Of a stretch of DNA of 64,000 nucleotides, positions 1 to 64,000 are shown one piece after another. Both the position numbers and the translations under genes were made by a program. The notes under the pieces are model-generated. The model saw only the letters and a list, made by a program, of their open reading frames with translations. It was not told the DNA's origin and did no database searches. Within the stretch, counting starts at the first letter, position 1; the number at the start of each line of letters is the position of its first letter. This stretch comes from an uncultured Roseicyclus sp. (GTDB lineage Bacteria; Pseudomonadota; Alphaproteobacteria; Rhodobacterales; Rhodobacteraceae), in the NCBI GenBank assembly GCA_947500415.1, contig CANMRT010000001.1:1266982-1330981 (forward strand), read 5' to 3'.

Positions 1-44
1 AATGCGCTCGATCCTGCCAATACCTGTCGCCGTGTCACTCTCAT
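1..44 (-). CDS. Partial gene start with a twin-arginine-like signal peptide
   Basis: Only the first 14 codons are inside the window; the gene reads leftward off the edge. The peptide MRVTRRQVLAGSSA resembles a twin-arginine (Tat) leader: an RR pair followed by a hydrophobic stretch. A GGAG-like ribosome site lies about 8 bases upstream of the ATG. It would be divergent from yacG. The product cannot be named, and so short a piece could be chance. Confidence 0.4.
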   Translation of the reverse strand, partial: MRVTRRQVLAGSSA

Positions 45-181
45 GTGCCCGCTCCACCCGTGTTTTGCCCTCAGCTAACGGCCCAACCCCCGTTCACGCA
101 ATCCCCATTGCAGTTTGCGCCCCCTTGCGAGCGGGAACGGGCTGCCCCAAATTGACTTCAGATACGACAGTAGGAGCGCCC

Positions 182-364
182 ATGGCCTGCCCAATCTGCG
201 AAAAAGAGACCGACAAGGCCTACCGCCCCTTCTGCTCGCGCCGCTGCGCCGACGTCGATCTGGGGCGCTGGCTCAATGGCAGCTACGCGGTGCCATCGAC
301 CGATCCGGATGATATCGAGCAGGCCCTTGAAGAGGCCGCAAAATCCGAGCCGAAATTGCACTGA
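182..364 (+). CDS. yacG: DNA gyrase inhibitor / zinc-binding protein YacG
   Basis: A 60-residue protein matching the YacG family in size and motif. Four cysteines form the zinc site: CPIC near residues 3-6 and CSRRC near residues 18-22. The sequence DLGRWLNGSYAVP that follows is a YacG hallmark. In E. coli YacG binds GyrB and inhibits DNA gyrase. The ATG at 182 is chosen because the zinc motif begins two codons later and a TAGGAG ribosome site lies just upstream. A longer in-frame extension to base 2 looks non-coding. The gene is followed after 100 bases by tRNA-Phe, in the same direction. Confidence 0.9.
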   Translation: MACPICEKETDKAYRPFCSRRCADVDLGRWLNGSYAVPSTDPDDIEQALEEAAKSEPKLH

Positions 365-464
365 CATTCGCCGCCGAAAAATGCGTGCTCCCCTATGGAC
401 AGCGCCCGTTGATCCCCCTAGAACGCCGCTACCCACAGCGAAGGTTCGCCCCCGCTGGTCCCGT

Positions 465-539
465 GCCCGGGTAGCTCAGGGGTAGAGCAGTGGATTGAAA
501 ATCCTCGTGTCGGTGGTTCGATTCCGCCCCCGGGCACCA
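465..539 (+). tRNA. tRNA-Phe (anticodon GAA)
   Basis: The sequence folds as a full cloverleaf: acceptor stem GCCCGGG pairing with CCCGGGC, D-arm with AGCTCAGGGGTAGAGC, anticodon loop TTGAAAA with GAA, T-arm with GGTTCGATTCC, and an encoded CCA at 537-539. Its last 15 bases are repeated at 15540-15554, which makes this gene the integration site of the island. The gene stays intact after integration because the island supplies nothing upstream of the repeat. Confidence 0.97.
525..539 (+). repeat. attL: 15-bp direct repeat at the tRNA-Phe 3' end
   Basis: CGCCCCCGGGCACCA, the T-arm/acceptor/CCA end of tRNA-Phe, occurs again exactly at 15540-15554. Bases on either side of the two copies differ, so the repeat is exactly 15 bases. 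This is the expected footprint of a tyrosine recombinase that targets the 3' end of a tRNA gene. Confidence 0.88.
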
Positions 540-586
540 AAGCACCCCTCACTGTCAATGGTATCAATGGGTTGCGGGGCAAAATC

Positions 587-621
587 GTCCCACCGGTTTC
601 GCGTTTGGGCAAAAGTGGGAC
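587..621. promoter_or_regulatory. Left-end arm-type recombinase sites (inverted GTGGGAC pair)
   Basis: GTCCCACCG at 587-595 and AAAAGTGGGAC at 611-621 form an inverted pair 48-82 bases inside attL. The same two words recur near the right end (15443-15453 and 15495-15503). Arm-type sites for integrase or excisionase usually flank the core att site in this way. The assignment is inferred from position and repetition only. Confidence 0.5.
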
Positions 622-776
622 TTTTTTGTTCGTGGTTCGGTCCCGGCCGAGGTTTCGTTCAAGAGATGTATTGAGACTTGATCGGGAAGGCAGGAAGTGT
701 GCTGGGACGCGCCCAAACATTGTTGGCAGAGGATGCGAGGCATATGGTGCTCGCACAATCTGAGTCACGGGTGACA

Positions 777-1367
777 ATGCCAGCAGATCGCTATTCGACC
801 TTCTCGGAGCTTTTCCGTCACGAGACGGCAGGGAGCGATTATCGTATTGAAGCCCGTCACGTGATAAACTCAGCCTTGGTTATGGCGCCCCACGGCGGGC
901 GGATCGAACCAGGGACTTCCGAGCTTGCGCGAAGTGTGGCCCAAGATGACAAGTCCCTCTACCTATTTGAAGGCGTGAGAGCCGGATTGAGGCATCACGA
1001 GTTGCACGTGACTTCCCACCTATACGATGAACCACTCGCTCTCGAAATTGCAGCTTGAACCGATCGTTTGGTCGCATTTCATGGCCGCGCTGATCGAGAC
1101 GACCCCGAAACGGTTTGGATTGGTGGCCTCGACACAGACATGAGTGGGCTGATCTTGGATCATGTCGTTCGAGCGGGTTTCGTCGGTAGGCTGCAACAGG
1201 GTGAGCTTGCCGGAACTCATTCAAATAACATCTGCAATCGTGCGCGAAGTGGCAGGGGTGTGCAGGTGGAGCTGCCGAGAGCCTTGAGAAACCGATTGAT
1301 GAGAGAGCAGGAAAGCTTGGTTCAGTTCGCTAGAGCTGTGCGAAATGCTCTCGAAGACCTGATCTAG
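777..1367 (+). pseudogene. Poly-gamma-glutamate hydrolase family protein, interrupted by in-frame TGA
   Basis: Two consecutive open segments in the same frame (777-1055 and 1059-1367) are separated by one TGA at 1056-1058. Together they give about 195 residues resembling the phage/Bacillus poly-gamma-glutamate hydrolase family (PghP/YjqB type). The first part has the metal-binding-like APHGGRIEPGTSELA. The second has VAFHGR, VWIGGLD, NICNR and GVQVELPR in the family order. These zinc peptidase-like enzymes cleave poly-gamma-glutamate, and phages use them to strip capsules. The reading frame is intact on both sides of the TGA, so the loss looks recent, or the stop may be read through. It lies at the left end of the island. 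Confidence 0.72.
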
Positions 1368-1397
1368 CCGCCTTGGCGGCCTGTACGGATCTCGTGC

Positions 1398-1772
1398 TTA
1401 CGAAAGACTGGCGCGTTGCGCTCTCCCGCCCCTAGCTCGTCGCGGTTCTTCTGTCTCTCCCAACCCTTCCAGCGCCACCGGTGCCGTGCCTGGGAACTCA
1501 ACCATCAGCTTGAGCTCCCCGCCCATCGCGCGGACGTAGCCCGTCAGTGTCGAGAGCAGGAGGTCGCTCTGGCGTTCGTACTTCGCGACGGTGGCCTGCT
1601 GGACGCCAAGGGTTTCCGCCAGTTGGACTTGGGTCAACTTCTTGGCCTTCCGCAGCTCCTGCAGCGTCAGGTACTCGGCATGCAGCCGATCCGCTTCGGC
1701 CTCGATCGCCGCGCGGCGGGCGGGGTCGAGGGTCGCCAGCTTGTCCTTCAGGCTCCGGGCCATCGTCATCAT
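1398..1772 (-). CDS. HigA-like antitoxin, XRE-family helix-turn-helix
   Basis: The 124-residue product has a Cro/C1-type helix-turn-helix near residues 45-85 (KLTQVQLAETLGVQQATVAKYE). A basic tail follows. The ATG at 1772 overlaps the toxin stop codon in ATGA, which indicates translational coupling; a second ATG at 1763 is possible. In HigBA-type modules this protein neutralises the toxin and represses the operon. The order, toxin first and antitoxin second, is the HigBA arrangement. Confidence 0.85.
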   Translation of the reverse strand: MMTMARSLKDKLATLDPARRAAIEAEADRLHAEYLTLQELRKAKKLTQVQLAETLGVQQATVAKYERQSDLLLSTLTGYVRAMGGELKLMVEFPGTAPVALEGLGETEEPRRARGGRAQRASLS

Positions 1773-2122
1773 CCTTTCCGTCTCTCCAGGTGGCGGTCGA
1801 ACCGATCGTCCGCCCGGGCGATGAGCGACTTGTAGAACCGCTTCTCGCTGCCACCCGACTTGTCCCCGCCGACGAGCAGGATCGCCTGCCGATCGGGGTC
1901 GAATGCGAAGGCGATGCGCCAGACGCCATCGGCGGCGTTGCAGCGCAGTTCCTTCATGTTGGCATGCTTCGACCCGGTCAGGGTGTCCGCATGGGGTCGC
2001 CCGAGCATGGGGCCTTCCCGCTCGAGCAGCAACGCCCGGGCGAGGATCGCGTCCTGCACCTCTTGTGGCAGGGCATCGAATTCCGGCTCGAATTCCTCGG
2101 CAAAGGATACGGTCCACGGCAT
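1769..2122 (-). CDS. HigB/RelE-like toxin (phage Gp49-like family)
   Basis: A 117-residue basic protein with the features of the Gp49/HigB branch of RelE-fold mRNA interferases: FDALPQEVQDAILARALLL near residues 15-35, KELRCNAADGVWRIAFAFD near the centre, and LLVGGDKSG with FYKSLIARAD near the end. These toxins cleave ribosome-bound mRNA. It is transcribed ahead of its antitoxin with a 4-base overlap. It probably stabilises the island or contributes to phage defence; that role is inferred. Confidence 0.85.
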   Translation of the reverse strand: MPWTVSFAEEFEPEFDALPQEVQDAILARALLLEREGPMLGRPHADTLTGSKHANMKELRCNAADGVWRIAFAFDPDRQAILLVGGDKSGGSEKRFYKSLIARADDRFDRHLERRKG

Positions 2123-2222
2123 CGGGTGAATACTACCTTGAGGATATATAGACTTGAAGAACTAATTTTGCAAGAACGGGCTGCGGGACGGTAGCGTTGC
2201 GTCCGCAGGAACGGGGCGAGGA

Positions 2223-2459
2223 TCAGTCTGCCTCTTTGAGCAGTCCCTGTGCCATTTCCGCTGCGCGAGCGAGGCCGCGAATCCGTGTGCCGGGGGCATC
2301 CGTTGCTCGCTGGAACTCGGCAAACGCCTCGGGCGAAAGCGTTGAGGATTCGCCTTCGTCCAGCTTCGGTTTTTCGGCCTTGGTCATGCCTGCCTCCATA
2401 GTGTTCTTCTTGGTCGTTTCAGTCTTTGCGTGGGGATTTGGTGTATCACGTTTCGCCAC
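2223..2459 (-). CDS. Small hypothetical protein downstream of integrase
   Basis: A 78-residue charged protein with no recognised domain. The GTG start at 2459 overlaps the end of the integrase gene by 14 bases, and a GGGAGG ribosome site sits about 9 bases before it. Internal ATGs at about 2399 and 2387 would give shorter forms. The C-terminal half (LSPEAFAEFQRATDAPGTR...) looks helical. The coupling to the integrase gene suggests it is real, but function is unknown. Confidence 0.45.
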   Translation of the reverse strand: MAKRDTPNPHAKTETTKKNTMEAGMTKAEKPKLDEGESSTLSPEAFAEFQRATDAPGTRIRGLARAAEMAQGLLKEAD

Positions 2460-3558
2460 CCCGCGCTTCCTCCCTTTCCGGCCCGCCCACGTCCCGCGAC
2501 AACAGCTTCATCCCCGAAGCCGCCAGTACCTTCTGGCGCGCGGCGCGGGTGTAACGCGAGGCTTCCTTTATGGTCGTCCAGCCGAAGATCGCCATCAATT
2601 GCCGCTCGGTCGCGCCGTTCTCGGCCGCCAGCGCCGCGCCGGCCTTGCGCAACCCGTGGGCGGAGCAGTGCTGCAGCCCTGCCTCATCGCATTGCTTGCG
2701 GAACCAGTTGCCGAAGCCGTTCGAGGTGAAGGGTTTGCCGAAGGCCGTGACGAGGAAGGCGAGGTTGCCCGTGGGCGTGGCGTCGAGCACCGCCTTCAAC
2801 TCCGGCAGGACCGGGATGGAGAGGGTGACGGGCTTGCGGTCGCGGTTCTTGGCCTGGGTCAGGGTGATCCAGCCGTCCTTGATGTGCTGCGGCCCGAGCC
2901 GGACGATGTCCGACCGCCGCTGCCCTGTGTAGAGCATGAGCGCCAGCGCCAGCCGCGGCTTGCTGCCGATCCGGTGATGATCCTCGAACTGCCGGACCTC
3001 CTCCATCGTCCAGGAATGGAAGCCGTCCCCCTTGGCCTTGAGGTAGGGCACGTCGCGGGCCAGGTTGCGCTGCGCCAGCTCGTATTCGACCGCGAAGGCA
3101 TAGACCTGCCGCAGCGCCTTCACGAAACCGTTGGCGGACTCGGGCCGGTCGGCCATCTCGTCGCGCATGCGCCGGACGTGGCGTGGCTCCATCAGCGCGT
3201 AGGGCTTCGATCCGTTCTTCTCGCAGATCCGGTCGGGGATGCCGCGCCGGACATACTTGGTGCGGCCACTGAGGCGCTGGTATTCAGCGGAAACGTAGTA
3301 CTGCTCGCAGAGCCACTTGAAGCTGCCCTTCGATCCGCGCCGCTCGAGCGGTCCGGCTGGCGCGCGGAGCGTCGCCCCCATCATCGCGGCGCGGTATTCG
3401 GCGAGGAAGTCCTCCGTTCCCGGCTGGCTGCGCAGCCGCACCTTCAGGTGCCCGGGTCGCCGTAGGTAGACGCGCACGTTCCCGTGCCGGTCGGTATCCT
3501 CGATGACGTGCTTCAGGCGGATGCTGCCCGAGCCGTCTCTCATCCTGAATGAGGGCAT
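2446..3558 (-). CDS. Tyrosine-type site-specific integrase
   Basis: A 370-residue phage-type integrase. The catalytic domain shows Arg in TGQRRSDIVRL (about residue 214), Lys in the AKNRDRK turn, HGLRK (His301, Arg304), a Trp in the second His/Trp position (GWTT, about 327) and the nucleophile Tyr336 in SRYTRAA. The N-terminal half carries the core-binding helices. It would catalyse integration at the tRNA-Phe 3' end and, with the neighbouring excisionase-like protein, excision. All catalytic residues are present, so it may be active. Confidence 0.93.
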   Translation of the reverse strand: MPSFRMRDGSGSIRLKHVIEDTDRHGNVRVYLRRPGHLKVRLRSQPGTEDFLAEYRAAMMGATLRAPAGPLERRGSKGSFKWLCEQYYVSAEYQRLSGRTKYVRRGIPDRICEKNGSKPYALMEPRHVRRMRDEMADRPESANGFVKALRQVYAFAVEYELAQRNLARDVPYLKAKGDGFHSWTMEEVRQFEDHHRIGSKPRLALALMLYTGQRRSDIVRLGPQHIKDGWITLTQAKNRDRKPVTLSIPVLPELKAVLDATPTGNLAFLVTAFGKPFTSNGFGNWFRKQCDEAGLQHCSAHGLRKAGAALAAENGATERQLMAIFGWTTIKEASRYTRAARQKVLAASGMKLLSRDVGGPEREEARGGET

Positions 3559-3583
3559 TTCACGCGCTGCCTTTCGTCAGCCG

Positions 3584-3823
3584 TCAGTCGTCCCAGGGAT
3601 TGTGGTCGGAGCGATCCCCATCAGGGATCAGCTCGAACGCCAGGTCAAGTTTTTTCCGGTCCCAGACGGTACGGGCATTGATCCGCTTGGGCGGCGGCAT
3701 GCGCCGGTCGCGGACCAGGTGATCGAAGAGCGTGGGCGAGACCCCGATATAGGCCGCCGCCTCGGTCCGCGAGAGACCGCGGGGCGCGAGCGTGGGCGGG
3801 AGAATGGCGGGGCGCTTGGGCAT
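3584..3823 (-). CDS. Excisionase-like helix-turn-helix protein (AlpA/MerR fold)
   Basis: A 79-residue protein with a winged-helix DNA-binding motif: GLSRTEAAAYIGVSPTLFD followed by VRDRRMPPPKRI and TVWDRKKLDLA. This is typical of AlpA/Xis-type recombination directionality factors. The start at 3823 (MPKRPAIL) is chosen because the longer open frame upstream has no motif. It sits 25 bases upstream of the integrase gene on the same strand, so the two are probably co-transcribed. Confidence 0.72.
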   Translation of the reverse strand: MPKRPAILPPTLAPRGLSRTEAAAYIGVSPTLFDHLVRDRRMPPPKRINARTVWDRKKLDLAFELIPDGDRSDHNPWDD

Positions 3824-4795
3824 GGGGCGAAGGGTTTGGGTTTCGGATGCCGCGAGGATGCCGGAAAGAGAGGGAAGAACGAAGCCGAGAACGGGCGGGG
3901 TAGGCTTGTGGCGAGGAATGACAGGCGGGCGGCGGGTGTGGAGAAACGTGGCGATCTCCTGGCTGCGCTGGTGTAGGCGTGCGACGTCGCGCAAAAGGCT
4001 CGGTGCCGCATACAAAATCGTGCGAAATCAGACGATTGGCGAATTTCTCGCCGCAAGGCCCGAGAGAATACCGCGCATTTCTCCATTCGACATCAACAGC
4101 CTGCAAGAATCTGCGGCAAGCCTTTTATCTTGCGCTCCCATTGTTGAGCGCGAGATGTCATCTCCCGATGCCCGGAGTTGTCGCCTCTTCAACGGACCGG
4201 CTTCTAAGCGCAGGCTTCCGCACTGTGCATACCAGTGGTCTGACATCACTACGAAATTGCAGGAAACCTGCACACGACCGATTTGCATGCACGCGAAAAC
4301 GCCAGTCACGTCAGTGGCTTGCGGCGTTCGTGGCAGGTGCTTTTATCTTGCCCTTTTTCCTTCGCGCTTCAGTCCGAGAGTTTCTATTGCGCCTGTCGTT
4401 CGCCATTCCATGCTAAGCTTCGATACTGTGAGAAGGGGCCAACTGGTCAGGCTGATCACCAGAACGAGTCGCGAAATGCGCCGAAAGTGTTCCAAAATCA
4501 TGCAATTCGCGCGCCTCGTCGCTGCCAAAGGACTGTTGCAGGGCGACGTCCATTCTGCAGTCGAAGTGCCGATTGAGAGCCCGGCCTCAAGCTTTTCAAC
4601 TCGCTCGCAGCGGCGGATCGCAAGCCCATCTTCGTCGAGAAAGAGCCTAGCGCTAGTCATTGGCATCTGCTCCGGCGACCGCCTACCGCTAGTCTCGAAA
4701 ACTATCGTTAGGCTGCCTTGCTCTTCGCCAAAAGCACACTGTTCATTCTGCGGTCGCCGCCGAGGTACTACTGCAAACATGCGGCACTCTCTCGG
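3824..4795. other. Gene-free stretch of about 970 bp inside the island
   Basis: No open frame here has recognisable protein character; the longest ones look like chance frames. Base composition is less GC-biased than the surrounding genes. It must hold the promoter for the excisionase/integrase transcript and the 3' end of the TOPRIM transcript. Decayed sequence or an unrecognised RNA cannot be excluded. Confidence 0.5.
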
Positions 4796-5506
4796 TCACG
4801 GACGCATCGTATTGTGCTCCAGTCCTAGGTAGTCGCGCAGTGCGCAGATCAAACGTATGAGGTCGATCATGTCCGCAACGAGTGCCTCCTCTGCGACATA
4901 CCTCTGCAACCGTCCCTTACCTGCTTTGGTGAATTCGCGATGCACGCGCCCCGCCATCGTCTGCTCGCGGATGAGCGCGCCGGGATTTGCATTGCAGAAC
5001 CCTCGGATCAGATCTTCAGGCAGGAAATCCTCAATCTCCCAATCCAGCCCTGCGCAACTGCCGTTCTGCGCCTCAGCCCGGCGCTGTAGTTCGGGACCGA
5101 GGACGCCGTTCGAAGTCGGCATGATCGGATGCAGTAGAAACACGTCCCGGTAGTGCTTCACCCGGAAATCCATCTCGCAAAGCATGCGGGCGTGCTTGCG
5201 GCCCGCGCGGTCGTTGTCAAACAGACCCACGAACTTTCGTTCCGTCATCATGTTTGCTGCGTCTTGGGAACCCATCTGCCGCAGCGTCTGCAACTCTCGC
5301 ACTACCCCTTGAACGCCGCCGTCATCCTTCAGCCCCGCCTCGAATACGGCAAATCCAGAGTCGAAGAGGTCATGATTGCTCTCGCGTTGCCAAAGATCTC
5401 TGGCGAGGCGCAAGTAGCGGACATCGCTCGTCCCTTCGACAAGGACGTTGGCCGTGCCGACGTTCCAGCCTTTTCCATTGGCGTATCTCTCTACAAGTCC
5501 AATCAA
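4796..5506 (-). CDS. TOPRIM-domain protein (OLD/DUF4435-like), candidate defence effector
   Basis: The 236-residue product shows a TOPRIM fold signature: VLVEGTSDVRYL with Glu24 and Asp28, and GLFDNDRAG with Asp97 and Asp99, followed by an acidic EIEDFLP segment near 157-163. TOPRIM domains bind metal and cleave or rejoin nucleic acids. Related stand-alone forms serve as nuclease effectors in systems such as PARIS. The start is a TTG three bases after the stop of the STAND-like gene, so translation is coupled. The assignment to an exact TOPRIM subfamily is uncertain. Confidence 0.7.
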   Translation of the reverse strand: MIGLVERYANGKGWNVGTANVLVEGTSDVRYLRLARDLWQRESNHDLFDSGFAVFEAGLKDDGGVQGVVRELQTLRQMGSQDAANMMTERKFVGLFDNDRAGRKHARMLCEMDFRVKHYRDVFLLHPIMPTSNGVLGPELQRRAEAQNGSCAGLDWEIEDFLPEDLIRGFCNANPGALIREQTMAGRVHREFTKAGKGRLQRYVAEEALVADMIDLIRLICALRDYLGLEHNTMRP

Positions 5507-5509
5507 CGC

Positions 5510-8500
5510 TCAACCTGCCATCAGCGGCCGCAGTAGCGGACCGTTATGGCCGAAGGAGATGAGGCCGCTGATATTCGCGCCAGGCCGCAGTTGGATGCCA
5601 TCGAATTCGGCTACGCGAAACGGGACCCGGTCGTTCTGGAGTTCTTGCACTCTGGCATGAAGTCGTGCTCCGTCTCCGCCCGAGGCGATGCGGGCGCGGA
5701 CCTGCCGTCTATTCCCTGTGCTCTCGTCGATCAACCAGCGGAGACGGTCCGGAACTTCTACGTAGTGTTCCCCTCGCGCCCAGAGCTGGCGCAGTTTCCC
5801 AAACCGCCGCGATGCCTCGTGATGGCGGTTTCTCTGATGCATGAGAATCGCCAATTCCAGCTCTAGTTGTGGCGACAGGATCGCCCGGTTGCCATCAAGG
5901 GTTTCGAGCAACTCAAGCTGGAGGGCGAAATCCTTCGGGTGATCCATACACGCCAAGATGTAGCGCAGTCGGACCGCCTGTGCGTTGGACCGCAACAGTG
6001 GATGCCCTAGCCGGGCGGCCGCGTCGATCCGGTTCGCGCGGGGGAAGTCATCCAGCGACATGCCCTCACGCCCGGTTATCCCTTCGCCCAAGGCAGACAG
6101 TGCTTGCAGGATTGCCTCGCCTTCAGATGAGGGCTCGGTGTCATGCACCGCACCGGCTGACCGAAGCAGCAGTTCGAACGCCTTGTCGGCGAGGCGCGAC
6201 AGCGCATTTCGCCGTAACTCTGCGGTCTCTCGCTGCATGGCCCCGTAGACGATCCCCAGAACCTCTATTGCGACGCTCGCTGCACCCTCGGGATCGTCGT
6301 TTGCCCCTATGAGCCGATCCCGCGCATAGATTTCCAGAACGTATGAGTTGTCAGGGTTCAGCCTATACGCCCTGTAGGTTGCGTTGTTTGCTTTGGAGCG
6401 CAGGGTTGCCACTTGTTCGGCGGGGGCTCCCCAACGCTCTTCCACCTCGGCGAGGTCATGATAGGCGTGTGCGAGCGAGTTATAGAGATTGAGGTCGGGT
6501 TCGCCTCCTGGGTCGTTCTCGAGCGCAAGCGCGGTCTCGATATCCTGGGTGGCTCGCCGTAGTAGATCGGTACGCTCGTCATCATCGATGGGGAACAGGA
6601 TCTCGTCCTTCGCGATGCGCCGCCGCGATATCGAGCAATGGTGAAGAAACGTCCGGCTGGTCATCCGAAATGCTTTTGGCATCGCGTCCAGAGCCTCAAG
6701 CGCTTCGCGCCAGTAGAGGGCGAACTCGCTGCGGCCCTGTCCGGGGTCGATCTTGAAGATGCTGGTGGCGAAGGTTTCGGCCAGTTCCACCAGATCCGGG
6801 TGCGCAATCATCGGGTTAGAGGCGATCCGCCGGAGAACAATCAGCCGCAGGTGATCGGGATTCTGCGCCTCCGTCAGCTCGACCGAATCGCGGACGGGGG
6901 CATCGTAAAACAGCCCGGTCAGAAGGAACCGTCCAAGTTGGTCGTGGATCATTGCCCAGTGGCTTACCGTATCAAAGCGCTGGCGCACTACGCCCAACGC
7001 CCCGACGGTCGATTGGAGGTCAGAAAGCTTGTCACGGGTCGGAAAGTCGTCGGACCGTGGCAGCAGTGTCTCGGGCAGAAGCTGGCGCACCGTGCTCATG
7101 GCGGCGATATCGATTATCGCGCGCCGCACAACCGGATCAGCAACCTCCTGCCGAAACTGTTCGTAAAGCCAACCTTGTACCGTTTCGGTTAGATCGATTT
7201 GCCTCTGCAGCCAAAATGCCAGCGCGATCCAGAATACGGAATGGCCCGCCGCGGGTCCGACGAGTGAGTGGTTAACGAACGCCTGCCATTCGTGAGCATC
7301 GCGCGCCGTGCCCAGTGGTTGAAGAAACCGGTTTAGGTGCCGGCCCAAGTCCATCGCCGCTTCCTGCGAGATCTCGTGGGACAGATCGCACAGATTTTCC
7401 AGACGCTTCTCGGCGTAGATGGCGACTGGTAGCAGTGCATCGGTCACGAAGACGATGCAGATTCGGCGCCCAGCCTCTGTGATCTGCCTGGCGAAAGTCG
7501 CGATATCTTCTTCGCGTCCCTCCCACTGCGACCGATCGAACACGATGAGCCAAGGTACCTCGTAATGGTGTAGACCCTTCCCGATTTCGGCTGAACCGAT
7601 AGCTTTCAAACAGGAGGTAAGGAAATTTGCTACTGCGCGTCCGTTGGGCGTAAAGGGGGCTTGAGTGGCTATCAGCGTCGGATAGCCGTCCATGGCAGCA
7701 CCGAAGGCAAGTTCTCGGATGAATGTGGTCGCCCCTGCTCCGGATTCCGCCCGGATGTAGAACATCCGACTCGCCTCCGGTCCGTTACGGTCGAGCTGCC
7801 GCAGCACCATTGTTAAGGTGTTCCTGGCGCGGTCGTCCCGAGACCACGGCATTTGCGCTGCATAGGGTCGCCATGAGGCCGAGGGATCCTGGAAGAACCC
7901 GTTGATTTCTTCCGAAGTCAGCCCGTCTGGCGTCACGTATTCCAGATGAGCCTCGGAGAGCAGTTCGTAATTGCCCAGCAGCGGATGCTCGGGGTCATCG
8001 CGTCCCGACAGGTCGACGCGGTGTCGGGCCCCTTGGGCATCCCGGACGCGGATGATGAGCCGGTCGTCGGCGCGCTCCCTATAGCGCCTGTGCAGGGCTT
8101 CCGAAAGCAGCGCCGCGGGGGCTGGCAGCAGCGTTATCCGCCGCGCCCACGCGTCGGCCTGCCAATCGGTGATCTTCTGTCGAGCTTTGGGATCATCGCT
8201 GACTATCGTCAGGCCGCACTGGAATCCGTCCTGCCAAAGTTGTCCCAATTCAACGGGCAGCGTCAGATCGGGTCCGCCGAGCACCACGAGATTCCGGACC
8301 CCGCGCTGCTGCAACGCCATGATCATTTCCATCCGACGTGCCCGAGCGGCGAACCCTGACGTATCGGCCTCGGGGCGGCCGTTGAGCAGAAAGATTGGAA
8401 GGCTCCGGGGCGGCAGCACGGTGTGTGAGGGTGGGACATCGATGACGTGCACCAGCCCTCTCCGGCGAACGAGCGGAGTTTCGATCGCACTGTCCAAAGC

Positions 8501-8707
8501 ATCAATAGCCTTGAGCAGGCCATCCGATGCGATCTCGCTAAGGACGAATTCCCAGGGCAGGCTCAACACCCTAGCGGTCGCTTCTGGCCCTGCCGCCTCG
8601 GCATACGACGGCATTAGCCATAGGCTGGCATCACGGGAATCAAGTTCCGCAAGGATAGGAAGGGCGTAAGGAGTCAGAATTTGTAGACCGTCTGTGATGT
8701 CGCTCAT
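5510..8707 (-). CDS. Large STAND-like P-loop protein with helical-repeat C-terminus
   Basis: A 1065-residue protein counted from the ATG at 8707. Residues 1-210 form an alpha/beta region that I do not recognise. A P-loop-like AESGAGATTF at about 320-329 and a Walker B-like PWLIVFD ending at Asp391 indicate a STAND-type NTPase module. The invariant Walker A lysine is replaced by alanine. From about residue 700 the sequence looks like TPR-type helical repeats (LYNSLAHAYHDLAEVEERWG, ATYRAYRLNPDNSYVLEIYA). Such an architecture fits an intracellular sensor of phage or foreign material. It is followed directly by the TOPRIM gene. The function is inferred, and no named system is matched with confidence. 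Confidence 0.65.
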   Translation of the reverse strand: MSDITDGLQILTPYALPILAELDSRDASLWLMPSYAEAAGPEATARVLSLPWEFVLSEIASDGLLKAIDALDSAIETPLVRRRGLVHVIDVPPSHTVLPPRSLPIFLLNGRPEADTSGFAARARRMEMIMALQQRGVRNLVVLGGPDLTLPVELGQLWQDGFQCGLTIVSDDPKARQKITDWQADAWARRITLLPAPAALLSEALHRRYRERADDRLIIRVRDAQGARHRVDLSGRDDPEHPLLGNYELLSEAHLEYVTPDGLTSEEINGFFQDPSASWRPYAAQMPWSRDDRARNTLTMVLRQLDRNGPEASRMFYIRAESGAGATTFIRELAFGAAMDGYPTLIATQAPFTPNGRAVANFLTSCLKAIGSAEIGKGLHHYEVPWLIVFDRSQWEGREEDIATFARQITEAGRRICIVFVTDALLPVAIYAEKRLENLCDLSHEISQEAAMDLGRHLNRFLQPLGTARDAHEWQAFVNHSLVGPAAGHSVFWIALAFWLQRQIDLTETVQGWLYEQFRQEVADPVVRRAIIDIAAMSTVRQLLPETLLPRSDDFPTRDKLSDLQSTVGALGVVRQRFDTVSHWAMIHDQLGRFLLTGLFYDAPVRDSVELTEAQNPDHLRLIVLRRIASNPMIAHPDLVELAETFATSIFKIDPGQGRSEFALYWREALEALDAMPKAFRMTSRTFLHHCSISRRRIAKDEILFPIDDDERTDLLRRATQDIETALALENDPGGEPDLNLYNSLAHAYHDLAEVEERWGAPAEQVATLRSKANNATYRAYRLNPDNSYVLEIYARDRLIGANDDPEGAASVAIEVLGIVYGAMQRETAELRRNALSRLADKAFELLLRSAGAVHDTEPSSEGEAILQALSALGEGITGREGMSLDDFPRANRIDAAARLGHPLLRSNAQAVRLRYILACMDHPKDFALQLELLETLDGNRAILSPQLELELAILMHQRNRHHEASRRFGKLRQLWARGEHYVEVPDRLRWLIDESTGNRRQVRARIASGGDGARLHARVQELQNDRVPFRVAEFDGIQLRPGANISGLISFGHNGPLLRPLMAG

Positions 8708-8966
8708 TGTTGCCTCTTCAGTTAACGCACCCATTCGGGCTCCGATATACGAATTGGAAAACCGCAAACACTCAAACACCCATCTCGAGAAGTTGAGATG
8801 GACCGAGCTCTGCGTCTTTCACAAAGCACCTTCTGAACAAGCAAAGAAAAAGTCAAAGACAACCAGCAGCGGTCTTTCGTGGCACGATCCCGGAACGCGC
8901 GCAACGGGACAGAATAGCCCCAAATCCGTAACACCGATCTTGGCAGGACTCTGAAGAAGCTTGAGT
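8708..8966. other. Intergenic gap between PLD-helicase and STAND-like genes
   Basis: A 259-base gap within an otherwise tight minus-strand gene set. It has a small inverted repeat, CATCTC at 8781-8786 and GAGATG at 8795-8800. No gene was seen. It may carry a promoter for the STAND-like/TOPRIM pair. Confidence 0.4.
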
Positions 8967-11900
8967 CTAAGATCTCGCTTCGAAGATAACCGCCACCCGA
9001 CTGAGAACATCCATCGGTTGGCCTTCCGACAAGGCCGTGCACTGAGCCAAGAGTTTCTGCATCCTTTCACTTACAGCCGAGCGGACATCGTCTGGCTGCT
9101 CTTGGAAAGCTCGGTAGATCGCGTCGATCCCGATGTAGTCGGGTATTTCGCCGCCAGATGCACTCCTTTGGCTAACCGTCTCCTTCGCCTCGATCCAGAA
9201 AACATCGAGTTCGTGTGCCCAGGCTTCTGCCAGCTTTTCCAGGGTCGGCAGAGTTAAGGAACCGAAGAGCGCTTGACCAGCATCACCGGTGTCGCGTCCT
9301 GATAGGAAACTTGCGAGCGACGCGAGAAGGGAAACCGTTCGAGCTGGCCGAACATCCCAGTGGGTCAGATGCGCGAGGGTGCTGCCGAGACGGCTGAACG
9401 TAGCTGATATCGCATCTAGTTCTGGGCGGTGGCTTTGCACGCCTCGGCGGCGTGTTTCGGCATAGGCGGCGTATAGGAGTCTAGCTGCTTCGACCTGGTC
9501 GCCAATGATCTCTGCGCGCCCATCGACATCTCGAACGGCAATCAAGCGAGGCGGTAGAACGGTAGGGTCTTGGGGGCTGCCTGTGCGACCGCCCAAGAGG
9601 AGGATGGTGACTGGCTCAACTGAGGACAGAAGGCAGAGTTCCGCTCCCCAGAGACCTCGAGGGGTTGCGTTCCAGACCCGGCGCAGAACGTCAGCAGGCA
9701 ACACACGCCGAAGCTCTTCAAGCTGATCGAAGTAATTATTGGGGCGGAGGATGCGCGGCTTCTTGACCTGTTCGAGAACAAGATCGGTCAGATCACCGGC
9801 AGAAAACTCAACCAACTCTGATGGTAGGTCTTCGGCGCCAACACCTGACAGGAGAGCGATGCTGGCGACACGAGCGCGCGCCTTGTGATCCGATGACAGA
9901 ACCAGCCCGGGCAGGTCGAAGGTGTAGTAGTGGATGCGGGAATTGGGACTGTCGATCCGGTCGATCCGGCCCAACCCCTGAATGAGGCTCTTGACGTCGG
10001 ACGTGACGCCAATGATCCCAAGCGCAGAGGCGATCTGGAGGTTGATCCCTTCCGCCATCTGGAATGTGAGGAACATGGCCCGTGGCTTTAGCGGGGCGAC
10101 ATGTTTCCCATCGATGCCGAAATACTCCTGCGCATCTGCTCCCGATCGGATGTGATGCAGCTTCTTACCGGTCTTGATCCGTGCACCAGGTGCGACCACG
10201 AACACCCCGGGCCTTCGGCCACGTTGACCTGCAAGAAGTCTGGCATAGACTTCGAGAACGCCGACCCGCTCAGCAAGGAAAATGGCATGGCCATGCTTTC
10301 GAAGGATGTCTCGCATGACACCGGCCCGGGCTTCATCAATGCTGTCGAGGCTAGGATGATTCAGAAGTCTACTAATCCGGCTACAAACCGGCGTTTCGCT
10401 GTCCTCAGATTCGGCATCGACTTCTTCGAGCAAAACTCCATCCGGAATAGCAATGCCGCGGGCGTTTAGTTTCTCGGCGCGTCTTAGGTTTTCTCCGATT
10501 GATGCTCGCCCTCGCTGATCGGCTTCACTGTCGCGCTCTCTGGCCCATTCTTCGCGTGCAAAGGTTATCGACGCGCGCAGCAAAGCGAGGAAGTTCCGGA
10601 TGTGAATACGCGATTTGTCGTGGAATTTAATTTCTGTGTGGGCAGCGCGTTGGGGGTCGGCAGACACAAGGGTGACCCCAGTCGTGATGCACTCCGCTAG
10701 TGCCTTGATCCGCGCAATGATTTGGCGCTGATGATCGCTCAGTGCAGTATCTTCCCGGTGGCTTCGGATCGTTGGGTAAACGAAAGCACCGGTTTTTCGA
10801 TCTGGACTCTCCCCAATGCAATCCCGTTGGCGCCGCACGACGTATGGCGCCAAGGCTTCTGCCAAGCCTTCCTGAAGAGCACTGATTTGCAGCCCGCCTG
10901 TTTCTAGCTGGCGTTCGACTTTGTTGACTTCGACCTGTAGCGCTTCCGCGCTGTCGAACAGATCGTCCTGTACCCTTTGATCTTCGATCCGGCGGTTCAT
11001 CTGGTCGAGGTGGCGCACGAGCTCTCCCCGCTTTCGAACCTTGGCCATGTGTTGGTTGATCTGCTCCGTGATGGGCGGAGGCACATAGATCGACGCGCGC
11101 TTCTCATGGAATGCAAGCAAGCCGTCCAGGCCTTGGTTTCCCATTAGCGTGGCCGACAAACAGGCGGTCCAGATCGCGGGACTGCGTTCGAAGACAAGCG
11201 AACGTGCAGAAGGTGCAAGGTATCGCGAGCTCAGTCGGTGGCTTTCATCGACGATCATTGATGCAGACGAACGGACCGCCCGGTTGATCTCGTCCAATTC
11301 CGCAGTCTCCTCCTTACCTCGCCGCGACAGGTGACTGTGCTTGATCGGTTTGAAGTTCGCAGGCGCGTTTGTTGTCCAGTTCTTCAGAACACTTGCGGGT
11401 ATCAGGGCGAGCGAGCCAAGCCGTTGTTGATCGGCGCGCTCTCCCCAGGAAAAGACCGTTTGCCCATGGCTGACCGGTAGAACCGTCGCCAGGTGTTTTC
11501 CGATGTCGGTTTTCCCTGCGCCTGTTGGCGCCTCGACAAAGGCAAAGCCGTGTTCATAGACCGTCCCTGCAGCCTCATAGACAAGATCGGCCTGGAAGGG
11601 TTGAGGCGGACGTCCGGCGCTGGTTTCGCCTGCGACACGCCAGGGGGTGAAGGTTGTGGCTTCGTGAACCGTTCTGGCCACTGCTTCTTCGGGTGAGACA
11701 AGGCGGATCAGCGCTCGAAGGATTTCCAGCGCTGTTTCTGTCCAGTCGCGCCCCATGTCCCAATACTGCTCAGCAGCCGCGCAACGCGCAGTCGCAAGTT
11801 CGGGCCAGGCATCGGCGTCGTCCATGAATTCCAGATTGCGGCGCAAACCGTTGATCGAGAAATTGGCACTTCCCGAAAGTGCCTTGTCCCCACCTACAAA

Positions 11901-12416
11901 AAGCTTCGCATGAAGCATTGGTGGACGGCGCCCTAGTTTTTCTTCTGCCAGATCAGGATCGAAAATACGGAATTTGATAATCCCGCGCTCGATTGCATCC
12001 ATTGCAAGAACTGCCCGCAAGTCGGCTAGATCAACAACAGAAAAGCCCCTTGCGCCAAGGAAATGCTGGCGCGCTTCATCTGCTACTGATCGGCCACTGC
12101 CACCTAAAACCTGTCGTGTTTCGGTGTTGGAACCAAAGGCAATGCGAATACTGCCCTCTGTGCGTTCGCCAAGGTTTTCGATTGTTTCGAGCAAGATGGT
12201 CAGAGAAGACAGGAAGTCCTGATAACCTGTGACCATCAAACAACTCGGTTGCCTTAGAACAGTTTTGATTAGGTCACTCACCGGGCGCGTTGCATTGTCG
12301 CCCCAGGCCCCATGATGAGACGCAGGGGGCATTTCGGTCGTGCGCTCATCTCGATCAGAGTCGCTTCCGCGCGAGAAAAAGCGTGAAATCAGTCCTTGCC
12401 GCTCCCTGGTTCCCAT
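8967..12416 (-). CDS. PLD-like nuclease fused to SNF2-type helicase, candidate defence protein
   Basis: A 1149-residue protein. Residues about 50-225 form a phospholipase D-like domain with one HxK motif (HAKLFVGG, His169/Lys171) and SGSANFS. A superfamily 2 helicase follows: Walker A APTGAGKT at 296-303, DESH at 390-393, SAT at 421-423, and motif VI IQGLGRIDR at 812-820. The last motif resembles RapA/HepA-type SNF2 enzymes. A charged insertion at about 450-680 separates the two helicase lobes. The order is nuclease then translocase, as in several anti-phage proteins. It is the first gene of a minus-strand set leading into the STAND-like and TOPRIM genes. Confidence 0.78.
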   Translation of the reverse strand: MGTRERQGLISRFFSRGSDSDRDERTTEMPPASHHGAWGDNATRPVSDLIKTVLRQPSCLMVTGYQDFLSSLTILLETIENLGERTEGSIRIAFGSNTETRQVLGGSGRSVADEARQHFLGARGFSVVDLADLRAVLAMDAIERGIIKFRIFDPDLAEEKLGRRPPMLHAKLFVGGDKALSGSANFSINGLRRNLEFMDDADAWPELATARCAAAEQYWDMGRDWTETALEILRALIRLVSPEEAVARTVHEATTFTPWRVAGETSAGRPPQPFQADLVYEAAGTVYEHGFAFVEAPTGAGKTDIGKHLATVLPVSHGQTVFSWGERADQQRLGSLALIPASVLKNWTTNAPANFKPIKHSHLSRRGKEETAELDEINRAVRSSASMIVDESHRLSSRYLAPSARSLVFERSPAIWTACLSATLMGNQGLDGLLAFHEKRASIYVPPPITEQINQHMAKVRKRGELVRHLDQMNRRIEDQRVQDDLFDSAEALQVEVNKVERQLETGGLQISALQEGLAEALAPYVVRRQRDCIGESPDRKTGAFVYPTIRSHREDTALSDHQRQIIARIKALAECITTGVTLVSADPQRAAHTEIKFHDKSRIHIRNFLALLRASITFAREEWARERDSEADQRGRASIGENLRRAEKLNARGIAIPDGVLLEEVDAESEDSETPVCSRISRLLNHPSLDSIDEARAGVMRDILRKHGHAIFLAERVGVLEVYARLLAGQRGRRPGVFVVAPGARIKTGKKLHHIRSGADAQEYFGIDGKHVAPLKPRAMFLTFQMAEGINLQIASALGIIGVTSDVKSLIQGLGRIDRIDSPNSRIHYYTFDLPGLVLSSDHKARARVASIALLSGVGAEDLPSELVEFSAGDLTDLVLEQVKKPRILRPNNYFDQLEELRRVLPADVLRRVWNATPRGLWGAELCLLSSVEPVTILLLGGRTGSPQDPTVLPPRLIAVRDVDGRAEIIGDQVEAARLLYAAYAETRRRGVQSHRPELDAISATFSRLGSTLAHLTHWDVRPARTVSLLASLASFLSGRDTGDAGQALFGSLTLPTLEKLAEAWAHELDVFWIEAKETVSQRSASGGEIPDYIGIDAIYRAFQEQPDDVRSAVSERMQKLLAQCTALSEGQPMDVLSRVAVIFEARS

Positions 12417-12473
12417 GTGCCGTTGTCTTCCTATGCCCCCAGGGGCAACGTTAAATCGGTTTTGTCCAAGCTA

Positions 12474-14648
12474 TCAGTCTTGATTTAGAATTCCGAGTTC
12501 CGCCCAAAGCTTGCACGGTGCTGGCGAAGCTAATTCCCACTGTACCTCAATTGGCTTCTCACCCTTCCACCCGGCGAACCTGGGTTGCCCGCAATAGATG
12601 AATGGATTGACCTTGCCGTTCACCTTGTTCCCGCGGCGGATGAACAGGTGCACTTCGTGGCCTTCCTCGCCGCTGATAATACGGCCATGCTTGCTGTCCT
12701 GGCGCGTCTGGTTCTGGCTGAACCATTTCAGGCGTGACGGGCTGAGGAATGCGTTTTCGTAGGTCAGGTCCTGGGTCGAGACATTGGCAAGCAGGATCAT
12801 GATCTTCTTTTCGGGCAGTGCCTTCATCCCGGTGCGCCAGAGGTTCTGTTGATATTCTTCGCCAAAGAATGCAGCAATGTCAGGCACGTAGTAGCGATTC
12901 CAAAGCTCCAGAGCCTGTGGCTTGCCGACAAAGGTCGCGGAGGCCTCGGCGGCCTCGCGGACGATGGGCGTTTCCGCCAGGCGCCATTCGACCAACTCGC
13001 GCACGAGCGGTTCCAACTGGCCTGACGCGTCAGGTCGCGCCAGTCGAAGGCCGTCGCTGCCCTGAGCCACGTGCGGGTTGAAGGCGAGCTCTGACGCGCC
13101 ATCGCTCGGTTGCCGCCCGGCTACGACGTCGCGCAATCCGGTTAGGGCGGCGCGGGACAGCCCCCTGGGCCGTTCCAACTCGCGCAGCAAGCGGCCGTGG
13201 GTGGCAAAAGCACGTTCGGGCAGTGGGTCGCCCATGTCCCGGACGAAGTCGAACCAGCCGCCGTGGCCGGAAGAGCGAGGATCGAAGCCGTTGCGGAAGA
13301 CTTCGACGGCCGTGGGCCGGATGCTGTTCCGGTCCCGGAAGTCGAGATAGAAGGCTTCGAGCTCCGCCGCGCCTTCTCTCGGGCGGAGGAGGTTGCGCAG
13401 GATGTCGATGACCTCGAGCTCATAGGTGATCTCGCAGCCTTGGGGCATCTGAAATTCGCCGGCCTGAAGCGCCTCTAGTTTGGTCGAGATCGAGCGATCA
13501 CCTGCGCCCGCCTGCAAAAGGGTCGCGACCTTGGTCAAGAAGCTGCGGTGGTTACCGATATGGTCGATCACCTGAAGCACCTTGCCTTCGACGCGGCGCA
13601 ATCCACGACCAAGCTGCTGTAGCCAGATGATCCCGCTTTCGGTCGGGCGCAGCATCAGAACAGTGCCTATCTCTGGCACGTCCACGCCTTCGTTGAACAT
13701 GTCGACCGCGAAGAGGATGTCGACTTCTCCGCGACCGAGCGCTGCCAGGGAACTCGCCCGCGGAGCGGAGCCTTGGCCCGAATGGACCGCAACAGCGTTC
13801 AGGCCGGCGGTGCGGAAATAATCCGCCATGTAGTCGGCGTGGCGCATGGAACAGCAAAAGCCGATCGCTGGGCCGGTTGCGCGTTTGCGGTATTGTTCCA
13901 ACGCATTCAGCGCCCGCGCCTCGGTGGCGAGTGCGGCGTCTAGGGCGGTGGGATCGAACTGGCCGGAGCGCCAGGGGATCTGGGCGTAATCCACGTCATC
14001 CGGCACGCCGAAATAGTGAAAGGGCGACAGGTGGCCAGCGTCGATCCCGCGGAACAGGTCGCATTCGTAGACGAGGTTTTCGCCGCAAAGGCCAAGCAGA
14101 TCGGCGCCATCGGTCCGGTCGGGCGTCGCGGTCAGGCCCAACAGGAAGCCGGGCGTGAAATGCTCGATCAGCTTCTGATAGGTGCGGGCGGCGGCATGGT
14201 GGAATTCATCAACCACGATGTAGTCGAAATGGTCCCGGTCGAACTGGCGCAAGTGACCGACGCGGCCTAGTGTCTGAACCGAGGCGAAGAGGATTTCCGC
14301 ATCCGCCACTTTCTCAGTGCCCGTGTAGCGGCCGAGCTTGGCTTCGGGGCGCACCTTGCGAAAGGCCGCCATCGCTTGGGTCAGAATTTCGTCGCGGTGA
14401 GCAACGAACAGGATGCGGTCCGCCCTGGCACGGATCGTGTCGAAGGCGGCCAGCCAGGTCTTTCCCAGCCCGGTGGCCAGCACGACAAGTCCGGCGCGGT
14501 GGCCGTTCGATCGGCTCTGCGCGAGCGCTTCCAATGCCTCCCGCTGAATCGTGTGCGGCTCTGGCGGCGGACCTTCCTCGGCAACAACGCGGCAGTGAAC
14601 TCGGGCATCGGCCGCGCCCTGCGACGTTTCGCATAGGCTTCGATCCAC
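12474..14648 (-). CDS. SF2 helicase with DUF3427-like C-terminus (3' part of a frameshifted PLD-helicase gene)
   Basis: This part has Walker A ATGLGKT, VVDEFHH, LTATPDR and QQLGRGLRR, all typical of DEAD/H superfamily 2 helicases. A long C-terminal region resembles the DUF3427 part of restriction-like PLD-helicase proteins. Homologous proteins usually carry the PLD domain and helicase in one chain. Here the PLD part (14381-15322) is in another frame. The junction is near 14569-14573, where one missing C would restore PLLPRKV-PPPEPHTIQREA. If translated alone it would need the GTG at 14648. It may be a pseudogene, a programmed frameshift or a sequencing error. Confidence 0.8.
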   Translation of the reverse strand: MDRSLCETSQGAADARVHCRVVAEEGPPPEPHTIQREALEALAQSRSNGHRAGLVVLATGLGKTWLAAFDTIRARADRILFVAHRDEILTQAMAAFRKVRPEAKLGRYTGTEKVADAEILFASVQTLGRVGHLRQFDRDHFDYIVVDEFHHAAARTYQKLIEHFTPGFLLGLTATPDRTDGADLLGLCGENLVYECDLFRGIDAGHLSPFHYFGVPDDVDYAQIPWRSGQFDPTALDAALATEARALNALEQYRKRATGPAIGFCCSMRHADYMADYFRTAGLNAVAVHSGQGSAPRASSLAALGRGEVDILFAVDMFNEGVDVPEIGTVLMLRPTESGIIWLQQLGRGLRRVEGKVLQVIDHIGNHRSFLTKVATLLQAGAGDRSISTKLEALQAGEFQMPQGCEITYELEVIDILRNLLRPREGAAELEAFYLDFRDRNSIRPTAVEVFRNGFDPRSSGHGGWFDFVRDMGDPLPERAFATHGRLLRELERPRGLSRAALTGLRDVVAGRQPSDGASELAFNPHVAQGSDGLRLARPDASGQLEPLVRELVEWRLAETPIVREAAEASATFVGKPQALELWNRYYVPDIAAFFGEEYQQNLWRTGMKALPEKKIMILLANVSTQDLTYENAFLSPSRLKWFSQNQTRQDSKHGRIISGEEGHEVHLFIRRGNKVNGKVNPFIYCGQPRFAGWKGEKPIEVQWELASPAPCKLWAELGILNQD

Positions 14649-15322
14649 GCTGCCGTCAGCGGCTTGACCTCTGGCCGTACCAGCAGGTCCTCAAAGGCCG
14701 CTCCGACACTGTCAGCCGCTTCTTCGGAATGCAGGTTCCATTCCACACCATCGGTCAGCGCCGATTGGGACAGGTTGGAGCTACCAACAATCGCCGCCCC
14801 GCGTGCATCGGCGGCCCGGAACAGCCAAGCCTTGGGGTGAAAGCTGAGGCCACCCGTCTCGAAAACGAAAAGCTCCGCGCCTTCCAGGTCCAGCAAACGC
14901 GCCAAGGCTGTCGGGTCGGTCGTATCGAGATAGTCGCCCACCACGATCCTGAGCCGTCCCCCACGTGCCAGCAACTCGCGTAACCAGGGCTCGAGCAAGG
15001 CCACGCCGCTGTCCATGGCAAAGGCAACGGCAAGGTCGACTGAGTGCGCGGTGTCCAACCGTTCGGCGAGCAACGGCAGGAGCGGATCGCGGCCGCCGGT
15101 CGTCAGGCGTGCGCCACTGGCTTCCCGCAGGTGAAAATGGCCGTGATCGGATGAGGCAGCGAAACCAGCCGTGCCGCGACCAAGTGCGGCGCCCACTTCG
15201 GCTAGCATGGTCATCTGTTCCGGGCCGGTCAGGTCATCCCACGCGGGCACATGCCGAGGGGCGGGGATCAATCCGGCCTCACGGTGCATGCAAATCGGGC
15301 AGGTGAGGCGCGGGTCAGTCAC
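14381..15322 (-). CDS. PLD-like nuclease domain (5' part of a frameshifted PLD-helicase gene)
   Basis: The start is a GTG at 15322. The N-terminus carries CPICMH, a short zinc-knuckle-like start. A PLD-like domain follows with FHPKAWLF (HxK) and IVGSSNLSQSAL, the usual one-motif arrangement of restriction-like PLD enzymes. After about residue 250 the reading becomes unnatural, because the true continuation, the helicase, lies in the neighbouring frame. The two open frames overlap by 268 bases. This is the last gene before the right end of the island. Confidence 0.75.
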   Translation of the reverse strand: MTDPRLTCPICMHREAGLIPAPRHVPAWDDLTGPEQMTMLAEVGAALGRGTAGFAASSDHGHFHLREASGARLTTGGRDPLLPLLAERLDTAHSVDLAVAFAMDSGVALLEPWLRELLARGGRLRIVVGDYLDTTDPTALARLLDLEGAELFVFETGGLSFHPKAWLFRAADARGAAIVGSSNLSQSALTDGVEWNLHSEEAADSVGAAFEDLLVRPEVKPLTAAWIEAYAKRRRARPMPEFTAALLPRKVRRQSRTRFSGRHWKRSRRADRTATAPDLSCWPPGWERPGWPPSTRSVPGRTASCSLLTATKF

Positions 15323-15446
15323 ACTCGTCCAGATTGATCTTCTCTACTGAGACCATTGGTAAGGATCGCCGCTGGCATGTCCAGGCGCCAGGACGATGCG
15401 GCGCCGGCTCGAGCTTTGATTTCCGGCCTTAATCCGCTTCGGAAAA

Positions 15447-15501
15447 GTGGGACACATATCCGGAAAAACCCAATAAACATGGCGAAAGAAAAAAGTCCCA
15501 C
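15447..15501. promoter_or_regulatory. Right-end arm-type recombinase sites (inverted GTGGGAC pair)
   Basis: AAAAGTGGGAC at 15443-15453 and AAAAAAGTCCCACCG at 15489-15503 repeat the two words found at the left end (587-621). AAAAAAGTCCCAC is also the inverse of the left-end GTGGGACTTTTTT at 615-627. They lie 39-93 bases inside attR. The role as binding sites for integrase or excisionase is inferred from symmetry. Confidence 0.5.
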
Positions 15502-15539
15502 CGACCCATAACTTAATATATTAAAAACAGTCGTTTATG

Positions 15540-15554
15540 CGCCCCCGGGCACCA
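15540..15554 (+). repeat. attR: second copy of the 15-bp tRNA-Phe end
   Basis: This is an exact copy of tRNA-Phe bases 525-539, CGCCCCCGGGCACCA, with no other tRNA sequence around it. It is followed immediately by CTTTTTCTG, which looks like the original downstream end of the tRNA transcript before insertion. It marks the right boundary of the island. Confidence 0.88.
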
Positions 15555-15576
15555 CTTTTTCTGACATGTCGCGCCG

Positions 15577-16524
15577 TTACGAGTTTGCGATTGAGCCGTA
15601 GAAGTCTTGGACCAAAGCAAGCGTCGCATCACGTGTAGGGGCGCCGAGCCTTCCGCCAAGAACCTGGCATTTCAGCGCGGCGGCAGCACTGGCGAAACGG
15701 ATGGCGTGCGGAGAACTGCTGCCCTCGACCAATGCTTGCGTGAACGCTCCGTGGAAGACATCGCCTGCACCATTGGTGTCGACCACGCGAACATTTGGGC
15801 AGGGGATATGCTGCATGCCCGCATTAGCGTGTTCAATCCAGTAAGCGCCGTTTGCGCCGTCTGTCACGCAGACGAAACACTTGTAGGTTTGGGCAATCTG
15901 GGCCGCGGCGGTCTGTAGCGTGTCAGTCTTGCCTAATATCCGCGCGCCGTCCGCCGAGGCCACGATATGTGTCGCATACTGCGCGAGATCCTTTAGGACC
16001 TCTGCGTCAGCCACATCCGCATCGAGGACGGCCAGAGCGCCATTTTCGAGCGCCGTTTTCAGTGCGATCCTCGCAGCATCTGGCCAGCGCACGTCGGCCA
16101 TGACCGCTGCGTAGTCGGTGATTGGTGGCACTTGTTCTACCGTCGGGGCCGAAAGGATCGCCGGATCGTAGTTCACCAAAACCCAACGCTCGCCAAAGCC
16201 ATCAACCACGATTGTTGCGCAAACACTGCGTGCGCCTCGCACACAGCGTACGTGGGCGCAGTCCACACCTTCATCGGTAATTTCAGTGATGAGGGCAGGG
16301 CCGATCGCATCCTCACCGACGCTCGCCCAAAGTGACGCCTTACCACCGAGTCGTGCGGCGGCCGTTGCAGCGGTTGTTGCCATACCCGAGGCGGTGATGA
16401 TCGAATTGTCGGCAATGTACTTGCCTGGGCCGTTTGAGAAATCATCAACCTGATAAAGTGTGTCCTGGGACAGCGCCCCCGCGAACAGAATCTTGGGAGT
16501 GCGAGGTGTCATGGTTGTGAGCAT
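15577..16524 (-). CDS. PfkB/ribokinase-family sugar kinase
   Basis: About 315 residues counted from the ATG at 16524; a second ATG at 16512 is equally possible. PfkB signatures are present: an N-terminal GG-type substrate region (ASGMATTAATAAARLGG) and the C-terminal ATP/anion-hole motif DTNGAGDVFHGAF with catalytic Asp. The family phosphorylates sugars or nucleosides with ATP. The substrate is not evident; the closest general resemblance is to ribokinase or sulfofructose-kinase-like members. It begins 50 bases after the aminotransferase gene on the same strand, so the two probably form one transcript. It is the first chromosomal gene after the island. Confidence 0.85.
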   Translation of the reverse strand: MLTTMTPRTPKILFAGALSQDTLYQVDDFSNGPGKYIADNSIITASGMATTAATAAARLGGKASLWASVGEDAIGPALITEITDEGVDCAHVRCVRGARSVCATIVVDGFGERWVLVNYDPAILSAPTVEQVPPITDYAAVMADVRWPDAARIALKTALENGALAVLDADVADAEVLKDLAQYATHIVASADGARILGKTDTLQTAAAQIAQTYKCFVCVTDGANGAYWIEHANAGMQHIPCPNVRVVDTNGAGDVFHGAFTQALVEGSSSPHAIRFASAAAALKCQVLGGRLGAPTRDATLALVQDFYGSIANS

Positions 16525-16573
16525 GGGTTGCCATATGCGGCAAACAACCGCTGTTCGGTGCTGGTCGCGGCGA

Positions 16574-17701
16574 TCATGCCCCGTACCGCGTGCCCAAGTA
16601 GTGTCCCAGTCGTTCCAAACCGTCCCGCAAGATTTGTGGATCGTTTGCAAAGCCGACGCGCACGTACCCCTCCATCTCGAACGCGTCGCCGGGTGTGAGC
16701 ATCACTCCCGTTTCCCGCACCAGATCGACACAGAACGCGCGCGAGGACACGGGTATGTCCAGATGCAGCATAGCCGTGGTTCCAGCGCGCGGTTTGACCC
16801 ATGAGGCACGGGGTTGTGCCGCAACCCATTCCTCCAAAACGGATAGGTTTCCGCGCGTGATCTCTCGGCTGCGGCCCAACAGTTTTCCCCTGTTTTCCAG
16901 AGCCATAGTTGCAAAGTGGTCGTTTATTATGCCGACGGAGATCGTGTCGTGATCACGATGGATCAACACCTGCTCCGTTACGTCCGGCGGCGCCACGATC
17001 CACCCCACGCGCAGTCCGGCCAAGGAGAACGCTTTTGACACGCTCGCCGTGGCGATACCCTTTTCGTAGACATCTACGATGGAGGGCACCACTCCGTCAC
17101 CGTCCTGCGCAGTGCCGCGATAAACCTCGTCACACAGCACATAGGCCCCGACTGCCCGGGCAATCTCGGCAATATCTTCCAGCATTGGGCGCTCGATGAG
17201 TGCGCCCGTGGGGTTATTGGGGTTTGTCAGGGCGATTAGTTTGGTGTCCGGCGTCACGGCGGCGCGCAGGTCGTCTAAATCCGGCAAAAACCTATCCTCT
17301 GCGCGCAGCTGCAGCAGATGAACATCTGCTCCTATGCTGGCAGGGATCGAGTGGTGCTGTTGGTAGGTGGGCACGATCGACACGACCTTGTCGCCACGGC
17401 TTACAAGCGCTTTGTGAACCAGCATATTGGCTGCGATTGTACCGTGGGTCACCGTGATGTTGGCGATCCCTTGATCCTCGTAAAGCGTTGAAATCGCCGT
17501 GCGAAGTCGGTCCGAGCCTTCGATGGCCCCGTATGTCATCTTCATCGACAGCAAGTCGGACAGGTCGGTCTGGTTGCGACCTGATAGCTGCAAAAGCTCT
17601 TCGATCGTAATGCTGGCCACGCAGGTTTCAGCGAGGTTGTAGGTGCAGCGGGTTTCCCACTCATTCATCCAGATCTCGACCTTGAAGGGCTCGATATACA
17701 T
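16574..17701 (-). CDS. PLP-dependent class I/II aminotransferase
   Basis: The 375-residue product has fold type I aminotransferase motifs: NPNNPTG, CDEVYRG, SVSKAFSLAGLRVGW (PLP lysine) and the C-terminal arginine in YVRVGFAND. It would transfer an amino group from an amino acid to a 2-oxo acid. The specific substrate is not readable. The ATG at 17701 is used; MNEWETR at about 17668 is an alternative because no clear ribosome site precedes 17701. It is paired with the PfkB kinase gene downstream. Confidence 0.87.
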   Translation of the reverse strand: MYIEPFKVEIWMNEWETRCTYNLAETCVASITIEELLQLSGRNQTDLSDLLSMKMTYGAIEGSDRLRTAISTLYEDQGIANITVTHGTIAANMLVHKALVSRGDKVVSIVPTYQQHHSIPASIGADVHLLQLRAEDRFLPDLDDLRAAVTPDTKLIALTNPNNPTGALIERPMLEDIAEIARAVGAYVLCDEVYRGTAQDGDGVVPSIVDVYEKGIATASVSKAFSLAGLRVGWIVAPPDVTEQVLIHRDHDTISVGIINDHFATMALENRGKLLGRSREITRGNLSVLEEWVAAQPRASWVKPRAGTTAMLHLDIPVSSRAFCVDLVRETGVMLTPGDAFEMEGYVRVGFANDPQILRDGLERLGHYLGTRYGA

Positions 17702-17769
17702 TGGGAGGGCTCCGCAGGGTGATTGTGCCCTGTCAGACTACACAGGACCGCGCAAAGGGGAAACGGGCC

Positions 17770-19074
17770 TTAACTCTCGCGCAGGGCGCGATTGAAATAG
17801 GCCATGAAGGGTTCCAGCAGATAGGCCAGCGGGGTTCGTTCCTCCGTCTGAATGAACGCCTCGACAGGCATGCCTGGCACTAGAACGCGCGCGCCCAGAA
17901 GAGCGGCCTGATCCTCGGGCAGAGTGATTTCAGTCTGGTAGAAACTGCTGCCGGTGGCCTCGTCGACAAAGGCGTCGGCAGAGACCTGAATGACCTGACC
18001 CGTGATCTCGGGCATTTCGTTCTGGTTGAATGCGGGAAAGACCAACGTGACCTCTTGCCCAGTGAAGACCTGATCAATGTCGATGGATGGGATGCGGGCC
18101 GAGATCACCAGCGGCCGGCCTTCCGGGATCAGATAGGCGAAGGGGTCGGCGGGCCGCAAGACGGAGCCTTCGCCGAAGATCGTGAGGCCGTGAATGCGGC
18201 CCGCCACGGGTGCACGCAACTCAAGACGTGCGATGCGGGTAGTGAGGCTATTGGATCGCTCCATCAGCTCCTGTTCGGCCACGCGAACTTCGCGCAGCTC
18301 TGTGATCGCCTGTTCGCGCCGCTCAGTTTGGCGCTGCAGGATTGCCAATTCGCTTTCGATGATCCGTTCCGCCGCTTCCGCCTGGCCGGCGGCGACTTCG
18401 CCCGTCGACCCCTGAAGCTGCACCAATTCCTGTTGCAGGCGTACGATGGGTTCGCGGGTGCCAACCTCACGTGCCAGCAGGTCTTCACGGCGCTCAAGTT
18501 CGGCCTGCACCAGCGTTACTTGGGCTGCCAAGGCGTCTTGCTGTGCTTCCAGCGCCTGAATCTGTGCATCAATCTGGGTCACGCGCCCTCGCAGTTGCAC
18601 AACCTCGCGCGCCAGTGTTTCGGCGCGCACAGCGAACAGGTTTTGCTGCCCGGCGAGAATGTCGGCAATTTCGGCGTCGGTTTCGGCCAAGGCCAGCAAC
18701 TCAGGCGCAAAGGTGACGTCTTCCGCGCCGTCACGCTCGGCCTCAAGCCTTGCGCGGCGGGCCTGAACCTCGGCCAGATTGGTTCGCACGACGGCCAATT
18801 CTGTGCGCAACGCGGCCGGGTCCAATCGCACCAAGACTTCCTCCGCCTCGACACGGTCGCCTTCATCCACCAACAGCTCCGCGACGAGCCCACCATCGGG
18901 GTGTTGGATTGCCTGGCGGTTACGGTCCACAACGATCTGGCCTGAGGCGACTACAGCGCCCGAAAGCGTCGTCATCACCGACCAACCGCCGAAGCCCCCG
19001 ACAAGCACGACAAGGCCCAACACGCCCATCCACATTGGGCCAGAGACAGACCACCCGGGTGACGGCCTACTCAT
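17770..19074 (-). CDS. HlyD-family periplasmic adaptor of a type I secretion system
   Basis: A 434-residue membrane fusion protein with one N-terminal membrane segment (about residues 15-38), a biotinyl-lipoyl-like region (GGLVAELLVDEGDRVEAEE), a long alpha-hairpin coiled coil (about 90-260) and the second lipoyl half followed by a beta-barrel. This is the PrtE/HlyD layout. It links the inner-membrane ABC exporter to an outer-membrane channel. Its ATG overlaps the stop codon of the ABC gene by 4 bases. No TolC-type gene lies nearby. Confidence 0.92.
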   Translation of the reverse strand: MSRPSPGWSVSGPMWMGVLGLVVLVGGFGGWSVMTTLSGAVVASGQIVVDRNRQAIQHPDGGLVAELLVDEGDRVEAEEVLVRLDPAALRTELAVVRTNLAEVQARRARLEAERDGAEDVTFAPELLALAETDAEIADILAGQQNLFAVRAETLAREVVQLRGRVTQIDAQIQALEAQQDALAAQVTLVQAELERREDLLAREVGTREPIVRLQQELVQLQGSTGEVAAGQAEAAERIIESELAILQRQTERREQAITELREVRVAEQELMERSNSLTTRIARLELRAPVAGRIHGLTIFGEGSVLRPADPFAYLIPEGRPLVISARIPSIDIDQVFTGQEVTLVFPAFNQNEMPEITGQVIQVSADAFVDEATGSSFYQTEITLPEDQAALLGARVLVPGMPVEAFIQTEERTPLAYLLEPFMAYFNRALRES

Positions 19075-20810
19075 GTCAGGCCTCCTTTGCCTTTGTTGTC
19101 GGCAACAAGGCGCACGTCGGCTGCGTTCTTGAGGACCTTTGCCAAGACCTCATCCCGTGGGCCGAAAGCGACGGCCATCCCGTCGCGCAAGACCAGTAGC
19201 TTGTCACATTGTTGAATGGCGTTGGGTCGATGTGCCATCAAGACTACACCAAGGCCGCGCGCCTTCATGCCCTCGACTGCGCGGTTCAAGGCATCTGAGC
19301 CCGCGTGGTCAAGCGCAGAGTTCGGCTCATCAAGCACCAGAAGCACCGGATCACCATAGAGTGCGCGGGCAAGCCCCACACGTTGGACTTGACCACCCGA
19401 TAGGCGCGGCCCAAGGCCTGCCACCTGCGTTTCATACCCCTCAGGCAGGGCGCGGATCATGGTGTCGGCGTCGGCTGCCACCGCAGCGCCCGAGATCGCC
19501 TTGGCATCCGGGTTCGGATCAAGACGCGCGATGTTTTCGGCGATGGTACCATCGAAAAGCGTCACGCTTTGCGGCAGATATCCGATCAACTTGCCCAAGC
19601 GGTCAGGGTCGTATTGATCCAGCGTCGCGCGGTCCAGCCGGACTGATCCACCTGCAGGCGTCCACAGGCCAGTAATCGCCCGCGCCAGACTGGTCTTGCC
19701 TGAACCCGATGGCCCAATGACACCGACGGCCTCGCCCGGTTCCACACGGAATGAGACGCCGCGTAGCGTTGCCACGGTGCCGCCAGGTGGCACGACTGAC
19801 AGGCTGGATACTTCGAGCGCTGCTGCAGGACGCGGCAGGTCCAGCTTGGCCATCGGCTCGGGTTCTGCGCCCAATAGGCCGTTCAGGCGGCCCCAGCCGC
19901 GCATCGCCTCCGAGATCATGGACCATTGCCCGATGGCCATGTCGATAGGGGCCAAGGCGCGGCCCATCAGGATCGAGCCCGCGATCATTGCGCCCGCTCG
20001 CAGTTCGCCGCGTAACACCAGCAGGGCTGCGAGCCCGAGGATAGCGGATTGCAAGAACAGCCGCAGCGTCTTTGATAGCGTCGAAAATCCGCCAACCCGA
20101 TCAGCCGCCCGCATCGAGACTGCCAGTGCTTCGCGCCGTTGTCCGTGCCAGCGGGAAAAGGCTGCGCCTTGCATGCCCAAGGAACGGATAACCTCGGCCT
20201 GGGACTGCATCTCACCGGCCATGCGGTCCGCCTTGCGCCCACTTTCAGCGGCCTCGCCCAATGGGGAAGCAGTTGTTTGTCGGTTCAGGATCGTGACCAC
20301 GATCAAGGTGGCCATCCCGCCCAGAGCCAACCAACCCAGCCACGCGTGGAACGTGAAAATCGCGACAATAAACAGCGGAGTGAACGGCAGATCAAACAGA
20401 GCCATGAAGACGGGCGACGATGTCAGACGTTGCACAGATGCCAGATCGGACAAGGCTGATTGCGCCTGTCCGGTGCGTTGTGCCCGCGCAAGGGCCGCGC
20501 GGAAGACACGGGCATCGAACGCTTCCTGCAACTTCGCACCATACCGCGCGGCGACCCGCGCACGGGCGAAATCCAGGATGCCCATCATCACAAACAGAAA
20601 GCCCACAAGGATCGTGAGCGCCAATAGCGTTTCTTCACTGCCCGCCCCAAGCACACGCTCATAAACCTGCAGCATGTAGAGCGGCCCGGTCATCATCAGC
20701 ACGTTCACAAACAAGCTGAACAGCAGGACGGACCACAGGATCCAGCCGTTGCGGCGGCGGAACGCTGTCAATTCGTCGGAGTTTGGGCGGCGATCTTGAG
20801 CCAAGGTCAT
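19071..20810 (-). CDS. Type I secretion permease/ATPase (PrtD family)
   Basis: About 579 residues: six membrane segments in the first 300 residues, then an ABC ATPase with Walker A GPSGSGKTS, signature LSGGQVQRVGLARAL, Walker B LLVLDEP and the switch His in LMAHRP. The architecture matches PrtD/LipB exporters that secrete proteases, lipases or RTX proteins. The ATG at 20810 is preferred over a TTG at 20837. The partner HlyD gene follows with a 4-base overlap. No substrate with glycine-rich repeats was seen nearby. Confidence 0.92.
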   Translation of the reverse strand: MTLAQDRRPNSDELTAFRRRNGWILWSVLLFSLFVNVLMMTGPLYMLQVYERVLGAGSEETLLALTILVGFLFVMMGILDFARARVAARYGAKLQEAFDARVFRAALARAQRTGQAQSALSDLASVQRLTSSPVFMALFDLPFTPLFIVAIFTFHAWLGWLALGGMATLIVVTILNRQTTASPLGEAAESGRKADRMAGEMQSQAEVIRSLGMQGAAFSRWHGQRREALAVSMRAADRVGGFSTLSKTLRLFLQSAILGLAALLVLRGELRAGAMIAGSILMGRALAPIDMAIGQWSMISEAMRGWGRLNGLLGAEPEPMAKLDLPRPAAALEVSSLSVVPPGGTVATLRGVSFRVEPGEAVGVIGPSGSGKTSLARAITGLWTPAGGSVRLDRATLDQYDPDRLGKLIGYLPQSVTLFDGTIAENIARLDPNPDAKAISGAAVAADADTMIRALPEGYETQVAGLGPRLSGGQVQRVGLARALYGDPVLLVLDEPNSALDHAGSDALNRAVEGMKARGLGVVLMAHRPNAIQQCDKLLVLRDGMAVAFGPRDEVLAKVLKNAADVRLVADNKGKGGLT

Positions 20811-21020
20811 GTCCGTTACTGAGCGGTTGTCCCGCAATCTCGATCACACATATTAAGTCTTCGCCAACGGCGGGCCCGTATCTGCGTGCTCATTCAAACA
20901 AATCCGTATCATTCCCCCCTTCGCAGGTCCATTCATGGCGCGTTTGATGCGGACGCTGCGGGGAACGGAACGGGGATACCCCCACTGGACGCCGTGCGGA
21001 AAACGCGGCATCGGGTGGCT

Positions 21021-21263
21021 ATGGATTTTGGAACAATCATTCAGACCCTCACCGATTGGGTCGTCAACATCGGCTCAAGCGTGAATGAGCTGCCCGGTAC
21101 GGTCGCATTCGGCCTTGGCCTTTTCACGTGGTTCGCTGTCGAGCAGATCCTGCAACGGCTTTTGAACGGGTTGAAGTGGGCAATCCTGATCGGTGTGGTT
21201 GTGGCCTTGGGGTTGAGCCTTCCGTATCTCGTAAGCACTGTCTTCGGGTCCGGTGCCCCGTAG
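21021..21263 (+). CDS. Small two-helix membrane protein of unknown function
   Basis: An 80-residue protein with two predicted membrane helices (VAFGLGLFTWFAVEQIL and WAILIGVVVALGLSLPYLV). The ATG at 21021 is chosen because the upstream extension of the frame (from 20886) does not look coding. It is divergent from the type I secretion genes, so the two share a promoter region, and convergent with the threonine aldolase gene. No family is recognised. Confidence 0.6.
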   Translation: MDFGTIIQTLTDWVVNIGSSVNELPGTVAFGLGLFTWFAVEQILQRLLNGLKWAILIGVVVALGLSLPYLVSTVFGSGAP

Positions 21264-21277
21264 AACCGTAACGCTTG

Positions 21278-22327
21278 CTATGCCGGAACACGAGCCTCTG
21301 CCATGTCGTCAAAGGCACGTAGAATAGCGGAAAAAGCTGCGTCGTCGATGTCACGGTGAAGCACCATTCGGCAAGCTGGTGCAGGGGCTGAGAGGGCGAT
21401 GCCTTGTTCAGAAAGCACTGCCAAGTCGATCCCAGCCGCCGGGGTTAGAAAAACCATGTTCGTGGCTTGGCTGACGTCTCCCAATTCCAATTTGCGTAGA
21501 TGATCTGCCAAGGCCGCTGCCCGCGCATGATCTTCGCTCAAGCGTGAGACGTTGTTTTCCAAAGCGAAAAGACCAGCCGCGGCTAGAATGCCCGCTTGCC
21601 GCATTCCGCCCCCAAGCATTTTCCGCATCCGCCGCGCTTTGGCGAGGAGGTCGGTGGGCCCAAGCAGGACCGAACCCACAGGCGCACCCAATCCTTTTGA
21701 AAGACACACGGATACCGTGTCGAATGGATCTGCCAAATCACGCTCAGAACAACCCAACGTGGTTATGGCATTGAAAAACCGTGCGCCGTCCAAATGCACG
21801 GACAATCCGGCTGATCGTCCTGCATTCACGGCGGCGTTGATCCGTGCAAGCGGCACTGCGCGACCATAGTTGGTGTTTTCCAACGATAAGAGACGGCTGA
21901 TCGGATGGTGGCTGTCATCTTCTTTCACCGCTGCCGAGATGGCGTCCGGCTCCAACCCGCCATCGTCTGCAACCGGCAAGGCGTGCAACGCCACGCCGCC
22001 TAACACTGACGCGCCCGCTGCCTCATACCGGATCACATGGTAACTTTCGCCTGCAATCACCTCTTCCCCACGCCCGCAATGGGCGAGCATTCCCAAAAGG
22101 TTGGACTGTGTGCCGGATGGCACGAACAGGCCCGCTTCTTTGCCCAACCGCTCTGCCAAACTGGCCTCTAAGCGGTTGATAAGGGGGTCTTCTCCGTAAA
22201 CATCGTCGCCCACCTCGGCATCCGCCATAACGGCCCGCATCGCGGCACAGGGCTTGGTCACTGTGTCAGACCGAAGGTCGGCGACCACTGGGCCGGGATG
22301 GTTCGACAGCGAGGTGTATTGAGACAT
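21278..22327 (-). CDS. ltaE: Low-specificity L-threonine aldolase
   Basis: A 349-residue fold type I PLP enzyme. Motifs include ADLRSDTVTKP at the start, VGDDVYGEDP, FVPSGTQSNLLG, HLDGARFFNA and the PLP lysine in VSVCLSKGLGAPVGS. It cleaves L-threonine or L-allo-threonine to glycine and acetaldehyde. The ATG at 22327 is chosen because the conserved sequence starts there; the open frame upstream is not protein-like. It is divergent from the MocR regulator gene, with 130 bases between. Confidence 0.93.
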   Translation of the reverse strand: MSQYTSLSNHPGPVVADLRSDTVTKPCAAMRAVMADAEVGDDVYGEDPLINRLEASLAERLGKEAGLFVPSGTQSNLLGMLAHCGRGEEVIAGESYHVIRYEAAGASVLGGVALHALPVADDGGLEPDAISAAVKEDDSHHPISRLLSLENTNYGRAVPLARINAAVNAGRSAGLSVHLDGARFFNAITTLGCSERDLADPFDTVSVCLSKGLGAPVGSVLLGPTDLLAKARRMRKMLGGGMRQAGILAAAGLFALENNVSRLSEDHARAAALADHLRKLELGDVSQATNMVFLTPAAGIDLAVLSEQGIALSAPAPACRMVLHRDIDDAAFSAILRAFDDMAEARVPA

Positions 22328-22457
22328 TTCGGCGGCTCCGTTGTTTCGATGGCACCGCATCATGGCACCGTCCCGGCTGCAACCCCTCTCAATCCGGTTG
22401 GCCTTGTTGTTTCTGAAATTTCCCGGCATTCTGGCCTTATCCTTCGTGTGAGTCCCC

Positions 22458-23927
22458 ATGGCCATCATTTCCGAGCACCACATCTTCCTGTCGGAAGACG
22501 CCAATGTGGGCCTGCAGACCCGGTTGAAGGATTCGATCACGCGCGCGATCTGGGATGGGCGTTTCGCCCCCGGTGATCGCTTGCCTGCCACGCGGGCTTT
22601 GGCGCGGCATCTGCGGATCAGCAGGATCACCGTCAGCTTGGCCTACGACAGCCTTTTGGCGACCGGCTATATCATCTCCGTCGCGCGCTCTGGGTACTTT
22701 GTGGCGCCTGATGCGCCGACCCGGATCGAGGCTGTTGGGCCTTCTGGAAATGGCGCGACGGAGCGGCTTGACTGGAGCAGCCGCCTGGGTCCGCCACCTG
22801 CCGCCTTGGGCGCGCAGGCCAACCCGGCGGATTGGCGGCGCTACAAATACCCATTCATATTTGGTGAACCTGATGTGGCGCGTTTCCCGGTCGATGACTG
22901 GCGCGATTGCGTACGCCGCGCCTTGGGCAAACGGCATTTTGAACAAATCGCCTATGACGCGCGAGACCGGGATGATCCGTTTCTGCTGGAACAGATCGTT
23001 CGGCGCTCGGTGTCGGGCCGGGGCGTGGCGGCCTCAGTCGATGAGGTGTTGGTCACCGCAGGCGCGCAGAATGCGCTGTGGTTGATGGTGCAGGTCTTGT
23101 TTCCGCGCAGGTCAGGCGTGGTTGCGATGGAGGATCCGGGCTACCCAGAACTTCGCAACCTTCTTCTGCAACAGGGGTTGGAAATCCGACCTGTTCCGGT
23201 GGACCGGGAAGGCATGAAGGTCGATGAAATTCCTTCGGACGTGGATGCGGTGTTTGCTACGCCTTCGCATCAGGCGCCCACAGGGGCGACCATGTCGATG
23301 GCACGTCGCAACGCGTTGCTGGAACGCGCTGAGCAGGACGATTTCATCGTGATCGAGGACGACTATGATTATGAGATGTCCTACTCCTCACCGGCTTTGC
23401 CCGCCCTGAAATCACTCGATCAGCGGGGGCGCGTGGCCTACATCGGCAGCTTTTCAAAATCGATCTTTCCGGGCTTAAGGCTGGGATATCTGACCGCGGA
23501 TGCCGAGCTGATCGACCATGTGCGTGCAGTGCGTACGCTCAGCGAGCGTCATCCGCCGGGGCTGACCCAAAAAACGGTCGCCTATTTCCTGTCGGAAGGG
23601 CATTACAACAGCCACTCGCGGCGTATGCGGATGCGTATGGCGCGGCGCAACGAGGTGCTACGCGAAGCCCTGGCACAGCATGGGCTGACGCCAGCGTTGG
23701 AGCGTGCGACCGGCGGCACGACGCTTTGGCTACGAGGACCAGACGGGATGGTGGATACTGAAATCGTAGCGGCTTTGCGTGAAAAATCGGTACTGGTTGA
23801 GGCTGGATCTGCCTTCTATGCCCGCGACGACGCCCCGCAAAACCGCCTTCGCCTTGGGTTCGCCACGATCGAAACGGCTCTGATTCCAGACGGCGTGGCC
23901 CTGATCGCCGAGGCGATCAGGGGATAG
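22458..23927 (+). CDS. MocR-type GntR/aminotransferase transcriptional regulator (TauR-like)
   Basis: The 489-residue product has an N-terminal GntR winged helix (GDRLPATRALARHLRISRITVSLAYDSL) followed by a full aminotransferase-like domain with PLP lysine in YIGSFSKSIFPGLRLGYL. MocR regulators sense amines or amino acids through PLP. TauR activates taurine genes in Rhodobacter and relatives. The gene converges on the FAD dehydrogenase and lies beside the taurine/sulfonate genes, so control of that cluster is likely but inferred. It could instead regulate the divergent threonine aldolase gene. Confidence 0.85.
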   Translation: MAIISEHHIFLSEDANVGLQTRLKDSITRAIWDGRFAPGDRLPATRALARHLRISRITVSLAYDSLLATGYIISVARSGYFVAPDAPTRIEAVGPSGNGATERLDWSSRLGPPPAALGAQANPADWRRYKYPFIFGEPDVARFPVDDWRDCVRRALGKRHFEQIAYDARDRDDPFLLEQIVRRSVSGRGVAASVDEVLVTAGAQNALWLMVQVLFPRRSGVVAMEDPGYPELRNLLLQQGLEIRPVPVDREGMKVDEIPSDVDAVFATPSHQAPTGATMSMARRNALLERAEQDDFIVIEDDYDYEMSYSSPALPALKSLDQRGRVAYIGSFSKSIFPGLRLGYLTADAELIDHVRAVRTLSERHPPGLTQKTVAYFLSEGHYNSHSRRMRMRMARRNEVLREALAQHGLTPALERATGGTTLWLRGPDGMVDTEIVAALREKSVLVEAGSAFYARDDAPQNRLRLGFATIETALIPDGVALIAEAIRG

Positions 23928-23975
23928 CGATCAGTCCGCCGCTCCTCGGGCCTTCCGACCCTCCTCGCAGTTTTT

Positions 23976-26414
23976 TCACGCGCGGGCGCGCTCGGATTTC
24001 GGGTCGTACATCGGCTTGAGGCTGGCTTCAGCGACCACACGGGTGCCTGCCACTTCGATCTCATAGCTGGATGCCAGGACCTCATCCGGTTTCTCGCCGG
24101 GGCAGGGGACATAGCCCAGGCCGATGGCGCCTCCTAGCGTGTGTCCGTAGTTGCCGGAGGTGATGTAGCTCACGACCTCCCCATTCCGGATGATGGGTTC
24201 GGCGTGGAACAGCATCGCCTCCGGGTCGGTCAGTTTGAATTGGACCATTCGCATTTGCAGCCCTTCGTCGCGTTTGCGGGCGACGGCATCGGCGCCAATG
24301 AAGGTGTTTTTCTGCTTAGAAACGGCAAAACCAAGGCCCGCTTCCAGCACGTGATCTTCGCCGGTGATGTCGTGGCCGAAGTGACGGAAGGCCTTTTCGA
24401 TCCGCGCGGAGTCCATCATGTGCAACCCGCACAGCCGCATCCCGTGGTCCGTTCCGGCCTCTTGCAAGGTCTCGAACACATGGGCGGCCTGATCGGCGGA
24501 GACATAAAGCTCCCACCCCAATTCGCCCACGTATGTAACGCGGTGCGCGCGGGCCAGGCCAAGGCCAATCTCTACGGTTTGCGCGGTGCCGAAGGGGAAG
24601 GCTTCGTTGGACCAATCGTGGGGGCTGACCGATTGCATGAGCGCGCGGGAATTCGGGCCCATAACGCAGATGACGGCTTCCGCGGCGGTGACGTCTTGCA
24701 AAACCACCATCTCGTCCCGGCGGTTGGCCTTCAGCCACGCCATGTCGCGGATCGCGGTCGCCGCCGGTGTCACGATAAAATATCTGTCCTCGGCCAAGCG
24801 CGTGATTGTCACGTCGGCCTCAATCCCCGCGCGTTCGTTCAGGAATTGAGTGTAGACGATTTTGCCCACCGGCACCGCCATGTTCCCGCCCGCCATGCGG
24901 TTCAGGAAGGCTTCGGCATCCGGCCCATCAACGCGGATCTTGCCGAAAGACGACATGTCGTAGAGGCCAACATTTTCGCGGATCGCGGCATGTTCCTGCG
25001 CCTGATTGGCGAACCAGTTCTGCCCCTTCCAATCGTAGCGGTATTCGCGTTCCTGGCCGTCTTTGGCGAACCAATTGGCGCGTTCCCACCCAGCGGTTTC
25101 ACCGAAGACGGCGCCGGCGGCCTTAAGGTGTTCGTGCAGGGGAGACCGCCGGACGCCGCGTGCGGTGGCTTTCTGGCGGTTGGGGTAGTGGTCCGCATAA
25201 AGCAGGCCAAGCGTCTCGGATGCGCGTTCTTTGAGGTAGCGATGATTGCGCTGGAACGGCTGCATCCGGCGGATATCGACCTCGCCCACATCAAATGGTG
25301 GGATGCCGTTTTCCATCCATTCGGCCAGCGCCCACCCGGCGCCGCCTGCGGATTGGATCCCGATGGAATTGAAGCCCGCGCAGACCCAGTAGCCGTCCAC
25401 CTCAGGCGCCGGACCCAAGTGGTAGGCGTCGTCTGGGGTGAAGGACTCCGGGCCGTTGAAGAACGTGTGGATGCCCGCCTCCGCCAGCATCGGCATCCGC
25501 TCACAAGCGTTCTCAAGGATCGGCTCGAAGTGGTCAAAATCTTCTGGCAGCTGGTCGAATTCGAAGTCTTCGGGGATCGGGCCCCATGGCTTTGAGACAG
25601 GCTCGAACGCGCCGAGCAGCATTTTTCCCGCGTCTTCCTTGTAGTAGGCGCATTCGTCGGGCACCCGCAGAACGGGAAGTTGTTGGAGGTCCGGGATGGA
25701 TTCGGTGACGATGTAGAAGTGTTCGCACGCCTGAAGCGGCACGTTTACGCCCGCCATCTGGCCGAAATCACGTGCCCACATGCCGGCGCAGTTCACCACC
25801 ATGTCGGCCTGAATTTCGCCAGCCTCACCGTCGGCTTCCCAGGAGACACCCGTGACCTTGCCGTCGGCCTGTGACACGCCGGTGACCTTCACGTTTTCCA
25901 GAACCGTGGCACCGCCCATCCGCGCGCCCTTGGCCATCGACAGCGCGATGTTCGCTGGGTCGCCCTGACCATCGAGCGGCAGCCAGACTGCGGCCGTCAT
26001 GCCTTCGGTATTGACGTGTGGGTAGTGACGCAGAACCTCTTCCGCGTCGATCTCTTCGACCTCCACGCCGAACGAACGCGCCATGGAGGCTTGGCGCCGG
26101 ATTTCCTCGGCACGGTGTTCGGTCAGCGCCATAGTGATGGAGCCGCAGCGACGGAAGCCGGTGGACACGCCGGTCTCAGCTTCCAGATTGCCGTAAAGCT
26201 CCTGCGAATACTTCGCCAGCCGGGTCATGTTCTTTGTTGCGCGCAGCTGCGCGATCAGGCCCGCTGCGTGCCACGTGGTCCCAGAAGTTAGGCGCTTGCG
26301 TTCCAACAGGACCACATCCGTCCAGCCCAACTTGGTCAGGTGATAGGCAACAGAACAACCAGCAACACCGCCACCGACGATGACAACGCGCGCGTGGGAA
26401 GGGACTTTGGACAT
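23976..26414 (-). CDS. FAD-dependent dehydrogenase fused to GcvT domain (sarcosine/dimethylglycine dehydrogenase family)
   Basis: An 812-residue two-part enzyme. The N-terminal DAO oxidoreductase has the FAD motif VVIVGGGVAGCSVAYHL at about 10-26. The C-terminal half (from about residue 430) is a GcvT/aminomethyltransferase fold with ELGWELYVSAD and GLGFAVSKQKNTFIG. Family members oxidise N-methyl groups (sarcosine, dimethylglycine) and pass one-carbon units to tetrahydrofolate. Its place after the aminotransferase of a sulfonate cluster suggests a substrate such as N-methyltaurine or another N-methyl amine; this is a guess from context. A hairpin separates it from the upstream aminotransferase gene. 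Confidence 0.85.
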   Translation of the reverse strand: MSKVPSHARVVIVGGGVAGCSVAYHLTKLGWTDVVLLERKRLTSGTTWHAAGLIAQLRATKNMTRLAKYSQELYGNLEAETGVSTGFRRCGSITMALTEHRAEEIRRQASMARSFGVEVEEIDAEEVLRHYPHVNTEGMTAAVWLPLDGQGDPANIALSMAKGARMGGATVLENVKVTGVSQADGKVTGVSWEADGEAGEIQADMVVNCAGMWARDFGQMAGVNVPLQACEHFYIVTESIPDLQQLPVLRVPDECAYYKEDAGKMLLGAFEPVSKPWGPIPEDFEFDQLPEDFDHFEPILENACERMPMLAEAGIHTFFNGPESFTPDDAYHLGPAPEVDGYWVCAGFNSIGIQSAGGAGWALAEWMENGIPPFDVGEVDIRRMQPFQRNHRYLKERASETLGLLYADHYPNRQKATARGVRRSPLHEHLKAAGAVFGETAGWERANWFAKDGQEREYRYDWKGQNWFANQAQEHAAIRENVGLYDMSSFGKIRVDGPDAEAFLNRMAGGNMAVPVGKIVYTQFLNERAGIEADVTITRLAEDRYFIVTPAATAIRDMAWLKANRRDEMVVLQDVTAAEAVICVMGPNSRALMQSVSPHDWSNEAFPFGTAQTVEIGLGLARAHRVTYVGELGWELYVSADQAAHVFETLQEAGTDHGMRLCGLHMMDSARIEKAFRHFGHDITGEDHVLEAGLGFAVSKQKNTFIGADAVARKRDEGLQMRMVQFKLTDPEAMLFHAEPIIRNGEVVSYITSGNYGHTLGGAIGLGYVPCPGEKPDEVLASSYEIEVAGTRVVAEASLKPMYDPKSERARA

Positions 26415-26443
26415 GTGAGGAACCCGGTCGAAGAGTTAAGATG

Positions 26444-26476
26444 AAAAACGGGCGGGCCTTTCGCAAAGCCCGCCCG
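26444..26476 (-). terminator. Hairpin terminator between aminotransferase and dehydrogenase genes
   Basis: CGGGCGGGC at 26450-26458 pairs with GCCCGCCCG at 26468-26476, and read on the minus strand the stem is followed by GTTTTTC. It lies just after the aminotransferase stop codon and before the dehydrogenase start. It would stop or reduce read-through into the dehydrogenase gene. Confidence 0.75.
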
Positions 26477-26483
26477 GTTCAGA

Positions 26484-27815
26484 TCAGCCGTTGTCGCGCA
26501 TATCGTCAAGCGTGGCGCGGAAGCGGTCCACGATCTCGTCGACATTTTCGCGTGTCGCGATGAATTGCGGCGCGATGATTGCATTGTCGCCGGTGAACTT
26601 CACCGACAGGCCCTGCCAGAACATGCGCTTCTGAAGCTCGGTCCCGCGCATACCCGGCCCGCCATCTGCATGAACTTCGACGCCAGCCATCAAGCCTGCA
26701 ACGCGGATATCGTTGATCAGCTCGTGATCCTTCAACCCATCCATCAAGGCGGCTTCGAAGTAGGGGATCAGATCGGCGGACCGCTGGATCAGATCTTCTT
26801 CCACGATGATCTCCATCATGGCGTTACCGGCCGCGCAGGCGGCGGGGTGGCCCGAATAGGTGTAGCCGTGGAAGAACTCGGTCAGACCACGCTTGGAGGA
26901 GCCGACGACGGTTTCATAAATGTCATCGCGGCAAGCGACAGCACCCATGGGGATGGAGCCGTTGGTGAGCGCCTTGGCCATCGTGATGATGTCGGGCTCC
27001 ACGCCGTAGCGCTGCGCGGCGAAAGCGGTTCCCATACGGCCGAAACCGGTGATGACCTCATCGAAGACGAGCAGGATGCCGTACTGGTCACAAATCGCGC
27101 GCAGACGCTCAAGGTAGCCTTTCGGGGGCGGCAGAGCGCCGGTGGAACCTGCAACGGGCTCAACGAAGACCGCCGCGATGTTGCCGCCGCCATAGGTCTG
27201 GGCCATCCGCTCCAGATCATTGGCCAACTCTTCGCCGTTATGCTCGGAATGGCCGCCTGGGATGAATTTTTCCGACGGGTCATAGGTGTGGCGCAGCATC
27301 ATGACGCCGGGCACCGTGGCGTGGAAGATGTCGCGGTTCTTGACCATGCCCGACAGGGACACGCCGCCGATGTTAACGCCGTGGTAGGCGCGCTCTCGCG
27401 ACACGAAACGGGGACGCGATTCACCGCGTGCGTTCCAATAAGCCATGACGATCTTCATCGCCGTGTCGACGCTTTCAGAGCCCGAGTTGGTAAAGAACAC
27501 ATGGTTCATCTTCTCGGGCAGCATGCGGCTGATCTTCTCGGCCAGCGCGAAAGAGCCGGGGTGGCCCGCCTGGAAGGGCATGACGTAGGTGTATTCCGTC
27601 ATCTGCTTGGAGACGGCTTCCGCGATCTTCGGGTGGCAGTGACCGGCGGGCGAGCAGAACAGGCCAGACGAGCCGTCCAGCAGCTGGCCACCGCGGTGGT
27701 CATAAAGGTGAACACCTTCTGCGCGGACAACCAGGCGCGGGTCTTCCTTGAACCCACGGTTATCCGAGAACGGCATCCAATGCGCTTCAAGCGAGTTCGT
27801 TGCGTCGTAGGCCAT
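26484..27815 (-). CDS. Class III omega-amino-acid:pyruvate aminotransferase, probable taurine/beta-alanine:pyruvate aminotransferase
   Basis: A 443-residue class III transaminase: GSSGLFCSPAGHCHPKI, FFTNSGSESVDTAMKI, LVFDEVITGFGRMG and PLP lysine in TMAKALTNGSIPMGAV. The N-terminal AHWMPFSDNRGFKEDPR resembles beta-alanine:pyruvate transaminases more than classical Tpa as I remember it. In this position, ahead of xsc and pta products, its likely job is removal of the amino group from taurine (giving sulfoacetaldehyde and alanine). Beta-alanine is a fair alternative. GGGAGG lies 8 bases upstream of the ATG. Confidence 0.85.
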   Translation of the reverse strand: MAYDATNSLEAHWMPFSDNRGFKEDPRLVVRAEGVHLYDHRGGQLLDGSSGLFCSPAGHCHPKIAEAVSKQMTEYTYVMPFQAGHPGSFALAEKISRMLPEKMNHVFFTNSGSESVDTAMKIVMAYWNARGESRPRFVSRERAYHGVNIGGVSLSGMVKNRDIFHATVPGVMMLRHTYDPSEKFIPGGHSEHNGEELANDLERMAQTYGGGNIAAVFVEPVAGSTGALPPPKGYLERLRAICDQYGILLVFDEVITGFGRMGTAFAAQRYGVEPDIITMAKALTNGSIPMGAVACRDDIYETVVGSSKRGLTEFFHGYTYSGHPAACAAGNAMMEIIVEEDLIQRSADLIPYFEAALMDGLKDHELINDIRVAGLMAGVEVHADGGPGMRGTELQKRMFWQGLSVKFTGDNAIIAPQFIATRENVDEIVDRFRATLDDMRDNG

Positions 27816-28021
27816 GTCTGGAACCTCCCCAATGGGCTGTCTGGAGCCCGAAATAAGATGGCCGAAAATCGCTCTTTGAACAGAGTCGGAGTAGGGCCAG
27901 AATGGCCAACGGATAAGGCCACGGGCGGCGGTCTGGCATCAAAGCGCGATGGGACTGATCCCTGGGTGGAGAAAAGGTTAACACGATGGGATTATCTTTG
28001 GAAATGAATGGGATAGGGTGT

Positions 28022-28039
28022 GGTTGCAACCTTGCAACC
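28022..28039. promoter_or_regulatory. 18-bp palindrome between pta and the aminotransferase gene
   Basis: GGTTGCAA at 28022-28029 and TTGCAACC at 28032-28039 form an 8-base inverted repeat with a 2-base centre, 4 bases after the pta stop. There is no T-run, so an operator (for example for the MocR regulator) is more likely than a terminator. The assignment is inferred from symmetry alone. Confidence 0.35.
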
Positions 28040-28043
28040 GTGG

Positions 28044-29030
28044 CTACTGCGCCTGAACAGCCGTCACCGCAATAATGTCCACGATGTCTTGCGCTGTGGC
28101 ACCACGGCTCAGGTCATTGGCCGGTTTCGCCAACCCTTGTAGGACCGGACCAATCGCAGTGGCCCCGCCGATGCGTTGCGCAATTTTGTAGCCGATGTTG
28201 CCCGCATCGAGGTTCGGGAAGACAAATACGTTCGCCGCGCCTTCGAGCGGAGAGCCTTCAGCCTTGCGTGCTGCAACAGAGGGAACGAAGGCCGCGTCGA
28301 ACTGCAATTCACCGTCGAGGATCAGGTCGGGGGCCGCGGCCTTGGCAAGCTCCATGGCCTCAGTCACTTTGGTAACAGCTGCATGGCGCGCGCTGCCCTT
28401 CGTTGAGAAAGACAGCATCGCAACGCGCGGCGTCTGATCCAGAAGCGCCTGCGCCGAAGTGGCCGCCTGCTGTGCAATTCCGGCCAGCTCTTCTGCGGAA
28501 GGGTCAATCACCAAGCCGCAATCAGAAAAGATCATGCCTTTGGGGCCAGCTGGATGCTCCGGCGGTAAGGCCATCAGGAAGAAACTGGACACCAAAGGCG
28601 CGCCCTTGGCTTTTCCGATGACCTGCAACGCGGCGCGCACCACGTCCGATGTCGTGCGTACGCAGCCACTGACCGTGCCGTCGGCCATCCCCTGATCGAC
28701 CATAAGCGCGGCGAAGATCAGCGGGTCGCGGACGGCATCCGCGGCCCTTTCCTCAGTCATGCCCTTGTGGCCACGTAATTCCACGAGGCGCGCAACGAAG
28801 GTGTCGTGATTAGGGGAGTTTTCGGGATTCAGGACCGACACGCCCGGTGCAATGGCACCCTCAACTTCGGTCGGGCCCAGAACCGTGACATCCGCCAGAC
28901 CCTGTTCAACAGCAATCCGCGCGGCCTCATGCACGCGCGGATCATCGCCTTCGCTCAGCACAATGTGCTTCTTGTCCGCCGCCGCACGGGCGGCGATGGC
29001 GGCAAGCGGATCACCTGCCGCCACACTCAT
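28044..29030 (-). CDS. pta: Phosphate acetyltransferase
   Basis: The 328-residue, short-form Pta lacks the N-terminal regulatory domain of the E. coli enzyme. Motifs include LSEGDDPRVHEAARI, DGTVSGCVRTTSDVVRAAL, FSDCGLVIDP, MLSFSTKGSA and FPNLDAGNIGYKIAQRIGGA. It converts acetyl phosphate plus CoA to acetyl-CoA. It begins 1 base after the xsc stop, which fits its use of the acetyl phosphate made by Xsc. Confidence 0.95.
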   Translation of the reverse strand: MSVAAGDPLAAIAARAAADKKHIVLSEGDDPRVHEAARIAVEQGLADVTVLGPTEVEGAIAPGVSVLNPENSPNHDTFVARLVELRGHKGMTEERAADAVRDPLIFAALMVDQGMADGTVSGCVRTTSDVVRAALQVIGKAKGAPLVSSFFLMALPPEHPAGPKGMIFSDCGLVIDPSAEELAGIAQQAATSAQALLDQTPRVAMLSFSTKGSARHAAVTKVTEAMELAKAAAPDLILDGELQFDAAFVPSVAARKAEGSPLEGAANVFVFPNLDAGNIGYKIAQRIGGATAIGPVLQGLAKPANDLSRGATAQDIVDIIAVTAVQAQ

Positions 29031-29031
29031 A

Positions 29032-30813
29032 TTAAGCGACCTGCTGAGGAACCATGTCCTCTTTGCGGATTCCGGCCACGGCGACGGGCTTTTTCATCGC
29101 GTCGCGGCGGAAGGGATCACCGAGTTCCTGATTGATCATGGCTTCGATCAACGTGGTAATGCCGTTTTCCATCTGGTCCTTGATCGCTTGGTTCAGGGCG
29201 GCTGTCAGCTCTTCCTGGGTGCGGGCAACCACACCTTTTAGGCCGCAAGCGTCCGCGATACCGGAGTACGACACGTCTTCGTCCAGCTCGGTGCCGACGA
29301 AGTTGTCGTCGAACCACAGGGTGGAGTTCCGCTTTTCCGCACCCCACTGGTAGTTGCGGAAGACGATCTGCGTGATCGGAGGCCAATCGCCACGGCCAAT
29401 CGCCGTCAGCTCGTTGACCGCGATCCCGAAGGCGCCGTCACCTGCGAAGCCAACAACCGGGACATCCGGCTGGCCGATCTTCGCGCCAACAATCGCGGGC
29501 AGGCCATAGCCGCAGGGGCCAAAGAGGCCGGGAGCCAAGTACTTCCGACCTTCGTTGAACGACGGGTAAGCGTTGCCGATGGCACAGTTGTTGCCAATGT
29601 CGGACGAGATGATCGCCTCAACGGGTAGAGCGGCTTGAATAGCGCGCCACGCCATCCGTGGCGACATCCAATCTGGCTTTGCGGCCCGTGCGCGAACGTT
29701 CCAATCAGTGCCAGGATCGTCCTGCTCTTCCGTCATTGAGGACAGCTCCTGTGCCCATGCGGATTTGGTCTGAGCGATGTGGTTCTTGCGCGCCTCGCGG
29801 CCCGCGTCACCGGCATCGTCTGCCAATTGTGCAAGAATTCCGGTCGCAACTTTGGCGGCGTCACCCACGATGCCGACAGTGACCTTCTTGGTCAGACCAA
29901 TGCGGTCCGGATTGATGTCGACTTGGATGATCTTCGCGTCAGCGGGCCAATACTCGATGCCATAGCCAGGCAGGGTCGAGAACGGGTTCAGTCGCGTGCC
30001 GAGGCAGAGGACAACGTCGGCCTCTTTGATAAGCTGCATCCCAGCTTTCGAGCCGTTATAGCCCAGAGGACCTGCGAACAGCGGGTGGTTGCCAGGGAAC
30101 GCATCGTTGTGCTGGTAGCCCACGCAAACCGGCGCTGTCAGACGCTCAGCCAACGCTTGTGATGCATCCAATCCCCCTGCTGACAGAACGACGCCAGCGC
30201 CATTCAAGATGACAGGGTTTTTGGCGGAAGAGAGCAGGGCTGCCGCTTCGGCCACAGAGTTTGTTCCGCCAGGGGAGGCTTCGAATTCGATCGGATCGGG
30301 GATTTCGATGTCGACGACCTGGGTCCAGAAGTCGCGCGGGATGTTGATTTGCGCGGGGCCGGACAGGCGCTTGGCCTGCGAAATGACGCGGGTCAGAACC
30401 TCGGCCACGCGGGTCGGGTCACGAACTTCTTCCTGGTAGGAGACCATGTCTTCGAACAATTTCATCTGTTCGACTTCTTGGAAGCCGCCCTGACCGATGG
30501 TCTTGTTGGCAGCTTGAGGTGTAACGAGCAGAAGCGGCGTGTGGTTCCAGTAGGCGGTCTTTACAGCCGTTACGAAATTGGTGATGCCCGGCCCGTTTTG
30601 CGCAATCATCATCGACATTTTGCCGGTGGCGCGCGTATAGCCGTCCGACATCATGCCGGCGGAGCCCTCGTGGGCGCAGTCCCAGAACTTGATGCCCGCA
30701 TCCGGGAAGATGTCAGAGATCGGCATCATGGCCGATCCGATAATGCCAAAGGCATGTTCGATGCCGTGGCGCTGGAGCGTTTTTACGAAGGCTTCTTCGG
30801 TGGTCATTTTCAT
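29032..30813 (-). CDS. xsc: Sulfoacetaldehyde acetyltransferase
   Basis: The 593-residue ThDP-dependent enzyme has Xsc-typical sequence: EEAFVKTLQRHGIEHAFGIIGSAMMP at the start (split here across the conserved N-terminus), the ThDP glutamate in WDCAHEGSAG, and the C-terminal ThDP/Mg region VVGFAGDGAFGI to FRNYQWGAEKRN. Xsc cleaves sulfoacetaldehyde with phosphate to sulfite and acetyl phosphate, the key step of taurine and isethionate breakdown. The ATG at 30813 is used, since the preceding open frame is not conserved in character. It is followed directly by pta. Confidence 0.95.
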   Translation of the reverse strand: MKMTTEEAFVKTLQRHGIEHAFGIIGSAMMPISDIFPDAGIKFWDCAHEGSAGMMSDGYTRATGKMSMMIAQNGPGITNFVTAVKTAYWNHTPLLLVTPQAANKTIGQGGFQEVEQMKLFEDMVSYQEEVRDPTRVAEVLTRVISQAKRLSGPAQINIPRDFWTQVVDIEIPDPIEFEASPGGTNSVAEAAALLSSAKNPVILNGAGVVLSAGGLDASQALAERLTAPVCVGYQHNDAFPGNHPLFAGPLGYNGSKAGMQLIKEADVVLCLGTRLNPFSTLPGYGIEYWPADAKIIQVDINPDRIGLTKKVTVGIVGDAAKVATGILAQLADDAGDAGREARKNHIAQTKSAWAQELSSMTEEQDDPGTDWNVRARAAKPDWMSPRMAWRAIQAALPVEAIISSDIGNNCAIGNAYPSFNEGRKYLAPGLFGPCGYGLPAIVGAKIGQPDVPVVGFAGDGAFGIAVNELTAIGRGDWPPITQIVFRNYQWGAEKRNSTLWFDDNFVGTELDEDVSYSGIADACGLKGVVARTQEELTAALNQAIKDQMENGITTLIEAMINQELGDPFRRDAMKKPVAVAGIRKEDMVPQQVA

Positions 30814-31184
30814 GGCGAATCTCCCGACAGCGGACTCCCCCGTGGGTCCGCATTTGCGCGTTATTGAGCCCAGAGGTCTCAATTTTGGTAGGGCCAAAAA
30901 TCTGCTTGGATAGGTCCAGAGCGGCTTTGGCGCGCTTGCCGATGTCAAATACAGGCTCTGCGGTGGTCTGCACAAGCTTGGCCTTAAAGGCAAGAGGCTG
31001 CGTAGTTGGGTCTTTCAACGTTTATCGACTGTCTTTGACACCCGGTCAAACCTTAGGCCGCAAATCGCGACTGCGTTAACTGAGCCTTCACATCGCCTGT
31101 CCTATCCCTGCCGCAAGAGACCGAAAGACCGTGTGCTCGAGGTTGCCGTCAGCCGCGTCATTCGTCGGAAGGAGAATTTGTTTG
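30814..31184. other. Divergent promoter region between xsc and the chemotaxis operon
   Basis: These 371 bases hold no gene. They must contain promoters for xsc-pta (leftward) and the chemotaxis genes (rightward). GGAAGGAG at about 31167-31174 is the ribosome site of the first chemotaxis gene. I could not identify promoter elements with confidence. Confidence 0.5.
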
Positions 31185-31475
31185 GTGCAGTCCTATTCCT
31201 TGAAAGAACACATCGACACTGCGGCGGTGCAAACGCTCACGGAGGACCTTCTTTCGTTGCGCGGCCAAGACCTGGATGTTGATGCGGGCGAGACCACTTT
31301 CATTGGCGCGCTTGGGCTTCAAGTTTTGATCGCTGTCTTTCGACAATGGGGTGTTGATGGGTTCGCGTTTCGCATCACCGTCTTCAGCGACGCGTTTTCG
31401 CAGGCGGCGTCCGGACTTGGTATCGACCCTTCGGAAATTGGAATGACCGCTGCATCTGGTGAGGTAGCGGCATGA
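31185..31475 (+). CDS. STAS-domain protein of the chemotaxis operon
   Basis: A 96-residue protein with a STAS-like fold pattern: alternating strands and helices, with DAGETTFIGALGLQVLIAVFRQ placed like the anti-sigma-antagonist phosphorylation loop. The usual serine or threonine position is occupied by FIGALGLQ. The start is GTG at 31185 or TTG at 31182, 10 or 7 bases after GGAAGGAG; no ATG fits. It overlaps the next gene by 4 bases. Similar small STAS proteins head other alphaproteobacterial chemotaxis operons. The partner is unknown. Confidence 0.75.
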   Translation: MQSYSLKEHIDTAAVQTLTEDLLSLRGQDLDVDAGETTFIGALGLQVLIAVFRQWGVDGFAFRITVFSDAFSQAASGLGIDPSEIGMTAASGEVAA

Positions 31476-31852
31476 GTTTGAACGTCCTTGCCATCGACGA
31501 CTCCAAAACAATGCGAAACCTGCTGGGAGCAGCATTGGGACGCGCTGGATTTACTGTCGATTTCGCCGAAGACGGGCGACAGGGCTTGGATCGCTTTGAT
31601 CAAAGTGATCCGGATGTGGTGATCACCGACATAAACATGCCCAACCTGGACGGGTTTGGATTTATCGAAGGCGCGCGAAAGCTCGCGCGCGACCGTATTG
31701 TGCCGATTTTGGTTCTGACGACCGAGTCAGCGCCCGAACTTCGGGCTCGTGCCCGTTCGGCTGGGGCAACCGGTTGGATAGTCAAACCCTTCGACGATCA
31801 GAAGCTGGTCTGGGCTATTGAGCGCGTGACAGGTGTGGGAGGGGCCACATGA
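31472..31852 (+). CDS. cheY: CheY-like response regulator
   Basis: A 126-residue single receiver domain. All key residues are visible: the acidic pair in AIDDSKTMR (residues 8-9), the phospho-acceptor Asp in VVITDINMPNLDG (about 53), the Thr in VLTTES and the Lys in WIVKPFDD. It would accept phosphate from CheA and act on the flagellar motor or serve as a phosphate sink. It overlaps its neighbours by 4 bases on both sides. Confidence 0.93.
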   Translation: MSLNVLAIDDSKTMRNLLGAALGRAGFTVDFAEDGRQGLDRFDQSDPDVVITDINMPNLDGFGFIEGARKLARDRIVPILVLTTESAPELRARARSAGATGWIVKPFDDQKLVWAIERVTGVGGAT

Positions 31853-33996
31853 CCTTCGCGGCAAGCGACGATTTCCGCGCTTCATTCTTTGAGGAATGTG
31901 ACGAGCTTCTTGAAGCCATGCAGGACGGGTTCGTGTGCATGGTGGATGGATCCAGCGACGCGGAAACCATTCACGTCGTTTTTCGGGCAGTCCATTCAAT
32001 CAAAGGCGGCGCCGGTGCATTTGGCCTGAACGACCTCGTGGGCTTCGCCCATGAATTTGAAACGGTTCTTGATCATGTTCGCGCCGACCGCTTGCCTTCG
32101 ACCGATGAGATTCTGTTGCTGTTTCAGCAATGTGGCGACTATCTGACCGATCTCGTTGCGGCAGCTAGAGAAAATGGATCGGCTGATCGCGCCCGCTCTG
32201 AAGCACTCCTAAAGCGATTGGATGAACTCTCTAGGACGTCCCGTGGACCAAGCGCTGACGCCAGTCGTGCCGCACCCGACGCCGAAGATTTCCAACCCCT
32301 CGCGCTCGATCTAGGAGACTTAGACCTCCCACAAGATCCGCCGCCAAGCGGGTGGTTGATTTCCGTCAAGACAGACCCGGAGTTATTTACCAGCGGCAAT
32401 GAACCACTCATCCTGTTTCGCGCGCTTAGCCGGTTCGGAGAAACAAAAGTTCTCGCACGCACCGACGATGTTCCTCTGTTGAGCGCTTGCGACCCGACAT
32501 TGTGCAACATCACCTGGCAAATAGAGCTTCACACCGAGACCGCCGAAGACGTCGTCTTGGACGCCTTCGACTTCGTGTTGGATTGTGCAGAGATCACAAT
32601 CACGCCTTTGCGTGGCAGCCCTGAGATTGGTTTGACGCCTCTAATCGCTGAGCCATTGTCCAATCCTGCGATGGCAGAAGACGAAGTCGCCCACGTCATA
32701 GAAGCAAATCAAGCGCGATCAATCTCCGCGCCCGTCGACAAGCCGGTTTCCTTACCTCCGCCTGCGACCTCACAGACCATCCGCGTCGACTTTGAGCGGG
32801 TCGATAAGTTGATCAACCTCGTGGGCGAATTGGTCATCAAGGAAGCAATGCTGGCTCAAGCCGTAGAGGCCATCGACTTGCCGCGCGCCAATGACGTTCT
32901 TCAGGAACTCGACGGGTTAAAACAATTGGCGGGTGAAATCCAGGAAGGCGTAATGGCAATCCGCGCCCAACCCATCAAGCCCCTGTTTCAACGTATGGCG
33001 CGGACCATTCGAGATGCCGGCACTTTGACCGGAAAGACGGTGAGGCTGGTCATGAAGGGCGAAAGCGCCGAGATCGACAAAACCGTACTGGAACGCCTCG
33101 TTGATCCCCTCAATCATATGGTTCGCAACTCCGTCGATCACGGTTTGGAAGCGCCGGAGCTCAGGGTGACGGCGGGCAAAGCTGCAGAAGGATCGATTAC
33201 ACTCTCAGCGGCCCACCGCTCTGGCCGCGTGATCATCGAGATCACAGATGACGGCGCAGGCATTGATCGCAATCGGGTGCGACAGTTGGCGGAAGAAAAA
33301 GGCATGATCTCGCCCGACGTGGCCATGACCGATGCAGAGATTGATGCGCTCTTGTTCATGCCAGGCTTTTCGTCCGCGAACGAAGTGTCGGAACTGTCGG
33401 GACGCGGCGTCGGCCTTGATGTTGTTCGAAGTGAAATCACGGCTCTGGGGGGACGGTTGTCCGTTTCTTCGGAGAAAGGCCAAGGGACGACTTTTTCGAT
33501 CAGTCTGCCCCTGACCCTCGCGGTGCTGGAGGGTATGGTTGTTGAGGTTGCGGGACAAACGATGGTCGTCCCAATAACCTCGATCCGCGAAACCCTCCAT
33601 GCGAGCGCGGCGGAGCTTCATACCATTGGTGCCGATATCCGCGTTCTTTCAGTGCGAGACACCTTGATGCCGGTCGCGGATCTGGGCGCGATGTTTGGGT
33701 TTCGGGACGAGCAAATGGACCTTGAGGACCGCATCTTCCTGTTGATCGAAACCGACACCGAAAAGAGCTGCGCCCTCATCGTAGATGCACTGCAGGACCA
33801 ACGCCAAGTCGTCATTAAAAGTCTCGAAACCAACTATTGCCAGATCGATGGAATTTCTGCCGCAACAATCCTCGGGGATGGGCGCATCGCGTTGATCGTA
33901 GATCCCGAAGCGATCGCAAGTGGCATCGCGGTACCAAATCCAGTCGCAATGCCCATTTCGGCTCCCACGGAAGGAGTGGCCCATGTCGCAATCTGA
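31849..33996 (+). CDS. cheA: Chemotaxis histidine kinase CheA
   Basis: The 715-residue kinase carries an N-terminal Hpt domain (HVVFRAVHSIKGGAGAFGL, phospho-His49), a variable middle part, a dimerisation segment near 300-350 (DFERVDKLINLVGELVI), a HATPase with N box VRNSVDHGLE and G boxes ITDDGAGID and SGRGVGLDVVRSEI, and a C-terminal CheW-like domain. It autophosphorylates in response to receptors and feeds CheY. The ATG overlaps the cheY stop, and the end overlaps cheW by 14 bases. No methyl-accepting receptor is encoded nearby. Confidence 0.95.
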   Translation: MTFAASDDFRASFFEECDELLEAMQDGFVCMVDGSSDAETIHVVFRAVHSIKGGAGAFGLNDLVGFAHEFETVLDHVRADRLPSTDEILLLFQQCGDYLTDLVAAARENGSADRARSEALLKRLDELSRTSRGPSADASRAAPDAEDFQPLALDLGDLDLPQDPPPSGWLISVKTDPELFTSGNEPLILFRALSRFGETKVLARTDDVPLLSACDPTLCNITWQIELHTETAEDVVLDAFDFVLDCAEITITPLRGSPEIGLTPLIAEPLSNPAMAEDEVAHVIEANQARSISAPVDKPVSLPPPATSQTIRVDFERVDKLINLVGELVIKEAMLAQAVEAIDLPRANDVLQELDGLKQLAGEIQEGVMAIRAQPIKPLFQRMARTIRDAGTLTGKTVRLVMKGESAEIDKTVLERLVDPLNHMVRNSVDHGLEAPELRVTAGKAAEGSITLSAAHRSGRVIIEITDDGAGIDRNRVRQLAEEKGMISPDVAMTDAEIDALLFMPGFSSANEVSELSGRGVGLDVVRSEITALGGRLSVSSEKGQGTTFSISLPLTLAVLEGMVVEVAGQTMVVPITSIRETLHASAAELHTIGADIRVLSVRDTLMPVADLGAMFGFRDEQMDLEDRIFLLIETDTEKSCALIVDALQDQRQVVIKSLETNYCQIDGISAATILGDGRIALIVDPEAIASGIAVPNPVAMPISAPTEGVAHVAI

Positions 33997-34450
33997 TGCA
34001 CCTTTGGCCGACGTCAGTCAGGAAGTTGTTGCCTTCCGTGTCGCCGGTCAGGATTTTTGTTTCGATATAATGTCTGTGCGCGAGATTCGCGGGTGGACAC
34101 GAACAACGGTCTTGCCACATGCCCAAAGCTACGTGAAAGGCGTCATCAATCTGCGCGGCTCAGTCGTGCCGGTGGTCGATCTTTCGGACAGATTGGGCCT
34201 AGGGCAGACGGAACCGGGTGCGCGGCACGTTATCATCATTACAGTCATAGACGGCCAAACGATTGGACTGCTGGCAGATATGGTCTCGGACATTTTGTCC
34301 GTTGGCGTGGAGGCGCTCCATCCGGTTCCAGACATGGTGTCGGAAGAGGTTAAGGCATTCATCTCTGGCGTATTGTTGATCGAAGATCGCATGATCCGCC
34401 GCCTCGATCTATCCAGCGTCGTTCCCAGGAATGGGACCTTGGCCGCATGA
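33983..34450 (+). CDS. cheW: Chemotaxis coupling protein CheW
   Basis: A 155-residue CheW-domain protein: VVAFRVAGQDFCFDIMSVREIRG at the start, with YVKGVINLRGSVVPVVDLSDRLGL as the hallmark second part. It couples CheA to receptors. The ATG at 33983 follows AAGGAGTGGCCC, a good ribosome site inside the end of cheA. It overlaps cheR in ATGA. Confidence 0.94.
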   Translation: MSQSDAPLADVSQEVVAFRVAGQDFCFDIMSVREIRGWTRTTVLPHAQSYVKGVINLRGSVVPVVDLSDRLGLGQTEPGARHVIIITVIDGQTIGLLADMVSDILSVGVEALHPVPDMVSEEVKAFISGVLLIEDRMIRRLDLSSVVPRNGTLAA

Positions 34451-35313
34451 GTTTTGAACGAACCTTTCCAAATTTGCCTGGACGAGCTGACCCGCAAATC
34501 TCGGATGCGGCCTTCTCGGATCTTTCTGAAATTTTGGAAAAACGAACCGGCATCGTTTTGCAGGAAGGCAAACGCAGTCTTGCCGTCTCGCGGCTTTCCA
34601 GACGCCTAGCCCGCTTAGGTCTCGAAAGTTTTGAAGAGTATTGCGAATTGCTGGATGGGCCAGCCGGTGACCGCGAAGCCCGGGAAATGGTTCAACTGCT
34701 GACCACCAACGTCACTCGGTTTTTCAGGGAAGACCATCATTTTGATAGCCTGCGCACCGCGCTTGGCGACCGCGTCGCGCGGAGATCAGCAGATGAAGAA
34801 GAAATCCGGGTGTGGTCGGCCGGATGTTCGAGCGGAGAGGAGGCCTATTCGATAGCGATGGTGGTCCTGGATTTGATGCCATCCGCAATCGAAAGGAACG
34901 TTCGTATTCTCGCGACCGATATCGATGAAAGCATGTTGGCGCAGGCGCGTCTGGGCCAGTATACGAAACCGCTGCAGGCCGCCTCCGATCATCCGTTACT
35001 CGAACGATTTCTCGCAACGCGCGCTGACGCTCCGGATGTCTATGAAGTTGCACCGGACGTGAGACGTCTTGTCCAGTTTGCCGAACTCAACCTCCTGAAG
35101 CCTTGGCCGATGAAGGGGCTGTTTGATGTGATCTTTTGTCGAAACGTTGCGATTTATTTCTCTTCCGATACGCAAAAGACGCTTTGGCCACGATTTGCCG
35201 GTGCCCTCAAGCCGGGCGGAAAACTCATGATTGGTCATTCGGAACGCATTACCGGTCCCGCAACCCGGCAACTGATTTCGGATGGCGTCACCCAGTACCG
35301 ACGCGTCCCATAG
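34447..35313 (+). CDS. cheR: Chemotaxis methyltransferase CheR
   Basis: The 288-residue enzyme has the N-terminal CheR helical domain (LTTNVTRFFREDHHFDSLR) and a SAM-binding domain with VWSAGCSSGEEAYSIAMVVL, ILATDIDESMLAQARLGQY and DVIFCRNVAIYFSSDTQ. It methylates glutamates on receptors. The matching methylesterase CheB is not in this operon. It starts in the ATGA overlap with cheW. Confidence 0.95.
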   Translation: MSFERTFPNLPGRADPQISDAAFSDLSEILEKRTGIVLQEGKRSLAVSRLSRRLARLGLESFEEYCELLDGPAGDREAREMVQLLTTNVTRFFREDHHFDSLRTALGDRVARRSADEEEIRVWSAGCSSGEEAYSIAMVVLDLMPSAIERNVRILATDIDESMLAQARLGQYTKPLQAASDHPLLERFLATRADAPDVYEVAPDVRRLVQFAELNLLKPWPMKGLFDVIFCRNVAIYFSSDTQKTLWPRFAGALKPGGKLMIGHSERITGPATRQLISDGVTQYRRVP

Positions 35314-35325
35314 AAAGGAAACACG

Positions 35326-35712
35326 ATGAGCACGAAAGACATGCTGCGCGTCCTGGTCGTCGACGACATGTCGACCAGTCGGGGCCTGATCATCCAGGCG
35401 CTTGAGTGGATGGGCATCGCATCAATCGATCATTGCGCGGACGGCCGGACTGCCTTGCAAAAGCTGGCGGCAACGCCCGCGCACATGGTGATTTCTGACT
35501 ACAACATGCCAGAAATGGATGGCCTCCAACTGCTGCAAACGTTGCGCGGGAACACCCAGTTCGCCCGAACTGGCTTCATTCTAATAACTGGTACGGCCGA
35601 CCCGGCAGTTATCGACCGAGGGCGCCAACTCGGAATGAACAACTTCCTCAAAAAACCCTTTTCCCCGACTGCGCTCAGGGCCTGTATCGAGCGTGTCGTG
35701 GGACCACTTTAA
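35326..35712 (+). CDS. Second CheY-like response regulator
   Basis: The 128-residue single receiver domain has VLVVDDMSTSR (acidic pair), MVISDYNMPEMDG (phospho-Asp about 56), ILITGTAD (Thr) and FLKKPFSP (Lys). It is distinct from the first CheY in the operon, so one may drive the motor and the other act as a phosphate sink. It has its own ribosome site, AAAGGAAACACG. Confidence 0.92.
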   Translation: MSTKDMLRVLVVDDMSTSRGLIIQALEWMGIASIDHCADGRTALQKLAATPAHMVISDYNMPEMDGLQLLQTLRGNTQFARTGFILITGTADPAVIDRGRQLGMNNFLKKPFSPTALRACIERVVGPL

Positions 35713-36065
35713 TGGTCGAATGCAATGAAAATAGCGTGAGCGTGCGTGAGGTTTTTTTGGCCTTAGCAGATGAGCTGCGCTCCCAAGCAGAAATGGCGCA
35801 CCAGATTGATGAATTGCTCGCAGGCTCGGTTTCGATGGAAAACGCGCCTCCGGAACTTCAGAAAGTCGACCGAATACAGCAATCACTGGACGCTCTTTCG
35901 GTTTTGACGACCAATGCAGCGCACGCATTGGGACCCGAAACTGATTGTGCGGTGCGCGTCGTTGACCTGACGCGAGACGTGCGGCTCGAAGCGATCCGCG
36001 CTTTGTTCGATAAAACATCTGGGGCGAACCCCGATGCTCCAGAAGGCGTTAGTTTGTTTTGCTGA
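35712..36065 (+). CDS. Hypothetical protein at the end of the chemotaxis operon
   Basis: A 117-residue acidic, mostly helical protein with no recognised domain (EVFLALADELRSQAEMAHQIDELLAG near the start). Its ATG overlaps the stop of the second cheY by one base, so it belongs to the operon. Size, helix content and position would suit a CheZ-like or other CheY-interacting protein, but no CheZ motif is visible. Confidence 0.65.
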   Translation: MVECNENSVSVREVFLALADELRSQAEMAHQIDELLAGSVSMENAPPELQKVDRIQQSLDALSVLTTNAAHALGPETDCAVRVVDLTRDVRLEAIRALFDKTSGANPDAPEGVSLFC

Positions 36066-36136
36066 CCCCGTAGTTCTTTGGCGCAACAGGTCGGCGTTCC
36101 TTCCGATCAGGCCAGCAAATTTTTCGACAAGCCAGC

Positions 36137-36607
36137 TTAGCCGGAAGTGTCGCCTGCGCGGCGCGTATCAGTCTCGTCGGATGGGGAAGGCCGCCCAATA
36201 TGACGCAAAACCGGTCTGACATCAGCCGCGCGGCCTATGGCAAGCATAACCTCTGACATCAGCACACGAAGGGCTCTATTTTCTGGTGCAGCTTCAATGG
36301 CCGCTACAAGGATTGCATGGGCAGCTTCGCCGTCATCCGTCGCCAAGGCCACGCGTACTTTTGCAGTGACGAGATCGGAGAATTCCAGCACATTATCGTC
36401 CGCGGATGCCGATCTCTGCTTCTCTTCCTCCGCCGCAATCAAAGAACGTGCTTCGCGAATATCGGCAGCTGCCAAAGCACCATTTACAGCGGCCAAAAAC
36501 GAATTGACGTAAGGGGAAATTGGCGTCGTCGAATTTCCGTCTTCTAGTCCCGAGTCACTAGTATCAACTGAAGCAACTGTCGCCGGTCTCTTCCCATTGC
36601 TGCCCAT
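36137..36607 (-). CDS. Hypothetical protein with a possible helical repeat
   Basis: About 156 residues from the ATG at 36607. A Ser/Thr-rich start is followed by helices such as AAIEAAPENRALRVLMSEVMLAIGRA (split motif), which look TPR-like. No signal peptide was seen. It is convergent with the chemotaxis operon. A TTG at about 36682 would lengthen it by 25 residues. The function is unknown. Confidence 0.5.
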   Translation of the reverse strand: MGSNGKRPATVASVDTSDSGLEDGNSTTPISPYVNSFLAAVNGALAAADIREARSLIAAEEEKQRSASADDNVLEFSDLVTAKVRVALATDDGEAAHAILVAAIEAAPENRALRVLMSEVMLAIGRAADVRPVLRHIGRPSPSDETDTRRAGDTSG

Positions 36608-36942
36608 GGCAACACCCCCGATTCTCTGATTGACCACTGCATCCGAAGTGATGCCGCCGTTCACTGAGCCAATACATAGCACGATAACTCATAACGCGGT
36701 TAATTGTTGGTTAATGTAAACGCGAATGCCGCATATGCCAGAAGATTTGCATCTTTTGGCCGAGCCAGACCGCGCGTTGGCTCCGGTCTGAGGTGGCGCG
36801 CGCTTTGCGGGAAGACAGTGGTCAAAACTATCCCTTGCGCCGTTGCGTCACGCTTCGGATTGTTGCAACCTGACGACTTAATGTTCCTCTCCGCCAGCTG
36901 CCCATTTTGCGCGGGTCCCATATTTCATCGTGGAGCTTCCTC
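36608..36942. other. Divergent intergenic region
   Basis: These 335 bases hold no gene with protein character. They are more AT-rich near 36680-36720 (AATTGTTGGTTAATG). They probably carry promoters for the leftward hypothetical gene and the rightward secreted-protein pair. Confidence 0.45.
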
Positions 36943-38652
36943 TTGCTGCCCAAATTTCGTTCGATCGCGTTTCTCTCGGCTGTATCATTGTTTGCCACAT
37001 CGTCGATTTCCTTAGCGCAAGGAATTGATTTACCTGAACAAAGCGTCCTGGAAGCTCAACTTGCAGAGCTGAACCAGAATGTGCCCGGCTCGATCTTCGC
37101 GCTACAGCCTTTCCGCAACGCCCAGGCTTTGACCGGCGAGGATGGCACCACCTACACGCTGACCTCGCTTAACCCCCACGTTAACTCGTGGTTTGTACTG
37201 GAGATTGCCCCGGAAGGGGGGCGGTCGCGCTTCGCTCATTTTGAAAACGGGGCGCCTGAGCTTTGGAACGTCTCACTGATCGACGAAGATGGCCCGACCT
37301 TGTTGATCGAAGGCGACGGTGACAGTTTTGCGTGTGCGCCATGGGATGATGGCGAATTGGAAGAGGCGCAATCCAGCTCGCTCCCATTTGCTCCTGTTTG
37401 CGATTGGAGCCTATTCGTGCGCAATCCCGTCTCTGGGAGTCGCACAACCCGAGAGGCCGTTGCCGAATTCTTGCGCGATAACGTCGTTTTTGGTGAGTCG
37501 ATTGTAAATTTGATTAAGGGCGCCTTTTTCGAAGACGCCTTCATGGTTTCGTCGGAAGGCGAGGAAGAGGTCGAGGAAATCGATGGTGTCGAATTGCTTG
37601 GCAATGCGCAACTCGACAGTACACCCAACATGCGGCCTTATATGGGGTTCGACTTAATTGGCACCGATGCGGGCGCAATGACGGCAGGCGCTTGGTATGA
37701 GGTTGACGGCAGCCCAGGCATCTACGCGTCAGTCATGCAGCCCTCGATGATCGCGAACGACGTGTTCCAGGTTCCCGGTGCGAACGGGCTTGATGGGGTC
37801 GAACGCCGCGCGGACGTATACTTGGTCGCCTTCGATATGGCCCGTTTCGACATCGGGTATGAATTGGGCACCGATCACCCGCGCCTTGGCTGGTCTTCGC
37901 GCCCGTCTAACCGCCACGGACAGGGCCGAGGCCCCGACGGTTTTGACCAGCCTGATCCGCTCGTGCGGACTGGCATGGTAAACCCTGCATTGGTCGAACG
38001 TGTTGCGGCAACCTTCACCGGTGGCTTCAAGCGTGACCACGGCGCATGGCGTTTCGGCGACTACGCGACCTTCAACTACGGGCACCACTATGGCTTCATG
38101 CAGAACGGCGTTTTGCTTTCACGCCTCTGGCCCAATCTTGCGACCATGTATCTGACCCTCGATGGTGAGGTCGGTATGCGCACTTGGACTGAAGAAGACG
38201 AAGCCATGCTCCCCGACTTGATGTTCGCGCGTCAGAACGGCGTTGCCATCATCGAATATGGTGTGCCGGGGCCACGCGTGACCTCCTGGGGCGGTGGCAA
38301 TTGGTCAGGCGATGCGAATGCAACCCTGCGCACCCTGCGCGGCGGGGCATGTGTGCGCACGGTCGAGGGCCGGCAATTCCTGATCTACGCTTACTTCTCC
38401 TCAGCCACGCCCTCTGCGATGGCGCGGACATTCCAGGCCTACGATTGTGATTACGCTATGCTGCTCGACATGAATTCGCAGGAGCACACCTACATGGCGC
38501 TCTACATCCATGACGAAGAGGGTGAGGAAGAAATGGAGTGGCAGCACCTCGTCTCGGGCATGGCCGAGGCAGATCCCGACAATGGCCGCGTTGCGCGGTT
38601 CATCGAAGCGCCGGATAATCGTGATTTCTTTTACCTTTTGCGGAGGCAGTGA
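36943..38652 (+). CDS. Secreted protein, possibly phosphodiester-glycosidase-like (NAGPA)
   Basis: About 569 residues. An N-terminal signal peptide (FRSIAFLSAVSLFATSSISLAQG) ends at a likely AQG cleavage site. The TTG at 36943 is chosen because GTGGAG precedes it; a TTG at 36907 is possible. The C-terminal 200 residues, with ATFTGGFKRDHGAWRFGD, GFMQNGVLLS, TLDGEVGM and ATPSAMARTFQAYDCDYAM, resemble the order of motifs in NAGPA-type glycosidases; the usual LDGGGS end is replaced by LDMNS. The central part is unknown. It overlaps the following gene by one base, and the two are likely partners. Confidence 0.55.
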   Translation: MLPKFRSIAFLSAVSLFATSSISLAQGIDLPEQSVLEAQLAELNQNVPGSIFALQPFRNAQALTGEDGTTYTLTSLNPHVNSWFVLEIAPEGGRSRFAHFENGAPELWNVSLIDEDGPTLLIEGDGDSFACAPWDDGELEEAQSSSLPFAPVCDWSLFVRNPVSGSRTTREAVAEFLRDNVVFGESIVNLIKGAFFEDAFMVSSEGEEEVEEIDGVELLGNAQLDSTPNMRPYMGFDLIGTDAGAMTAGAWYEVDGSPGIYASVMQPSMIANDVFQVPGANGLDGVERRADVYLVAFDMARFDIGYELGTDHPRLGWSSRPSNRHGQGRGPDGFDQPDPLVRTGMVNPALVERVAATFTGGFKRDHGAWRFGDYATFNYGHHYGFMQNGVLLSRLWPNLATMYLTLDGEVGMRTWTEEDEAMLPDLMFARQNGVAIIEYGVPGPRVTSWGGGNWSGDANATLRTLRGGACVRTVEGRQFLIYAYFSSATPSAMARTFQAYDCDYAMLLDMNSQEHTYMALYIHDEEGEEEMEWQHLVSGMAEADPDNGRVARFIEAPDNRDFFYLLRRQ

Positions 38653-39680
38653 TGGGATTTCGAACAACAATCAAAGCAGCATGTGCAGCAGCTGCGCTGG
38701 CCCTGACCGGAGCCGCCGCTGACGCCCAATCCCTTGGGGAGCGGAATGAGCTGTTGTTCCAACAGCTCCAGCAGATCCGGGGCCTGTCGAATTCCGAAAT
38801 CAACCGTGTCCGCCAGATCTTTGCCAACTCGCCAAACGGCTGGATGGGGCAGGGCAATCCAGCGGTCACTCAGCACCCGTTCACGCCCGAAGAGGCTGCA
38901 TCACGCCTTGGCGGAACGGTCGAGCAGGTGCAGGCGAGCTATCGCAACCGCGAATATGAACGCATCTGTGGTGGGCCCTACATGGTGCCGCTCTACGATC
39001 CTGAAACGCAGACGGCGCGTGACGCAACGGTTTGTGCCGACATGTTCGAATACCCCAATATTCCAATGGTTTACCCCGTCGTTTGGGTTCGCGCGAATGA
39101 GGCCGCGCAGCTGTGCGCAGCCGAAGGCGGCCGCATCGGCGATGCGCACGAATGGGAGGGAGCCGCGGCTGGTCAACTTCTACCGCCGGATTATCCGTTC
39201 GACATGATCCGAGGTATGGGTCTTTCGGCGGCGGTCAACACGATGCGCAACTGGCACAACAACCACTACGCCAACACTTCGGGGACTTATTCCATCGGCG
39301 CTTGGCAATCGGGCGTCTGCGCGACCGGCTCTTTCAAGAACGCGTCCTGCAATGGTGGGAGTTTCCAAGGCTGCGGGTCCAACACCTATCCTGCGGGCAG
39401 CTTCCCGTCCTGCCAGTCACCGCTCGGTGTTTATGACATCGACGGCAACGCGGCGGAGCATATGAACCTGCCATTGGCCGAGGATCAGATGGCCTCTGCC
39501 GGGTCCACGACCCTAGGCGTAACGGAGATGAAGGGATCCTGGTTCATCTGGGACACGATCCGCGCCCATGAACATTGGGCTCGCTGGCGCGCCCCGTTCT
39601 GGCATGGCACTCGCGTGATGAGTGAGGGGAGCCACCGCAACTATCACCTCGGCTTCAGATGCTTCCGGGACGTGCGATAG
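38652..39680 (+). CDS. Secreted formylglycine-generating-enzyme-like (SUMF1) protein
   Basis: The 342-residue protein has a signal peptide (ACAAAALALTGAAADA) and a C-type-lectin-like SUMF1 fold: PVVWVRANEAAQLCAAEGG, IGDAHEWEGAA, GVYDIDGNAAEHMN, and the closing HLGFRCFRD. Formylglycine-generating enzymes activate sulfatases, but this fold also serves other binding or catalytic jobs. The ATG at 38652 overlaps the previous stop (TGATG). Many cysteines in the 300-345 region suggest disulfides in the periplasm. Confidence 0.78.
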   Translation: MGFRTTIKAACAAAALALTGAAADAQSLGERNELLFQQLQQIRGLSNSEINRVRQIFANSPNGWMGQGNPAVTQHPFTPEEAASRLGGTVEQVQASYRNREYERICGGPYMVPLYDPETQTARDATVCADMFEYPNIPMVYPVVWVRANEAAQLCAAEGGRIGDAHEWEGAAAGQLLPPDYPFDMIRGMGLSAAVNTMRNWHNNHYANTSGTYSIGAWQSGVCATGSFKNASCNGGSFQGCGSNTYPAGSFPSCQSPLGVYDIDGNAAEHMNLPLAEDQMASAGSTTLGVTEMKGSWFIWDTIRAHEHWARWRAPFWHGTRVMSEGSHRNYHLGFRCFRDVR

Positions 39681-39702
39681 ACCTGCAGATAAAAAACGAA
39701 AG

Positions 39703-39727
39703 CGGCGCCCCGAGAGGCGCCGTTTTT
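39703..39727 (+). terminator. Rho-independent terminator between convergent genes
   Basis: CGGCGCC at 39703-39709 pairs with GGCGCCG at 39716-39722, followed by TTTTT at 39723-39727. AAAAAACGAAAG lies before the stem, so it could also work for the leftward gene. It ends the secreted-protein pair. Confidence 0.88.
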
Positions 39728-39744
39728 CATTGAAAGTGAAGTGC

Positions 39745-41277
39745 TTAAAGCGAAGCCAGCCGCACCGTTGCACCGGTTAGTGCGCCATCAGAATTCAGGA
39801 AGCCTGCATAGCGCTCATCCGTCAGCAGCTCTCGCAGATCGACGGCTTGGCCATTCACATATGCCGTGCGGCTGACCAGCCGGATGCCGTGGGAATAGTC
39901 GGCGTAGTACTCGCCGTGGACTGTCGAAAGCGGCTGGACCGCGTTTCCATTGGTGCGGTGCCAGCCATAGATCGCCACGCGGCCTGGATTGCGGGACAGG
40001 CGGTTGGCGATGACCAGGTCTTTCTTGTGGCCAGCAACCAACATGCCCTGCTGCGCACCGGCGCGGGCAAATTGTGCATCGACTGTCTGATCGTGGGTCA
40101 CGAAGTAATTCGTGCTCGACATGGCAGAGCCGGGCGTCATTGGCGACGGTGCGACACGGATGTCAGCCTGCTGATAAATCGCGTCCACCATCGAAGTCGT
40201 GGGCAGGATCATATCGAAGGCATCGGCCACACGCAGGGCAGCGGGCAGGCCAAGCGGCACACGGACATGGTCGCTGTCTGATCCGATGGCGAGGTAATCG
40301 GGCGTCACGCAGATCGTGACCTCAACCGTGCGCCCACCGACGGTGCCATTGAAGGTCACCGGATGCAGATCGCGCATGTAGCCTGGCATATTGCCGGCCA
40401 GCGCTTCATCCACTAACCGGTTGTCGCGGTTCGAGCCCGAGCCATTGCCTACAGCAGCCATCACTGCGGCACCACCGGATGCACCAGACGGGCGGCGCGG
40501 CATTTCGCGGGCAAGTCGAGGTGAACAATCGCCACCGCCAAACAGACCGCCACGCGGGATTTCAGCAGCACCCGGCGCTTCGGCGCGGGCGACTTCAAGC
40601 CCAAGATCGTCAGGGTTCAACGCGACACGCGTGACCAGATCGTCGGGGCGGAGGGAGGGGCGCGGGCTGGCAGCGGCCAGCAATTCCGACGTCTGCGGCC
40701 CGGTCACGGGATCAGGCCAAGCCGGTGTCGTTGTGCCGTTCGGGCGCGCGACCGGCAGCGGGAATGTACGCGCCCTCGCGATAGTGATGTTGCGCGCGAT
40801 TGTCAGGATGTCGGGGCCTTGCGAAGGGCGCGGGGACGGCACGAAGTCGGGGCGACCTTCCACGACTGTGTAAAGCGGCGCGCCGGTCACGTTGGGCGTA
40901 TCAGCCGAAGGCGCTTCGGTGCCAGCAAGCGAAGGTGCCGTTCGAGTCCGCGGGCCCATATCGATGGCGACGGAGACGGTTGTGTCGAAGACTTCGGGCA
41001 GAGGGTAGGCGTGATCAGGCTGCACCTGGGGTGCGGGCGTTGCAGCGGCGGTCCGCTCAATTGTAGCGCGCTGCGCGTCCATTGCATTGGAATAGACCAC
41101 AAAACCGCAGGCCGAGGTCATCACGGTCGACGCCAAAACAAGACCCAATACACCATTCGGGCGCTCAAAGAACCCCTGTTTGCCTGCTGCCTGTGTGTCG
41201 TTCGGCTGCACGCTGCCGCGCGTGCCTCGAGCCTGTGCGCGTCCCCGCACAACTCGCGCCGTTGCTGTCCCGTCCAT
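39745..41277 (-). CDS. Membrane-anchored hypothetical protein with conserved C-terminal domain
   Basis: A 510-residue protein. Residues 1-40 are charged, then one membrane segment (VLGLVLASTVMTSACGFVVY, about 43-62), then a proline/alanine-rich stretch to about residue 270, then a folded C-terminal region. The C-terminal part has VTICVTPDYLAIGSD, GHKKDLVIANRL, YGWHRTNGNAVQPLS and YYADYSHGIRLVSR, which look like active-site-type motifs. I do not recognise the family. It is convergent with the secreted pair, ending 17 bases from their terminator. Confidence 0.6.
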   Translation of the reverse strand: MDGTATARVVRGRAQARGTRGSVQPNDTQAAGKQGFFERPNGVLGLVLASTVMTSACGFVVYSNAMDAQRATIERTAAATPAPQVQPDHAYPLPEVFDTTVSVAIDMGPRTRTAPSLAGTEAPSADTPNVTGAPLYTVVEGRPDFVPSPRPSQGPDILTIARNITIARARTFPLPVARPNGTTTPAWPDPVTGPQTSELLAAASPRPSLRPDDLVTRVALNPDDLGLEVARAEAPGAAEIPRGGLFGGGDCSPRLAREMPRRPSGASGGAAVMAAVGNGSGSNRDNRLVDEALAGNMPGYMRDLHPVTFNGTVGGRTVEVTICVTPDYLAIGSDSDHVRVPLGLPAALRVADAFDMILPTTSMVDAIYQQADIRVAPSPMTPGSAMSSTNYFVTHDQTVDAQFARAGAQQGMLVAGHKKDLVIANRLSRNPGRVAIYGWHRTNGNAVQPLSTVHGEYYADYSHGIRLVSRTAYVNGQAVDLRELLTDERYAGFLNSDGALTGATVRLASL

Positions 41278-41449
41278 CTTGAGGCACTGCCCCTTTTGTT
41301 ATGCTTACGCGGTGCCTTCCGCGTGTCGCTGTCCCTTCGATTTCAACGTCCCTATTCTGGAAGTGTTAAATTAGCAACAAGACCAAATCAGATTGTACCG
41401 ACCGCTTGAAATTTGCGCGGAATCTTGCCAGCCGCACGCTTCGATCCGC

Positions 41450-42184
41450 CTACAGCGATGTCTTCTTGAAGACAGGCTCCGGAATGTTGCGGATCACGGC
41501 CATCACTAGTCGCCAGATCGACCGCGTGTAGATCACGTTCTTCTGCTTTTGGACGGCGTTCAACACGGCCGCTCCAACCTCTTCAGGCTCAGCCGTCAAA
41601 GGCCCCGGCGTCTCCATTCCATCCAGCATTACGGTACGAACGAAGCCCGGCTGCACAGTCACCACATGCACACCCTTCTTAGCCAAGCGATTGCGCAGTC
41701 CCGACAGGAAAGCAGTGAATCCTGCTTTGGCCGAACCATAGACGTAGTTCGACGCACGACCCCGGTCGCCCGCGACCGATGAGATGCCAACGATGGTTCC
41801 TGAGCCACGCGTCTCCATGCGGTTTGCCAAATGGGCCAACACACTAGCAGGCCCCTCAAAATTCGAGCGCATGACATGAGCCGCCGCCTGCGGGTCGGCT
41901 TCGCTTTGCGACTGTTCGCCCATCGCACCTACGGCGCAGATCGTAACCTCCGGCAGGGCAGGGAGGCCGTCGACGAACGCGCCGTGACTGTCGAGTGTTA
42001 GCGCGTCGAAGTCGTGCAGCGTCACCTCAACCCCGAAGCGCGTGCGCAGGTCAGCGGCGTCATCTTCCAACCGCGACGCATTTCGCGCGGCCAATTGGAT
42101 CGGGTGGCCCGCCTCGGCAAAGCTGCGCGACACGGCCCGTGCGATACCGGAGGCCGCGCCAAGGATCAGGACCGGGCCGCTCAT
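41450..42184 (-). CDS. Short-chain dehydrogenase, DprE2-like (2'-keto-arabinose reductase)
   Basis: The 244-residue short-chain dehydrogenase has an atypical N-terminal NAD motif, ILGAASGIARAVSRSFA, and a catalytic set of Ser in GISSVAGDRG with YVYGSAKAG (Tyr, Lys). DprE2 in mycobacteria reduces the 2'-keto intermediate to decaprenylphosphoryl-arabinose. The link rests on its 4-base overlap with a DprE1-like oxidase gene and on overall resemblance. It is the last gene of a four-gene operon. Confidence 0.82.
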   Translation of the reverse strand: MSGPVLILGAASGIARAVSRSFAEAGHPIQLAARNASRLEDDAADLRTRFGVEVTLHDFDALTLDSHGAFVDGLPALPEVTICAVGAMGEQSQSEADPQAAAHVMRSNFEGPASVLAHLANRMETRGSGTIVGISSVAGDRGRASNYVYGSAKAGFTAFLSGLRNRLAKKGVHVVTVQPGFVRTVMLDGMETPGPLTAEPEEVGAAVLNAVQKQKNVIYTRSIWRLVMAVIRNIPEPVFKKTSL

Positions 42185-43482
42185 AGCCCCAGCCTTTCCG
42201 ATTGCAGTGAGGTAAAGCGTTCCGAAAGACCCGCCTGTTTGCGCATGGCGGCGAAGGCCTCCGCGCGCGGGTCGGCTTTGGCCACGGCCTCGGGCATACG
42301 GGCGTCCTTGGCGAGGTAGAAGCGCCCGCCATGGGCTAGGGTTATGTCATCAAGTCTGCTCATCAACTCAAGGCTCCGTTCTGACGCGGGGAAGTCCAGG
42401 GCCAGCGTATAGCCGGGCATTGGGAAGGAAAAATGACCGGATTGCGGCCCGAAACGTTTCAGCACCGACAGGACCGATCCGACTCGAGCTTCGGCGATTG
42501 TGTCCATCAATTCGGCCAACCCGGTCGCAGAGTTCTCTTGGGGCAAGGCACACTGGAATTGCAGGAACCCCTGCTGCCCATAAAGGCGGTTCCAATTGGC
42601 CAGGGCATCCAGCGGATAGAAGTAGCTGTCCCAATCCACCAGCGCATGGCCCGCCCGCCTCGCCCCGCGACGCCAGTAAATACCGTTAAGCGCGCGCAGC
42701 CAAAGCCCGCGAAACAGGAACGGTGGCGCGCCGAAGGGGACCGGCAGCTTGCGTTTGCGTTGCACGTTGAACGGACGCCACCGGCTTGGCAGGTCGTCTT
42801 CAGTCGCGTGACGGCCCAGAAGAAGCAAAGAATGCCCATGGTGCGGCCCGTCGGAGCAGTCGATCCACGCAACCGAATAGGGGGCATCGAGCGTATCCCC
42901 AAAGGCGTCAAGCGTCTCCGAAAGCGACGTCAACGCCCGCGTTTCCTGCGCGATATACATCGTCTCAACGGTGCGCAGCCGGATCTGCGCCCGCAGGATC
43001 ACGCCTGTCAGGCCCATGCCCCCAAGCGTCCAGTCGAACAAATCATCACCGGGGCGCGCCCGCGTCACCTCGCCATCCGGGCCCATCACATCAACCCAAT
43101 CCACACAGGCCCGGAAAGAGCCATCAAGGTGGTGGTTCTTGCCATGCACATCCGCCGCAATCGCGCCGCCAAGGCTCACATATTTCGTGCCGGGCGTGAC
43201 CCATGGAAACCAGCCCCGCGGCAGGAAGGTGTGGATGATGTCGGCCAGCAGCACACCCGCCTCGGCCACCAATACGCCATCTTCAAAGGACAGCATCCGA
43301 TCCATTCCGGTCATGTCGAGCGTCTGGCCGGGGTTCAGCGCGGCATCGCCATAGGCGCGTCCGTTACCGCGCGCGATCAGCGGCGCAGCTTGAACCGCTG
43401 CCGCAACGTCGCCCTCCGATCGCGCCGTCACAACCTTGCAATCGGCCATCGGAAACCGGCCCCAACCGCCGATCCGGCTCAT
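42181..43482 (-). CDS. FAD-binding oxidase, DprE1-like (decaprenylphosphoryl-ribose 2'-oxidase)
   Basis: The 433-residue enzyme of the VAO/PCMH flavoprotein family has GNGRAYGDAALNPG, WVTPGTKYVSLGGAIAADVHGKNHHLDGS (split here), and WTLGGMGLTGVILRA. The GGAIAADVHGKNHH region with MSRIGGWGRFP at the start is characteristic of DprE1. It would oxidise the C2 hydroxyl of a polyprenylphosphoryl ribose. Its start overlaps the GtrA gene and its stop overlaps the DprE2-like gene, each by 4 bases. Confidence 0.87.
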   Translation of the reverse strand: MSRIGGWGRFPMADCKVVTARSEGDVAAAVQAAPLIARGNGRAYGDAALNPGQTLDMTGMDRMLSFEDGVLVAEAGVLLADIIHTFLPRGWFPWVTPGTKYVSLGGAIAADVHGKNHHLDGSFRACVDWVDVMGPDGEVTRARPGDDLFDWTLGGMGLTGVILRAQIRLRTVETMYIAQETRALTSLSETLDAFGDTLDAPYSVAWIDCSDGPHHGHSLLLLGRHATEDDLPSRWRPFNVQRKRKLPVPFGAPPFLFRGLWLRALNGIYWRRGARRAGHALVDWDSYFYPLDALANWNRLYGQQGFLQFQCALPQENSATGLAELMDTIAEARVGSVLSVLKRFGPQSGHFSFPMPGYTLALDFPASERSLELMSRLDDITLAHGGRFYLAKDARMPEAVAKADPRAEAFAAMRKQAGLSERFTSLQSERLGL

Positions 43483-43889
43483 GCCGCGCCCTCGTGGAAC
43501 ACAAAGCGGCGGTCGAGCTGGTATTTGGTGACATAGCCGATGGTCAGGCCGATCACGGCCCCCGCCTCCCGCGCAAAATCGGTGCCCCAGATCAGCCAGA
43601 AGCCCGTTTCCGTGGCCCAGAAGATCACCGTCGTGGCCACGCCCATCAGGGTATAGAGCCCAAACTGCTTGCCCTGCGCCACAGCGCCTGCCGTTTGGTC
43701 AAAGAAGATCCATCGCTTGTCGAGCACGTATTTCACAACCAGTCCGGCCAGCGTTCCTGCGCCAAGGGCCAGCGTGAACCATAGGCCAGTTTCTCCGCCC
43801 AAAAGCACCAACCGCTGCACCGCAAGGTTCACGACGACAGCCACAACCGCAAACGCCGCATAGCGGATCACAAGGGTGGTGCGGGTCAT
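43479..43889 (-). CDS. GtrA-family membrane protein
   Basis: The 136-residue product has four predicted membrane segments and the family's KYVLDKRWIF and TKYQLDRRFVF basic motifs. GtrA proteins are thought to move or help recruit lipid-linked sugars at the membrane. In mycobacteria a GtrA protein (Rv3789) lies beside dprE1. The same neighbour relation holds here. Confidence 0.85.
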   Translation of the reverse strand: MTRTTLVIRYAAFAVVAVVVNLAVQRLVLLGGETGLWFTLALGAGTLAGLVVKYVLDKRWIFFDQTAGAVAQGKQFGLYTLMGVATTVIFWATETGFWLIWGTDFAREAGAVIGLTIGYVTKYQLDRRFVFHEGAA

Positions 43890-45406
43890 AGGAAGACCGC
43901 GCCGAACGCCAGCGCAGCACAGAAACCGATCACCAGACGGGACGTCGGATTGGTGACGGCGAAAATCATCGGATCATCGTGCATCTCGCCCCGATCCGCG
44001 ACCAGAACCAAACGGCTGATCCAGAAGATCAAAAGTGGGCAAATGCCCCAAAGCAACCACGGCGCGCCGAACTTCGCCTGGGTCTGTGGCTCATCCACGT
44101 AGAGTGCCAGGACCAGTACAGCGAGGTAGCCGGAAGTGATTGCCATTTGGCTCACCACACGACGGTCCTCTGGCTGATAGCCCCGGCGAGAGGTCACGCG
44201 ACCGGCGGTCTCGCTATCGGTCAATTCGGCCAACCGTTTCACTGCCGCGAGCGCGAAGAAAATGAACATGGAGAATGCGAGGATCCAGACTGACAGGCCT
44301 GATCCCATCGCCACGCCGCCCGCAATGATGCGAAGCGTGAATAGGAACGCGAGCACGCAGATGTCGATCAGAGTGTGCTGTTTCAGGCGGACGGAATAGG
44401 CCACTGTCGCCATGAAATACAGCGCCACAACCGCCAACAACGCCGGTGAGACCAGCAGCGCCAGCAAAAGCGCGCAGCCCAACAGCACAGGAATGGCCAT
44501 AGTACCAAGCGCCGTCGAAAGATCGCCCGCCGCAAAAGGCCGTGTGCGTTTGCGCGGGTGGCTGCGGTCGTCCTTGAGGTCGAGCAGATCGTTTATGAGA
44601 TACCCGGCAGAGGCCGCAAGGCTCAGCGACAGGAACGCCGCAATGATGGGCAGCAGGGCTGGCACGCCATAGCTCGGGTCCACTACCAAGGGGATTAGAA
44701 CCAACAGGTTTTTCATCCATTGCTGGGGCCGCATCGCGCGAGAAAGGCCTTCAATGGGAGTCGCACGATCAAGATGTTCGGCCGGGACCGCGCTTGCATC
44801 CAGCGCAGCGCGTGTGCGGGGTGAGGCACCGACACTGATCGCGCCTTCCGCCTTCTCCCAAACCGCAAGATCGGCTGTGCTGTCGCCGACATAGGTGAAG
44901 CCTTCGGGGAAACGCTCCGCGAGGAAGGTGGCCTTCTCCGCGCCCTTCAGGTTGCACTGACCGTCCGAGCCGTGGGCTTCGTCGAACAGGTCGAGGTGGC
45001 CCGCGACCTGATCCGCGATGGATTGATCGCTTGCAGTCACCAAGGCTGTTCGTCCTCCGGCCTCACGCCACGCTCTTACGCGTTCAACGACTTCGCCATC
45101 ATAGGGCAGCGTTGTGACATCAATATCCGACAACTCGGTCAGGCGCCGCTTAAGTTGCGCGCGTCCACTGCCAAGGCTGGCCATCGCGCGTGCGGTCGCC
45201 CAGGCATCCTGGCTGAGCGCGGACCAAAGGCTCTCGAACAGCATGTCCGACCGCAGCAACGTGCCATCGAGATCAACAGCCAATACCGCACCCTTGCCGA
45301 CGTCTTGGGACGCGGGGCGTGCGTTAGTTTCTGTTGAATTGTCCGGTGGCGAGGTCAGCTTTCGAAATCCCTTATTGGTATGCGGAGAAACTGCCCCAGC
45401 AACCAA
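43886..45406 (-). CDS. HAD phosphatase-UbiA prenyltransferase fusion (phosphoribosyl-polyprenyl-phosphate synthase-like)
   Basis: A 506-residue two-domain protein. An HAD-type phosphatase (AVDLDGTLLRSD near residues 42-53, TYVGDSTADLAVW near 175-187) is fused to a UbiA-type membrane prenyltransferase (NDLLDLKDDRSHPRKRTRP near 270-288, plus seven to nine membrane segments). UbiA relatives add phosphoribose to polyprenyl phosphate in arabinan synthesis; the HAD half could remove the 5-phosphate. The start codon is TTG at 45406; no ATG fits upstream of the HAD motif. It is the first gene of the operon and lies close to, and divergent from, the Sel1 protein gene. Confidence 0.85.
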   Translation of the reverse strand: MVAGAVSPHTNKGFRKLTSPPDNSTETNARPASQDVGKGAVLAVDLDGTLLRSDMLFESLWSALSQDAWATARAMASLGSGRAQLKRRLTELSDIDVTTLPYDGEVVERVRAWREAGGRTALVTASDQSIADQVAGHLDLFDEAHGSDGQCNLKGAEKATFLAERFPEGFTYVGDSTADLAVWEKAEGAISVGASPRTRAALDASAVPAEHLDRATPIEGLSRAMRPQQWMKNLLVLIPLVVDPSYGVPALLPIIAAFLSLSLAASAGYLINDLLDLKDDRSHPRKRTRPFAAGDLSTALGTMAIPVLLGCALLLALLVSPALLAVVALYFMATVAYSVRLKQHTLIDICVLAFLFTLRIIAGGVAMGSGLSVWILAFSMFIFFALAAVKRLAELTDSETAGRVTSRRGYQPEDRRVVSQMAITSGYLAVLVLALYVDEPQTQAKFGAPWLLWGICPLLIFWISRLVLVADRGEMHDDPMIFAVTNPTSRLVIGFCAALAFGAVFL

Positions 45407-45512
45407 GGCTTGGCCAGTGGTTTCTGTCGCTCAGTCGCGCCAATACTATCGACAGGTGCAAACTCCGTGGCTATCGTCACTGGTGTTGATTTTACTGGGG
45501 GAATTGCCTGTC

Positions 45513-47129
45513 ATGAAGCTGCCTGTCGCATTGCGTTCAATCTCATTGGTGTCTGCTCTCGCCTTGTGCGCGGGGGCCGCGACGGCCCAAGATGACGGGG
45601 CTGCCGAACGTGCCGCCGCCGTGGAAGATGCACTGGCCGCATTCGAGGCATTGGCGACGGGCGCGGGGCCTGCGGCAGCGGAGGCCGAAGAAGAAGAAGT
45701 GGCTGAGGAAGATGGTCCGTCCGCTGTCGAAGAGGCACTGGACGCCTTCGCTGCTTTGGCCGCTGACACTGCAGCGCGCGCAGAAGAAGAGGCCGCGACC
45801 GCTCGAGACGCCGCCGTTGGAGATGCCCAGAACGCGTTTGCCGCTTTGGCTGCTGAAACCGCAGCCCGTATGGAAGAAGAAGCCGCGACCGCCCGCGAAG
45901 CAGCGGTTGGTGACGCGCAGAACGCCTTTGCCGCACTTGCCGCCGAGAGCGCCGCCCGTGCCGAGGAAGAGGCAGCTGCCGCTAGGGCATCAGCCGTGGA
46001 AGATGCGCAATCTGCCTTTGCTGCTATGGCCGCAGAGGCCGAAGCTGCTGCCGCCCGCGAGACTGCTATCGCCGACGCACAGTCTGCGTTTGAGGCGCTT
46101 GCTGCCGAAAGCGCTGCCCGCGCTGAAGCGCAAGCTGCACTGGATACGTGTGTGTCGACCGCTGGCGAACCCTCTGCCGAGAATTTCGCCACAGAAGAGG
46201 CGCAGGCTGCCGCCCTAGATGCGCTGCGCGAGGCTTTGCCCGCTTGTCGCGCTGCTGCTGAAGCATTGCCGGAAGAGGGCGCGCCGTTCTTCCATCTGGC
46301 CACCGCAGCACAAGCTTCGGGCCGTCATCGCCGCGCTGTGCCGCTTTATGAACAAGCCGCCGAAAACGGGGTCGCCGCAGCCCTCACACGCCTTGGCGAC
46401 TATCACAACTTTGGCCTTCGCCCAGTACGCGAGGACGTCGACCAAGCCGTTGAATTCTATCGCCAAGCTGCCGATGCGGGTGATCCCGCGGGAACAGCAA
46501 CCTTGGCCTTCATGTACCGTCTGGGACGTGGCGTCGATCAAAGCGGTGCGCAGTATCTGCGCCTGATGCGCGACGCGGCGGAGGCGGATTATCCGTTTGC
46601 ACAACAGAACCTTGCCGAAACGCTTTTGTCGGGCGAAGGCGTGCCGCGGGGTGAGTTGGATGACCTTGGCCTGCCCGCGCCCCGCGAGGCTGTGCCGTTG
46701 CTGGTGTCGCTGGCCAACGCGGGCGATCTGGAAGCGACGCAAAGCCTGATTGAGCTCTATTCCGATGGCGCGGGCGACGTTCCGCCAAGCGATTTCCTGC
46801 GGGGCGGTTGGGTCGATGTGTTGGCCGGAAGTGGTGATCCGGTCGGCATTGCAGAGCGAGGTTTCCTTTATGAACAAGGCATTGGACGGCCGGCGAACGC
46901 AGAACTTGCGGCTGCCGATTACGTCGCAGCGCTTGAAAGTGGCGAAGTTGATATCGACACGATGCGCGGCACGATTGATGGCCAAACCCCGCCCTGGGAC
47001 CGCGATACGGCTATTGCTTTCCAGACGATTCTGGCCGAGCGCGGCCTTTATACAATGCGGATTGACGGCGATGTCGGGCCGGGAACGCGGCGTGCGGCGG
47101 ATGGATTGGCGGAGGCTGAAAGCCAGTAA
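45513..47129 (+). CDS. Secreted Sel1-type repeat protein with 30-residue Ala/Glu repeats
   Basis: A 538-residue protein beginning at ATG 45513. A signal peptide (ISLVSALALCAGAATAQ) is followed by an Ala/Glu-rich coiled-coil stretch with a 30-residue repeat (residues 71-205), then Sel1/TPR-like repeats (about 280-470) and a C-terminal peptidoglycan-binding-like end (AFQTILAERGLYTMRIDGDVGPGTRRA). It likely sits in the periplasm as a scaffold or cell-wall-linked protein. Sel1 proteins mediate protein interactions; no specific partner is visible. Confidence 0.8.
   Translation: MKLPVALRSISLVSALALCAGAATAQDDGAAERAAAVEDALAAFEALATGAGPAAAEAEEEEVAEEDGPSAVEEALDAFAALAADTAARAEEEAATARDAAVGDAQNAFAALAAETAARMEEEAATAREAAVGDAQNAFAALAAESAARAEEEAAAARASAVEDAQSAFAAMAAEAEAAAARETAIADAQSAFEALAAESAARAEAQAALDTCVSTAGEPSAENFATEEAQAAALDALREALPACRAAAEALPEEGAPFFHLATAAQASGRHRRAVPLYEQAAENGVAAALTRLGDYHNFGLRPVREDVDQAVEFYRQAADAGDPAGTATLAFMYRLGRGVDQSGAQYLRLMRDAAEADYPFAQQNLAETLLSGEGVPRGELDDLGLPAPREAVPLLVSLANAGDLEATQSLIELYSDGAGDVPPSDFLRGGWVDVLAGSGDPVGIAERGFLYEQGIGRPANAELAAADYVAALESGEVDIDTMRGTIDGQTPPWDRDTAIAFQTILAERGLYTMRIDGDVGPGTRRAADGLAEAESQ
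45723..46133 (+). repeat. Tandem 90-bp repeats encoding a 30-residue coiled-coil unit
   Basis: Inside the Sel1-type gene, units beginning at residues 71, 101, 131 and 161, plus a shorter one near 185, share A-V-x-D-A-Q-x-A-F-A-A-L-A-A-E. The units at 101 and 131 are nearly identical at protein level. Tandem identity makes the gene prone to gain or loss of units. Confidence 0.8.
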
Positions 47130-47132
47130 AAT

Positions 47133-47705
47133 CTAGCGATTCATGCTGTGATAGTCGGCGTTAGGCATCATGTCGGACGCGATGGCGAAGCGGTTGGACA
47201 TGTTGAAGAAGCCGATCACATCGGACAGGTCGAATATCTCGTCCTGGGTGAGGCCCGCATCGCGCAGGGCTTGGCGGTCGGGTTCGTCGATTTCCCAAGG
47301 CGCTGTGGTCAGTTTCCAGGCGAAATCCAGCATCGCGCGTTGGCGCGGCTCAATTTGGGCGACGCGGTAATTCATCACCAACATCTCGCCCAGATGGGGA
47401 TCGCCAGACAGCGCGCGCACGGCTTGACCGTGGGCGACAAGGCAATAAAAACAACGGTTTGCAGAGGAAACCACAACGGCCACCATCTCACGTTCCAGCT
47501 TTGACAGGCCAGAGGGCGCACGCATCAGCGTATTGTAATACTGCCCAAAGGCGCGCAGCTTTTCCTGATTGGCCGAGAAGGTGCGTAGCACGTTTGGGAC
47601 CATTCCGAGCTTTTCCTGACAGACCTCAAAATACCGCTTTGTGTCGTCGTCGAGATCGTCGATTTTGGGTAGGTCGTAGATCGAGATGTGGTCGGGTTGG
47701 GGCAT
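47133..47705 (-). CDS. Peroxidase-related protein, AhpD/carboxymuconolactone decarboxylase family
   Basis: A 190-residue protein with an AhpD-like core: SKLEREMVAVVVSSANRCFYCLVAHGQAVR carries the redox CxxC (NRCFYCLVAHG) and downstream His. The extended C-terminus (DEIFDLSDVIGFFNMSNRFA) matches the uncharacterised peroxidase-related branch. It probably reduces peroxides through the Cys pair. It converges on the Sel1 gene with 3 bases between, and its upstream region contains a five-copy repeat array. Confidence 0.9.
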   Translation of the reverse strand: MPQPDHISIYDLPKIDDLDDDTKRYFEVCQEKLGMVPNVLRTFSANQEKLRAFGQYYNTLMRAPSGLSKLEREMVAVVVSSANRCFYCLVAHGQAVRALSGDPHLGEMLVMNYRVAQIEPRQRAMLDFAWKLTTAPWEIDEPDRQALRDAGLTQDEIFDLSDVIGFFNMSNRFAIASDMMPNADYHSMNR

Positions 47706-47769
47706 CGTATCCTCGGAGATTTTTCGCGAGACTTACCCTATCCTTCGCGGCTGTCCACCGCGAAGGAGT

Positions 47770-47886
47770 CCGTTCACGTGAACGGATATGCGTTCAGTTG
47801 AGCAGAGCTTTTCCGAAAAATGCGTTCAGTTGAGCAGATATGGATGCGTTCACGTGAACGGATCGAAATGCGTTCAAGTGAGCAGA
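47770..47886. repeat. Five-copy palindrome-like repeat array upstream of the AhpD-like gene
   Basis: Copies of GCGTTCAnnTGAnC(A/G)G start at 47770, 47790, 47822, 47846 and 47870. Two copies have the perfect core GTTCACGTGAAC; two have GTTCAGTTGAGC and one has GTTCAAGTGAGC. Starts are 20, 32, 24 and 24 bases apart. It could be an operator array or a repetitive element; no known site was recognised. Confidence 0.6.
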
Positions 47887-47897
47887 AAACGGATGGG

Positions 47898-49601
47898 TCA
47901 GGCGACCGCCAGCCCCTCGTCTGACAACCCGTCGAGACGCGGCATGAGCGACAGGAGGGACCGCGTGTAGGGATGTTGCGGATCGGCGAAGAGTGCCTCA
48001 GTCTCGGCCACCTCCACCAGTTCGCCATTCTTCATCACGCCGACGCGGTCGCACATCTGGCGTACCACGGGCAGGTCGTGGGAGATGAAGAGCATGGTCA
48101 GGCCAAGATGTTCCTGAAGGTCTTTCAGGATGTTCAGGATCTGCGCCTGGATGGAGACGTCGAGGGCTGAGGTCGGCTCATCACAGATCAGGAAACGCGG
48201 CTGGGTGGCGAGCGCGCGGGCGATGGAAATGCGCTGCCGCTGCCCGCCGGAGAATTCGTGGGGGTATTTGAGGCCCGCTTCTGCGCCGAGGCCCACGCGA
48301 TCCAGCAGCTCGGACACACGTTCTTTCAAAGCCTGTCCTGCCAGAAGCCCGTGGTGGCGGGCGGGTTCGGCCACGATTTCGTCCACCCGCATCCGGGGGT
48401 TGAGGGACGAATAGGGGTCCTGGAAGATCATCTGGATCTGCTTGCGGTACCAATCGGGCACGCCGCCGGGCTGACTGGAGACTTGCTGGCCGTCAAACCA
48501 GACCTCGCCGCCATCGACCTTGTAGAGGCCCGCAATCATCCGCGCGATGGTGGATTTGCCGGAGCCGGATTCACCCACCAGCCCGAAAACCTCACCTTCT
48601 TTGATGTCAAAGCGCGCCTGATCCACGGCGGTGAAATACTCGCGGTTGCGCGGCAGGATCGCGCGTTTTTGCAGGAAGGTTTTGGTCAGACCCTTGGCTT
48701 CAACCAGCGGCTTGGCGCGGTCGACCTGCGTTGTGGGCCAGTTGCGTTTGAGGTCTTCAATGGCGAATTCGGTGACGCGGCCGCCGTAGGAGATCAGTGG
48801 GAAGCGGTGCAGCTTGACCGTGGGGCGCGGAACGGCGGCGATGAGGGATTTCGTGTAGGGGTGGTTCGGCTGGCCGAGGACCTGTTCGGTGGAGCCGCTT
48901 TCGACCACTTCGCCCATATACATGACCGTCACCTTGTCGGTGGTGTCGGCAATTACGCCCATGTCGTGGGTGATCAGGATCACGCCCACCTGCCGCTCGC
49001 GGGTGAGTTCCTTGATGAGTTCGAGGATCTGCGCCTGGATGGAGACGTCGAGGGCCGTTGTGGGTTCATCCGCGATGATGACGTCCGGTTCCGAGCAGAG
49101 GGCAAGGGCGATGACCACGCGCTGCCGCATCCCGCCGGAGAATTGGTGCGGATATTGGTCGAGGCGCGTTTCGGGATCGGGGATGCCCACGCGGTCGATC
49201 AGGTCGCGGGCGCGTTGGTTGGCCTCATCATCCGTGACATTGAGATGTTCGGAGATGGTTTCAACCAGCTGCTGGCGCACGGTGAAGAGTGGGTTGAGCG
49301 AGGTCAGCGGGTCTTGGAAGATCATGGAGATCTTCTTGCCACGCAGGCTTGCCATGGCGGCGGCATCGAGGCCCGAGATTTCGTCGCCTTTGTAGCGGAT
49401 GATCCCACCGGCGATGCGACCGGGCCGGTCGAGAAGACCCATGATGGCGGCCCCGATGGTGGACTTGCCCGCGCCGGATTCGCCAACGAGGCCGTGGATT
49501 TCGCCCGGTTCGACGGAGAGATGCGCGTTCTTCACGGCGGTAAAGACCTGACGGCGGGTCGGGAATTCGACGGTGAGGTTTTCGATTTCGAGGAGGGGCA
49601 T
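47898..49601 (-). CDS. Fused dual ATPase of a peptide/nickel-type ABC transporter (DppD-DppF)
   Basis: A 567-residue protein with two complete ABC cassettes. The first has GESGAGKST, FSGGMRQRVVIALAL and IIADEP; the second has GESGSGKST, FSGGQRQRISIARAL and LICDEP. Each is followed by the oligopeptide-type extension (HPYTKSL and HPYTRSL). It powers import of peptides or similar small solutes with the permeases at 50481-52459. Its start lies 5 bases from the end of the FkbM gene, and it ends the operon. Confidence 0.94.
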   Translation of the reverse strand: MPLLEIENLTVEFPTRRQVFTAVKNAHLSVEPGEIHGLVGESGAGKSTIGAAIMGLLDRPGRIAGGIIRYKGDEISGLDAAAMASLRGKKISMIFQDPLTSLNPLFTVRQQLVETISEHLNVTDDEANQRARDLIDRVGIPDPETRLDQYPHQFSGGMRQRVVIALALCSEPDVIIADEPTTALDVSIQAQILELIKELTRERQVGVILITHDMGVIADTTDKVTVMYMGEVVESGSTEQVLGQPNHPYTKSLIAAVPRPTVKLHRFPLISYGGRVTEFAIEDLKRNWPTTQVDRAKPLVEAKGLTKTFLQKRAILPRNREYFTAVDQARFDIKEGEVFGLVGESGSGKSTIARMIAGLYKVDGGEVWFDGQQVSSQPGGVPDWYRKQIQMIFQDPYSSLNPRMRVDEIVAEPARHHGLLAGQALKERVSELLDRVGLGAEAGLKYPHEFSGGQRQRISIARALATQPRFLICDEPTSALDVSIQAQILNILKDLQEHLGLTMLFISHDLPVVRQMCDRVGVMKNGELVEVAETEALFADPQHPYTRSLLSLMPRLDGLSDEGLAVA

Positions 49602-49606
49602 GTGAT

Positions 49607-50464
49607 CTATTTCTGCCTCGCGGAAATGTGCCGGGCGCGGAACAGGCCCATCAGGCGTTTCTCGCGGAATTCAATCAAGTCGAAACCGTGGGAATGTAGC
49701 GCAGTCACGACCGCGGGGACGGTGTTTTCTTGCGCGACGCCTCGCTCTGGCCCCATGTCGACAACCACGTAGTCTATGTGAGGCAATGAGTTCACCATCC
49801 CTTGGAGGATCTCCGGCTCCGCGCCTTCGGCTTCCAGCTTGACCAGCCTGATCCTTTGATCCGGATGAAACTGGGCCATATGATCGTCGAGCGACGTCAC
49901 AGCGATTTTGATTTCGCCACTGGTATCGCCGGGATCGAAAAGGCTGGAATCGCCCGTCTCGTTCTTTTGGTAAAATGAGAGCTCACCGGTTTCGTGCCAA
50001 AGGCCCTTTTGGACCGGTTCAATGTTGCCTTCGCGCGCCGCGTTTGCATTGAGAGCGGCGAATTCGACGGGGTCCGGTTCGAACGATACGACCTTGGCGC
50101 CACGGCTGCGTAGGATCATGGAGACCTCGCCGATATTCGCACCGCAATCGACGACCAGGTCCCCTTGCGAAATAGGCACGTCGTCGAGAATGTATTCCTG
50201 AACCAGCCTCTCGCGGCGCTTTGCGACGCCGTTTTTGTATTGCCGCAAGCGTTCTCGTCGGCCCACGACAACTTCGCCATCGGCATCGCTGACATGGAAG
50301 CTGCCGCTTGGCAGGGCTTCAATCTCGACCAGGTTTTCGGGCGATAGTTTGCGGACCAGCCGGTACCGTTTGAGGAACGCTTCAGTATCCTCCACACCCA
50401 GAAAAAACGCCAAGGGGCCGCCTTTGGGTGAAAGAGATCGGTTCATGCTTATTCCAGTCCCCAT
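49607..50464 (-). CDS. FkbM-family SAM-dependent methyltransferase
   Basis: The 285-residue protein has an FkbM core: GDLVVDCGANIGEVSMILRSRGAKVVSFEPDP (SAM-binding, split motif), followed by VKLEAEGAEPEILQGM with the family acidic residues. FkbM enzymes O-methylate sugars or other small molecules. It is inserted between the permease and ATPase genes of a transport operon. The ATG at 50464 or at 50446 could serve as start. Confidence 0.88.
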   Translation of the reverse strand: MGTGISMNRSLSPKGGPLAFFLGVEDTEAFLKRYRLVRKLSPENLVEIEALPSGSFHVSDADGEVVVGRRERLRQYKNGVAKRRERLVQEYILDDVPISQGDLVVDCGANIGEVSMILRSRGAKVVSFEPDPVEFAALNANAAREGNIEPVQKGLWHETGELSFYQKNETGDSSLFDPGDTSGEIKIAVTSLDDHMAQFHPDQRIRLVKLEAEGAEPEILQGMVNSLPHIDYVVVDMGPERGVAQENTVPAVVTALHSHGFDLIEFREKRLMGLFRARHISARQK

Positions 50465-50480
50465 TTCCTGAGCTCGAACC

Positions 50481-51440
50481 CTAACGCAACCTTGGGTTCA
50501 AGGCATCCCGCAGCCAATCCCCCAGCAAGTTAACGCTCAGCGCGAGGACCAGCAGAGTTGCTGCGGGGAAGACGAGGATCCACCAGTTCCCCGAGAAGAG
50601 GAATGTCTGGCCGATGCGGATCAGGGTGCCGAGGGAGGGCTCGGTCGGAGGCGCGCCGACACCGAGGAAGCTGAGGGTGGCTTCGGCGATGATGGCGAGT
50701 GCCAGCGAAATCGTGGCGATGACGAGGACGGGTGAGAGGACGTTGGGCAGGATGTGGCGGGCCATGATGACGAAGGGCGAGCGGCCTATCAGGCGGGCGG
50801 CTTGCACGTATTCCTTGTTCTTCTCGACCAAAGTGGCGCCTCGCACTACCCGCGCGAACTGCACCCAATCCGACAGGCCGATGGCGAGGATCAGGACGGC
50901 GATGGCGACCTGGTCGCGGTACTCAATGGGCGTGATGCCCTTGGCGATGCCGAAGATCAGCATGGCCACGAGGATCGACGGGAAGGTCAGCTGAATATCG
51001 GCAATGCGCATGATGATCGTCTCGGTCCAGCCGCCCACATAGGCCGCGATCAGGCCGAGGGTGACGCCCAAGACCAGCGCGAAGGTCACGGCGGCAAAGC
51101 CCACGAAGAGCGAAACACGCATCCCGTAGAGGATGGTGGAAAAGACATCGCGGCCTTGGTCGTCGGTGCCGAGGATGAAAGTCTCTCCGGTGAAGGCAGA
51201 GGGCACGCCCGGGGCGGTCAGACCGTTCAGGAGGTTAAGAGTAGCCGGATTGAACGGGTCATGGGGCGCGATGAGGGGCGCGAAGACGGCGGCGAGGATC
51301 AGGATAGCGGTCACGGTGGCCGAGATCACGGCGACGGGCGAATGGCGGAAGGCGTAGCCCACGTCGCTGTCCCAGGCACGGGCAAAGCGCGATTGAGCGC
51401 GGACCTCAGGGATCGGATCAGTGTGTGGTGTGTCGGTCAT
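50481..51440 (-). CDS. ABC transporter permease, DppC-type
   Basis: A 319-residue inner-membrane protein with an N-terminal OppC-type extension (FRHSPVAVISATVTAILIL) and a five-to-six-helix permease domain. The EAA-like loop is AARLIGRSPFVIMARHILPNVLSP. It overlaps the DppB-type gene by one base and precedes the FkbM gene. Confidence 0.93.
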   Translation of the reverse strand: MTDTPHTDPIPEVRAQSRFARAWDSDVGYAFRHSPVAVISATVTAILILAAVFAPLIAPHDPFNPATLNLLNGLTAPGVPSAFTGETFILGTDDQGRDVFSTILYGMRVSLFVGFAAVTFALVLGVTLGLIAAYVGGWTETIIMRIADIQLTFPSILVAMLIFGIAKGITPIEYRDQVAIAVLILAIGLSDWVQFARVVRGATLVEKNKEYVQAARLIGRSPFVIMARHILPNVLSPVLVIATISLALAIIAEATLSFLGVGAPPTEPSLGTLIRIGQTFLFSGNWWILVFPAATLLVLALSVNLLGDWLRDALNPRLR

Positions 51441-52459
51441 CAGCTTACCCTCAGGCGCGGGTCAATGAAGACGTAGAGGAGGTCGACGATCAGGTTGATC
51501 GCCACGAACATCACCGAGATCAGCATGAGGTAGGCGGCCATGACGGGGATGTCGACGAACTGGATCGCGTTGATGAACAGCAGGCCCACGCCCGGCCACT
51601 GGAACACTGTTTCGGTGATGATGGCGAAGGCGATGATGGAGCCCAGTTGCAGGCCCGTCACCGTAATCACCGGCACCATAGTGTTTTTGAGCGCGTGGCG
51701 GAAATTGATTGCCCGGTCGCCAAGGCCACGGGCGCGGGCGAAGCGGATGTAATCGGCACGCAAAACCTCCAGCATCTCGGCCCGCACGAGGCGCATGATC
51801 AGGGTCATTTGGTAAAGGCCCAAGGTGATGGCGGGCAGGATGATCGACTGCACCCCGTCCCACGTGCCGAAGCCGGATCGGAACCCGCCGAAGAACCACC
51901 CGAAGACAATGTCCGTGTCCCCGCGCCCGAAGGTGGGCATACCGCCGGTGTTGATCACGGTGTCTGTGAAGGGGATGCGAATGTCGATGCCGACCCCGAA
52001 GCCGTAAATCAGCAGGACGCCGATCAGGAAAGTGGGCAGCGAGACGCCGATCAGGCTGACGGTCATGACGAAATGCGCCGTGATCCCGTCGCGCCGGATC
52101 GCGGTGAAGATGCCCAGGACGATGCCGAAAAAAAGCGCCAACGCGCCGGAGACCAGCGCAAGTTCCAGCGTTGCGGGCAGGCGTTCGGCGATGATTTCGG
52201 CCACGGGGCGGCCTTGCCGATAGGAAATCCCCAGATCGCCCTGCACGGCGCGCACGAGGAAATCCCAGTACTGGATGAAGAAAGGCTTGTTGAGGCCCAG
52301 AACTTCCCGCAGCCGTTCGATATCCGCCATTGTGCGTTCCTGTCCCAGCATCGTGTCGATGGGGTCGCCCACGAAACGGAACATGGCGAAGGCCACGAGG
52401 CCCACGACCAAAAGGACCAGCACGGATTGAAACACGCGGCGAAGGATGAAGCTGAGCAT
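51440..52459 (-). CDS. ABC transporter permease, DppB-type
   Basis: A 339-residue permease: the N-terminal segment FILRRVFQSVLVLLVVGLVAF and the FVGDPID turn are typical of DppB/OppB. The EAA-like loop is ARARGLGDRAINFRHALKNTMVPVI (split motif). The ATG at 52459 is chosen over an upstream start at 52528, because the first membrane segment begins there. It is the first gene of the permease/FkbM/ATPase operon. Confidence 0.92.
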   Translation of the reverse strand: MLSFILRRVFQSVLVLLVVGLVAFAMFRFVGDPIDTMLGQERTMADIERLREVLGLNKPFFIQYWDFLVRAVQGDLGISYRQGRPVAEIIAERLPATLELALVSGALALFFGIVLGIFTAIRRDGITAHFVMTVSLIGVSLPTFLIGVLLIYGFGVGIDIRIPFTDTVINTGGMPTFGRGDTDIVFGWFFGGFRSGFGTWDGVQSIILPAITLGLYQMTLIMRLVRAEMLEVLRADYIRFARARGLGDRAINFRHALKNTMVPVITVTGLQLGSIIAFAIITETVFQWPGVGLLFINAIQFVDIPVMAAYLMLISVMFVAINLIVDLLYVFIDPRLRVS

Positions 52460-52561
52460 CCAACGGTTGTGGGGCGATGGGGCGGGGGCGTCAAGCCGGG
52501 ATGGCGCGGAAAACGGGCTCGCATCCATCCTTTGATGGATAGGGCGGTGATTTTGATCGTG

Positions 52562-52957
52562 CTATGCGCTGTGAGGATGCAACCGGGCGGCGATTTCGCC
52601 CCGACGGCGAAGGTTGAGGCGCGAAAGAATGGCGTGGACATGATCCTTCACAGTGGCAGGGCTTATGCCAAGGGCGCGGGCGACGTCCTTGTTCGACAGG
52701 CCCCGGGCAACGGCCCAGGCCACGTCACGCTGGCGGGGTGTCAAAGCGCTGAGGTCAGGAGCGACGGGCGGGGCAGCGATGATGACGGTCGCGCCAACAG
52801 CATCGGACGCCGCCAGATCGATGAAAAGGCTATGGCCCGCATCCCCGAGCGCGCCCAGATGCGCCAGCGCTTTGGGCGCGAGTGTGCTGTCAGGCGACCT
52901 CAGCGCATGCATCGCCGCGCCAAGTGCGTCGGTGGCGGATTTAGAGATCACAGACAT
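52562..52957 (-). CDS. LuxR-type helix-turn-helix regulator, short
   Basis: About 131 residues. The C-terminal half is a LuxR/GerE DNA-binding domain: LSALTPRQRDVAWAVARGLSNKDVARALGISPATVKDHVHAIL (split motif). The N-terminal half is too short for a receiver and looks like a small sensor or remnant. The ATG at 52957 is used; a TTG at 52987 is possible. It is divergent from the NTF2-like gene with only 14 bases between start codons, so the promoters must overlap the coding ends. Confidence 0.82.
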   Translation of the reverse strand: MSVISKSATDALGAAMHALRSPDSTLAPKALAHLGALGDAGHSLFIDLAASDAVGATVIIAAPPVAPDLSALTPRQRDVAWAVARGLSNKDVARALGISPATVKDHVHAILSRLNLRRRGEIAARLHPHSA

Positions 52958-52971
52958 GGAGGAAAGATGCG

Positions 52972-53331
52972 ATGAACGAGATGCCAAGGGAAATCACGAA
53001 TTTCTTTCTTGCGATGCAGGCCGGTGCAATTGGTGCAGACGCTCTGATGGCGCTCTTTGCCGAGGACGCGGTCTATGTCGAGCCGTTCACTGGTGAGGTG
53101 CGCCGCCATGAAGGCCGTGACGCGATTCTCAAGGCTATGGCGCTTGGGTGGGAGATGCCGATGATCGACACGCGGATCGAAGTGCTGTCGGCGCAGGTTG
53201 AAGGCGAGGTGGTAGACCTTGCCTGGGCCTGCCATTCGCCGTCGATCCCGGGCGGGCGCGGGTCCGGGCGCAACCGGTTCATTTTGCGCGAAGGACTGAT
53301 CGTGGAACTGGTCACGGAGCTGGATCAATGA
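52972..53331 (+). CDS. NTF2-like / SnoaL-type small protein
   Basis: The 119-residue product has an NTF2-like pattern: LMALFAEDAVYVEPF near the start, then RHEGRDAI and a closing beta-strand region (NRFILREGLIVELVTELD). Such folds act as small isomerases or ligand binders. GGAGGAAAG precedes the ATG. It overlaps the next gene by 4 bases. Confidence 0.8.
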   Translation: MNEMPREITNFFLAMQAGAIGADALMALFAEDAVYVEPFTGEVRRHEGRDAILKAMALGWEMPMIDTRIEVLSAQVEGEVVDLAWACHSPSIPGGRGSGRNRFILREGLIVELVTELDQ

Positions 53332-53678
53332 GTGACGTCGATGATTGGATGGCGACCTACGACAACCCGATGAAAGAGGTCGTGCAGGCTATGCGCGAGG
53401 TGATCCTGGCCGCCGATCCGCGCGTCACCGAATGCATCAAATGGCAAGCGCCGACCTTTGTCTTTGAAGGCAACATCGCGTCGTTCTTTCCGAAGTCGAG
53501 GAAACACGCGAGCCTTATGTTTCACAAAGGCGCGGAAATACCGGGCGATTTTCCGAACCTCGAAGGCGACGGGAAAGAGGCGCGCAGCTTCAAAGTGGCG
53601 AGCCTGGACGATCTGGAGGCCAAACGGGCCGAGCTTCAGGCCATCGTCCGTGCCTGGATTGTGCTCAAGGGCGGTTAA
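53328..53678 (+). CDS. DUF1801-domain protein (YdhG-like)
   Basis: The 116-residue protein resembles the DUF1801/YjbR-like fold: REVILAADPRVTECIKWQAPTFVFEGNIASF (split motif) and SLMFHKGAEIPG. Function of the family is unsettled; some members are linked to iron or heavy-metal handling. It is translationally coupled to the NTF2-like gene. Confidence 0.85.
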   Translation: MSDVDDWMATYDNPMKEVVQAMREVILAADPRVTECIKWQAPTFVFEGNIASFFPKSRKHASLMFHKGAEIPGDFPNLEGDGKEARSFKVASLDDLEAKRAELQAIVRAWIVLKGG

Positions 53679-53712
53679 CGGCAGCCGCGTCCCCAAATAG
53701 AGATGGTAGAGC

Positions 53713-53736
53713 GCGAGGGGGGATATCCCCCCTCGC
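53713..53736. terminator. Perfect 24-bp palindrome between convergent genes
   Basis: GCGAGGGGGGAT at 53713-53724 is followed directly by its exact inverse to 53736. It lies between the ends of the DUF1801 and binding-protein genes. The strong stem fits a bidirectional terminator, although no T-run follows it. Confidence 0.55.
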
Positions 53737-53772
53737 ATGGGTCGCCCCGGGAAAGGCCCGGGCAAACCCCCC

Positions 53773-55326
53773 TTAGTTTTCAGCGCCGACGTTCACCCAA
53801 CGCAGGATGAAGAAGTTGTCGGGCCGCTGTGTCAGTTCGATCCCATCACGCACACCCCACAGAAGCGGCTGCACATACATCGTGTTGTAGACGGCATCGT
53901 CTTGGATGATCTGTGCCGCTTCATCCAGCATCGCCTGACGGGCGCTGTCGTCGATTTCCGATTGGATCAGCGGCAGAAGCTCATCAATGCGCGGGTTGGA
54001 ATAGCCGCCGAAGTTCCAGGTGCCCAGACGCTCGCCATTGGTGTGGACGAGGAAACGGATGGGATGCTCAGCGTCGAACGTGCCGGGCGACCAGCCAAGC
54101 AGGTACATGTCGAAATTGTCTTCGCGCAGCTCTGGCCAGTAGTTCGAGACCGGCATTGCGTCGAGCGTCGCGGTCAGGCCGACTTGCGCCAACATGGCCA
54201 CGATGGCCTGACAGACGGCTTCGTCGTTCAGGTAGCGGTCGTTGGGGCAGGAGAGCGTGAATTCGGCCCCTTCGGCGCCAGCCTCTGCAATCAGTGACCG
54301 GGCGAGGTCCTGATCATAGGCGGGACGTGCAGATAGGGCCTCGGAATAGCCGCGCATGGCGGGGCTGACGAGTTGGCTCGCCTCTTCCGAGACGCCGCCC
54401 ATGATGGCTTGCAGGATCGCAGGCACGTTCACAGCGTGGCTTACGGCTTGGCGGACCCGGACATCGGCGAAGATGTTCTCGTTGCCGTTCAGCAGGGTCT
54501 CATGGTCGTGGGCGAAGCCCAACATGATCACGCGCGCTTCGATCCCGTCGAGGACATAGACACCATCGGCATCGTTCACCCGCGCGGCGTCTTGCACCGG
54601 CACCGGGTCGATCAGGTCGATGTCGCCTGCCAGAAGGGCCGCCACGGCGGTGGCAGAGTTCTGGATCGGCGTGAAGATGGCCTCGGTCACGTTGTGTTCA
54701 ACCTCGCCCCACCAGCCTTCGAAGGGCACAAGCACGGTCTCAAGGTCCGGCTGGCGCGATTGCAGCATGAAGGCACCGGTGCCGTTCACGTTGCGGGTGG
54801 CGTAGTTTTCCGCGTCGCGGGCAGGGCGCTCGGCGCCGTTCTCGGCTGCCCAACCGCTGTCCATCATCATCCAGTTGGCGATGCTATCAGGGAAGATTGG
54901 CTGCGGGGAGGAGGTCAGGATATCGACCGTGAACTCATCGACGACGACAACGTCGGAGACGGGCGAGAACCAGCTGGAGACATCGCTGTCTTCCGAGCTC
55001 GCGCGCTCGTAGCTGAAGAGGACATCTTCGGCAGTGAAGGCTTCGCCGCCATGGAAGGTCACGCCTTCGCGCAGGTTGAAGCGCCAGCCGGCACCATCGG
55101 GCAGAGGCTCCCAGCTTTCGGCCAATGCGCCTTCGATGGACATGTCGCGACCACGCCGGACAAGGCCCTCATAGACGTTGTTCAAAAAGCCCAGAACAGG
55201 GGCGGAGGACACGGCGTGCGGGTCCATGGTTTGCGGATCGGTCGTGGCGGCCCACCGGAACGTCTCGGCCTGGGCCGGAACAGCGGTGGCCAGCGCAAGG
55301 ACGCTGGCGGTCAAAAGGCGGTTCAT
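53773..55326 (-). CDS. Family 5 ABC substrate-binding protein (DppA-type)
   Basis: A 517-residue secreted binding protein. Signal peptide LLTASVLALATAVPAQA is cleaved before ETFRWA. SBP family 5 motifs follow: TTDPQTMDPHA, GVTFHGGEAFTAEDVLFSYERA and the SRQPDL hinge region. The ATG at 55326 is used; the frame upstream lacks a signal. It lies near, but separated from, the permease operon by three genes, so it may feed that transporter. Confidence 0.93.
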   Translation of the reverse strand: MNRLLTASVLALATAVPAQAETFRWAATTDPQTMDPHAVSSAPVLGFLNNVYEGLVRRGRDMSIEGALAESWEPLPDGAGWRFNLREGVTFHGGEAFTAEDVLFSYERASSEDSDVSSWFSPVSDVVVVDEFTVDILTSSPQPIFPDSIANWMMMDSGWAAENGAERPARDAENYATRNVNGTGAFMLQSRQPDLETVLVPFEGWWGEVEHNVTEAIFTPIQNSATAVAALLAGDIDLIDPVPVQDAARVNDADGVYVLDGIEARVIMLGFAHDHETLLNGNENIFADVRVRQAVSHAVNVPAILQAIMGGVSEEASQLVSPAMRGYSEALSARPAYDQDLARSLIAEAGAEGAEFTLSCPNDRYLNDEAVCQAIVAMLAQVGLTATLDAMPVSNYWPELREDNFDMYLLGWSPGTFDAEHPIRFLVHTNGERLGTWNFGGYSNPRIDELLPLIQSEIDDSARQAMLDEAAQIIQDDAVYNTMYVQPLLWGVRDGIELTQRPDNFFILRWVNVGAEN

Positions 55327-55560
55327 AAGTAGGTCTCTCCCCTGTTTATATCTGGTGCGACCCGGTCCGCCGCTTGGGTCCGAAGGGTGACCCATTGGCG
55401 AGGATAGCACGAGGGGCGCAGATGTCACGAACGCGTGAGGTGAGGCCTCAGTTGGCCTTTCGGTGCGCCGAAATCAGGCAGTGGAAGGTCGTGGCTTGTG
55501 CTGCAATGGTTTAGGATGCTCTATCCAAATGGGGTGAGTTGAAGAGGGTAAGGCACGAAG

Positions 55561-56163
55561 ATGTTCGAGTTTTTCTGGGGTATGGTTGGCAGCCGTCCCG
55601 TTGAATGGATCGCCGTCGCCTGCGGCATCCTGAACGTCAGCCTGATTATCCGACGCTCGATCTGGAATTACCCGTTCGGCTTTGCGGTGGTGACGCTCTA
55701 TTTCTTCATCTTCTGGGAATACCGCCTTTATAGCGACGCGCTGTTGCAGGTTTATTTCTTCGTGATTCAGATCTACGGCCTGTCGGTCTGGCTTAAGGGG
55801 CGCGCGCCGGATGGGCGTGTGATTGTGGCACCGCTGAGCACAGCCCATTTCGCCGGATATCTCGCCGCGACGGGCGTGGTCTGGCTCATCGTCGCAAGCC
55901 TGATGTCGACCTACACCGACGCCGCCGCCCCCTATTGGGACGCCGCAATCGCCGCGTTGAGTGTTACGGCGCAGTTCCTGTTGTCTCGGCGGCATCTGCA
56001 AAGCTGGTATCTGTGGATCGCGGTGGACGTCTTGGCGATCGGCCTGTTCTACACACGCGGGTTGGAACCGACGGCGGCGCTGTACGTGGTGTTCCTTGGC
56101 CTTGCCATCACCGGCCTGATCCAATGGCGACGGGCCGCGGTGGCACAGGACGTGCCTGCATGA
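55561..56163 (+). CDS. pnuC: Nicotinamide riboside transporter PnuC
   Basis: The 200-residue membrane protein has seven predicted helices and the family sequences WIAVACGILNVSLI, WNYPFGFAVVTLYF and HLQSWYLWIAVDVLAIG. It imports nicotinamide riboside down its gradient, pulled by kinase action inside. It overlaps the NadR gene by 4 bases. Confidence 0.93.
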   Translation: MFEFFWGMVGSRPVEWIAVACGILNVSLIIRRSIWNYPFGFAVVTLYFFIFWEYRLYSDALLQVYFFVIQIYGLSVWLKGRAPDGRVIVAPLSTAHFAGYLAATGVVWLIVASLMSTYTDAAAPYWDAAIAALSVTAQFLLSRRHLQSWYLWIAVDVLAIGLFYTRGLEPTAALYVVFLGLAITGLIQWRRAAVAQDVPA

Positions 56164-57185
56164 CAACTCACGGCTTCCTGCTGGGTAAATTCATGCCGCC
56201 CCACGCGGGACATCTGTTCTGCGCCGCGGTTGGGCGTGCGCGTGTTAATGTGATGACGGTATTGGTTTGCAGCCATGATGCTGAGCCCATCAACGGGCAT
56301 CTGCGTGCGGCGTGGATGCAGCGCTGCCTGCCGGGGGCGGGCTACCGGATCGTGCATATGCACCGCGATATTCCGCAAGCGCCTGAGGATCACCCCGATT
56401 TCTGGCCGATCTGGCGTGCGGCGATTGCCGAGCATCACCCGGAGCCGATTGATTGGGTTTTCGGGTCTGATGGATATGTCCACCGCCTTGCGCGTGAGGT
56501 CGGGGCGCAGGCTTTTCCAGTTGATCCTGACCGCCGGGTTGTGCCCGTGTCGGCAACCCAGATCCGAGACAATCCCTTTGCCCACTGGTCCCATGTGCCT
56601 GGCCCGGTGCGGCAGTTCTACCAACGTCGGCTTACCCTGTTGGGGGCTGAAAGTACTGGCAAGACAACGCTGGCGGAGGAGTTGGCGGCGCGCAGCGAAA
56701 CCGTGCCGATCCCGGAATATGGACGGGACTATGATGCCCTGTTTCGGCATGGCGCTACTTGGGAAAGGTCCGATTTTGCGGCGATCATGGAGGGGCACCA
56801 CGCCCTTGCGACAACAATGGCCGAGCGGGGTGGACCGCGGATCGTGGAGGATACGGATGAAGTGCAAACGCTGGTCTGGGCCGAGGCGTTGACGGGGGAG
56901 GTTTCTGACGCCCTGATTGCCCGCGCGCGGACGGCCAGCCAAGGCAAGCGCTACGTGCTTTTGGGGCACGATGTGCCGTGGCAGGACGACGGAACCCGGT
57001 ATTTCCCGGAGCCTGAGAAACGCGCGTGGTTCACTGCACGGTTGGCGCATTGGTTGGACCAGTTCGGGGCTGATTGGCTCAGGATTGACGGCCGCGACAG
57101 GGGCGCGGCCGTTGAAGCGGAATGGGACGCGCTTAATGCACCGTCAGGACCGAGCAGGCTGCACCATGGCCGACTTTCTGGCTGA
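56160..57185 (+). CDS. nadR: Bifunctional NMN adenylyltransferase / nicotinamide riboside kinase NadR-type
   Basis: The 341-residue protein has the nucleotidyltransferase half (GKFMPPHAGHLF, residues 9-20; SATQIRDNP, 131-139) and a kinase half with P-loop GAESTGKTT at 162-170. It phosphorylates nicotinamide riboside and makes NAD from NMN. No N-terminal DNA-binding domain is present, unlike the enterobacterial NadR. Coupling to pnuC explains uptake and trapping. The end overlaps the convergent stress protein gene by 53 bases. Confidence 0.92.
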   Translation: MTTHGFLLGKFMPPHAGHLFCAAVGRARVNVMTVLVCSHDAEPINGHLRAAWMQRCLPGAGYRIVHMHRDIPQAPEDHPDFWPIWRAAIAEHHPEPIDWVFGSDGYVHRLAREVGAQAFPVDPDRRVVPVSATQIRDNPFAHWSHVPGPVRQFYQRRLTLLGAESTGKTTLAEELAARSETVPIPEYGRDYDALFRHGATWERSDFAAIMEGHHALATTMAERGGPRIVEDTDEVQTLVWAEALTGEVSDALIARARTASQGKRYVLLGHDVPWQDDGTRYFPEPEKRAWFTARLAHWLDQFGADWLRIDGRDRGAAVEAEWDALNAPSGPSRLHHGRLSG

Positions 57186-57567
57186 CAGAGCCAAGGAAAA
57201 GGCTTGCCACTGAGCCCAAACCGCGGCGGCCCATGACGATCAGATCGGCATCGTTGAGCTTGGCGATGTGCAGGATCGTGTCGGTCGGGTCGCCCGCGAT
57301 GACGTGGGTGCTGGCAGGGGTCACGTCGGCCTCGGACGCTTGTGTGACAGCGGCCTTCATCACTGTTTTTCCGGCCTCTTCGATCTTGTCCTGCGTCAGG
57401 GGTAGCTCCACCACGGAATAGCCGACCGCGACCATTGTGGTGTCGATCTGTGGGGTGTGAACCAGGTGCAGCTCGGCCCCGAAGGCCTTGGCCAATTCAC
57501 AGGCTGTCGCCAGGGCGTGCTTGGCTAGTTCTGATCCGTCGACGGGGGCGATGATGGTCTTGAACAT
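57133..57567 (-). CDS. Universal stress protein, UspA family
   Basis: The 144-residue product has the Usp fold: IIAPVDGSELAKHALATACELAKAF at the start and the ATP-binding loop VMGRRGLGSVASLFLGSVSQKV (split motif) at the end. Usp proteins support stress survival. It is convergent with and overlaps nadR by 53 bases. Confidence 0.94.
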   Translation of the reverse strand: MFKTIIAPVDGSELAKHALATACELAKAFGAELHLVHTPQIDTTMVAVGYSVVELPLTQDKIEEAGKTVMKAAVTQASEADVTPASTHVIAGDPTDTILHIAKLNDADLIVMGRRGLGSVASLFLGSVSQKVGHGAACSVLTVH

Positions 57568-57674
57568 GGGGTGTCCTTTCCAGACTGTTCGCGCAATTTG
57601 CTGCGCTTTTGAGTCTGGCAGAAGGACAAGGTTGGTGCTTTGAGATGGATCAAGCGGGGGTCAGAAAGGCGGCC

Positions 57675-59774
57675 TCAACCCTTCTTGGAGGGTTTACGGA
57701 ACGGCCGCGCCTCTCCGCCCTGAGGCTTTCCAGATGTCTTGTGCGGCCCCTTCGAGGCCTTGTTTTTGGACTTATGGCGCGGCTTGCGAGAGCCGAGGGA
57801 TTTTCCCGGATCAGACGCGCCGTTGTCAGGCTTTTGGCGCTTCTTGTCGCCCGCCGGAGCGTGGGGCTTGGACTTGGCGCCGTCGCGTTTGGGTTGCGTG
57901 GGCTTTGCCTTGCTATGAGGGGGCTTGGGCTTTTTCGGGCTCTTGCTTTGGACGGGCGCATCGGTGCTGGCAGGTTGGGCCGCGGGCTGCGCTGGGGGTT
58001 TGTCCTTGTGTTTTTGGCGCTTCTTCGCGGGCTTATCCGTTTGGCCCGCGTCATTGGATTTCTGAGGCGCCTTTGCGGGTTTGCCTTTGTGCGGCTTGCG
58101 ATCGGGCGCAGGCGCGTTGGGCGTATGGGCGGCGGCAGGTGGTCCCTTGGGAGAGGCGTCGAAATTGGGGAGGCCCGGCAATTGAGTGAGCGTTGCGCCT
58201 TGCTCCATCGTCATCTCAGGGCCCAGTTCCTGCAGCATGGCCGGGACGGCACCATTGGCGATTTCGATGAAGGTTTCCTGAAACTGGACGCGAATGGCCC
58301 CGATGGAATCCTTCGAGATGCCGGCGTTGCGGCAGATCATCGGCAAAAGCCAACGCGGCTCGGCCCGGTGCTTGCGCCCGAGGGATAGGGAAAACCACGT
58401 GCTTGGCCCGAAGTCGGCATGTTCGCGGGTCTTGCGGGCGGGGCGTTCGCCGGGGGCGGGAACGGCGCTGAGCAGTTCGGGGGCCGAGTGGCGTTCACGG
58501 TAGAGGCGCAAGTAGGCGGCGGCGATCTGTTCGGGTTGGTGGAGGTTCAGCAGCTTCTCGGCGAAGGCGCGTTCTTCGCCGCTGAGCGCATCGTTCCACG
58601 CGGGGTCGGCGAGGATGCGGTCCTCATCACGGGCGCGGATGTCGTCGGGAGAGGGGGGCGTGCCCCATTCAGCCTCAAGCTTGCCGCCCTTGAGCAGGCG
58701 TTGCGCCTTGGCGCGTTGACGGCCCGGGACGATCAGAACGGACGTGCCTTTGCGGCCCGCACGGCCTGTGCGGCCCGAGCGGTGCAGGAGTGACTCGGAA
58801 TTTGAGGGAAGGTCGGCGTGGATCACCAGCTCCAACCCGGGCAGGTCGATGCCACGGGCGGCAACATCGGTGGCGACGCAGACCCGCGCGCGTCCGTCGC
58901 GGAGCGCTTGCAGGGCGTTGGTGCGCTCGGCCTGGCTGAGTTCGCCCGACAACGAGACAACGGAGAGGCCACGGTTGGAAAACTTCGCACTCAGGCGGGC
59001 CACCATGGAGCGGGTATTGGCGAAGACGATGGCGGTCTGAGCCTCATGATAGCGCAGGAGGTTGATGATGGCCTTCTCGATATCGGAGGGCGCGACTTCG
59101 AGGGCGCGGTAGGCGATATCGGAGTGCTGCGTGTCGGCGCTGCCGATCTTGAGGCGCTGCGCGTTGTCCTTTTGGTGGCTCTGCGCAAGTTTGGTGATGC
59201 CGTGGGGCACGGTCGCCGAGAACATCAAGGTGCGCCGGTCGGCGGGTGTTTGGTCGAGGATGAATTCAAGATCCTCGGCAAAGCCCATATCGAGCATTTC
59301 ATCGGCTTCATCGAGTACGACGGTGCGCAGGTCGGACAGGTCGATCACGCCTCGCATGGCGTGGTCGCGAAGGCGTCCGGGGGTGGCGACCACCACATGG
59401 GCACCGCGTTCCAGCGCGCGGCGTTCTGTGCGCGTATCCATGCCGCCCACTGCGGATGCGGTGACAATCCCGGCCTCGGCGAAGAGCCAGTCGAATTCGC
59501 GGCGGACCTGCATGGCCAGCTCGCGCGTGGGGGCGATGACCAGGGCTAGCGGCGTTGCGGCAGGGCCGAAGCGGCCATCAGTGTCGAGGATGTCGCCCGC
59601 CATGGCGAGCCCGAAGCCCACGGTCTTGCCCGAACCGGTTTGCGCCGAGACAAGCAGGTCGATCCCCGAAAGGGCAGGGTCTGAGACCGCCTCTTGAACA
59701 GGGGTCAGGCCGTCATAGCCCTTTTTTTCAAGCGCTGTGGAGAGCGTCTTTGGAACGCCGGAGAAGTCTTGCAT
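57675..59774 (-). CDS. DEAD-box RNA helicase with long basic tail
   Basis: The 699-residue protein has all core motifs: AQTGSGKT, PTRELA, TPGRLRD, LDEADEMLDMG, SAT, and HRSGRTGRAG. A DbpA-like RNA-binding domain follows (FSLSLGRKHRAEPRWLLPMICRNAGI, split). The final 160 residues are Lys/Pro-rich and disordered. It likely remodels rRNA in ribosome assembly or cold response. Length beyond 500 comes from the tail. Confidence 0.93.
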   Translation of the reverse strand: MQDFSGVPKTLSTALEKKGYDGLTPVQEAVSDPALSGIDLLVSAQTGSGKTVGFGLAMAGDILDTDGRFGPAATPLALVIAPTRELAMQVRREFDWLFAEAGIVTASAVGGMDTRTERRALERGAHVVVATPGRLRDHAMRGVIDLSDLRTVVLDEADEMLDMGFAEDLEFILDQTPADRRTLMFSATVPHGITKLAQSHQKDNAQRLKIGSADTQHSDIAYRALEVAPSDIEKAIINLLRYHEAQTAIVFANTRSMVARLSAKFSNRGLSVVSLSGELSQAERTNALQALRDGRARVCVATDVAARGIDLPGLELVIHADLPSNSESLLHRSGRTGRAGRKGTSVLIVPGRQRAKAQRLLKGGKLEAEWGTPPSPDDIRARDEDRILADPAWNDALSGEERAFAEKLLNLHQPEQIAAAYLRLYRERHSAPELLSAVPAPGERPARKTREHADFGPSTWFSLSLGRKHRAEPRWLLPMICRNAGISKDSIGAIRVQFQETFIEIANGAVPAMLQELGPEMTMEQGATLTQLPGLPNFDASPKGPPAAAHTPNAPAPDRKPHKGKPAKAPQKSNDAGQTDKPAKKRQKHKDKPPAQPAAQPASTDAPVQSKSPKKPKPPHSKAKPTQPKRDGAKSKPHAPAGDKKRQKPDNGASDPGKSLGSRKPRHKSKNKASKGPHKTSGKPQGGEARPFRKPSKKG

Positions 59775-59869
59775 GGATCACCAAATGCCGGGGAAGCCGT
59801 GGCCCTAGTGGGTTTTGCTCGCGGTGTATAGCCCGGGCGGTGGGCGTTTGGTGCATGGGGCCAAGAAAA

Positions 59870-59895
59870 AGCCCGGCGATTTGCACCGCCGGGCT
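59870..59895 (-). terminator. Rho-independent terminator after the second binding-protein gene
   Basis: AGCCCGGCG (59870-59878) pairs with CGCCGGGCT (59887-59895), and on the minus strand the stem is followed by TTTTTC. It lies 23 bases after the stop of the binding-protein gene. Confidence 0.88.
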
Positions 59896-59918
59896 TTCTG
59901 TTTGGTAAGGCGTGATCC

Positions 59919-61508
59919 TCAGTTCAGCTCGAAATACTTGAACAGGACTTGATCGTCGGCATCCACCAGTGAGGACCAGGCATCGGAGATGCCCCAGTTC
60001 AGGACCTGGTTGTGGATGGGCAGATAGATCAGCTCTTCCTCGGACATCGCAAAGAGCTCCGCGATGGTGGCGTTGCGCGCCTCAAGGTCGGTCTCGGACG
60101 ACAGCGAGACGATCATATCGTTCATCTCTGGGTTGTCGAAACGCGTGCCGTTCCACGAGCCGCGGCCTTCCGAGCGGCCGTGATAGAGGAAGTTGAAGAT
60201 GTATTCCGCGTCATAGGTCGGAACGCCCCAGCCGAGAAGATAGAAGTCGGTCTCGAGGTTGGCGATCAGCGGGAAGTGCTGCGCGCGGGGCAGGGCGGAG
60301 AGGTTCACCGTAATGCCCAATTGCGCGAACATGCCGACGGCAGCCTGGCAGATCGCCTCGTCATTGACGTAGCGGTCGTTGGGGCAGTCGAGCTGGATCG
60401 TGAAGCCGTCGGGATAGCCTGCTTCAGCCATCAGGGCACGGGCGGCCTCGATGTCATAGGCGGGATGTTCGTCGAGCTCAGCCGTCCAGCCGTTTACGGG
60501 CGGGGGCGACAGGACACCGGCGGGCGCGGATTGGCCCCGCATCACGATCTGCTGGATCGCTTCGCGGTTGATGGCGATGTCCATGGCTTGACGCACGCGG
60601 ACATCGGCCAGCGGGTTGGCACCGTCAACATCATCAAGCGTGAGGTCGTCGTCGCCGACGTTCATGCCGAAGAAGATCACGCGGTTCTGGGGGCCAGACA
60701 GAAGGCCGATGCCATCGGCGGCTTCCACACGCTCAAGGTCCTGCACCGGCACGTCCTGAATGAAGTCGACTTCACCGCCCAGGAATGCAGCCAGACGGGT
60801 GGCGGGGTTCTGGATCGGCGTGAAGACGATCTGGGTGATGTCCATCGGATATTCATCCGCGCCCCAGTAATCGGCATTCGCGTTCAGCACGGTTTCCGTG
60901 TCCGGCGTACGGCTTTCCAGAACGAATGGCCCGGTGCCGTTGACGTTGCGTGCGGCAAACGTGTCTTCACCGCCTGCGAAATCCTGAACGTTTTCCGAGC
61001 CATTCTCGGTCGTCCAGCCCTCGTCCATCATGAAAATGTTGGTGAGGTTGTTCGGCAGAAGCGGGTTGGGGCCGTCGGTTTCAATCTCAACCGTGTAGTC
61101 GCCCGTGGCGCGGACTTCGACGACGCCGGAGAGGAGTTCCTTGAAGTTCGACGTCTCCTGCATGGCGCGGTTCAGCGAGAACACCACGTCGGATGCATCG
61201 AACGACTCGCCCCCGTGGAACGTGACGCCTTCGCGGATCTGGAAGACCCAGACATTGGGGTTGTCAGCGGACGGCTCCCATGAGGTGGCAAGCGTCGGCA
61301 CCATGGCGCCGGTCATGTCGTTGAGCACGAGCGGTTCATAAATCTGGTGCATGAGGGTCGTGGTCGGGCCCTCATTTTGCGAATGGGGATCGAGCGTGAG
61401 CGCTTCGGCGGCGCGGGCCCATCGCAGGGTCTCGGCATTCAGGGTAGTGGCCGTCAGGGCAGTCGTGGCCAGAAGGGCCGCGCTGAAGGCGGTGAAACGG
61501 TTCATCAT
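59919..61508 (-). CDS. Family 5 ABC substrate-binding protein, second copy
   Basis: The 529-residue secreted protein has a signal peptide (TAFSAALLATTALTATTLNA) followed by LRWARAAEALTLDPHS. Family 5 motifs include GVTFHGGESFDASDVVFSLNRA. It resembles the binding protein at 53773-55326 over its full length, so the two arose by duplication. No permease genes lie beside it. Two ATGs are adjacent (61508 and 61505). Confidence 0.93.
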   Translation of the reverse strand: MMNRFTAFSAALLATTALTATTLNAETLRWARAAEALTLDPHSQNEGPTTTLMHQIYEPLVLNDMTGAMVPTLATSWEPSADNPNVWVFQIREGVTFHGGESFDASDVVFSLNRAMQETSNFKELLSGVVEVRATGDYTVEIETDGPNPLLPNNLTNIFMMDEGWTTENGSENVQDFAGGEDTFAARNVNGTGPFVLESRTPDTETVLNANADYWGADEYPMDITQIVFTPIQNPATRLAAFLGGEVDFIQDVPVQDLERVEAADGIGLLSGPQNRVIFFGMNVGDDDLTLDDVDGANPLADVRVRQAMDIAINREAIQQIVMRGQSAPAGVLSPPPVNGWTAELDEHPAYDIEAARALMAEAGYPDGFTIQLDCPNDRYVNDEAICQAAVGMFAQLGITVNLSALPRAQHFPLIANLETDFYLLGWGVPTYDAEYIFNFLYHGRSEGRGSWNGTRFDNPEMNDMIVSLSSETDLEARNATIAELFAMSEEELIYLPIHNQVLNWGISDAWSSLVDADDQVLFKYFELN

Positions 61509-61678
61509 TGTCTTCTCCCGGTTGGTCCCCGTGTCTGGGGTCAGTCCTCTCCCTCAAACGAGGGAGTATCAGACGTTGCTGATGGGGGGAGAGTATTGGG
61601 GGATTTCGAAATGTCCAGCGGGCTTGGCGATTGGCACGTCTCTGATTAAATCAGCAGGGGGACATTGGAAGGGACAAG

Positions 61679-62113
61679 ATGATGGAAACCGAATTCACGC
61701 CCTGGGCGTCGCTGGCAGGCGGCGCAATGATTGGGTTGGCTGCGGTGCTGTTGATGGCGGTTGCAGGCCGGGTCATGGGGGCGACGGGCATTCTGGCGGG
61801 CGCTTTGCTGCCCGCGTCGCGCGAAGACGGCGCGTGGCGGTGGGTGATGATCGCGGGGATGGTGACGGCGCCGTCGCTGTATCTGCTGGCGACGGGAAGT
61901 TGGCCCGAGATTACGGTGCCGGTGAGCACGCCGATGCTGATTGTCGGCGGGTTTCTGGTGGGCGTTGGCGTGACCTTTGGTGGCGGCTGCACGTCTGGCC
62001 ACGGGGTCTGCGGGATCGCACGGCTTTCGGTGCGGTCCATCGTGGCGACGGGGGTGTTCATGGTCGCCTGTGTGGTGACGGTCTACGTCATCCGTCACGT
62101 GGTGGGGGTGTAA
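61679..62113 (+). CDS. YeeE/YedE-type sulfur transport protein, first half
   Basis: A 144-residue membrane protein with four helices and the cysteine-bearing loop GVTFGGGCTSGHGVCGIARLS (split), characteristic of YeeE/YedE/TsuA-type transporters of thiosulfate or related sulfur compounds. A second such protein follows 3 bases later, and together they resemble one full transporter. The ATG at 61679 is followed directly by another at 61682. Confidence 0.9.
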   Translation: MMETEFTPWASLAGGAMIGLAAVLLMAVAGRVMGATGILAGALLPASREDGAWRWVMIAGMVTAPSLYLLATGSWPEITVPVSTPMLIVGGFLVGVGVTFGGGCTSGHGVCGIARLSVRSIVATGVFMVACVVTVYVIRHVVGV

Positions 62114-62116
62114 GAA

Positions 62117-62548
62117 ATGCGGCTGGTTTTGATCTTTTTCATCGGTGCACTTTTCGGACTTGGCATCGTGATCTCTGGCATGGGCAACCCGGCCAAGGTG
62201 GTGAATTTCTTCGACATCGCGGGCACGTGGGACCCCAGCCTGATCTTTGTGATGAGCGGTGCGCTGGCGGTGACATTCGTGGGCTACCGCGTGCTTGTGC
62301 CGACACAGCGCCCCTTGTTTGACACGTCTTTCCACCTTCCCGTGGCCAAGCAGATCGACCGGCGGCTGGTTCTGGGCGCCACAACCTTTGGTGTGGGTTG
62401 GGGCATTGCGGGGTTCTGCCCCGGTGGTGCCTTGCCTGTTCTGGGCGCTTTCGATGCGCCAGTCTGGGTGTTCACGGGTGCGCTGATTGCGGGTATCCTT
62501 GCGGCACGGCTGTTGCCCGGCCTGCTGGCCCGGCGCGCGTCAATCTAG
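62117..62548 (+). CDS. YeeE/YedE-type sulfur transport protein, second half
   Basis: The 143-residue membrane protein has IVISGMGNPAKVVNFFDIAGTWDPSL (split) near the start and GIAGFCPGGALPVLGA with the cysteine near the end. It is the usual partner of the first YeeE/YedE protein. The gap to the hydrolase gene is 10 bases. Confidence 0.9.
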   Translation: MRLVLIFFIGALFGLGIVISGMGNPAKVVNFFDIAGTWDPSLIFVMSGALAVTFVGYRVLVPTQRPLFDTSFHLPVAKQIDRRLVLGATTFGVGWGIAGFCPGGALPVLGAFDAPVWVFTGALIAGILAARLLPGLLARRASI

Positions 62549-62558
62549 GGAGGCTGCG

Positions 62559-63440
62559 ATGGATTATCCGGTTGCGATGGGGATTCACCCGAAGGTCACA
62601 GGCTTTTTCGACGAGGCAACGAACACGATCTCCTACGTGGTGCAAGAGCCCGACGGGCCTGCCTGCGCGATCATCGATACGGTTCTCGACATCGACTATG
62701 CCGCCGGGCGGATCACCCATGACAGCGCCGATGAGATCATCGCTTTCGTGCGCGAAAACGGGCTGGACGTGGCTTGGGTGATCGAGACCCATGTCCACGC
62801 CGACCACCTGTCTGCCGCGCCCTACATCCAGCAGGAATTGGGCGGCAAGATCGGCATTGGTGAGAAGATCACGCAAGTGCAGGAGGTCTTCGGCAAGGTC
62901 TTCAATGAGGGGACGGAATTTCAGCGTGACGGGTCGCAATTCGATGCCCTGTTTCGCGATGGAGATACCTACGAGGTTGGCACGATGACGTGCTTTGCCA
63001 TGGCCACGCCAGGCCACACGCCGGCTTGTATGGTCCATGTGGCGGGGGATGCGGCCTTTGTTGGGGATACGCTTTTCATGCCCGACGGAGGTTCGGCCCG
63101 GTGCGATTTCCCGGGTGGGGATGCGGGCGAACTCTACGATTCCATCCAGAAGGTCTTGAGCCTGCCGGACGCGATGCGCCTGTTCATTTGCCACGACTAT
63201 GGACCCGGAGGCCGCGCGATTGCCTGGGAGACAACAGTCGCCGAAGAGCGGGAACGCAACATTCATTTGGCCGGTGGAACTTCGCGTGAGGAGTTTATCC
63301 GCGTGCGCGAGGAGCGGGATGCCACGCTGGCGATGCCGAAGCTGATCATCCCGTCTTTGCAGGTGAATATGCGCGCCGGTGATATTCCGACCGATGGCGA
63401 GGGTCGGCCCGTGTTGAAGGTGCCGTTGAACGGGCTGTGA
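62559..63440 (+). CDS. MBL-fold hydrolase, persulfide-dioxygenase-like
   Basis: The 293-residue metallo-beta-lactamase-fold enzyme has the metal motif ETHVHADHLSA (HxHxDH), TPGHTPA and the late CHDYGPGG His. This resembles ETHE1/BLH-type persulfide dioxygenases. With the two YeeE/YedE proteins it forms a sulfide/persulfide handling unit often under a BigR-type repressor; no such repressor is in the window. The ATG at 62559 follows GGGAGGCTGCG. Confidence 0.9.
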   Translation: MDYPVAMGIHPKVTGFFDEATNTISYVVQEPDGPACAIIDTVLDIDYAAGRITHDSADEIIAFVRENGLDVAWVIETHVHADHLSAAPYIQQELGGKIGIGEKITQVQEVFGKVFNEGTEFQRDGSQFDALFRDGDTYEVGTMTCFAMATPGHTPACMVHVAGDAAFVGDTLFMPDGGSARCDFPGGDAGELYDSIQKVLSLPDAMRLFICHDYGPGGRAIAWETTVAEERERNIHLAGGTSREEFIRVREERDATLAMPKLIIPSLQVNMRAGDIPTDGEGRPVLKVPLNGL

Positions 63441-63563
63441 AGGCGGAGACGCTGGCCTTGCGGCCTTGCGGCCTCGCCCCTCCCGCCGTCCCGCGTGAGG
63501 GTTTTTACCGATGAGCGCAGAGACCGGGTTTGCCGTCAGATGTGAGTTGTATTGGCCAAGATG

Positions 63564-63591
63564 AAAAAGCGGCCGCCACGCGTCAGGCGGC
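63564..63591 (-). terminator. Terminator overlapping the stop of the rightmost gene
   Basis: GCCGCC (63572-63577) pairs with GGCGGC (63586-63591) around the stop codon, and on the minus strand a run of five T follows (63564-63568). Confidence 0.7.
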
Positions 63592-64000
63592 GAGCTTTGT
63601 CTGGGCCTCTGACAGGCGTGCGCGCCATTCTTCAACCGCTGGCGCGTGGGCTTTACGGGCGTCGTCCAACATCGATTGCAGGGCCTTCTTGGTGATTGGC
63701 CTGCCTTCGGATGGGCCTGAGATGACGGCTTCAATATCTTCCGGGGTGGCACCCCAGCGGCGGACGGGAAATTCGAAGAATTTGTAACGGCTGTCTTTGA
63801 TCGGGGTCAGACCGGTTGCGGGCATCTGGCGTGGGTTCAGCACGCCAAGGAGCGGATAGTAGACGCGCTTTTTCGCGCCAAGCCAGGCCGCCATCCATGA
63901 GAACGTGCTGACGCCTACGGCGACGTTATGTGCGTTCCGGATCGTCTCGAAGTCGTGCAGGACGGAGCCACCTTCGATGAAAGTTGCCTTTGGGAAGGCC
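63583..64000 (-). CDS. Glycosyltransferase-like protein, partial at window edge
   Basis: The frame stays open to the window edge, so only the C-terminal 138 residues are present. The sequence HDFETIRNAHNVAVGVSTF followed by SWMAAWLG resembles the conserved C-terminal motif (STFSWWAAWL) of alpha-1,2-fucosyltransferase-type (GT11) enzymes. An apparent start at 63894 is only an internal Met. The substrate is unknown; surface-polysaccharide synthesis is the likely context. Confidence 0.6.
   Translation of the reverse strand, partial: AFPKATFIEGGSVLHDFETIRNAHNVAVGVSTFSWMAAWLGAKKRVYYPLLGVLNPRQMPATGLTPIKDSRYKFFEFPVRRWGATPEDIEAVISGPSEGRPITKKALQSMLDDARKAHAPAVEEWRARLSEAQTKLAA

Follow-up and report, generated by a model that had tools for sequence, protein, structure and literature searches.

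Two adjacent genes, B and C, in the genome of an uncultured Roseicyclus sp. form a conserved, mobile two-gene unit, and we consider it probable that this unit is a self-contained anti-phage (anti-mobile-element) system in which a STAND-type alarm protein, B, would switch on a TOPRIM nuclease, C. The pair lies in a window of 64,000 nucleotides (the whole stretch of DNA that was analyzed), within a 15-kb tRNA-Phe island that has an integrase and 15-bp att repeats and carries genes D, A, B, and C, all on the minus strand (Table 1). The left repeat, at the 3' end of the tRNA gene, is identical over 15 bp to the right one. A scan for promoters and terminators gave a result at chance level. The initial annotation of this DNA had described A, B, and C as three open frames of one strand, in that order, inside an integrase island, and this arrangement was confirmed.

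Table 1. Coordinates of the island features, numbered from the first base of the window.
Feature	Position	Strand	Basis or remark
tRNA-Phe, attachment gene	465-539	plus	ARAGORN; its final 15 bases, 525-539, form the left att repeat
Island integrase, tyrosine type	2446-3558	minus	Pfam Phage_integrase, 9.3e-18
Small HTH protein adjoining the integrase	3584-4015	minus	HTH_31 and HTH_3, both weak and under the cut-off
Gene C, predicted TOPRIM-type nuclease, 236 aa	4796-5506	minus	TTG start
Gene B, 1065 aa	5510-8707	minus	best start ATG 8707, supported by conservation; longest frame 5510-8779
Gene A, PLD-helicase, 1149 aa	8967-12416	minus	open frame; weak PLD and helicase profile matches
Gene D, type IV restriction enzyme resembling SauUSI (PLD, helicase, DUF3427)	12474-15322	minus	PADLOC, Pfam
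Right att repeat CGCCCCCGGGCACCA, island end	15540-15554	plus	exact 15-bp repeat

The stop codon of B and the start codon of C are separated by 3 nt, and C begins with TTG in the window, where close relatives have GTG, ATG, or TTG. C stood directly downstream of B in all 16 distinct loci, which came from Proteobacteria and Planctomycetota; in this count L011 and L045 were taken as one element and L047 and L049 as overlapping contigs. The earlier claim that the two genes are coupled was right. The comparison drew on 18 B loci, several with short flanks, of which L006, L010, L011, and L040 were added to 14 found by a genome scan with two short peptide patterns; because the scan used such patterns, the 14 are not a census. 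C followed B in 16 of the 18 rows, the contig of L047 stopping at B while the overlapping contig L049 has C, and L040 having a PRTase-CE gene, instead of C, after a relative of B. B and C co-diversify (Mantel r = 0.988, p = 0.0001, n = 14), with an r of 0.963 among the 8 distant loci, and both are under purifying selection (dN/dS of 0.08 to 0.22 for 15 pairs each). In the five close loci that extend beyond both genes (L010, L011, L043, L044, and L048), homologous DNA ends within ~15 bp of the B start and the C stop.

It had been proposed that A, B, and C together make up one defense system, in which a helicase would process invader DNA, B would sense the invader, and C would cut. The three genes are adjacent on the same strand of the same island, and L053, another B-C locus, has a PLD-SNF2 helicase immediately upstream of the pair. 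However, that helicase is of a different family, shows no tblastn similarity to A, and comes with a DUF1156 methyltransferase, each of the two matching a PADLOC family of its own almost in full. Neither A nor D was found by tblastn (E of 1e-3) near any of the 18 other B loci, and an A homologue adjoins B-C in the window only, among the loci examined. Rare co-occurrence of the three genes had been named beforehand as grounds for rejecting the proposal, and this is what the counts show. From the other side, 13 of the 295 family genomes (the own genome among them) carry a match to A, and neither B nor C was present in any of 12 stretches around A relatives. These stretches were taken one per genome from 12 of the 13 A-bearing genomes; that of the own genome holds a second, degraded A copy, a fragment match (G626) was omitted, and L038 and L039 are short contigs. 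A sister island (G419), the right end of which lies at the same place as that of the window island with one mismatch in the repeat, retains A and D and has another gene in place of the B-C interval (window positions 4415 to 8973). In the window itself, 259 bp separate the stop of A from the start of B. Given the co-occurrence counts and the replacement of B-C in the sister island, A, B, and C do not appear to be one system; the three-gene proposal is, as far as gene distribution can tell, mostly refuted already, and we regard it as extremely improbable.

A and D are, on our reading, separate restriction-like genes of the same island that lie outside the B-C unit. The description of A as a PLD-helicase held insofar as matches to both parts are present, all of them weak or below the Pfam cut-offs: the PLD part matched PADLOC DpdK (2.3e-6) and DrmC (2.7e-5) and, below cut-off, Pfam PLDc_2 (15.4 bits), and the Pfam matches of the helicase part were all under their cut-offs. 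D, which lies directly upstream of A, had been overlooked. It resembles SauUSI, a type IV restriction enzyme that acts on DNA with m5C or hm5C. It is frameshifted in the window into two open frames (14381 to 15322 and 12474 to 14648), the pieces matching PADLOC mREase_IV (4.1e-96 and 1.2e-19) and Pfam ResIII and DUF3427, with a weak PADLOC MkoB match of the PLD piece (2.7e-4); unbroken copies in relatives (L028 to L031) are each a single 949-aa frame. Four of the 12 A stretches have D as the gene immediately upstream of A, and the A-D pairing was seen in five genomes. D shares with SauUSI, as the latter is described in PMC3874153, the layout PLD, helicase, DUF3427 on a single chain, whereas D is split in the window and is paired with A in relatives.

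B is, on its domain content, a STAND-type protein, as had been recognized; its N-terminal iSirtuin domain had escaped notice. The domain order is iSirtuin (residues 18 to 200; 2.4e-54), nSTAND_NTPase7 (302 to 699; 4.8e-178), helical repeats (~700 to 980), and a beta-rich tail (~1002 to 1060), and both Pfam families, PF24403 (iSirtuin) and PF24404 (nSTAND7), were matched by 15 of 15 B orthologues. The names of these families show that both domains have already been described by someone. The P-loop, ESGAGATT (321 to 328), is without lysine and is accompanied by a Walker B motif, WLIVFD (386 to 391); among the orthologues it reads GGTT in 8 of 15 and GATT in 7 of 15, that of the window included, so that the lysine position holds glycine in eight, alanine in seven, and lysine in none. 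E321 is kept in all 15, and the aligned P-loop stretch (318 to 330) contains no histidine. The predicted model of B is moderate (pLDDT of 78, pTM of 0.51) and places five strands at 1002 to 1060 after the helical repeats, as part of a whole-protein fold. With this model Foldseek returned human SAMD9 as best match (2.5e-17); the other matches include EfAvs5 (2.4e-10), Apaf-1 (8.8e-6), and an AVAST5 filament, and also, at E below 1e-3, unrelated helical-repeat proteins (Ctr9, Ski complex). A profile of B searched against PDB chains met mainly CapA/CapB kinases, via residues around the P-loop, and did not reach SAMD9 at E up to 10.

The matches to EfAvs5 and the AVAST5 filament would suit a reading in which the sirtuin domain of B retains NADase activity and C has an accessory role, sirtuin fold, STAND NTPase, and C-terminal repeats being common to B and Avs/AVAST type 5. 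Against this, Pfam classes the sirtuin domain as inactive in 15 of 15 B proteins, of which 14 read LNG, and the remaining one LRG, at what is presumably the position of the sirtuin LHG motif. PMC12931631 gives Avs5 an nSTAND3 domain and an active sirtuin as effector, whereas B has nSTAND7 in 15 of 15, a weak nSTAND3 match in 1 of 15 (E of 0.0052), and a second gene beside it. We regard an Avs5-like mode of action as very unlikely.

C is predicted to be a TOPRIM-type nuclease, a reading that rests on its invariant motif residues and its confident model. E24, D97-x-D99, I158-E159-D160, and K197 are invariant in 16 of 16 orthologues, and the model (pLDDT of 91) has a Rossmann-like core with an order of strands and helices that we take to be that of the TOPRIM fold. 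The earlier assignment thus stands on motifs and model, and profiles lent it no support: C of the window had no Pfam, PHROG, or PADLOC match, and the best Pfam match of the 16 orthologues (E of 0.13) was to unrelated families. Foldseek gave, as best matches, the OLD C-terminal region 6nk8 in the PDB (E of 0.025, weak) and one at E of 0.017 in BFVD, many unrelated folds being among the matches, and hhalign gave an E of 0.005 with a probability of 7% against OLD-like TOPRIM (9 sequences) and at best 0.04 against DUF4435 (3 sequences). Three PDB chains matched by sequence (best E of 0.25) were judged not credible. The initial annotation had kept the locus apart from Mokosh and PARIS, and rightly so, since A, B, and C had no PADLOC Mko match at E of 0.1, B has a STAND NTPase, and DUF4435, which we take to be the Pfam family of AriB, was matched by 0 of 16 C proteins. 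An NTPase gene and a TOPRIM gene are common to PARIS (AriA and AriB) and B-C, whereas AriA is an ABC ATPase according to PMC12409363.

Defense and mobile-element genes surround many B-C loci, in keeping with the defense role that had been suggested. The neighbors, which were chosen by eye for profile searches, include Cas3, type III RM, PLD_Helicase with a DUF1156 MTase, AbiEii, AbiEi, cytosine MTases, TniQ, and a serine recombinase, and integrases adjoin B-C loci as well. B-C also occurs on two unrelated phage contigs, with terminase and portal genes nearby; the INPHARED phage records held no match to B or C. No defense or mobile gene was noted in the stretches examined at 4 of 16 loci (L044, L046, L051, and L054), three of which have little flank on one side, and these would fit a pair with a regulatory or housekeeping task, such as RNA or DNA repair, that mobile elements merely carry. 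The distribution, however, is very patchy, with nSTAND7 passing its cut-off in 2 of 385 genomes of the class and 1 of 398 of the phylum (own genome included in both), and the exchange between islands and phage contigs is bounded by the genes; we give such a role very little credence. The tight coupling, the small size of the partner, and the mobile elements and phage contigs could also speak for a toxin-antitoxin-like pair, in which B would keep toxin C inactive and loss of B would lead to defense or maintenance of the element. In size, however, B greatly exceeds the usual antitoxin, its architecture is that of a sensor and switch, and the proteins closest to it in fold over the full length are immune alarms, which makes this reading unlikely.

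In the alarm system that we favor, the C-terminal helical repeats and beta-rich tail of B would sense an invader product, and the nucleotide-binding domain would switch and oligomerize. The sirtuin fold, its active site lost, may then dock and activate C, which as a metal-dependent TOPRIM nuclease would cut nucleic acid, at a guess tRNA or other RNA, and so arrest growth of the infected cell. L040 looks as if the effector could be exchanged, since a PRTase-CE gene stands where C would be. The B relative there is a distant one (hhalign E of 1.1e-13) with no iSirtuin match, and its downstream partner is phosphoribosyltransferase-like, not TOPRIM.

A narrower version, which we put forward tentatively as a possibility, is that B-C is a bacterial SAMD9-type alarm, a Sir2-STAND-repeat-OB core with a detachable effector acting in trans, in which C would cut tRNA and the dead sirtuin would be the effector dock. 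On this version animals would fuse the same core to a tRNA-Phe nuclease, and a distant cousin would pair it with a phosphoribosyltransferase-like protein. As PMC5445408 describes the SAMD9 family, it shares with B the order variant Sir2, STAND NTPase, and helical repeats (a TPR array in SAMD9), has a C-terminal OB fold where B has its beta-rich tail, and has a P-loop with G for K (GGT/S), comparable to the GGTT and GATT of B. In contrast, B has neither a SAM nor an AlbA/tRNase domain (no Pfam match to AlbA_2/tRNase in 15 members at E of 0.01), a separate TOPRIM-like protein standing instead, and it lacks the conserved P-loop histidine, with the invariant E321 there. The same paper reports bacterial SAMD9-family proteins (Mekhedov et al. 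2017) and the loss of the AlbA_2/tRNase domain in some members (PMC5445408). The likeness is not exclusive to B, since Avs5 also resembles SAMD9 according to PMC12931631.

PADLOC produced no convincing match for either gene, with three matches among 15 B proteins (one member each, best E of 0.024) and none among 16 C proteins at E of 0.1. In the literature searched, which was largely open-access, we found no STAND and TOPRIM pair of the B-C kind and no paper on iSirtuin or PRTase-CE. B-C adds a STAND and TOPRIM pair that the PADLOC-DB of 2023 does not recognize. According to PMC12331169, a rabbit SAMD9 fragment needs its SIR2 domain to cut tRNA in vitro, and a SAMD9-type alarm with a trans effector, if true, would suggest a role for this puzzling domain. 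With its two genes B-C is small enough to clone, and its core has the layout of human SAMD9; should B activate C, the roles of the lysine-less P-loop and the dead sirtuin could be separated from that of the nuclease.

The island that holds the four genes of interest spans 15.0 kb of the window (C1:1266982-1330981 of a 4.01-Mb genome) and is flanked on both sides by an exact 15-bp repeat. The genes are a SauUSI-like type IV restriction gene (D), a PLD-helicase gene (A), a STAND gene (B), and a gene for a predicted TOPRIM-type nuclease (C), and they are transcribed from the minus strand in the order D, A, B, C; after them come a small HTH gene and then the integrase. The stop of B and the TTG start of C are 3 nt apart, and close relatives use TTG, GTG or ATG at the corresponding place. 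The island also encodes, close to its left end, a RelE/ParE-like (Gp49) toxin, whose gene overlaps an HTH frame (1398-2122).

Features of the island (window coordinates)
Feature	Position	Strand	Remark
Left 15-bp repeat	525-539		at 3' end of tRNA-Phe
Tyrosine integrase	2446-3558	minus	in island
Small HTH gene		minus	between C and integrase in transcription order
C, TOPRIM-type	5506-4796	minus	TTG start
B, STAND	8707-5510	minus	likely start ATG at 8707
A, PLD-helicase	8967-12416	minus
D, SauUSI-like type IV restriction	12474-15322	minus	frames 14381-15322 and 12474-14648
Right 15-bp repeat	15540-15554		exact copy of 525-539

Relatives of B were collected from a scan with one genome per species (14 loci, 30 to 92% identity), from plasmids (1) and from IMG/VR (2). 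After merging L011 with L045 (identical across 14,357 bp) and L047 with L049 (99.95% identity across a 2,093-bp overlap), 16 distinct loci were left, counting the window, and C directly follows B in all of them. Searches with C led back to B: the sole plasmid match adjoins B, and both IMG/VR matches lie on the two contigs carrying B. Among 385 class genomes, matches to the C profile were the copy in the own genome and a weak partial one in another genome (G281; E 4.9e-4), and nSTAND7 matched five genomes, two of them above the cut-off (the own genome and G358). Distances between B proteins track those between C proteins (r 0.988; Mantel p 0.0001, n = 14), also among the 8 distant loci (0.963), and dN/dS values of 0.08 to 0.22 (15 pairs for each gene) indicate purifying selection on both. 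The observation in the initial annotation is a good one. It proposed A, B and C as a candidate three-gene defense system, but tblastn placed A or D near B in 0 of the 18 rows examined, which refutes the joint system as far as co-occurrence goes. B-C is a conserved, mobile STAND and TOPRIM pair and likely a defense system; PADLOC gave no convincing match for either protein.

A has a different partner. Of the 295 family genomes, 13 carry a relative of A, the own genome counted, and D lies upstream of A at a gap of 57 nt in the window, G419 and G632 and of 66 nt in G560. A fifth pair is found on the Neotabrizicola plasmid NZ_CP069374 (G418), where A opens and D closes a record listed as linear, so that the two adjoin only if it is circular. 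In the remaining eight genomes the A relatives are fragmentary or at most 57% identical, and D was absent from the stretches fetched for seven of these. D is frameshifted in the window genome and intact in four related genomes. D-A may constitute a separate restriction unit. Defense-like genes that differ between the five genomes follow A: B-C in the window, a DUF4011/MTES_1575 protein (PDC-S37) in G419, SIR2 and HerA in G418, a NACHT protein on the opposite strand in G560, and, in G632, frames that by look resemble insertion sequences and then a UvrD-type helicase. A more distant A relative (L032; 56 to 57% identity) is followed by McrBC-like genes. Window positions 889-3937, 4112-4414 and 8974-15554 are collinear with the sister island in G419, and the main differing stretch is that of B-C. 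B-C is therefore cargo of a variable slot next to the restriction-like D-A pair. The product encoded in that slot in G419 (L028:3704-8383) is a 1559-aa helicase-nuclease, a PADLOC candidate. The own genome also holds a second, degraded A relative (L037, G000:C1:634500-653500; ~35% identity, two internal stops).

DNA similarity of the close loci was compared inside window positions 3901-9600. Four of them (L010, L043, L044 and L048) are similar from 4796 or 4800 to 8708-8716 with nothing beyond, limits that coincide with the C stop and the B start; L011 is similar over 4786-8692, and L046, whose contig starts within B, over 4792-8185. Judged by PHROG matches, B-C lies ahead of phage terminase and portal genes in L010 and after the terminase, portal and minor head genes of a different, presumably Mu-like, phage in L011. 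Since these copies (B 90%, C 85 to 86% identical to the window) sit amid structural genes on two phage contigs that are unrelated to each other, B-C is carried by phages or prophages. A defense or mobile-element gene, chosen by eye and then profile-tested, is near B-C in 12 of the 16 loci, the window and these two contigs counted; the others have Cas3 (L047), type III restriction-modification (L052), PLD_Helicase and a DUF1156 MTase (L053), AbiEii and AbiEi (L043), cytosine methyltransferases (L050), TniQ (L055), an integrase or recombinase (L048, L053 and L056), and an IS3 transposase (L006). None was noted in L044, L046, L051 and L054, the flank on one side being short or absent in L044, L046 and L054. 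The PLD-SNF2 helicase of L053 belongs to a family other than that of A, and tblastn with A gave no match to it.

Pfam finds iSirtuin and nSTAND7 in all 15 B orthologues, which also share a P-loop without lysine (E-x-GAG-[AG]-TT, 15/15) and, in the alignment, a Walker B motif W-[LV]-x-V-x-D. The structure model (pLDDT 78, pTM 0.51) shows helical repeats and a beta-rich tail. Its top six Foldseek chains in the PDB are human SAMD9 (best 2.5e-17; alignments of 1246 to 1304 columns including gaps, TM 0.29 to 0.38), followed by EfAvs5 (2.4e-10), AVAST5 (9.9e-7) and Apaf-1 (8.8e-6); the 24 chains with an E-value of 0.001 or better include some unrelated helical-repeat proteins. The SAMD9 core, in the definition of Mekhedov et al. 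(PMC5445408), consists of AlbA, a variant Sir2, a STAND NTPase in which GGT/S replaces GKT/S, TPR and OB; these authors already report bacterial members of the family. B has the same order from Sir2 to the repeats and the same peculiarity of the P-loop but lacks AlbA and the upstream histidine, and for this reason we describe its predicted fold as built like SAMD9 without claiming it as a family member. The resemblance is instructive. In C, residues E24, D97, D99, I158-E159-D160 and K197 are invariant in 16/16 orthologues. Its model is confident (pLDDT 91), and the fold matches are weak, with TOPRIM proteins (OLD 6nk8 at rank 1, T7 gp4 primase at 8, OLD 6p74 at 18, RecR at 24) mixed with unrelated folds; several BFVD matches carry a Toprim or primase annotation, and no profile comparison was significant.

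STAND alarms are described as carrying a sensor at the C-terminus and an effector at the N-terminus, together with a nucleotide switch (PMC13245274). In B, a sirtuin fold that is classed as inactive occupies the N-terminal effector position, and C adjoins B in 16/16 loci. The simplest reading would be that effector function shifted from B to C and that the sirtuin fold turned into a dock for C. In L040 (8134-12745), a distant nSTAND7 protein is followed, with an 8-nt overlap, by a PRTase-CE gene at the place of C. This is a sister pair with a different effector, a single case that suggests that the effector is exchangeable. Among TOPRIM defense nucleases, AriB is described as cutting tRNA, and GajA and OLD as cutting DNA (PMC12409363); tRNA-Phe is given as the cleavage target of SAMD9 (PMC13245274). 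By analogy with AriB and SAMD9, our guess is that C would target RNA; tRNA in particular is possible, if somewhat improbable. That the island itself sits at a tRNA-Phe gene looks like a coincidence, as other B-C copies have other locations.
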